DNA of 24,409 nt from a virus. Under the pieces are notes generated by a model. The model searched no databases. It was given only the letters and a program-made list of their open reading frames with translations, and was not told the origin of the DNA. Position numbers and translations under genes: made by a program. Numbering within the stretch: position 1 is the stretch's first letter; each line of letters opens with the position of its first letter. Positions 1-24,409 of this stretch are shown in pieces. The stretch spans positions 1 to 24,409 of IMG/VR virus record IMGVR_UViG_3300042892_004874; one strand, given 5' to 3'.

Positions 1-2
1 CG

Positions 3-1571
3 CGCGAGTTGTTTAATGATTCCGACGAGTGGAAGCCATCTCCACATTATGAACAGCAGGCTTCGTCTCCATCTCCGGCAAAGAAGAAGATGGGCAAGAA
101 AATAGAGAAGACTTACCCGTACTGTGACGAGGACGGCAATCTTCTCTATGAAAAGGTTCGTTTCCGCTTTGATGATGGCAGTAAGTCGTTTGCTAATCGT
201 CAGCCAGACCCATCACGTCCAGGCGAATATGTGTGGAACTTGAAAGAGCCTGCTGTGCGTCGTGTCCTTTATCGTCTCGACGACATCACTAAGGCGATTA
301 AAAAGGGTGAGCCAGTATGGCTGGTAGAGGGTGAGAAAGACGCTGACACTCTTGCTGCTATGGGTATCCATGCAACGACAATGGATGGTGGCGCAGGAAA
401 GTGGGACCAGTCCTACACGGACACTCTTGCTGGTGCACACGTTGAAATCATTGCTGACAATGACGAGGTTGGTAAACAGCACGCACTGAGTGTTTCAGAG
501 AAGCTTCTTGCTGTTGGCTGTACCGGATGTACTATCTGGATTTCTAAATACGGTAAAGACATTACTGACCACTTAACATCAGGTCGCACATTCGACGACC
601 TTGATTCGTATGAGTACTACGAGCGTCCAGAAGACTATCCAGAACTGGAGGTAGACGAAGGCGAAGCAAGCACCGAAGACAAACTCCTTGACCAAATAGC
701 GGAAGTGTTCTCTAAAGACAAGTTGACGCTGACGCAAAAACTGAATCGTGCAACAATTCTTCTAGGTTCTGCTGACACCCGTGAGATAAGCAACCCAGGG
801 CGTCTTGTTGTTTGGCAAGACTTTCTCCAGGAAGCTGAAGTCGATACCTACGACTGGGTTATCCCTGGCCTCCTAGAGAAGAGCGAACGCGTAATGGTTG
901 TTGCTGCAGAAGGTGTTGGCAAGACAATGCTTGCACGTCAAGTGGCTATCTGTAGTGCTGCAGGACTGCATCCATTTACGTTTCAGAAGATGGAACCAAT
1001 ACGAACACTGACAATTGACCTTGAGAACCCTGAACGAATCATTCGCCGTACATCGCACAGTATTATGGCGCAAGCGATGCGTAAGTCTGGCGCACGAAGG
1101 GTAGACGCCCACTTGCTTTCGAAGCCCGCTGGTCTAGACCTATGTGACAGCAGGGACCGTATGTACATCGAGAGCGTGATTGAGCGCGTTCAACCACAAC
1201 TCATTTGCATGGGTCCTATGTACAAGTCGTACGTTGATTCTGGTACCCGTACAAGTGAAGCCCTTGCTGTAGAAGTAGCAAAGTACCTAGACATGATTCG
1301 CGATGTGTATGGATGTGCCCTATGGCTTGAGCACCATGCCCCACTGGGAACCTCTATGTCTTCCCGTGACCTGCGTCCATTCGGTTCATCCGTGTGGTCT
1401 CGTTGGCCAGAGTTCGGCATTGCCCTAACTCCAGACCCCACCAACCTTGCTGGGTACGTTTACGATGTTGGACACTTCCGTGGAGCCCGTGACAAGCGCC
1501 CATGGCCGACCAAACTGGCACGAGGCACAGACTTGCCGTTTGTCGTACTAGAATATACAAAGATGGATTAA
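3..1571 (+). CDS. Phage primase-helicase (TOPRIM + RecA-like ATPase), 5' partial
   Basis: This is a replicative protein combining a TOPRIM nucleotidyl-transfer fold with a RecA/DnaB-like ATPase; it would prime and unwind DNA at the phage fork. The reading frame is open to the left edge (codons for R-E precede the TTG at 9), so that TTG is probably not the start. An N-terminal zinc-binding or primase part probably lies outside the window. Visible: the TOPRIM glutamate motif LVEGEKDADTL (about nt 320-354) with a downstream IADNDEVGK acidic motif (about 445-477), a Walker A motif AAEGVGKTML (about 900-930), and a hydrophobic strand ending ICMG that may be Walker B (about 1200). The architecture fits phage and plasmid primase-helicases of the RepA/gp4 kind. 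The stop at 1571 is 8 nt before the next start, so the two are probably co-transcribed. Four or more ACCCGT-type sites lie inside it. Family assignment is firm; exact subtype is not. Confidence 0.85.
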   Translation, partial: RELFNDSDEWKPSPHYEQQASSPSPAKKKMGKKIEKTYPYCDEDGNLLYEKVRFRFDDGSKSFANRQPDPSRPGEYVWNLKEPAVRRVLYRLDDITKAIKKGEPVWLVEGEKDADTLAAMGIHATTMDGGAGKWDQSYTDTLAGAHVEIIADNDEVGKQHALSVSEKLLAVGCTGCTIWISKYGKDITDHLTSGRTFDDLDSYEYYERPEDYPELEVDEGEASTEDKLLDQIAEVFSKDKLTLTQKLNRATILLGSADTREISNPGRLVVWQDFLQEAEVDTYDWVIPGLLEKSERVMVVAAEGVGKTMLARQVAICSAAGLHPFTFQKMEPIRTLTIDLENPERIIRRTSHSIMAQAMRKSGARRVDAHLLSKPAGLDLCDSRDRMYIESVIERVQPQLICMGPMYKSYVDSGTRTSEALAVEVAKYLDMIRDVYGCALWLEHHAPLGTSMSSRDLRPFGSSVWSRWPEFGIALTPDPTNLAGYVYDVGHFRGARDKRPWPTKLARGTDLPFVVLEYTKMD

Positions 1572-1579
1572 GGTACGGC

Positions 1580-2206
1580 ATGGCCCAAAACACAAACAAA
1601 AGCTTGACACGCGAGTTCCTTGCAGAGAGGGACCTGCGTATATTTAAGATGCGCCAAGCCGGCATTCCAACGAGCGAAATAGCCAGAAGGTTCGGAGTTA
1701 CGTCTAAAGCCGTGTCTTCTTCTGTGTCTAGACAACTAGAGAAGTTGAACCAGGAAGCCATACTGGCATACCCTGAGGTGCTCCGTATGGAGCTTGAGAG
1801 GCTCGATGCGCTGCAACAGGCTATCTGGCCTATGACACAGCACAGGAAGATATCCATGGACGATGGCAGCGAGGTTCAGGTAGAACCAGACCTCAAGGCC
1901 ATACAGCAGGTTCTGTCAATCATGGACAGGCGCTCCAAGCTCCTCGGCATGGAGCAGAACAATGTGAATATTCAGATGGATGTCTCTACCCGTACGCCGA
2001 TAAGGGCAGCTCTTGCTGGCGCTGTACAGGTAAGCGTGGCAAACCAGTTCAGCCCTGAAGCAGAGGCAAAGAAGTTACTAGAATTGATGGGTAAGTCCGG
2101 AGTCATGCCAATGGACTATATTGAGTCAATACTTGGTGAGAAAAAAGAACTAAGTCCAATTCTGGACGCAGAAGTTATAGAAATAAACGAGGAATCAGAT
2201 GAGTAA
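1580..2206 (+). CDS. Helix-turn-helix DNA-binding protein, small-terminase-like
   Basis: A 208-residue protein with an N-terminal helix-turn-helix (residues about 15-42, including GIPTSEIARRFGVTSKAV). A helical middle follows, with the pattern EVLRMELERLDALQQAIWP and then IMDRRSKLLGM. That middle resembles HTH proteins of actinobacterial phages often labelled small terminase subunits or regulators. The tail is acidic. I chose the ATG at 1580 because it follows the primase-helicase stop by 8 nt with AAGG just upstream; the longer frame from 1502 would overlap the upstream gene by 70 nt. No large terminase lies beside it, so a regulatory or replication role is equally possible. Its last 8 nt overlap the next gene. 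Confidence 0.7.
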   Translation: MAQNTNKSLTREFLAERDLRIFKMRQAGIPTSEIARRFGVTSKAVSSSVSRQLEKLNQEAILAYPEVLRMELERLDALQQAIWPMTQHRKISMDDGSEVQVEPDLKAIQQVLSIMDRRSKLLGMEQNNVNIQMDVSTRTPIRAALAGAVQVSVANQFSPEAEAKKLLELMGKSGVMPMDYIESILGEKKELSPILDAEVIEINEESDE

Positions 2207-2516
2207 CGAGCAGGAAGACAACATAGAAGCAGCCATGGCCAAGGTTGCAGAGAACCTAACGCTGACCCGTAAGGCAAATACCGGCTCGGTACCAGGGGAA
2301 CCGGCCCAAAAACAGGTGATGGTTCGTGCTTCAGAGATAGACCACGCTAGATGGAAGGAAGCGGCCGAAAAGTCCGGCATATCCATGGCTGAGTTCATTC
2401 GTGACGCTGTGAATATTGCTGCCAAGAACGCTCTTGAGTGCGACCATCCTGTAGAGATGAGAAAGAGTTACCCGTGGTCTGAATTTTGCCTGAAGTGCAA
2501 TAGTAGGCTCAAGTAA
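2199..2516 (+). CDS. Ribbon-helix-helix protein with C-terminal Cys/His cluster
   Basis: A 105-residue protein. Residues about 40-72 (VMVRASEIDHARWKEAAEKS followed by GISMAEFIRDAV) have the beta-strand/helix/helix pattern of Arc/CopG ribbon-helix-helix DNA-binding proteins. The C-terminus carries C-x-H then C-x2-C (CDHP ... CLKC), a plausible zinc site. It starts inside the end of the HTH gene (8-nt overlap), so it is translationally coupled. The likely role is a small transcription factor; its target is unknown. The Cys/His tail may stabilise the fold or bind a partner. Confidence 0.65.
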   Translation: MSNEQEDNIEAAMAKVAENLTLTRKANTGSVPGEPAQKQVMVRASEIDHARWKEAAEKSGISMAEFIRDAVNIAAKNALECDHPVEMRKSYPWSEFCLKCNSRLK

Positions 2517-2518
2517 AT

Positions 2519-2755
2519 ATGAGGTACTTAAATTACAATGACTTCATTGCTGCAGTGTCTACCCGTGCTGACTACGTAAGACGAGAGCACGACTGGCGTT
2601 ACGGGCAGGCATTTTTCAATGTCTTGTTTGAGGAGATGCCAGAGATAGCAAACGAACTGCGCGCAACAAAGCTTGACCCTTTTCACAAGAACGCTATTGA
2701 GGCAGAGACGTACCAGCGTATCCGTGAACTGTACGAGACAAAGGCAATTAAGTGA
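2519..2755 (+). CDS. Small hypothetical protein
   Basis: A 78-residue soluble protein rich in aromatic and charged residues (starts MRYLNYNDFIAAV, ends YETKAIK), predicted mostly helical, with no motif I recognise. It lies 2 nt after the ribbon-helix-helix gene, and its TGA overlaps the GTG start of thioredoxin (GTGA), so it belongs to the same operon. Tight packing and good reading-frame quality support it as a real gene. It may be a conserved early phage protein, but the sequence gives no function. Confidence 0.7.
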   Translation: MRYLNYNDFIAAVSTRADYVRREHDWRYGQAFFNVLFEEMPEIANELRATKLDPFHKNAIEAETYQRIRELYETKAIK

Positions 2756-3072
2756 GCAAAGAACTAAACGACCAGAACTTCGATTCCTTCTTGGGCTCTA
2801 CAGACAAGTACGTACTTGTTGACGTGTGGGCTGAATGGTGTGGCCCGTGCTCTTTCTTCGGTCCAATCATTGAAGAGGTTGCAAACGAACATAAAGAACA
2901 CATCGAAGTAGGGAAACTAGACGTAGACGCTTTCCCTCAGATTGCACAGAAATATAGCGTCATGAGCATCCCTACTGTTATCATATTTGATAACGGTCGT
3001 GTTGTGGACAGAATCGTTGGCGCGTACCCCAAAGACAAGTTTGTAGAAAAGATAAAAAAATATCTTTCGTGA
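2752..3072 (+). CDS. trxA: Thioredoxin
   Basis: A 106-residue single-domain thioredoxin, the usual family length. It has the canonical active site W29-C30-G31-P32-C33 and the cis-proline loop SIPTV. It reduces disulfides in the cytoplasm. The obvious local client is the class II ribonucleotide reductase encoded at 4987-6912, whose C-terminal Cys pair needs re-reduction each turnover. The start is GTG, overlapping the upstream stop by 4 nt, which implies translational coupling. No signal peptide is present. Identity is certain; the pairing with the reductase is inference from genome context. Confidence 0.95.
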   Translation: MSKELNDQNFDSFLGSTDKYVLVDVWAEWCGPCSFFGPIIEEVANEHKEHIEVGKLDVDAFPQIAQKYSVMSIPTVIIFDNGRVVDRIVGAYPKDKFVEKIKKYLS

Positions 3073-3101
3073 TTGCTTTCTGCGTTTAGGCGCGTTAGTA
3101 T
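3073..3101 (+). promoter_or_regulatory. Candidate promoter for a leaderless gene at 3108
   Basis: TTGCTT (3073-3078), a 17-nt spacer, then TAGTAT (3096-3101). The -10 hexamer ends 6 nt before the ATG at 3108 and no Shine-Dalgarno sequence is present, so transcription would start at or next to the start codon. This promoter could also drive the tRNA-Arg that follows the gene. Confidence 0.5.
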
Positions 3102-3107
3102 TTCAGC

Positions 3108-3329
3108 ATGTCAGTTGACGATGCATCTAGTGATGGCGTAAGGCACACATTTGGACCCGTGGCTCCCTACAACACCCGTCCCCTCACAGTAGAGTCCGCA
3201 ATAGTGTCAATCACTGCATGCAACAGGACAAAAGAAGCGCATGGTGGGACAATCCCATTTGATTGGAATATTGTTCTTACTTCTGAGCTAATGCTAGACG
3301 TCCTTAGACGCATAGTCAAATTCTCATAA
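3108..3329 (+). CDS. Small hypothetical protein upstream of tRNA-Arg
   Basis: A 73-residue protein (MSVDDASSDGV...), beginning 36 nt after thioredoxin and ending exactly one base before the 5' end of tRNA-Arg(TCT). It has no recognised domain. A middle segment (VESAIVSITACNRTKEAHGG) and a hydrophobic C-terminal helix are visible. It contains two ACCCGT sites 19 nt apart (3155 and 3174). With a likely leaderless promoter and no ribosome binding site, it may be translated from a transcript that also carries the tRNA. Confidence 0.55.
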   Translation: MSVDDASSDGVRHTFGPVAPYNTRPLTVESAIVSITACNRTKEAHGGTIPFDWNIVLTSELMLDVLRRIVKFS

Positions 3330-3403
3330 GCCCTGATAGCTCAATCGGATAGAGCAACAGACTTCTAATCTGTAGGTTGTAGGTTCGATTCCTACTCAGG
3401 GCG
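3330..3403 (+). tRNA. tRNA-Arg (anticodon TCT)
   Basis: Full cloverleaf. Acceptor GCCCTGA/TCAGGGC, D stem GCTC/GAGC, anticodon stem ACAGA/TCTGT around loop CTTCTAA (anticodon 3364-3366 TCT), T stem GTAGG/CCTAC with loop TTCGATT, discriminator G. CCA is not encoded (CTAA follows). It decodes AGA, a codon usually rare in actinobacterial hosts. Confidence 0.97.
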
Positions 3404-3429
3404 CTAAACCGAAAGAACAGGAAAAACAA

Positions 3430-3642
3430 ATGAAACTTACACATAGTCAAGCACAGCAGTACGTAGGAAAGTACGTAAACATCAAGACAGATTACTGGAA
3501 TTTTATTGACGAGCGAGTCATTAAAGTTAGTGAACACGATGTTGTCACCGAGTATCATCACTGGCTTAAAACTCCAGAAGACGGCATTCTTCGGGAAAAT
3601 TGGATAGATATTTCTCGTATTGAATCAATCGAAGAGGCATAA
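3430..3642 (+). CDS. Small hypothetical protein
   Basis: A 70-residue protein, MKLTHSQAQQYVGKYVNI..., with an alternating beta pattern and an acidic end (ISRIESIEEA). It looks like a small beta-barrel-type fold, but no family is recognised. AGG at 3419-3421 is a weak ribosome binding site. It lies between tRNA-Arg and a zinc-ribbon protein gene, 14 nt before the latter, and is probably co-transcribed with them. Confidence 0.6.
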   Translation: MKLTHSQAQQYVGKYVNIKTDYWNFIDERVIKVSEHDVVTEYHHWLKTPEDGILRENWIDISRIESIEEA

Positions 3643-3656
3643 AAGTTTTTTGACTA

Positions 3657-4154
3657 ATGAAAAAACTAAATGGAAACCCAAAAGGTGAGCTCGCATCATG
3701 GTTGCGCCAAAACGAAGACATACCAGGCGTTTCTGAAGCTTTGGCTAAATACAAAAAGAAATTCAACTTTAGCGATGACGAGTTTAAACATGCTTCCTCA
3801 ATCAGGGAGATGGCCGAAATAAAAATGCAGCGCAACTATGGGTTTGTTAAACCAAAGCCCGGTCTCTATTACAAAGAGAGCTCACGAATCGTTTACCGCG
3901 TAGAGAAGAATGGCAATAGCTGTTCTTGGCGTCCTGCTACCCGTGACTGGTGGTCAAAGAGCGGTGACATGGTAAAACTCATGACCGATTACGGCATGGG
4001 TAAAACTGTCCTTCTTACGCAAGAGCTGGCGTCAAGGCTCGGATTGGAAGCTGGAATGTGCGTTGCATGCGGCAAAGCCTTGACCACAGCAAAAAGCAAA
4101 GAGCTAGGCATTGGGCCGACTTGTCTCAAATCAATTACTCAAACACATGACTAA
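3657..4154 (+). CDS. DUF6011-like zinc-ribbon protein
   Basis: A 165-residue protein. The C-terminus (residues about 133-160) has C135-x2-C138-G-K-A-L followed by KELGIGPTC156, which matches the pattern I associate with the DUF6011 family (C-x2-C-G-x-x-L ... G-x-G-P-x-C). That family is a small metal-binding module common in actinophages and of unknown function. The N-terminal 60 residues are helical and charged; the middle is beta-rich. The gene ends 6 nt before the CAT-anticodon tRNA. It holds one ACCCGT site (3939). The family call is from memory of the motif. Confidence 0.6.
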   Translation: MKKLNGNPKGELASWLRQNEDIPGVSEALAKYKKKFNFSDDEFKHASSIREMAEIKMQRNYGFVKPKPGLYYKESSRIVYRVEKNGNSCSWRPATRDWWSKSGDMVKLMTDYGMGKTVLLTQELASRLGLEAGMCVACGKALTTAKSKELGIGPTCLKSITQTHD

Positions 4155-4160
4155 ATACAG

Positions 4161-4234
4161 GCCCCTATAGCTCAGTTGGTTAGAGCAGGGGACTCATAAT
4201 CCCTTGGCCGCAGGTTCAAGTCCTGCTGGGGGCA
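4161..4234 (+). tRNA. tRNA with CAT anticodon, probably tRNA-Ile2 (AUA), possibly Met
   Basis: Acceptor GCCCCTA/TGGGGGC, D stem GCTC/GAGC, anticodon stem GGGGA/TCCCT with loop CTCATAA (anticodon CAT), T stem GCAGG/CCTGC, discriminator A, no encoded CCA. An automatic call would be Met. The variable and T regions (TTGGCCGC then GGTTCAAG) resemble bacterial tRNA-Ile2. Acceptor pairs C4-G69 and C5-G68, which I recall as recognised by the lysidine synthase TilS, are present. That favours an AUA-decoding tRNA. Confidence 0.9.
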
Positions 4235-4242
4235 CTAAAAAG

Positions 4243-4271
4243 TAGACAAAAACAAAAAGGACTGGTACGAT
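4243..4271 (+). promoter_or_regulatory. Candidate promoter for leaderless gene at 4278
   Basis: TAGACA (4243-4248), a 17-nt spacer and TACGAT (4266-4271). The ATG follows 6 nt later. The six bases in between are exactly one ACCCGT site, so that motif covers the predicted transcription start. AAGGA at 4256-4260 is too far (17 nt) to serve as a Shine-Dalgarno sequence. Confidence 0.5.
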
Positions 4272-4277
4272 ACCCGT

Positions 4278-4427
4278 ATGATTACACTTCAGTTACATCG
4301 CAAGAAAAAGATGGACATCATTGCTCACTCGTTGACCAAGTCCGGCATCCCTATTTGGAGCGGCATACCAGAACTCATCGTCAAGGACCTCAAAGATGCT
4401 GGTTATGTCATAAAGAAGAAGAAATGA
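4278..4427 (+). CDS. 49-residue basic protein
   Basis: Begins MITLQLHRKKKMDIIAHSLT and ends GYVIKKKK, with a lysine cluster at each end. It may bind nucleic acid, but no family is recognised. Its TGA overlaps the next ATG (ATGA), typical of a coupled operon, and a promoter-like pair of hexamers sits directly upstream. The short length means coding is inferred from the overlap and promoter spacing more than from homology. Confidence 0.5.
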   Translation: MITLQLHRKKKMDIIAHSLTKSGIPIWSGIPELIVKDLKDAGYVIKKKK

Positions 4428-4624
4428 CGCGGCAGAATTCACGCCCGGCGAAAGAAAAGAAAAACAAACGGCGATACGACCCCAGGACGAGCGATATACG
4501 TCCGAAAGCCGGTCCAGTAACTATACGTAAAGCAGACGGAACGACGGAACGACAACCGGCTAAACCTGGAACAAAATACGTAGATAAACCATACTCTTCT
4601 CCGCGTCCTAAAAACGTATCCTAA
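4424..4624 (+). CDS. 66-residue highly basic, disordered protein
   Basis: Starts at the ATG overlapping the previous stop (ATGA). The protein (MTRQNSRPAKEKKNKRRYDP...) is rich in Lys, Arg and Pro with almost no hydrophobic core, so it is likely disordered and nucleic-acid binding. It ends 4 nt before tRNA-Arg(CCT). A longer frame from 4355 exists but would cover most of the upstream gene. Confidence 0.5.
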   Translation: MTRQNSRPAKEKKNKRRYDPRTSDIRPKAGPVTIRKADGTTERQPAKPGTKYVDKPYSSPRPKNVS

Positions 4625-4628
4625 TCAG

Positions 4629-4704
4629 GCTCTCGTAGCTCAGCGGATAGAGCAACAGTTTCCTAAACTGTTGGCCGTAGGTTCGAGTCCTACCGAGAGC
4701 GCCA
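4629..4704 (+). tRNA. tRNA-Arg (anticodon CCT), CCA encoded
   Basis: Acceptor GCTCTCG/CGAGAGC, D stem GCTC/GAGC, anticodon stem ACAGT/ACTGT with loop TTCCTAA (anticodon CCT), T stem GTAGG/CCTAC, discriminator G4701, then CCA at 4702-4704. It decodes AGG. It is the only tRNA of the three whose CCA end is encoded. Confidence 0.97.
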
Positions 4705-4724
4705 CCTACAACAGAAAGACACCC

Positions 4725-4805
4725 ATGACAGAAATGTTAAGCATCTCTATACTCGTGTTCTCCGTGTGGTACTGCGGAGTACTGACTGGGCAAAAATGGA
4801 AATAG
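4725..4805 (+). CDS. 26-residue membrane peptide
   Basis: MTEMLSISILVFSVWYCGVL then TGQKWK: one hydrophobic helix with a basic end, as in many phage single-pass micropeptides. It overlaps the next gene's ATG by 10 nt. No strong ribosome binding site is seen (AGAAAG upstream). Coding status is plausible from composition and overlap but not proven. Confidence 0.35.
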   Translation: MTEMLSISILVFSVWYCGVLTGQKWK

Positions 4806-4990
4806 AACTTGAAGACCTTGTGACTCTTCGCTGCTGTCGCGATTGGCCCATTCATGCATACGCAGTGTACGGTCAGCAAATTGGTCGATGTGGCATATGC
4901 AACAACAGACCATCTGTTGTATGGGAGATTTACCCAGAGGAGAAGTATGCCCGTAACCAAGCGGGCTACACCCCTCCTCTTGAGGTTTAA
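4796..4990 (+). CDS. Small hypothetical protein with Cys motif
   Basis: A 64-residue protein starting MEIELEDLVTLRCC. It contains adjacent cysteines (CC) and a later C-G-I-C, so it could bind a metal. I chose the ATG at 4796 over 4766 because it gives a short overlap with the upstream micropeptide. Its end overlaps the 3' end of the leftward ribonucleotide reductase gene by 4 nt (4987-4990), a tight convergent junction with no room for a terminator. Confidence 0.5.
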   Translation: MEIELEDLVTLRCCRDWPIHAYAVYGQQIGRCGICNNRPSVVWEIYPEEKYARNQAGYTPPLEV

Positions 4991-6912
4991 CGTACTGGAC
5001 AGGCTCCTGTAGAGCAGTCATCCAGGTCCAACATGCCACCCGTGGCTGCCTGTAGAGGAATTGTGAAGTCAATCTTTGACACGCTCTTCTCGTACTGCTC
5101 TTTGGTGATTTCCTCGTATGGAGGAAGTGGGAAGTTGTGGTCAGCATGAAGCAAGAACGACACGCTCTTTACGCTTGAGTCGTAGTTATCCGTGAGCCAT
5201 GCCTTGATAGATGGAAGCTCTTCCTTGCGGTAGTACACAGTTACAGAGACGGCGTTGTCAGCCCACTCTGTCTGCATCTTCTTGACCCACTCAAGCTGCT
5301 GTATTGCTGTCATCTCAGAGGCCAGTACTGAACCCGTAGGTGATTGGCAAGGGAACTCAACAACGTAACGAGTGTGGTCTTCACGTCCATCAATGCCAAT
5401 ATCCCACTGAACCTTGTATCCACGCTTGCGACATGCGTCTACAAGTGCGTCTGCTGCACCAAAGCGAACACGACGAGTGTAGTAAGGAGCGAACGCAGGG
5501 TGGATGCCAGGTGTTACGCCTGGGAGAAGCGACAGTGTTCCGGATGGTTGAACTGTCGTGAGGCGAACAGATGTAGGGAACCCGTGTTCCTTTGAGTATT
5601 CCTTGTCCAGTGCTTCTAGCTTCTTGTATGCAGGTGACAACCATGACACCTGCTCCTCTGTGCATTGGAGGATACCCGTGATGCTTTGGCCAAGACGTGC
5701 GTTTTTGCGAACGATGTCTGTGGTTTTGTCGTATGGGTAGTTCATGCGTGTAATGCTCTTCTGCACCATGTACAGAAGCTCTGATACTTCACAGAACTGC
5801 TCGTATGACTCGATGTTCGGCAGGAACAAGGTTGACAGGTTGCATGACTCGCCATCACCAAGACCAATCTCGGCACATGGGTTAAAGCCTTCGATGGTGT
5901 TGTCCACCTTGCGCTCACCAAGACGACCATATGTGCGAGCTAGGCGACGGTTGACGAGACCATATGGCTCTCCTGAACCATCGTACCCCTTCCACAGTTC
6001 TGGAAGAATCTCATCAAAGTGGTCAGCATAGATACTGTTGTTTGAGTTAGCTCTGTATGCAGGAACGTTACCCGTGGACCAATTCTTCGCACGAATGAAA
6101 AGAACATCATCAGGGTCGCCAATAGCAATCTGTGCGGAGCGGCGTGAAGAGCCAGATACTACGATTTTTCCGATGATGTTACATATGTCAAGCACATCAA
6201 TGCTGCGAAGCTTCTTGCCTTCTCGGTTCTTCATGACCTTGCAGATGTCTTCTATGCCATCAATCAGTGCGCCTGGTCCGGATGCTGTTCCTCCGAACGT
6301 CTTGAGTGGTGCACCAAACTCACGTACCAAGATGGTGGAGTACGAGAAAGACTTACCCGTGTCGAAATATGACTTCAACACGCTGTGCAAAAGACGACGC
6401 CAACCAGTTCGTGAGTCGGGAACAATAATGTCTGCGTCGTTAGAGCGTTCGTGTGTGATTGTCACGTTTGGCTTTATCTTTGGAAGCTCATGTATCTTTG
6501 AGCGTTCGACAGAGAAGCCAACACCTCCACCAAGCATGAGGTAGTCAAAGAGAAGCTCAAAGTCTTCTACTGATTCGATGTTTGTGAAATAGCAGTTGTT
6601 AAGTGATGTGCCGCTGAACTGCTTAACCAGAGGTGTGCCTAGTTGCCACAGTGCACGACCTGAGAGTGAGCAGCGTAGGTAGAACATGTGGTCAAACAGT
6701 TGTTCTGCTTGGGGCTGTGATAGTGGTGCACCAATCTCAATAGCTCCATCAATAGCCCGTACGATGGTTTCAATCCACGTCTCATTGCGATTAAGGCCTG
6801 CTACTGGGCGGCTGTAGGTGCGAAGGTAAACAACCTCTCCTAATCCACCAAACCCCCAAGGTACTTGCTTATTTTCGTAAGAGGAGATGAATTCTGGAGT
6901 AAAGATTGACAT
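4987..6912 (-). CDS. nrdJ: Class II (adenosylcobalamin) monomeric ribonucleoside-triphosphate reductase
   Basis: A 641-residue enzyme converting NTPs to dNTPs by a B12-generated thiyl radical. Every key residue of the Lactobacillus leichmannii type is present: C107 (NNCYFTN), the FNPCAEIG loop with thiyl C346 and E348, C357 eleven residues later (as C408/C419 in that enzyme), and a C-terminal shuttle pair C633-x4-C638 (CSTGACPVR) nine residues from the end. It is about 100 residues shorter than the 739-residue L. leichmannii enzyme. AGGA lies upstream of the ATG. A promoter lies at 6942-6970. The thioredoxin encoded at 2752-3072 probably reduces the C-terminal pair. It carries six ACCCGT sites, all on the strand opposite to its mRNA sense. 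Identification is very secure. Confidence 0.96.
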   Translation of the reverse strand: MSIFTPEFISSYENKQVPWGFGGLGEVVYLRTYSRPVAGLNRNETWIETIVRAIDGAIEIGAPLSQPQAEQLFDHMFYLRCSLSGRALWQLGTPLVKQFSGTSLNNCYFTNIESVEDFELLFDYLMLGGGVGFSVERSKIHELPKIKPNVTITHERSNDADIIVPDSRTGWRRLLHSVLKSYFDTGKSFSYSTILVREFGAPLKTFGGTASGPGALIDGIEDICKVMKNREGKKLRSIDVLDICNIIGKIVVSGSSRRSAQIAIGDPDDVLFIRAKNWSTGNVPAYRANSNNSIYADHFDEILPELWKGYDGSGEPYGLVNRRLARTYGRLGERKVDNTIEGFNPCAEIGLGDGESCNLSTLFLPNIESYEQFCEVSELLYMVQKSITRMNYPYDKTTDIVRKNARLGQSITGILQCTEEQVSWLSPAYKKLEALDKEYSKEHGFPTSVRLTTVQPSGTLSLLPGVTPGIHPAFAPYYTRRVRFGAADALVDACRKRGYKVQWDIGIDGREDHTRYVVEFPCQSPTGSVLASEMTAIQQLEWVKKMQTEWADNAVSVTVYYRKEELPSIKAWLTDNYDSSVKSVSFLLHADHNFPLPPYEEITKEQYEKSVSKIDFTIPLQAATGGMLDLDDCSTGACPVR

Positions 6913-6941
6913 AGCAACAGCTTTCCTGTAGGAGTGGGGAA

Positions 6942-6970
6942 AGACTAGTGTACATCAGCACATTGGTCAA
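6942..6970 (-). promoter_or_regulatory. Promoter for the ribonucleotide reductase gene
   Basis: Read leftward: TTGACC (6970-6965), 17 nt, TAGTCT (6947-6942). The start codon is 30 nt downstream, leaving a short leader that includes an AGGA ribosome binding site. A 6-bp inverted repeat (CTTTCC/GGAAAG, about 6921-6943) surrounds the leader. It is far too short for a cobalamin riboswitch. Confidence 0.55.
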
Positions 6971-6977
6971 ATGCAGT

Positions 6978-7280
6978 CTAGGAAATTCCTAACTCTTGTG
7001 CTTTCTCGAGAGTTATATAACTGCCTTTGTGCACGGTGATTACTGTTGTTTTAGTAAATGGAGTTATCTGTCTGTCTTCGTAAACATCTTCTTCTACAAG
7101 AATCATTTGTGAATCTTTTAATGTTTCTAAAACACTGTCAGTAAATGCAATATGTGTAGGTCGCGCTGTATCTGTTGTGCAGTCACCCGTGGGGTGTTGA
7201 CAGACAGGACATGTTTGTCTATCGGCTCTGATGATTGGTATTCCACCTAGAACTACGTCATCGTTACGGAATGCGCTCAT
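6978..7280 (-). CDS. Small hypothetical protein with CPVC motif
   Basis: A 100-residue protein starting MSAFRNDDVVLGGIPIIRAD. An N-terminal CPVCQHPTGDC segment (residues about 24-34) is likely a zinc knuckle; the rest is beta-rich, with TKTTVITVHKGSYITLEKAQ at the end. It lies upstream of the reductase on the same strand. The start codon is preceded, 6 nt away, by TAAAAT and no Shine-Dalgarno sequence, which suggests a leaderless mRNA. The family is unknown to me. Confidence 0.65.
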   Translation of the reverse strand: MSAFRNDDVVLGGIPIIRADRQTCPVCQHPTGDCTTDTARPTHIAFTDSVLETLKDSQMILVEEDVYEDRQITPFTKTTVITVHKGSYITLEKAQELGIS

Positions 7281-7319
7281 TGCTCTATTTTACAGCACTT
7301 GACTGTGCTGTTGCAGTTG

Positions 7320-7667
7320 TTATCGCTTGAACCAGGCGAGGAAGCGCTTACGTAGTGCTGCTGGCTTTACGTCGTTAGCGTAGATGACCTTGCCATTCAC
7401 TGTTGCAGAGATGTTCGCAGTTGAGGTGGATGAAGCGGTATTGAATGCTTCCCAAATCTTTTCTGCTGACTCAACTACATTCTGTACGCTGTCTGTGTTA
7501 CCCGTGGCTGTTTTGGCCGCCTTCTTGGCTACTGACTTCTTGACAGAAGGTTTCTTAGCGGAAGGCTTCTTAGCAGGGGTCTTCTTGGCAACAGCCTTCT
7601 TAGCGACAGCCTTCTTAGGAGCTGCCTTCTTAGCGGTTGTCTTCTTTGGTGTTGGTTTGTTTGCCAT
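7320..7667 (-). CDS. Histone H1-like Lys/Ala/Pro-rich DNA-binding protein
   Basis: A 115-residue protein. Residues about 5-50 are tandem four-residue repeats of the K-K-A/T/P/S-x type (AKKAAPKKAVAKK and so on), like the C-terminal tails of histone H1 and bacterial HU/H1-like proteins, which bind DNA through charge. The C-terminal 65 residues form a separate folded segment (NVVESAEKIWEAFNTASS ... ALRKRFLAWFKR). I start it at the ATG at 7667; a longer frame to 7751 would add 28 residues and overlap the divergent gene. TAATCT ends 7 nt before this ATG, again suggesting a leaderless start. The probable role is compaction or organisation of phage DNA. An ACCCGT site lies at 7500. Confidence 0.75.
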   Translation of the reverse strand: MANKPTPKKTTAKKAAPKKAVAKKAVAKKTPAKKPSAKKPSVKKSVAKKAAKTATGNTDSVQNVVESAEKIWEAFNTASSTSTANISATVNGKVIYANDVKPAALRKRFLAWFKR

Positions 7668-7727
7668 GCTTGACAGATTAGTCCACCTGATTCCCTGGTG
7701 GCGGAAGTAGTCGTGTAGCTTGGAGTG

Positions 7728-8357
7728 ATGGGAGAAGCCAAATATCCACATCGTCTTGACAAGCTAGCCATCTCTATGATGTCGGCTATGAATGCCAAAG
7801 AGCAGGCTGTCAAGAAATACGGCATAGGCGAAGAGATACCCCTCAGTATTATCTGCTGGTCAGGGGACAAGATAAGTCTCGTATTGTCAGCATCTTGGGA
7901 AGTACAGAAAAGCGCGCCTTCTGACAGATTCGGCAAGGTTAATGATGCACTGTGTATAGCAAGGAAGGGATGGGGTATCGACGCCTTCACTCTCATTGCT
8001 GAGGGGTTCTGCTCTACTGACCCCTCTGTTACTGATGGCATGGACCTGAGAGAGGCGTTCATCAAGCCTGGTATGCCAGTGTCTGAGTGTATTGCCATCA
8101 CACACACAGAGCCAGAAGAGGTGACCTTCATAGCAAAGCCATTCTCACTCACGTATCCAAAGAGGGTTGTATGGGAAGAGGAGCTGTACTTTCCTGGACA
8201 AACAAGGATACGTGGTCAAGACTCTATGTATCCAAGACTAATGAGCAAGGTACTCACTGATGTGGAGTATGAATTACCACCCGTGGACGAAAATGCGTAT
8301 TACGAAGAGTTGAGCGAGGGCCTAGCAGAGCATGGCTTTGCATGCCAATGGCTATGA
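7728..8357 (+). CDS. Hypothetical phage protein, about 209 residues
   Basis: Begins MGEAKYPHRLDKLAISMMSA. It is a mixed alpha/beta soluble protein with no motif I can name: a central stretch around DALCIARKGWGIDAFTLIAEGF, then an acidic C-terminal region with YEELSEGLAEHGF. The ATG at 7728 has GGAG immediately before it, perhaps too close; a GTG at 7725 is the alternative. The last 16 nt overlap the next gene, so the two form an operon. It contains one ACCCGT site (8279). Function unknown. Confidence 0.7.
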   Translation: MGEAKYPHRLDKLAISMMSAMNAKEQAVKKYGIGEEIPLSIICWSGDKISLVLSASWEVQKSAPSDRFGKVNDALCIARKGWGIDAFTLIAEGFCSTDPSVTDGMDLREAFIKPGMPVSECIAITHTEPEEVTFIAKPFSLTYPKRVVWEEELYFPGQTRIRGQDSMYPRLMSKVLTDVEYELPPVDENAYYEELSEGLAEHGFACQWL

Positions 8358-8587
8358 TGTGGTCGTGGATACTGAGCACAGTAGGCGTCATAGGGCTGTA
8401 CCTAGTAGGCAGGAGGCATTGGTGGGGCTGGTGCATAGCCTTCATCAATGAGTGTCTGTGGTGCGTGTATGCGGTCTCTACTAAGCAGTATGGGTTTATC
8501 TTGGGTGCTATGGCATATGGCGCTATACATGTAGTCAATGCCACTAAGTGGAGGGGTGAGTTACCCGTATCGCCCGTGGACTCCTAG
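8342..8587 (+). CDS. Small membrane protein, about 3 transmembrane helices
   Basis: An 81-residue protein with hydrophobic segments at about residues 6-22 (WSWILSTVGVIGLYLVG), 26-43 (WWGWCIAFINECLWCVYA) and 50-65 (YGFILGAMAYGAIHVV), separated by short basic or polar loops. It is reminiscent of small Trp-rich membrane proteins of actinophages, whose function is not known. It overlaps the upstream stop by 16 nt. Its last codons contain the ACCCGT site at 8563 and a GCCCGT variant at 8572, the right-hand limit of that motif array. It might affect the host envelope, but that is a guess. Confidence 0.7.
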   Translation: MPMAMMWSWILSTVGVIGLYLVGRRHWWGWCIAFINECLWCVYAVSTKQYGFILGAMAYGAIHVVNATKWRGELPVSPVDS

Positions 8588-8636
8588 GCGATTCACACAC
8601 AGTAGAAGCGTGACTCATAGACACACAGTTATACAC

Positions 8637-9158
8637 TTAGGTAAAGCAACTAGGTATGCGCTTATCTCCACGCTTGTAGATGTCAACAGTAGAGAGATGT
8701 TCTGGCTTGATAGTTCCACTGTACGTGTACGACACGAGCTTGGATGGCAGGGTATTGGTGTGCACGTCTCCACTATCGGCCTTATTCACTGTGAGTAGTG
8801 AGCGGTCAAGGTGCTGTGTGGATACAGCGAGTACGACAGCGCTGTTGTGGTGCTTACTGTCTATGCTGGGCATCTCTACTCCATCTACGACTATCCAAGA
8901 CACACTGTCTATACGAGTGTAGTTACGTGCTGCTAGGAAGCCTGCTGAACAGTCAGGGTCATTGGCTAAGTTAATTACACCAACATCATTAGGGACTAGG
9001 CCTATCGAGTAGATGAGGGGTATTACGTCATCTAATGTGGCATGGTAAATTGTCTTTGGAATCGTGTCTTCTAGTAGCATTGCAGCCTTCTTACTGTATG
9101 TGTATATGTGAATCATAGCGACTATCTCTGTGTGGTCCTGAGCATTGAGGCGATTCAT
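8637..9158 (-). CDS. Possible ADP-ribosyltransferase-like protein
   Basis: A 173-residue protein. An N-terminal TIYHATLDDVIPLIYSIGLV motif, then INLANDPDCSAGFLA, and a C-terminal SYTYSGTIKPEHLSTVDI together follow the layout seen in small phage proteins of the ART/KptA-like fold: an H-T/A-T strand for NAD, a Y/N-L-x-x-D-P segment, and a G-x-I-P/K-P-E-H-L ending. If correct, it would transfer ADP-ribose or act on NAD-derived substrates. I cannot identify a catalytic glutamate with confidence. ATGs at 9158 and 9116 are both possible starts, neither with a clear ribosome binding site. It converges on the membrane protein gene with a 49-nt gap. The fold is inference from motif order. Confidence 0.55.
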   Translation of the reverse strand: MNRLNAQDHTEIVAMIHIYTYSKKAAMLLEDTIPKTIYHATLDDVIPLIYSIGLVPNDVGVINLANDPDCSAGFLAARNYTRIDSVSWIVVDGVEMPSIDSKHHNSAVVLAVSTQHLDRSLLTVNKADSGDVHTNTLPSKLVSYTYSGTIKPEHLSTVDIYKRGDKRIPSCFT

Positions 9159-9363
9159 TCTGATAGGCAGGTGAACAGGCAGGCTAATAACTAATTATTT
9201 ATTGGCTACATAGGAATGAGAGTGGGGTCGGCTTGCAGTGTAAGTATCGGGGCTGTCGTGAACTTTCCGCTATCCGATGCGGGGAGGGGGGGGAGCGTGC
9301 GGAATATTTTTAGCACCAGCATTCCTTGGATAGATTTATCCAAACCTGGTCTAGACTGACGTC
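9159..9363. other. Gene-free 205-nt stretch with G-tract and palindrome
   Basis: No gene is seen. It holds a purine tract with 14 G and one A interruption pattern (GGGGAGGGGGGGGAG, 9281-9295) and an 18-bp palindrome at 9326-9343, and lies between two differently oriented gene groups. The ACCCGT array ends about 0.6 kb to its left, so this stretch may mark a module boundary, a genome terminus or an origin-like region. Confidence 0.5.
9326..9343. repeat. Inverted repeat TTGGATA-GATT-TATCCAA
   Basis: A perfect 7-bp inverted repeat with a 4-nt centre, ending 8 nt before a TAGACT -10-like hexamer (9352-9357) that lies 6 nt upstream of the ATG at 9364. The position is that of an operator overlapping the -35 region. 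Confidence 0.45.
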
Positions 9364-9474
9364 ATGAACAAGATTCTTTCCTTTTCAATCATTGCCGGTT
9401 GCGTTTTGCTTGTTGCCTATCTAGTGCGCAAGCTTACCCCTAAAAAATACTGGAAAGATACCTATTTCAGATAA
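9364..9474 (+). CDS. 36-residue single-pass membrane peptide
   Basis: MNKILSFSIIAGCVLLVAYL followed by a basic tail (VRKLTPKKYWKDTYFR). One hydrophobic helix with a positively charged end suggests N-out or N-in single-pass topology. It has no Shine-Dalgarno sequence; TAGACT 6 nt before the ATG suggests a leaderless mRNA. It is flanked on both sides by AT-rich palindromes (9326-9343 and 9470-9481), so it may be separately regulated. Confidence 0.45.
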   Translation: MNKILSFSIIAGCVLLVAYLVRKLTPKKYWKDTYFR

Positions 9475-9481
9475 ATTTATC
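9470..9481. repeat. Palindrome GATAAATTTATC
   Basis: A perfect 12-bp palindrome overlapping the stop codon of the 36-residue peptide. It shares the core GATWWATTTATC with the inverted repeat upstream of the same gene (9328-9341), so both could be sites for one dimeric regulator. Confidence 0.35.
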
Positions 9482-9498
9482 CGATAAAAAAGGGCACG

Positions 9499-9526
9499 AA
9501 AAAAGCGCCCCCCGAAAGGAGCGCTT
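9499..9526 (-). terminator. Rho-independent terminator for leftward transcription
   Basis: On the minus strand, AAGCGC/GCGCTT arms (9521-9526 with 9503-9508) and an inner GG/CC enclose a TTTC loop, followed by a run of T (9499-9504 as A on the + strand). It sits 22 nt downstream of the gene ending at 9549. Confidence 0.75.
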
Positions 9527-9548
9527 CAATCGTAGGAGGTTGAACTAT

Positions 9549-9899
9549 TTAGCCCTCGGTGACGGTGAATGCAACTGTCATGTTTGCACCAGCGGTGCTT
9601 GAACCAACACCTGAGACATCGAGGCTCACGAGGTCGCCTTTTGCGAAGTCGCAATTGACTGCAGTAAGTGTTCCTTCGTCTGAAGTTCCTGCTGCTGCGA
9701 TTGAGAAGGCTGCTGCTACATCAGAACCGACTTTAAGGTCTGCGGTAAGTGCTGAGCCTACTGGGGCTGTGGTGACGGCTACATAAGCGCCTGTGATTTT
9801 GCCAGCAAATGGCATAGCCATTGTGACGATGCTGGTTGTGGCAAGTGTGCCAGCAATGTTCAATGTGATGGTTGTTGGTGCAAGTACTGCTGTTGACAT
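9549..9899 (-). CDS. Ala/Thr/Val-rich beta protein, possible virion surface protein
   Basis: A 116-residue protein, MSTAVLAPTTITLNIAGTLA..., composed almost entirely of small and beta-branched residues with repeated strand patterns (ITGAYVAVTTAPVGSALTAD, LVSLDVSGVG, ANMTVAFTVTEG). This composition is typical of phage decoration, fibre or head-tail surface proteins. It has one Cys and very few charged residues. A strong ribosome binding site (AGGAGA) precedes the ATG, and it has its own terminator (9499-9526), so it is likely a monocistronic, highly expressed unit. The structural role is inferred from composition, not homology. Confidence 0.65.
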   Translation of the reverse strand: MSTAVLAPTTITLNIAGTLATTSIVTMAMPFAGKITGAYVAVTTAPVGSALTADLKVGSDVAAAFSIAAAGTSDEGTLTAVNCDFAKGDLVSLDVSGVGSSTAGANMTVAFTVTEG

Positions 9900-9983
9900 G
9901 ATTTCTCCTATAAGTCAGGTGCCGTGTGGGCTAAATAAATTATGGCATGGGCAGGTACCCCAATGGCAGAAGTTATGAAGTTT

Positions 9984-10169
9984 TTATATACCGTCGTCAA
10001 TGGATTTATCGATAATTTCGCTAACTTGCTCTTCTTTTAAAGAGCGTCCCAGGGCTGTTGGACCCCATAGTTCTTCGCCTTCATCGTTAATTCCGACTAC
10101 CTCGATGAGACCTATACGTTGCAGGGCTAAAAGGTCCTTCATTATTTCTTCTTTGGGGGTCATTTTCAT
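9984..10169 (-). CDS. Small hypothetical protein
   Basis: A 61-residue acidic protein (MKMTPKEEIMKDLLALQRIG...), probably helix then strand then helix; the LLALQRIGLIEVVGINDEGE stretch resembles a small winged-helix piece with a beta turn. Its ATG overlaps the stop of the upstream gene by 4 nt (ATGA). It could be a minimal DNA-binding protein, but this is weak. Confidence 0.5.
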   Translation of the reverse strand: MKMTPKEEIMKDLLALQRIGLIEVVGINDEGEELWGPTALGRSLKEEQVSEIIDKSIDDGI

Positions 10170-10432
10170 AGTTCCATTTCTGATGCTTTTAGTAGGATGT
10201 GACGAAGGGAGTACGCGATTGTGTTATTTATCTCAAAAGTGCCCCAAATTTCGTCATTTGGCTGCGTTTCTCGTTTTGTTGCAAACGAATCGTTGATTGC
10301 CTTAATAGAAATGTTTGCCATTTCTTCATGGAAAATAAATGCCTCTACTACGAGGTCTACTATCTTTTGTATATCTAAGTCTGAGCGCTCTATTCCAAGA
10401 TGAGCGATGAGACGCTGGTCTATATCTGCCAT
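10166..10432 (-). CDS. Small hypothetical helical protein
   Basis: An 88-residue protein starting MADIDQRLIAHLGIERSDLD, largely alpha-helical and acidic. AAGGA lies a few bases before the ATG. It is the first gene of a two-gene leftward unit and overlaps the next gene by 4 nt. No family is recognised. Confidence 0.55.
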   Translation of the reverse strand: MADIDQRLIAHLGIERSDLDIQKIVDLVVEAFIFHEEMANISIKAINDSFATKRETQPNDEIWGTFEINNTIAYSLRHILLKASEMEL

Positions 10433-10467
10433 TTTTCCTTCATTTCTCCCCTCTCATTAGTGCATCT

Positions 10468-10491
10468 GGAGGCTGTCTTTCAACAGCCCCC
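10468..10491. repeat. Intergenic hairpin
   Basis: GGCTGT (10471-10476) pairs with ACAGCC (10483-10488) across a 6-nt loop, with partial extension outward. It lies between two leftward genes. No T-run follows on either strand, so termination is uncertain; RNA processing or pausing is possible. Confidence 0.35.
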
Positions 10492-10538
10492 AAACACTAG
10501 TATTTTGCCTGTGCATAACTAATCGTAGGACAGGCGGA

Positions 10539-10979
10539 CTACGAGTCGTACTCCTCATTTAGCATTAGTTCAGACACCTGCGCCGGCAAAAGCAAGAATC
10601 CCTTTGCAGGATTATCACTTGAGGAGGCGAAGGCCGTTTTACTGAGTGCCGAGTAGTTCTTACGAAGATAGCGCTTAATTCGGTCAACCGCAACTATTAC
10701 AAAAGCGCCATCAAGATGATATTGATAAACCCACCATTTGGCGGTCGTCACATTGATTCCGCTTTTGACCCAGTCTTCCGTTCCATCTTGCTTGAGGCGA
10801 CGCTTTGGCCACTGTTCGGTTTCTATGACCATTTTCCCATTGCGGTATCGGTCGGTCTTGACCTCAATATCACCGGACGAAATGTCTTGGATAAATTTAC
10901 GCAAAACATCTTCGCCGGCTTCACCGAACGCCAGGTCCATCAAAAAGTTGGGGGCTTGGATGTCGTACTTATTGGTCAT
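10539..10979 (-). CDS. PD-(D/E)XK-like nuclease or related phage protein
   Basis: A 146-residue protein. Residues about 35-58 read SSGDIEVKTDRYRNGKMVIE: an acidic residue, then E-V-K, then a strand ending in E, the layout of the PD-(D/E)XK restriction-endonuclease fold. A TTAKWWVYQYHLDGAFVIVA stretch then gives the expected helix and core strand. Phage members act as Holliday-junction resolvases or restriction-type nucleases. A candidate leaderless promoter lies directly upstream. It is divergently arranged with the gene at 11097. The fold call is from motif spacing only. Confidence 0.55.
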   Translation of the reverse strand: MTNKYDIQAPNFLMDLAFGEAGEDVLRKFIQDISSGDIEVKTDRYRNGKMVIETEQWPKRRLKQDGTEDWVKSGINVTTAKWWVYQYHLDGAFVIVAVDRIKRYLRKNYSALSKTAFASSSDNPAKGFLLLPAQVSELMLNEEYDS

Positions 10980-10986
10980 GGTGGCT

Positions 10987-11015
10987 ACGATACATCGAGC
11001 CGATGATTATTGCAA
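10987..11015 (-). promoter_or_regulatory. Candidate leaderless promoter for the nuclease-like gene
   Basis: Read leftward: TTGCAA (11015-11010), 17 nt, TATCGT (10992-10987). The ATG follows after 7 nt, with no Shine-Dalgarno sequence in between. Confidence 0.5.
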
Positions 11016-11041
11016 CCTAATAAAAAAATCGCTAAGATATG

Positions 11042-11070
11042 TTGCGTAGTGAAAAACATCGCTATATGAT
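11042..11070 (+). promoter_or_regulatory. Promoter for the gene at 11097
   Basis: TTGCGT (11042-11047), 17 nt, TATGAT (11065-11070), followed by a short leader carrying AGGAGG (11087-11092). It diverges from the promoter at 10987-11015. Confidence 0.55.
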
Positions 11071-11096
11071 TGGGCATCCAACCTACAGGAGGAAAC

Positions 11097-11336
11097 ATGA
11101 CAAAGCCGAAAAGCTATAAAGAACTAAAAGATTCTGGATTCGTAAGCCGTGGTCGCGCCAAGCCGGCGATGTCGTCTGACGAAATCGAAGAGCGTCGCGA
11201 GCGTGAGCGTTTGGCAAACCGCCAGCGTCAGGAAGCGCGTCGTCGTGCAGCTATGGTGCTGCAACATAATTACCGTAGTGAGTTTTCAGAGCTGTACCAG
11301 CGCGAACTCGCAAACATACAGTCCGAAGAGAACTAA
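11097..11336 (+). CDS. Small Arg-rich coiled-coil protein
   Basis: A 79-residue protein, MTKPKSYKELKDSGFVSRGR..., whose centre is a long charged helix (EERRERERLANRQRQEARRR). I chose the ATG at 11097 because a perfect AGGAGG sits 4 nt before it; the frame from 11070 lies within the promoter. The very basic helix suggests nucleic-acid or ribosome binding. No family is recognised. It ends 6 nt before a tRNA-like element. Confidence 0.6.
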   Translation: MTKPKSYKELKDSGFVSRGRAKPAMSSDEIEERRERERLANRQRQEARRRAAMVLQHNYRSEFSELYQRELANIQSEEN

Positions 11337-11342
11337 ATTCTC

Positions 11343-11418
11343 GCGGGCGTATCCCCTCACTCTTATAAAGTGTAGAAAGGGTAGTCGGTACACGTGGGTT
11401 CAATCCCCACCGTCCGCA
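11343..11418 (+). tRNA. tRNA-like element with non-canonical centre (possible degenerate tRNA-Ile, TAT)
   Basis: Acceptor arms GCGGGCG (11343-11349) and CGTCCGC (11411-11417) pair over 7 bp with one G-T. A perfect T arm GTGGG-TTCAATC-CCCAC (11394-11410) and discriminator A follow, and the total is 76 nt, a normal tRNA length. In between, CACT-CTTATAA-AGTG (11358-11372) looks like an anticodon arm (TAT), but only 8 nt separate it from the acceptor, so no D arm fits. A D-loop-like AGTCGGTA (11383-11390) instead lies 3' of it. It may be a rearranged or decayed tRNA, or a tRNA mimic. Confidence 0.5.
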
Positions 11419-11432
11419 CCCTGGAAGGAACC

Positions 11433-11537
11433 ATGAATCAATCAGTCCTATATTACGCAGGCATATGCATAGGTTTTTCCGCAGGTTTACTTGTGGGGTA
11501 TGCTTGTTGTCTTATTTCTAAAAACAAAAAAAAGTAA
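11433..11537 (+). CDS. 34-residue single-pass membrane peptide
   Basis: MNQSVLYYAGICIGFSAGLL continuing VGYACCLIS and a poly-lysine tail (KNKKK). A good ribosome binding site (AAGGA, 5 nt before the ATG) supports translation. It starts 14 nt after the tRNA-like element and precedes a second small membrane protein, so the three may share a transcript. The function is unknown. Confidence 0.5.
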   Translation: MNQSVLYYAGICIGFSAGLLVGYACCLISKNKKK

Positions 11538-11554
11538 CCCCGTAAGGAGCAATA

Positions 11555-11761
11555 GTGGAAATAGCTATTCTTATCGTAATGATTTTTACTTCATTTTTTA
11601 TGGGCAGGCTGTCAGTTTGGCCCAAAAATAAAAAATTTTTGAAGGTGTCATCCGAGTTATCAAACATGACCGCGAGTCGCGACAACTGGCGTGAAAAATA
11701 TCTCGTGACTGTTATGCGTGCAAAAATGAAAGAAATGCACGAAAAGCCAGAGATAGATTAA
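11555..11761 (+). CDS. Small membrane-anchored coiled-coil protein
   Basis: A 68-residue protein, with GTG start preceded by AAGGAG at suitable spacing. Residues 2-20 (EIAILIVMIFTSFFMGRLS) form one transmembrane helix, and the rest is a charged cytoplasmic helix ending KEMHEKPEID. This layout resembles phage spanin- or holin-accessory-type proteins, but it is not beside the lysin. It converges on the ParB-like gene with a 4-nt overlap. Confidence 0.6.
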   Translation: MEIAILIVMIFTSFFMGRLSVWPKNKKFLKVSSELSNMTASRDNWREKYLVTVMRAKMKEMHEKPEID

Positions 11762-12522
11762 AAATCTCCGTGTGCGTCGATGAACATCATGAGGCGCTCT
11801 GCTGTGGTTGCGCCTTCATAGACAGTCGATGAGCGCAAAAAGCGAATAAAGTCATACCAGTGACGCTGCTGGTCTGATGAATCAAACACGAGTGTGTATT
11901 GAACTACAGCTTTTGTGCTTCCGCTTGAATCTATTGCCGTGCTCCCCATTGCTGCTGCAGCATTTGAGTCAACACCAGGCTTTGCTGTGATTACGGTGTC
12001 GCCCGTTACTTTGTCAAACGAAATGTCAGCGTTCGTGAGAGGCTCAGCAACGAATACGGGAGGAATGTATCCACCTTCATATTCTTCATCGCCCCCGTAT
12101 TTATTAGAATGTTCTGTGAGTGCAGCAATTTCGAATTCATCCCACTGCAGGGAATCCATAAGACCGCCATACGACTCATCGATTTGTGACAAAAGGTCCA
12201 AGACCATTGATTCATCTGTAGAGCCAAGCTCCATTGTTCTGTTGTCTGCAAGCGCAAATGCAATCGCTCGCGCATCGTCTGATTCCATTTGAACAGAAGC
12301 TATTTCTGGCCAGCCCAATGATTTAGCAGCTTGAAGTTGGTGGTTGCCGGCGATAACGGTATAGGTACCATCATCATTAGGGCGTACAACTATCGGCTTA
12401 ATTTGTCCGAACTCGGAATACGATGCAGCGATTGCTTGAACGTTTCCTTTTCTTGGGTTGTTTTCCAGCGGAACAAGTAGCTCTAATGGTAAAGCTAAGT
12501 GTTGAATACTTTCGTGAATCAC
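11758..12522 (-). CDS. ParB/Srx-like N-terminal domain protein
   Basis: A 254-residue protein. Residues about 12-75 match the ParB N-terminal (ParB/sulfiredoxin) fold: LVPLENNPRKGNVQAIAASY, then GQIKPIVVR and YTVIAGNHQLQAAKSLGW. The usual G-E-R-R/H phosphate-binding box reads G-N-H-Q here, a variant common in phage ParB-like proteins. After about residue 130 the protein is acidic and then beta-rich, unlike chromosomal ParB, and it lacks a clear HTH. Phage relatives include CTPases, nucleases and DNA-modification accessories. The GTG start overlaps the upstream stop by 4 nt. The family is secure, the activity is not. Confidence 0.75.
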   Translation of the reverse strand: MIHESIQHLALPLELLVPLENNPRKGNVQAIAASYSEFGQIKPIVVRPNDDGTYTVIAGNHQLQAAKSLGWPEIASVQMESDDARAIAFALADNRTMELGSTDESMVLDLLSQIDESYGGLMDSLQWDEFEIAALTEHSNKYGGDEEYEGGYIPPVFVAEPLTNADISFDKVTGDTVITAKPGVDSNAAAAMGSTAIDSSGSTKAVVQYTLVFDSSDQQRHWYDFIRFLRSSTVYEGATTAERLMMFIDAHGDF

Positions 12523-12761
12523 AGCTCTAGCGTCTCCGTCGACTGAAGCTTCATCTCTGCGGTAATGATGTCTCCATCTACCTTAATAATCTCAATTCCT
12601 AGGATGTGAAGCACAGAACGAGCCAGTTCGCTCATACTGTTATCTAGCTCAAATAGGTCTTTATCCGATAGGTCACCGGGGTCGGTCATGTCCAAAAACT
12701 CGTCGCGGATGTGCTCCAGCATGGATAAACGAACATCAGAAAATTTTTTTTCAATTGGCAT
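12519..12761 (-). CDS. Small acidic hypothetical protein
   Basis: An 80-residue acidic helical protein (MPIEKKFSDVRLSMLEHIRD...), with no recognised family. It sits just upstream of, and overlaps (GTGA), the ParB-like gene, so the two are coupled. TAGGCT lies 6 nt before the ATG without a Shine-Dalgarno sequence, another likely leaderless start. Its 5' end abuts the divergent SSB promoter. Confidence 0.55.
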   Translation of the reverse strand: MPIEKKFSDVRLSMLEHIRDEFLDMTDPGDLSDKDLFELDNSMSELARSVLHILGIEIIKVDGDIITAEMKLQSTETLEL

Positions 12762-12789
12762 TGCATTAGCCTAGCATCGTGGTTATACT
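12761..12789 (+). promoter_or_regulatory. Promoter of the SSB gene
   Basis: TTGCAT (12761-12766), 17 nt, TATACT (12784-12789), followed by a leader of about 35 nt with a GAGGAG ribosome binding site before the SSB ATG. It diverges from the start of the small acidic gene. Confidence 0.6.
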
Positions 12790-12830
12790 TTCATGCAGAG
12801 GCCACCGGCCACTAACCACGAGGAGACTAC

Positions 12831-13295
12831 ATGTCATCAACAGTAACATTAGTTGGGAATGCGACAGCAGACCCAGAACTTCGCTTTTTTGAAGGCGGAA
12901 CAGCAAAGGCAACTTTCAGTATTGCGGTAAACCGCTACTGGACAGATGATTCTGGCGAAAAGAAGGAACAGACATCGTTCTTCAACATTGCAGCATGGCG
13001 TTACCTCGCCGAAGACGTTGCACGTGTTGTACAAAAGGGCAGTCGTGTCATCGTCACAGGAAAGCTCGAGCAGCAGTCCTGGTCAGATAAGGACACAAAC
13101 GAAAAGAAGAGCAGCATCATCGTTACGGCGGACCAGATTGGCATTGGACTTATCTCCATTGAGTCATTCGAGCGTCGCACTGGCGGTGGAGCAGCCGACG
13201 GTGCACCAGCACCACGCAAGGCAGCACCTGCAAAGAAGCCAGCGCGTCCAGCCATGTCGCGCCTGGATATTCCTGAGGACGAAGAGGCTTTTTAG
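12831..13295 (+). CDS. ssb: Single-stranded DNA-binding protein
   Basis: A 154-residue SSB. The OB-fold core covers residues 1-110 (VTLVGNATADPELRF ... AVNRYW ... FFNIAAWRYLAEDVA ... GSRVIVTGKLEQQSW). An Ala/Pro/Gly-rich flexible linker follows, and then an acidic tip ending DEEAF, close to the D-D-D-I-P-F partner-binding tail. It coats single-stranded DNA during replication and recruits partners. It has its own promoter (12761-12789) and a strong hairpin terminator (13318-13345), so it is a single-gene unit. The linker is rich in Ala-Pro-Lys, unlike the Gly/Gln-rich linker of E. coli SSB. Confidence 0.95.
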   Translation: MSSTVTLVGNATADPELRFFEGGTAKATFSIAVNRYWTDDSGEKKEQTSFFNIAAWRYLAEDVARVVQKGSRVIVTGKLEQQSWSDKDTNEKKSSIIVTADQIGIGLISIESFERRTGGGAADGAPAPRKAAPAKKPARPAMSRLDIPEDEEAF

Positions 13296-13317
13296 CCCTT
13301 TTTTGAAAAAAGTTTTG

Positions 13318-13345
13318 GGCGGGGTGTGACATTCGACACCCCGCC
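13318..13345 (+). terminator. Rho-independent terminator after SSB
   Basis: A 10-bp perfect stem GGCGGGGTGT/ACACCCCGCC around an 8-nt loop, followed by TTTAGCTTTATTT. It lies 22 nt after the SSB stop. A-rich sequence on its left could also let it work leftward. Confidence 0.85.
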
Positions 13346-13412
13346 TTTAGCTTTATTTGCACGGGTTTTACATATTCGACTCTATAAAAATCATTTGTCT
13401 AGTTGACATTTG

Positions 13413-13442
13413 TTGATTATTCTCCCCACAGGGGGGTATAAT
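13413..13442 (+). promoter_or_regulatory. Strong promoter of the lysin operon with internal inverted repeat
   Basis: TTGATT (13413-13418), 18 nt, TATAAT (13437-13442, perfect -10). Between the hexamers, CCCC-ACA-GGGG (13424-13434) forms a short inverted repeat positioned as an operator. A second -35-like TTGACA (13403-13408) lies farther upstream. The lysin start follows after about 65 nt, with AAGGA 8 nt before its TTG. Confidence 0.6.
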
Positions 13443-13507
13443 TGAAAGAACTAACTACTAACTAACGAGCACTGCTCGGGCCATATCCGCCTAACAAGGA
13501 CATAAAA

Positions 13508-14569
13508 TTGCTGAACATTAACCGTTTCCTGGTATCCCTTTCCCTCATTTCTGTTTTCATGACAGGCGTCGTCCATGCGACTGACGAGTTAGGGGGTGTT
13601 AGCGAAATGACGACCACGTCTGTTTCTGCAACAGACGTAGTCAGTGCAGCATCTGTAGTCCCATCTCATAAGTCTTTGGCGTTTACTAAAAAGCCTAAAG
13701 CAACAGATAAATTCTGGGACAAACTGGCTTATTGTGAGACCCATGGCGACTGGAAAAACGGCGGTAACTGGGCTGGTGGACTAGGTATCGCTCAGTCGAC
13801 CTGGTACGGATTTGGTGGTCGTGAATTTGCACGCTCCCCCCACCTCGCAACCAGGGAAGAACAGATTGTTGTAGCGCATCGAATCTCTACTCAGGGGTAT
13901 AAAACGGTTCGCTACCGCGACCCTGAGCGCGCAAAGACACAGGGCGTTCCGGTCTCCTATGTTTGGGAAAAACACCCTGTCGGCTTTGGGGGCTGGGGTG
14001 CCCTGCCTTGTGCTGGCGGGAAACCAACACTTTTCCACTACAATCCTAAAGAAATACTGACAGTTCAGTATAAATTTAACCAGCGTGGGATGATTGTAAA
14101 AGATTTACAGAATTTTCTCCGCATTAAAGCTGATGGCCACTATGGACTTGATACACGAGCAAAGCATGTCTCTTACTTGAGGAAGCAGGGTCTTTCTACT
14201 GCTGGCGTTGGGGTGCTTCCCTCGTTTCTTACTGGCAGTGTTCCTTCGGACAAAACAAAGCGTTGCCCCAGCTGGGAAGGACGCTTGCGCTATTACGGCC
14301 TTCAGCCCGTTGACCGTTTCTCATATATTATGTGGCGTGAAAGCCGTTGTAAAGAAAAGATTGTTTCGGGCCTAAATTCAAATGGCACTCGTGACTATGG
14401 CTTGCTTCAAGTCAATTCGTCGTGGCGCACAGTAACAGCCCAAGTGTGCGGTAGCAAATTGGGGAATATGAAGGTATTGTTAAACCACAAATGCAACCTC
14501 AAGGTTGCTAAGTATTTGCTGGATAATGGTGGTCTGGGGCACTGGAGTGCTTCATCCGGAAAGGAATAA
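13508..14569 (+). CDS. Secreted two-domain lysin: Rpf-like plus SLT-like, with peptidoglycan-binding segment
   Basis: A 353-residue peptidoglycan-degrading protein. Residues 1-24 form a signal peptide (basic start, hydrophobic core, V-H-A end). Residues about 68-130 match the resuscitation-promoting-factor/transglycosylase family, with catalytic-type E77 in CETHGDW, then GGLGIAQSTWYGFGG and the ATREEQIVVAHR helix. Residues about 190-230 (MIVKDLQNFLRIKADGHYG) resemble a peptidoglycan-binding module. Residues about 258-350 form a lysozyme/SLT-like domain with E278 in WRESR and DYGLLQVNSSW. The start is TTG at 13508, supported by AAGGA 8 nt upstream. Two cleaving domains in one secreted protein suggest a phage endolysin exported through the Sec system. 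It heads the operon reaching 15196. Confidence 0.85.
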   Translation: MLNINRFLVSLSLISVFMTGVVHATDELGGVSEMTTTSVSATDVVSAASVVPSHKSLAFTKKPKATDKFWDKLAYCETHGDWKNGGNWAGGLGIAQSTWYGFGGREFARSPHLATREEQIVVAHRISTQGYKTVRYRDPERAKTQGVPVSYVWEKHPVGFGGWGALPCAGGKPTLFHYNPKEILTVQYKFNQRGMIVKDLQNFLRIKADGHYGLDTRAKHVSYLRKQGLSTAGVGVLPSFLTGSVPSDKTKRCPSWEGRLRYYGLQPVDRFSYIMWRESRCKEKIVSGLNSNGTRDYGLLQVNSSWRTVTAQVCGSKLGNMKVLLNHKCNLKVAKYLLDNGGLGHWSASSGKE

Positions 14570-14779
14570 ATGTTCGAAACAGTAATCGAAGTACCAGATA
14601 TGCATTTAAAATTTGGTGAAAAAATGGTTGCCAGAGGCTCTACTTTTTTAGTAGTTGACGTCACTGCATGTGCGTGGGTTGACCCACCAAAAGACCAGCT
14701 AGTATTGGAAATGGCAAACGTTACATGTGAGAACTGTATCGATAGAGGGAAATATAAAAATGGTCGGCAAAGACGCTGA
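14570..14779 (+). CDS. Small hypothetical protein with CENC motif
   Basis: A 69-residue protein with ATG immediately after the lysin stop (TAAATG). It is beta-rich (VIEVPDMHLKFGEKMVARGS), with a C-terminal CENCIDRG and basic tail, possibly one half of a zinc site. It belongs to the lysin operon by position. No family is recognised. Confidence 0.6.
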   Translation: MFETVIEVPDMHLKFGEKMVARGSTFLVVDVTACAWVDPPKDQLVLEMANVTCENCIDRGKYKNGRQRR

Positions 14780-14807
14780 AAACTTTATTCCAGAGGAAAT
14801 CAAACCA

Positions 14808-15032
14808 ATGGAATTTAGCGAATGGATTAAAATTGGAATCGAGCAGGGTTGGTGTGGTCCGCCAGTGTGTTACACACACGACGGTTTGCCAACTTCGGAA
14901 ATCGAAGACGAAGAGTTTGAAGAAGGCGACCCCTGCATTCACATCATTCGCATGTATGAAAGCGAAGAAAATCGTATAGCCGTTGAAGACGCGCATTCCC
15001 CAAGTCAGTGGCGTGACATATACACGCGATGA
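14808..15032 (+). CDS. Conserved-looking small phage protein with WCGPPVC motif
   Basis: A 74-residue acidic protein starting MEFSEWIKIGIEQGWCGPPV and continuing with CYTHDGLPTSEIEDEEFEEG and CIHIIRMY. This layout (W-C-G-P-P-V-C-Y-T-H-D-G-x-P) is one I associate with short actinophage proteins of unknown function; the two Cys with Cys/His further on may bind a metal. Starts at 14727 (GTG) and 14760 (ATG) would overlap the upstream gene. I chose 14808 because AGAGGA precedes it and the protein then begins just before the conserved part. Its TGA overlaps the next ATG. Confidence 0.65.
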   Translation: MEFSEWIKIGIEQGWCGPPVCYTHDGLPTSEIEDEEFEEGDPCIHIIRMYESEENRIAVEDAHSPSQWRDIYTR

Positions 15033-15196
15033 ATAGCCATGAAAAGACAGGCTTTCTCCACATGCTTATTGGCTTGCTTGGCGGCTACATGTCCCTCATG
15101 GTGGGCGAGGTACTTGGCCTTATGAGCTTGATTGTAGCAACAGGAAACGTTCTGTATGCCTGCTCTTTATTACTTGGTGGTGACGTCGCCGATTGA
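15029..15196 (+). CDS. Small two-helix membrane protein, holin candidate
   Basis: A 55-residue protein, MNSHEKTGFLHMLIGLLGGY..., with two hydrophobic segments (residues about 9-30 and 31-50) and little charge, overlapping the upstream stop by ATGA. Its size, topology and place as the last gene of the lysin operon would suit a holin or lysis accessory, though a Sec-exported lysin may not need one. It overlaps the convergent coiled-coil gene by 27 nt, which weakens the case for one of the two. Confidence 0.5.
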   Translation: MNSHEKTGFLHMLIGLLGGYMSLMVGEVLGLMSLIVATGNVLYACSLLLGGDVAD

Positions 15197-15412
15197 CGGG
15201 AGCAAATATCCAAGACTTGCTCTATTTCCGTTATTTGCAAAATTGCCAAGCGCTTTTACTTCAAGACTCTTGAGCCGGCGTTCGTAAAAAGTAATGCTTT
15301 CCTGTAGAGATTTTATCTGCATTGTAAGCATGTCTACTTCTCGTTTTAGGATTTCGTATTGGTCATCGTCAAACATTCCTGATTCTGATGTGCCGGGGTC
15401 TTTTCGCTTCAT
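15170..15412 (-). CDS. Small coiled-coil protein
   Basis: An 80-residue protein. Residues about 18-55 are a continuous heptad-like helix (YEILKREVDMLTMQIKSLQE and onward), and the C-terminus is short and polar. It may be a scaffold-like or regulatory structural helper, given its place in the leftward structural-side gene group. TAGGCT lies 6 nt before the ATG, consistent with a leaderless start. Confidence 0.6.
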   Translation of the reverse strand: MKRKDPGTSESGMFDDDQYEILKREVDMLTMQIKSLQESITFYERRLKSLEVKALGNFANNGNRASLGYLLPSIGDVTTK

Positions 15413-15434
15413 ATTAAAAGCCTATCACGTGGAC

Positions 15435-15791
15435 TTATTTGTATCCCTGAACTACGCCGTCTGGAAGAACTGCAAATCTGCATTTTCCTTCTGGCTCTAC
15501 AGGCATGGCAATAATTCTGCAGGTGTTGCCGCCCTGGTAAAGAACGCAGTTGGCGCACTTGACCCCAATAGAGGCTTTTGTATTTTCAGCAGCGGGCTTA
15601 TATCCAGCCCAAATTCCCTTGCCGTCTTCGTTGAATTTTCCGTACTTCCTGGAGATGTAAACCAGCGACTCTGCTAGTTCTTTTTCTTCAGGCTGTAGTA
15701 CTGGCCGCTTTTCCGGCATTTTGATTATCTGTATCTTTCCTCCACCCATGAGGGAAGCGATTATGTCCATAAAATTATTTTTTTCGTTCAT
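15435..15791 (-). CDS. Cysteine-cluster protein, HiPIP-like candidate
   Basis: A 118-residue protein. Residues about 78-110 carry C-A-N-C then C and C (VKCANCVLYQGGNTCRIIAM, EGKCRF), four cysteines spaced like small high-potential iron-sulfur-like phage proteins. The N-terminal half is helical. I chose the ATG at 15791, which overlaps the upstream stop (ATGA); the ATG at 15806 is upstream in frame and also possible. It might bind a metal or an iron-sulfur cluster. A similar Cys pattern recurs in the gene at 16186. Confidence 0.6.
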   Translation of the reverse strand: MNEKNNFMDIIASLMGGGKIQIIKMPEKRPVLQPEEKELAESLVYISRKYGKFNEDGKGIWAGYKPAAENTKASIGVKCANCVLYQGGNTCRIIAMPVEPEGKCRFAVLPDGVVQGYK

Positions 15792-16186
15792 TTGAACTCC
15801 GTCCATGTTTTGTCGCCGACGCCAAAATACTCGCGGGCGAATCCTGATTGAATAATATCAGTATTCAGGCATGCTGTTAGTGGGTCGGCTATGTCCTGTG
15901 AGCTATAGATTCTTGCGAGGATGCGTCCATATTTATCGTTCTTGTCTGGAATAGTATTTACGAATACCCACTTATGCCCAGAAAGCCAGTCTTTTGTGAA
16001 CTGTTTTGCTTTCAGTCCAAGAACTTTTTCTTCTTTGTTTGACGTTCTTGACTCTGGCGTATTGACGCCATAGAGACGTACTCTTATTTTATGGTGAATG
16101 TCAAAACCAAGGTCTATTCTTAGGTCAACAGTGTCGCCATCTACAACATTGAGAACTTCTGCTCCGTACCAAAATCTATCGCTCAT
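15788..16186 (-). CDS. Staphylococcal-nuclease-like (thermonuclease) protein
   Basis: A 132-residue SNase-fold protein. VVDGDTVDLRIDLGF (residues about 14-28), RVRLYGVNTPES (35-46) and DKYGRILARIY (82-92) match the calcium-binding aspartate, arginine and YGR motifs of the family. It would hydrolyse DNA or RNA. No signal peptide is present, so it is cytoplasmic or packaged. Its ATG shares one base with the stop of the upstream gene (TAATG), and its own stop overlaps the next start. Family very likely; the biological target is unknown. Confidence 0.85.
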   Translation of the reverse strand: MSDRFWYGAEVLNVVDGDTVDLRIDLGFDIHHKIRVRLYGVNTPESRTSNKEEKVLGLKAKQFTKDWLSGHKWVFVNTIPDKNDKYGRILARIYSSQDIADPLTACLNTDIIQSGFAREYFGVGDKTWTEFK

Positions 16187-16953
16187 TATTTGTCCTTTTT
16201 AGAGTTTTCGTATCGCTCAAGAAGTCTTCTACCCTTGGCTGCAAGCTCGGCTGCGTCTTGAGCATTTTGAGGAACAGGTTCACCCCATGCTGCCGCAGAG
16301 AGAGCAAGCCTTGTCGATTCACCCTTCTCATCCTTCATTGGTCCAGAAGGGTTTGTGAAAAATCGAGTCAGGAAAGAACCTTTCCTGCGCATTTTATCTG
16401 GTGTGTCGGCAGCGCCTTTAACTCCTGGTTTTAGGTTGGAGCCTTCTGTTCTTTTGAAGTGAGCTCTTCCTGCTGCTGTCAAGCCACCTTTAGGGTCTTT
16501 TAGCTTTGCAGACTTCTCTTTAAGTATTGGTCCACCGGTAACCCATGCTCTACAGGTTCTTTTTGAGGCGCATTTAAAGTCAAACGCTTCACAGTAACCG
16601 AGTTCGCCAGCAGAATCGATGGCTTCCCATTCGTCTTTTCTGTCTCCGCCTGTAAGTCCTTCAGAAATGCATTCTTTCATCTGTGGTGTGACTATAAATA
16701 CTGCACAGTTTCCACATCTTTGCTTCTTTGCCTCGGCAATACTGACGTCCCACTCCGTTGCTATGCTCAGCCAGTAGGCAGCATTGGTCTCTTCTGGATT
16801 AAGAGGTCCATAGGAGGCTGACTTGATTGCTTTACCCCTGTTGCGAAGGTTTACGGCTACGTCTTTTGTTGCCTTAGGGCAGGATTCTGCGGCTTTTTCT
16901 TCAAACTTAAACCCGGAGACCGAGCCTGTGTATGTTGACCATGTGTTTTCCAT
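16186..16953 (-). CDS. Cys-rich protein with DUF6321-like C-terminal domain
   Basis: A 255-residue protein. The N-terminus reads MENTWSTYTGSVSGFKFEEK, containing a short S-V-S-G peptide like that repeated in the giant gene. The middle (residues about 80-140) has C-G-N-C, then C, G-Y-C, K-C and T-C, a possible iron-sulfur or zinc site. The C-terminal 90 residues (KGGLTAAGRAHFKRTEGSNL, ADTPDKMRRKGSFLTRFFTN, ALSAAAWGEPVPQNA) match, as I recall them, the DUF6321 domain of phage proteins. I start at 16953 because GGGAG lies upstream; a longer frame to 17022 would run into a hairpin. It overlaps the nuclease start (TAATG). Confidence 0.7.
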   Translation of the reverse strand: MENTWSTYTGSVSGFKFEEKAAESCPKATKDVAVNLRNRGKAIKSASYGPLNPEETNAAYWLSIATEWDVSIAEAKKQRCGNCAVFIVTPQMKECISEGLTGGDRKDEWEAIDSAGELGYCEAFDFKCASKRTCRAWVTGGPILKEKSAKLKDPKGGLTAAGRAHFKRTEGSNLKPGVKGAADTPDKMRRKGSFLTRFFTNPSGPMKDEKGESTRLALSAAAWGEPVPQNAQDAAELAAKGRRLLERYENSKKDK

Positions 16954-17005
16954 ATAAACATTCTCCCATATCAATGAACTATTTAGAGCAATCTTGGTAA
17001 ACAAG

Positions 17006-17040
17006 AAATCCCCTGCCTTCAAAACAAGGACAGAGGATTT
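17006..17040 (-). terminator. Hairpin between two leftward genes
   Basis: AAATCCCCTGCCTT (17006-17019) pairs with AAGGACAGAGGATTT (17026-17040) with one bulge and one mismatch. It lies after the gene ending at 17083. The U-tract is short, so it may be a weak terminator or an RNA-processing hairpin. Confidence 0.5.
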
Positions 17041-17082
17041 CCTGGATTAGCCCTAAGGTAGGCATGTGTTAATTATCCCACA

Positions 17083-17631
17083 TTAAATTGCATCTATGAT
17101 TAGATGAACCCGGTCATTTTCACCACGATTCTCGACACTGTGGTATTTATTGACGTTGTCTATAATCCAGATATGGCCCGCTTCTAGATTTCTGGATTCA
17201 TCACCAACGCTAAAAATACATCCCGTATTAGTTATGACTGGTACATGTATTCTGTGGGTCTTTTCTGTGAGCGGCCCTTTGTCCCTGTGTCTCGGTATGA
17301 CGATGCCAGCTCTCAAGTTAGTAAGCATCGCTTGTTGAACCTCGACTTCGCCTATCTTTTCTATTACAACCCCAATTACCTCGTCTATGTAAGCGCTAAA
17401 ACGTTCATAGTCTTTGTGCAGTATTCTCGAATTAATCCTGTGCTTTAGGTCGTATACCAAAGGTATTGTGTCCGTATTTTCTGCTGCTGCGCCGCCTGCT
17501 AATTTACGTTTTTTGTAGTCAAGCCAGTCTTTTTGCGTTAAAGACAGTACCTCATCAAGGAGTTCTTTGAACGATGGCATCTTTCCTACAAACAGAAACG
17601 AATCGTTTTCTTTCATATCTAATTTACCCAT
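17083..17631 (-). CDS. Asp/Asn beta-hydroxylase-like 2-oxoglutarate oxygenase
   Basis: A 182-residue protein resembling the aspartyl/asparaginyl beta-hydroxylase branch of 2-oxoglutarate/iron(II) oxygenases. It has the H115-x-D117 iron pair (IPRHRD), a HRIHVPVITNTG strand, a W-I-I-D-N turn, and the distal H164 (KYHSVENRGENDR) followed by R174 for 2-oxoglutarate. It would hydroxylate a protein or small-molecule side chain. The likely start is the ATG at 17631; an in-frame TTG at 17640 lies inside the terminator T-run. It sits between the capsid terminator and the DUF6321-like gene. Family likely; the substrate is unknown. Confidence 0.75.
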   Translation of the reverse strand: MGKLDMKENDSFLFVGKMPSFKELLDEVLSLTQKDWLDYKKRKLAGGAAAENTDTIPLVYDLKHRINSRILHKDYERFSAYIDEVIGVVIEKIGEVEVQQAMLTNLRAGIVIPRHRDKGPLTEKTHRIHVPVITNTGCIFSVGDESRNLEAGHIWIIDNVNKYHSVENRGENDRVHLIIDAI

Positions 17632-17638
17632 ATATGGC

Positions 17639-17675
17639 AAAAACCCCGCCCATCCCCGAAGGAACGAGCGGGGTT
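17639..17675 (-). terminator. Terminator downstream of the capsid gene
   Basis: Minus strand: AACCCCGC/GCGGGGTT arms (17668-17675 with 17642-17649) with an 18-nt loop, followed by a run of T (17639-17643). It lies 15 nt after the capsid stop and would end highly expressed late transcripts. Confidence 0.8.
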
Positions 17676-17689
17676 CCGCTTAGTAGTTA

Positions 17690-19027
17690 TTAGGCTTCTG
17701 GAGCGCTGTCGAAGGTAACCTTGACGAATGCTTCCGGACGCTTCACTGCGAGAGCGAGGCGCTGTTCAGCAAGAACCACGATTGCGTTGCGCACGAAGAA
17801 GTCTGCGTGCTGCTCGGAAATACGGATGCTTGCTTGTTCACGGTCGTACAACTGTGCGCCGGTGCCGAAGGCTCCGACAAGAGCTGTGCCCTCTGCAATT
17901 GCTGGTGTATCGATGATTGGCAAACGCCAGATTTTTGGTTCTCCACCCATTGCAACGGAAACCGCTACGAGGTATTGGCCATTGTCATCCTTGGTCAACT
18001 CAATGTCTTCCCAGTCGTTCGGGTGCATAACCACGCCTGTTGGCTCGTAGTATGACAGGAACGACAGTGTTGCGGCGCGACGAATCGCGTCTGCCTTACT
18101 GTCCAACACTGGCAACGCAGCGCCTTCTGACCAGCTATAGTCCTGAATTCCTGATGTCTGAAGAACACCTCTAAGGTTTTCTCCGTTGCCGTCACCGTTA
18201 AGAATCTGGTCGTCTTCGAGAAGACGAAGACCGTACATCAATTCGTTGTCGATAATGCTTCTGAGTTGTGGCTCGTCTGCAAGAACGTTACGGTGTGCTG
18301 CTTCCCAGTGTGCAAGTGTGCGTACTGGGGCTTGCTCACCAACGAACGTCATGCCCGATTGTGGCTTTGCACCAAATGCATTGCCAGTGCGCTCAGCAAC
18401 TGAACCCGCGTTGTTTGTAGCACCGCCGGCGCTTGTAAAACCAATCTGACGGAAGTATTCAATAACTGCTGCAGTAGTTGTGCGAGATGGGAACAAATCA
18501 CGAACACGCTTTGTACGTGTTGGTGGCAATACGATTGGGTCACGCTGGATTGTTCCGAAAGAACCTGGTGTACCAGTTGGCATTGCCGAGTAGACATCCT
18601 TTACACCATAGTTGGTCAGCGAAACGCCGGCCTGCCAAGGTGAAATCATGTTTGCACCGTTCTTGCCACCTTGAAGTGACTTGAACTCTGGTGAGTTAAC
18701 GAACATGTCGCCTATGCTCTTGAAGCCAAACTCGCGTGCTGCTGCGTGCATTGCAGATTCTGCGCTCTTGGCGTTGTACTCAACGGATACAGAAGAACCT
18801 TCTTCTGCGCCCCATGAGTCAACTGACTTCATTTGCTCAAGACCCTCGATGAGGCTCTTGATTTCACGGATATCCGACATGTTGCGGTCGAAAGCGGACT
18901 TCTGGTCAGTCGACACAATTACTGTGCCGTCTTCGACCTTGAACGCGTCAGCAATCTGCTTGTTCTCGGCCATTTTTGTTCTGAGTGCGGTTTGTAGTTC
19001 GCGTACTCTTGATTCGTCATAAGACAT
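17690..19027 (-). CDS. Major capsid protein, HK97 fold
   Basis: A 445-residue protein. Residues about 1-75 are a charged coiled coil (RELQTALRTKMAENKQI, SDIREIKSLIEGLEQMKSV), the delta/scaffold segment of HK97-type capsid precursors. The rest follows the fold: an N-arm, an E-loop region (VIEYFRQIGFTSAGGATNNA, VAERTGNAFGAKPQSGM), a P-domain helix (LRSIIDNELMYGLRLLEDDQ) with ILNGDGNGENLRG, and an A-domain with GVVMHPNDWEDI and VLAEQRLALAVKRPEAFVKV. AAAGGAG lies 8 nt before the ATG. It is the shell subunit, probably cleaved after the delta segment by a protease not in this window. It is downstream of the giant gene and the 55-residue gene on the same strand. Confidence 0.93.
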   Translation of the reverse strand: MSYDESRVRELQTALRTKMAENKQIADAFKVEDGTVIVSTDQKSAFDRNMSDIREIKSLIEGLEQMKSVDSWGAEEGSSVSVEYNAKSAESAMHAAAREFGFKSIGDMFVNSPEFKSLQGGKNGANMISPWQAGVSLTNYGVKDVYSAMPTGTPGSFGTIQRDPIVLPPTRTKRVRDLFPSRTTTAAVIEYFRQIGFTSAGGATNNAGSVAERTGNAFGAKPQSGMTFVGEQAPVRTLAHWEAAHRNVLADEPQLRSIIDNELMYGLRLLEDDQILNGDGNGENLRGVLQTSGIQDYSWSEGAALPVLDSKADAIRRAATLSFLSYYEPTGVVMHPNDWEDIELTKDDNGQYLVAVSVAMGGEPKIWRLPIIDTPAIAEGTALVGAFGTGAQLYDREQASIRISEQHADFFVRNAIVVLAEQRLALAVKRPEAFVKVTFDSAPEA

Positions 19028-19078
19028 TTTTATGCTCCTTTAAGCAATGAAAAATATGGATTTTTAAGATACGTCGTC

Positions 19079-19114
19079 TTAGGTAAGCACCCAGCACCTA
19101 TGTCCTTTACCTAA
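19079..19114. repeat. Inverted repeat upstream of the capsid gene
   Basis: TTAGGTAA (19079-19086) and TTACCTAA (19107-19114) form a perfect 8-bp inverted repeat with a 20-nt loop in the leader between the 55-residue gene and the capsid gene. It could be an RNA-processing hairpin that raises capsid expression, or an operator. No T-run follows. Confidence 0.4.
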
Positions 19115-19164
19115 TGTATCAAACCCAATATCCGTTGTAGTGACAGTATTGGCTTTATTCGCAA

Positions 19165-19332
19165 TTAATTTGGAACAGATGGAGAAGTTCCTTCAGCGCG
19201 CATTTTTGCAACATCTGATGACAGTCTCCAATACAACTCAACATTTTCTGACGTCTCCTTAACACCGACATCAGAAAGTTCTTGATTACGCAGTACAGCT
19301 AGATAAATTTTTTCTACGTCTTTACCGTTCAT
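19165..19332 (-). CDS. 55-residue hypothetical protein between the giant gene and the capsid
   Basis: MNGKDVEKIYLAVLRNQELS continues to KMRAEGTSPSVPN. It is acidic and helical, with one clear amphipathic helix (YWRLSSDVAKMR). Its ATG shares one base with the stop codon of the giant gene (TAATG), so translation is coupled to it, which supports this short gene being real. Position suggests a small head-assembly helper, but no family is recognised. Confidence 0.65.
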   Translation of the reverse strand: MNGKDVEKIYLAVLRNQELSDVGVKETSENVELYWRLSSDVAKMRAEGTSPSVPN

Positions 19333-22300
19333 TAGTCCGCTTTTTTCTTTCTAGGTCTTGTAAATCTACCACTAGAATCAGCAAGACGATATTCTACTAA
19401 AGTCTTTAGTATGTCTCCCGGTTTAGAACCCTGTTCTCTTGCTATCTCAGTTACACTTTTTCCAGAATCGTAATCTTGAAGAAGTTTTTTATCGGAGCTA
19501 GGTATCCCATTAGGTATAAATATGGGTGATGTAGGCTCTTTCGGCACCACCACCGGTTTTGGTTTCGGCTTTTTTGGCACCACCACCGGTTTTGGTTTTG
19601 GCTCTTTCGGCACCACCACCGGTTTTGGTTTCGGCTCTTTTTTCTTTGGAGCACGAACCGTTCTCTCAACGGCATCAGATGTATCTATTGGTTTTTCAAG
19701 CCGCCATGCGCCGGGTTCTGGTCGTTCAGATTCCAGTGCATCCTGAGAGGCTCTTCGCTCTTCAATTATTTGACGAATTCTATCGTTGTTTCTTGTTTCG
19801 ACTTTAGGTTTTGTTTCGACTTTAGGTTTTGTTTCAATTTTAGGTTTTACTTGACGAGGTTTTGCTTGACGAGGTTTCTTTTTTCTTCTGTCAAAAAATC
19901 TTTGGTTGTTTTTCAATACCTTTCGTACTGTAGAGTGGTTCAAGCTCGACGCTTCAACGATTTCCTCTAAAGTGCTTCCGGAATCAAACATCTTTACTAT
20001 TTCGGAATTTCTTTTTTGTGCGTCAGCAGTAATTGTTCTGCTTATTTTTGTTTTTCGTGCCGCTCCTCCGTATTTTCTTAAAAGGTACACAGCTTGGTCT
20101 CTAGTTAACCCAAGCTCGTCTGCAATTTCTTGATAATTTTTTCCTAAATCAAAAAGTTTTATTACTTCGTCTCGCCGTTCAATGTTAAATATTGGGCCTC
20201 TTACTTTTTCTCCGCGCTTACGTGCAACTTTCAGAACCCCGCGAACGTTAGCTATAGGCATGCCTAATTCTTCTGCTATTTCTTTTGCCAACTTGCCGCT
20301 GTTATATTTTTCAATAATTTTCTTATTGCGCTCATCCATTGTGCGCGGCCTAGCCATTCTTCCAGAGACGCTTCCTCCATTTTCAGGCAAATTACGCACA
20401 AAATTATTAATAAAGGCTGCGCCTTCTTCGGAGTATCTTTGCTGTCTTAGGTCTACGTCATAGCGTTTAATCGCTTCTGCAACGAGTTTGCTAGCAATTC
20501 CTTGACGCTTTGAGTCCGGCGAGATGAAAACGTTCATATTGCCTTTTTTCTCAAGAGGGAGGTCCTGTGGATAGTGGTAGACAATCCCCTTTAATAATCC
20601 CTTGTCGTCTCTCCACAAAAGGCAGTCAACCCATTGTCCTGGCTGGAGACCGTTGCCTTCTCCTTTAAAGTAGGAAAGGCCAGGGGGTCCCTTTTTGTCA
20701 AACTGCTTAGCTTGACCCTTGAACGGCCACGGCATCCCATCAAGACTTTTTGTTACGTCTTTCCACGGCTTGCCTTTAAACGTTGGTGGTTTTTTTGCCC
20801 GTTCTTCGGCTGACCTATATGGCTTAAAGCCGTCAGATGGCATCGCCATTCTTCCAGAGACGCCACCGTTTTGTGCTGCCCAGATAAGCATGTCCATTGG
20901 AATTTTTGTTTCATTGAACTCGTCCATTGCGCCAGGGGTTTTACTAATTACGTCGCGCACCAGTTGCTTTTCTGTATCAGAAAGAGCATTCCATGAATTT
21001 TCTAATTCGTCATCCGTGACAAAGGCTTCTACTTCCCTCTTGGGCTGCGGCGCGGTTGGTCTATAACCCTTAAGGCTTGGGTCAATGACGGTTTCAGTTA
21101 CCGTCTTAAAGACGTGTGATTCAGACATTTTTCTTGCTTTTGCAATTTCGGCTACTGTCATCCCTTTTTCGTAATCGTCAAGGATGTCACCTTGCGCGCT
21201 GTCTCGCGGAACTCCTCTTTCAGCCATCTTGATATCTGGCCTTCCACCCTTTTTGACGGCCTGGTTTGCGTCATCAAAATCAGCATGCGCATACGCACGT
21301 ATATCTAGAACCTCTAGCTGGCCGCCCTTTTTCTTTCTAGCCAAGAGTGTTCTTGCGCCAGTTTCATTGTCCGCATCCCACATGTAGAACTCATCTGCAA
21401 AGTCTGCAACCTTGGGCATTGTGATTCTGTTTGTATTAATGACGGCAGGAACCAAGCTTGATGGGATGTTTCTTGGGTCGTTCTGCTGACGCTTTAAGCG
21501 GGCTGCCTCGAGCCGTGTTGGGGTAGCTACGTTGTAGTGGGCAACCACTTCGTAGCCATTGTCTCTTGCGGATTGCAACGTGCCAAAACCACTATTGAAT
21601 TGCCCTGTTGAGTCGTAAACAATATTGTGACCATCTTGCACCCCGCGCTGCAGAGCCATATCGGTAATTATTCTGCTCTCTTCGTGAACAGTATTGGCCC
21701 AATCGAGGTTTCCTGCGGCATGAAGAGCTCTAGCTTCTGGGATTAAGGTTTTAATTTCGTCGGCATCTAGGTGAAGTGAATCAGTAGGGCTAGGTATTCC
21801 GTTTAATCCGCTCTTTCTATCGGTAGATTTCCCAGAGCCAGGTGCGCCACCAACAGAAATAAAACGCTTTTTACCAGTACGTTTTTTGATGGCGTTTACT
21901 AGTGCGGAGACGATAGGCACGTACACCTCGTCATGTCTCCAGTCAACAATTTTAGTAGTTCCACCAAATGTAGCAGTGACCGCTACAAAAGGTTCGTTGG
22001 GTTGAGCTGCATACCAACTCATTGTTGAGCGTGGATTTGCCCTAGTCAAGAAGGAAGGGTCGTAGTCGCTAGGTAAAGAATCTGGGTCAAAACCAGAAAG
22101 GCGGTTTTCTAAAGTGTTGTCCAGGGGTGGCATCGATGACATTTTGCCCGATACTCCACCTCCTGCTGGATTATTTACTTTTTTTTTTGCTTCTCTTCTT
22201 TCAGCTGCAGCTTTTCTAGCAGCTAGCCTTTTTTTAGTCGCAGCCGGCGTACCCATCATTTTGTAATTAGTAACCTGCCTTGTGGACAAACCAAGTTTTT

Positions 22301-24409
22301 CAGCTATTTCAGGAGTCTTGAAACCCTGCATCTGTAAGTTTCTTACTTTTTGAATATTTTCTTCTGCTGCTTCAACTGTTCTGCCACGGACGTCGGGTAA
22401 ATCTATTCCCTGTTTCTTTGCTTGCGATATATATTGGTCTACTTGACCAAGGCTTAAACCAAGCTTGTCTGCTATTTCGCGATTTGTTTTTCCCTGTTTG
22501 CGCAGCTTGACAACATTCTTTATTTTTTTCTGAACTGCCGGGTTTTTTTTAGCCATTTTCCCGGAGACGCCATTCCAGTCTTCCCCGTTTAAGCCAATTG
22601 GGTTTTGTATAATTTCCCCATTTTGCGTGTTTGTGAAGTCACCATTTTTATCAATGTTCCATTTGTTTAGCAACTCAGGATTATTAACTTCTTCAAACGG
22701 TCTGCGTAGCATTGAATCTTGACCTGAATAATCGCGTATCCATTCGTTGCCGTTCCAAACATGCGGCTCACCATTTATAATTTTTTCATCACGATTCTTG
22801 GGGAGAACTCCAGAAGACATTCTTCCTGAAGCACCTGCATTAGCTATAAATGCTTCAAGTTCGTTTCCGGTTAAAGGCAAATAGAAGCCATCATCTATGT
22901 ATTTTTGCTGTCCTTCGTCTGTCCACACTTCATACTTATCCATAAGTTCAACAGGATTGCGATGGCGTGCCCATTCACTCTTGGGCCAAGAACGCCATGG
23001 ATATCCAATTTCATCTAAGTCATCTATAAGGTCACCATGCCGGCGAACCTTGTCTTTTGACATCCACAACTCTTTGCTTAATTCAGCGATGGCGTCGTTT
23101 ATTGCTTTTTCCGTATTATTAGTAGGAACTACGGGGTTACTGCTAAAAAATTCTCTTCTAAAGAGAAAGGCAGAATCTCTTTCTGCTTGTTCTAACCTCT
23201 TGCGTATATAAAAACCAGTAGCAAGGGTTAAGTTAGAATCTGCGTCAAAGTCGTCAAAAATAAATCCAGTAGTAGAATTTGCAATATTTTCACGCCTTGT
23301 TTTTACAGCGTCAAGAGCTTTTTTACGCAGTGTTTCCAAATCGTCCGTAGCGTATGAACGGAACTTTTTGTTAAATTCGTTAGCTTCTTTTGTGTTTTTA
23401 GCAAGAGAGTTAGTTATTTTTCCAGACACAGACATTGGGGTTTCTCTTCCCATGTCTCTTGTAAAAACCGGATTCATCCACTGTCTTGGCATGCTTTCAA
23501 GAACGTTATTTTTTCTTTGCCACTTGTTGGTATTTGTTGAAGAAGCTTTTTCTAGCTTGTCCATTGCTTTGTTTACCATATGCATTGCGCGGCGTGGTCC
23601 TATTTTGCGACGCTCTGCAAAATCTGTAATGCTTTCCCCGTCAGCTAGTCGTCTCATCATTCTTAGTTCACCAGTCGAAAGAACTGCGTCTCCGTACTCG
23701 GCAATTGTTGAGCGTAACGCAACTCTCGGAATTTGCCTACTTGAAGCAAGCCAACGGTCATACTTGTTTGCTCTTGATTCAACAAGGGATGGAGTTATTC
23801 CAAGAGACTGTGCTACAGATGTAGCACTTCTTCCTTCGTGATTGAGCATCATATAAATTAACTGGTCAGCCTTGTGCTGCTCAATATTGTCAATGTGCTT
23901 AGTCTTTGACATAAATTTACTAGGATTAGAATTTCTAACTGTTTCGAAAAGTTTGTCTTCATAAGCTTTGTATTTTGCTTCTGTCATGTTGAGCAATGAA
24001 GACATCTCTTCGATTGATGCTCCATCTAGTCTTCTCATCATGTTTGCTGTGTCTTGGCGTTTAAGTGGCGATTTATCAGATAGCAGGTTGCGATAAATTT
24101 TGTTTAAAGACGGCTCTCTATTTTCCAAAACAGACTGATATTTCTTTTGTATGTCAAATACTTCGTCTTGAGACACGCCAAATTTCTTAGCAGCGCGTGA
24201 TATTGACATTCTGTCATGTGCTGTAGCCATATATATAGCACGCTCTGTGTCTGATACTGGGTTTGATGAATTAGGAATATCGATTCCTAAAGACTTAAGA
24301 GCCTTGGTGACAGACTCGGCGGTCACGTATGGGTCTCTTTCGCGCAGTTTTGCTGTTATTTCATCAAGAGAGTCACCGTTGTTTGCAAGATACGCAGAGC
24401 GTCTAGTTA
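19332..24409 (-). CDS. Giant multidomain phage protein with HTH array, Zeta-toxin-like kinase and GNAT-like domain, 5' partial
   Basis: The frame runs off the right edge, so a GTG at 24326 is not the true start; at least 1691 codons are present. Numbered from that GTG: HTH units at about 36-66, 98-126, 158-193, 222-260, 603-636, 660-690, 1048-1078, 1337-1366, 1388-1418, 1443-1472 and 1615-1645, many with G-K-x-x-x-E-I-A-x-x-L-G. A Zeta-toxin-like P-loop kinase is at about 815-1000 (GAPGSGKS 827-834, HLDADE, HEES, VYDSTG). A GNAT-like acetyltransferase is at about 1230-1312 (RQGIA 1274-1278). There is a WNGNEW segment near 530. Six copies of V/A-S-G-R/K-M/I separate the modules. A Lys/Pro repeat region is at about 1565-1600. 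It lies directly upstream of the capsid gene, where portal-associated, protease or MuF-type ejected proteins usually are. The function as a whole is unknown; it may be a polyprotein. Confidence 0.85.
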   Translation of the reverse strand, partial: TRRSAYLANNGDSLDEITAKLRERDPYVTAESVTKALKSLGIDIPNSSNPVSDTERAIYMATAHDRMSISRAAKKFGVSQDEVFDIQKKYQSVLENREPSLNKIYRNLLSDKSPLKRQDTANMMRRLDGASIEEMSSLLNMTEAKYKAYEDKLFETVRNSNPSKFMSKTKHIDNIEQHKADQLIYMMLNHEGRSATSVAQSLGITPSLVESRANKYDRWLASSRQIPRVALRSTIAEYGDAVLSTGELRMMRRLADGESITDFAERRKIGPRRAMHMVNKAMDKLEKASSTNTNKWQRKNNVLESMPRQWMNPVFTRDMGRETPMSVSGKITNSLAKNTKEANEFNKKFRSYATDDLETLRKKALDAVKTRRENIANSTTGFIFDDFDADSNLTLATGFYIRKRLEQAERDSAFLFRREFFSSNPVVPTNNTEKAINDAIAELSKELWMSKDKVRRHGDLIDDLDEIGYPWRSWPKSEWARHRNPVELMDKYEVWTDEGQQKYIDDGFYLPLTGNELEAFIANAGASGRMSSGVLPKNRDEKIINGEPHVWNGNEWIRDYSGQDSMLRRPFEEVNNPELLNKWNIDKNGDFTNTQNGEIIQNPIGLNGEDWNGVSGKMAKKNPAVQKKIKNVVKLRKQGKTNREIADKLGLSLGQVDQYISQAKKQGIDLPDVRGRTVEAAEENIQKVRNLQMQGFKTPEIAEKLGLSTRQVTNYKMMGTPAATKKRLAARKAAAERREAKKKVNNPAGGGVSGKMSSMPPLDNTLENRLSGFDPDSLPSDYDPSFLTRANPRSTMSWYAAQPNEPFVAVTATFGGTTKIVDWRHDEVYVPIVSALVNAIKKRTGKKRFISVGGAPGSGKSTDRKSGLNGIPSPTDSLHLDADEIKTLIPEARALHAAGNLDWANTVHEESRIITDMALQRGVQDGHNIVYDSTGQFNSGFGTLQSARDNGYEVVAHYNVATPTRLEAARLKRQQNDPRNIPSSLVPAVINTNRITMPKVADFADEFYMWDADNETGARTLLARKKKGGQLEVLDIRAYAHADFDDANQAVKKGGRPDIKMAERGVPRDSAQGDILDDYEKGMTVAEIAKARKMSESHVFKTVTETVIDPSLKGYRPTAPQPKREVEAFVTDDELENSWNALSDTEKQLVRDVISKTPGAMDEFNETKIPMDMLIWAAQNGGVSGRMAMPSDGFKPYRSAEERAKKPPTFKGKPWKDVTKSLDGMPWPFKGQAKQFDKKGPPGLSYFKGEGNGLQPGQWVDCLLWRDDKGLLKGIVYHYPQDLPLEKKGNMNVFISPDSKRQGIASKLVAEAIKRYDVDLRQQRYSEEGAAFINNFVRNLPENGGSVSGRMARPRTMDERNKKIIEKYNSGKLAKEIAEELGMPIANVRGVLKVARKRGEKVRGPIFNIERRDEVIKLFDLGKNYQEIADELGLTRDQAVYLLRKYGGAARKTKISRTITADAQKRNSEIVKMFDSGSTLEEIVEASSLNHSTVRKVLKNNQRFFDRRKKKPRQAKPRQVKPKIETKPKVETKPKVETRNNDRIRQIIEERRASQDALESERPEPGAWRLEKPIDTSDAVERTVRAPKKKEPKPKPVVVPKEPKPKPVVVPKKPKPKPVVVPKEPTSPIFIPNGIPSSDKKLLQDYDSGKSVTEIAREQGSKPGDILKTLVEYRLADSSGRFTRPRKKKAD
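19534..19632 (-). repeat. Three 33-bp tandem repeats encoding an 11-residue Lys/Pro/Val unit
   Basis: Units at 19534-19566, 19567-19599 and 19600-19632 differ at only a few bases. Each encodes EPKPKPVVVPK or a close variant, giving a stiff proline-rich spacer near the C-terminus of the giant protein. Near identity at the DNA level indicates recent duplication. Just upstream in the protein, shorter K-P-K-V-E-T repeats occur. Confidence 0.9.
20355..23429 (-). repeat. Six dispersed copies of a V-S-G-[RK]-M linker peptide
   Basis: Copies, as minus-strand codons: 23415-23429 (VSGKI), 22818-22832 (ASGRM), 22554-22568 (VSGKM), 22140-22154 (VSGKM), 20847-20861 (VSGRM) and 20355-20369 (VSGRM). Most follow a Gly/Asn-rich stretch (GGGVSGKM, NGGVSGRM, GGSVSGRM). 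The codons differ between copies, so the peptide, not the DNA, is conserved. The C-terminus ends in a possible degenerate copy (SSGRFTRP). The copies fall between recognisable modules. Confidence 0.9.

Follow-up and report, generated by a model that had tools for sequence, protein, structure and literature searches.

The giant genes that lie between portal and capsid in a group of freshwater phages encode strings of disparate modules separated by a short recurrent peptide. The peptide differs in type from one phage lineage to the next, its copies fall between modules, whole cassettes have been exchanged at them, and the chains that carry it are linked to a prohead protease. Judging from sequence, we consider it probable that the peptide is a processing site cut by a lineage-matched phage protease, most likely S78, and on that reading the giant genes would be polyvalent cargo polyproteins.

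The giant gene of the window and its separator copies

The window, by which we mean the whole stretch of DNA analysed, is an IMG/VR contig, linear and 24,409 bases long, that ends within the giant gene and truncates it at its 5' end (Table 1). Read from a GTG codon the gene spans 19332-24326 on the minus strand and encodes 1664 aa; in the alternative reading of 1691 aa the frame stays open to the contig end at 24407. The orthologues in the nearest relatives have 3,464-3,937 aa, which makes it improbable that translation truly starts at the GTG. An earlier note, made from the letters of this DNA alone, had placed the gene next to the capsid and had referred to genes between portal and capsid. 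The first is seen in the window, where the major capsid gene adjoins it, and the second in the relatives, the window itself having no portal gene and no S78 prohead protease gene.

The same note had described six copies of V/A-S-G-R/K-M/I, encoded by different codons and lying between modules of different kind. Their positions proved exact and their number far above chance, with 6 copies of [VA]SG[RK][MI] in the window protein against 0.014 expected, and six or more in 0/20,000 residue shuffles; mixed codons for each peptide were likewise found. Searched alone with no preset pattern, the window protein gave VSG.M (4 copies) as its best word, no better than shuffles, so the relatives were needed to obtain the motif without a preset pattern. 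In them pattern-free words reached 16-17 copies (ISG.M), 19 copies (GLS.G) and 17-19 copies (R.SSG), whereas any word in shuffles reached at most 5-7.

As to the modules, Pfam confirmed the HTH blocks and the Zeta-like kinase. The GNAT assignment is weak (Acetyltransf_7 E 0.0026, below the cut-off), a Foldseek search with the low-confidence AlphaFold2 model of that segment giving GNAT proteins as top but non-significant matches, and the WNGNEW segment belongs to no known family. The suggestion of a MuF-type protein found no backing, as no MuF domain was among the Pfam matches of the window protein or its segments, which lack the N-terminus of the chain; in the relative G001 a MuF domain is fused to the portal. 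The whole window protein had no match among viral contigs and domain-level matches only by tblastn of phages, and a search with three segments for stand-alone homologues whose ends match single modules returned nothing useful.

Elsewhere the window holds three tRNA genes (Arg-tct, Met-cat and Arg-cct, 3330-4704), a B12-dependent ribonucleotide reductase (4987-6912), an aspartyl/asparaginyl beta-hydroxylase-like gene adjoining the capsid gene (17083-17640) and, downstream of the capsid, a stand-alone DUF6321 protein (16186-17022); the DUF6321 of G001 forms one fusion protein with the S78 protease.

Table 1 Parts of the giant window gene in chain order, and the capsid gene that follows it
Feature	Position	Strand	Residue from GTG (open frame)	Basis or remark
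Giant module-string gene	19332..24409	-		5' end cut by contig end, 1691 codons present
Segment 1 (incomplete), HTH / sigma-70 r4-like units	23430..24407	-		Pfam
Separator copy 1, VSGKI	23415..23429	-	300 (327)	aligns with ISGRM/ISGKM of relatives
Segment 2, mostly helical, no known family	22833..23429	-		homologous in G001, G002, G004
Separator copy 2, ASGRM	22818..22832	-	499 (526)	motif and alignment with relatives
Segment 3, WNGNEW, no known family	22569..22832	-		J-domain here in relatives
Separator copy 3, VSGKM	22554..22568	-	587 (614)	motif
Segment 4, two HTH units	22155..22568	-		HTH_23 E 5e-12, two stretches
Separator copy 4, VSGKM	22140..22154	-	725 (752)	motif and alignment with relatives
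Segment 5, Zeta-like kinase (21423-21884) and HTH	20862..22154	-		Zeta_toxin E 1e-19; homologous module in G001, G002, G004
Separator copy 5, VSGRM	20847..20861	-	1156 (1183)	motif and alignment with relatives
Segment 6, GNAT-like cassette (weak)	20370..20861	-		in G002 and G004, not G001
Separator copy 6, VSGRM	20355..20369	-	1320 (1347)	motif and alignment with relatives
Segment 7, HTH units and lysine/proline-rich repeat tail	19332..20369	-		Pfam and sequence
Degenerate C-terminal copy SSGRF (uncertain)	19362..19376	-		13 residues before C-terminus
HK97-fold major capsid protein, next gene downstream	17690..19027	-		Phage_capsid E 9e-43

Head modules and separator types of the relatives

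Relatives were collected through the window capsid, which gave 80 viral loci at 72-89% identity. In the head modules that were read through, the capsid is preceded by a portal of family PF04860, by the S78 prohead protease and by several giant genes, which encode 1,000-4,740 aa, the stretch from portal to capsid amounting to about 12,000 residues in G001, G002 and G004, and S78 was present in 23/26 records. One Actinomycetota metagenome-assembled genome includes a contig that encodes a capsid 89% identical to that of the window, and the ORF upstream of it carries ITGNM and ISGRM; this gives only a hint at the host of these phages. Cultured Gordonia and Brevibacterium myophages have a similar gene order, and the recurrent peptide is absent from the cultured relatives GMA6, Cantare, Chidiebere and DalanDe. 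The Gordonia phage DalanDe has S78 near the C-terminal end of a fused 1633-aa ORF (L104:14940-19841), the opposite polarity, and this ORF too contains no recurrent peptide. More distant Zeta-bearing relatives (L148-L155) showed no clear separator, SSGR occurring three or four times in L152-L154, not at clear module borders.

Most relatives carry one recurrent peptide of their own type, [IVL][ST]GxM, LTGA[MI], [LFM]SSG or STRS. With no pattern preset the top words were ISGRM in G001 (12 copies in four genes), ISG.M in G002 (17), STRS in G017 (31), GLSSG in G021 (18), RLSSG in G010 (15) and RFSSG in G016 (13). We grouped the phages accordingly into class A ([VIL][ST]GxM: G001, G002, G004, G005, G006 and the window, more weakly G009 and G012), class B ([LFM]SSG: G007, G010, G013-G016, G021, G022, G024 and G026, the motif count alone being barely above shuffles in the weaker G013 and G026), class C (STRS: G017) and class D (LTGA[MI]: L063 and L072), and no motif was found in G008, G011, G019 and G025, four lineages in which S78 is present. 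By pattern counts the types are mutually exclusive, each phage showing an excess of one and roughly chance numbers of the rest. The tabulation comprises about 280 copies (93 A, 146 B, 35 C and 9 D), spread over 2-5 genes per phage, and the S78 ORF itself carries copies in G001, G002, G006 and class B. G009 and G012 have one more giant gene on the downstream side of the capsid, again with the class A motif, which indicates that the motif follows the chains and not their position. Giant ORFs past the capsid with the class A peptide are found at L027:11602-17064 (1821 aa) and L047:12399-15914 (1172 aa), and the chains of the STRS phage G017 (L092/L093) contain pentapeptide-repeat domains besides Zeta and KTSC units.

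The copies are alike as peptides and diverse as DNA. All 15 RLSSG copies of G010 have different 15-mers, the 35 STRS copies of G017 have 30 different 12-mers, and both TCN and AGY serine codons are used. The separators are mostly about as diverse in codons as the gene at large, although less so at some class B serine positions, so selection acts on the separator peptide. A DNA-level repeat or recombination word is ruled out by this codon diversity. The motif letters are more conserved than their flanks, which are disorder-like from sequence, with few order-promoting residues in each of the four classes.

Module borders and the exchange of cassettes

That the copies lie between modules, as the earlier note had held, was borne out by the Pfam domain borders of the relatives, in which a peptide lying away from the borders would have spoken against the claim. 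Across the 12 proteins scanned 0/104 copies fell inside Pfam domain envelopes, where 14.5 were expected. The 4,740-residue ORF of G022 holds S78, sigma-70 r4, KTSC, UvrD, RNase_T and ArdC-N/MPTase units, all between copies, its ArdC-N beginning 9 residues past a separator copy; in G001 a J-domain begins 15 residues past a copy and the Zeta kinase is flanked by two. The outermost copies are in most cases at least 100 residues away from the chain ends. In an AlphaFold2 model of window residues 300-1400 (mean pLDDT 43) all six copies fall in the lowest blocks, which lends weak support to border placement.

When the window chain was aligned with those of G001, G002 and G004, whole cassettes were present or absent, with distances of 0-8 residues between a copy and each of the 8 edges. 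One module, some 295 residues long, occurs only in G002 and G004 among these four chains, the GNAT-like module is missing from G001, and where the relatives have a J-domain the window has, from copy 2 to copy 4, the WNGNEW segment and the double HTH. The strongest single observation concerns an exonuclease module that is homologous between motif classes (up to 56-58% identity) and is preceded in each phage by that phage's own peptide, which ties the peptide to the phage and not to the cargo: ISGRM in G001 and G002, ITGFM or ISGAM in G005 and G006, and RLSSG, RFSSG or RMSSG in G010, G016 and G022.

These cassette edges, together with the disorder-like flanks, are what a plain flexible linker or a recombination scar between cassettes, with no recognition in trans, would also leave behind. 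We regard that explanation as very improbable, since the copies are alike in peptide and not in DNA, the motif letters are conserved beyond their flanks, and one and the same module has different peptides in different lineages.

Candidate proteases and the fate of the chains

In all ten class B phages the chain begins with the S78 domain, fused in frame at its N-terminus, and what precedes the first copy includes the region with homology to the protease that stands alone in Gordonia phages. MPTase-PolyVal was found in 11/11 class B records searched (counting G020, a near copy of G022) and 0/12 others, but since class B is a single clade this match counts as one event. In G021 (L135, G021:C1:32900-45950) the S78-fused 2510-aa ORF stops 9 residues past a GLSSG copy and overlaps a 1104-aa ArdC/MPTase ORF that lies in the -1 frame, with an A7 run (AGA AAA AAA GGG TAA) at the overlap, possibly a programmed frameshift, or else an assembly error.

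Class A forms one clade, mostly with moderate support, in the trees built from S78, from portal and from three further head genes; since all of them group alike, they do not tell coevolution of the motif with S78 apart from coevolution with its neighbours. On the capsid tree class A as one clade is rejected (AU p 0.009), which makes the capsid an unlikely partner of the peptide. This conflict bears on the docking alternative, in which the chain, uncut, would be held in the head by binding of the peptide to a component of procapsid, portal or core. A short hydrophobic-Ser/Gly peptide, present in many copies per chain in a phage with an HK97-fold shell, would suit such a role, and encapsulin targeting peptides, which link cargo to an HK97-fold shell, are likewise short and Gly/Ser-rich (consensus SDGSLGIGSLKRS, PMC8346489). 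Encapsulin peptides are terminal, however, whereas the separators are internal, seldom terminal, and of a type that does not follow the capsid tree, and the STRS type has no hydrophobic residue. The earlier note had offered processing and docking as alternatives; placement and the capsid-tree conflict favour processing over capsid docking, so that the capsid is disfavoured as a partner. Docking to another head component, though possible, seems unlikely.

Processing is favoured by copies that lie between modules and seldom near free ends, by a prohead protease adjacent or fused to the chain, and by a giant-phage precedent, SPN3US, whose prohead protease gp245 cuts ejected head proteins at the short motif AXE (PMC10052503). 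Other results count against it. In the nine modules listed the motif is missing from capsid and portal alike, apart from a single, chance-level WSSG in the G021 capsid, and no cleavage site matching the lineage peptide was found in the capsid alignment, even though cutting of at least the capsid would be expected from a prohead protease. No motif could be found in four lineages that do have S78. The catalytic region of S78 shows good conservation from one motif class to another, so that a specificity change would have to rest on few residues, and the trees fail to separate S78 from portal and other head genes.

The comparison with SPN3US extends to a head protease linked with a short motif and to multiple sites in one propeptide. 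There, however, the 14 sites, which are spread over 9 proteins, lie mostly in N-terminal propeptides, and the proteins cut include capsid and portal (PMC10052503), whereas the copies described here separate folded modules, occur in neither capsid nor portal, and have their putative cleavage predicted from sequence. T4 internal proteins also have a short peptide tied to both the prohead protease and host-entering cargo, and within ten residues their capsid targeting sequences serve both for targeting and for processing by gp21 (PMC9026906), a precedent for separators that would serve as targeting sequences and also be cut. We think such a double role rather improbable, because the T4 sequences are single, N-terminal and on small proteins, and the separators are internal and repeated. 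The minor head protein of cyanophage PSS2 similarly holds a Zeta-like kinase module within a large head protein, but has 1,499 aa and no recurrent peptide.

By architecture the chains are polyvalent proteins (PMC5512222), large multidomain chains with disparate activities encoded near portal or terminase and built of ArdC-N, MPTase-PolyVal, GNAT, HTH and nuclease modules; several unrelated activities share one polypeptide both in the G022 ORF and in the window (HTH, Zeta and the weak GNAT). Iyer et al. (2017, PMC5512222) proposed that polyvalent proteins are packaged, injected and processed by proteolysis, through autoprocessing by zincin-like domains and with assemblin-like peptidases at the C-terminus. 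The chains described here differ in having a lineage-specific separator at module joints and S78 at the N-terminus. Our search for a description of such a separator covered open-access text, in which none was found, and so does not prove its absence from the literature.

Returning to the processing site, we infer cleavage, the identity of the protease, packaging and injection from this pattern of sequences. The chain would enter the procapsid, in class B lineages carried by the fused protease, and would be cut at ISGRM-, LTGAM-, LSSG- or STRS-type sites, and the freed DNA-binding proteins, kinases, nucleases, helicases and ArdC-like proteins would be ejected with the DNA. The earlier proposal of a cargo polyprotein fits the head anatomy and the protease fused to the chain in ten relatives, with cleavage and virion presence predicted. 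More tentatively, and with a little less than even confidence, we suggest that effector cassettes are swapped as whole modules and matured by a head-associated protease, that the peptide shifted between lineages with all its copies, and that the joint is a lineage-specific code for the head cargo that is accepted and released.

Should the peptide prove to be a processing site, the phages described here would use the viral polyprotein strategy inside a tailed-phage head, and the separator would let thousands of residues of uncharacterised head cargo be parsed into candidate effectors. A joint change in the specificity of a protease and of its many substrate sites would also become testable, since related phages carry four separator types, once on homologous modules.
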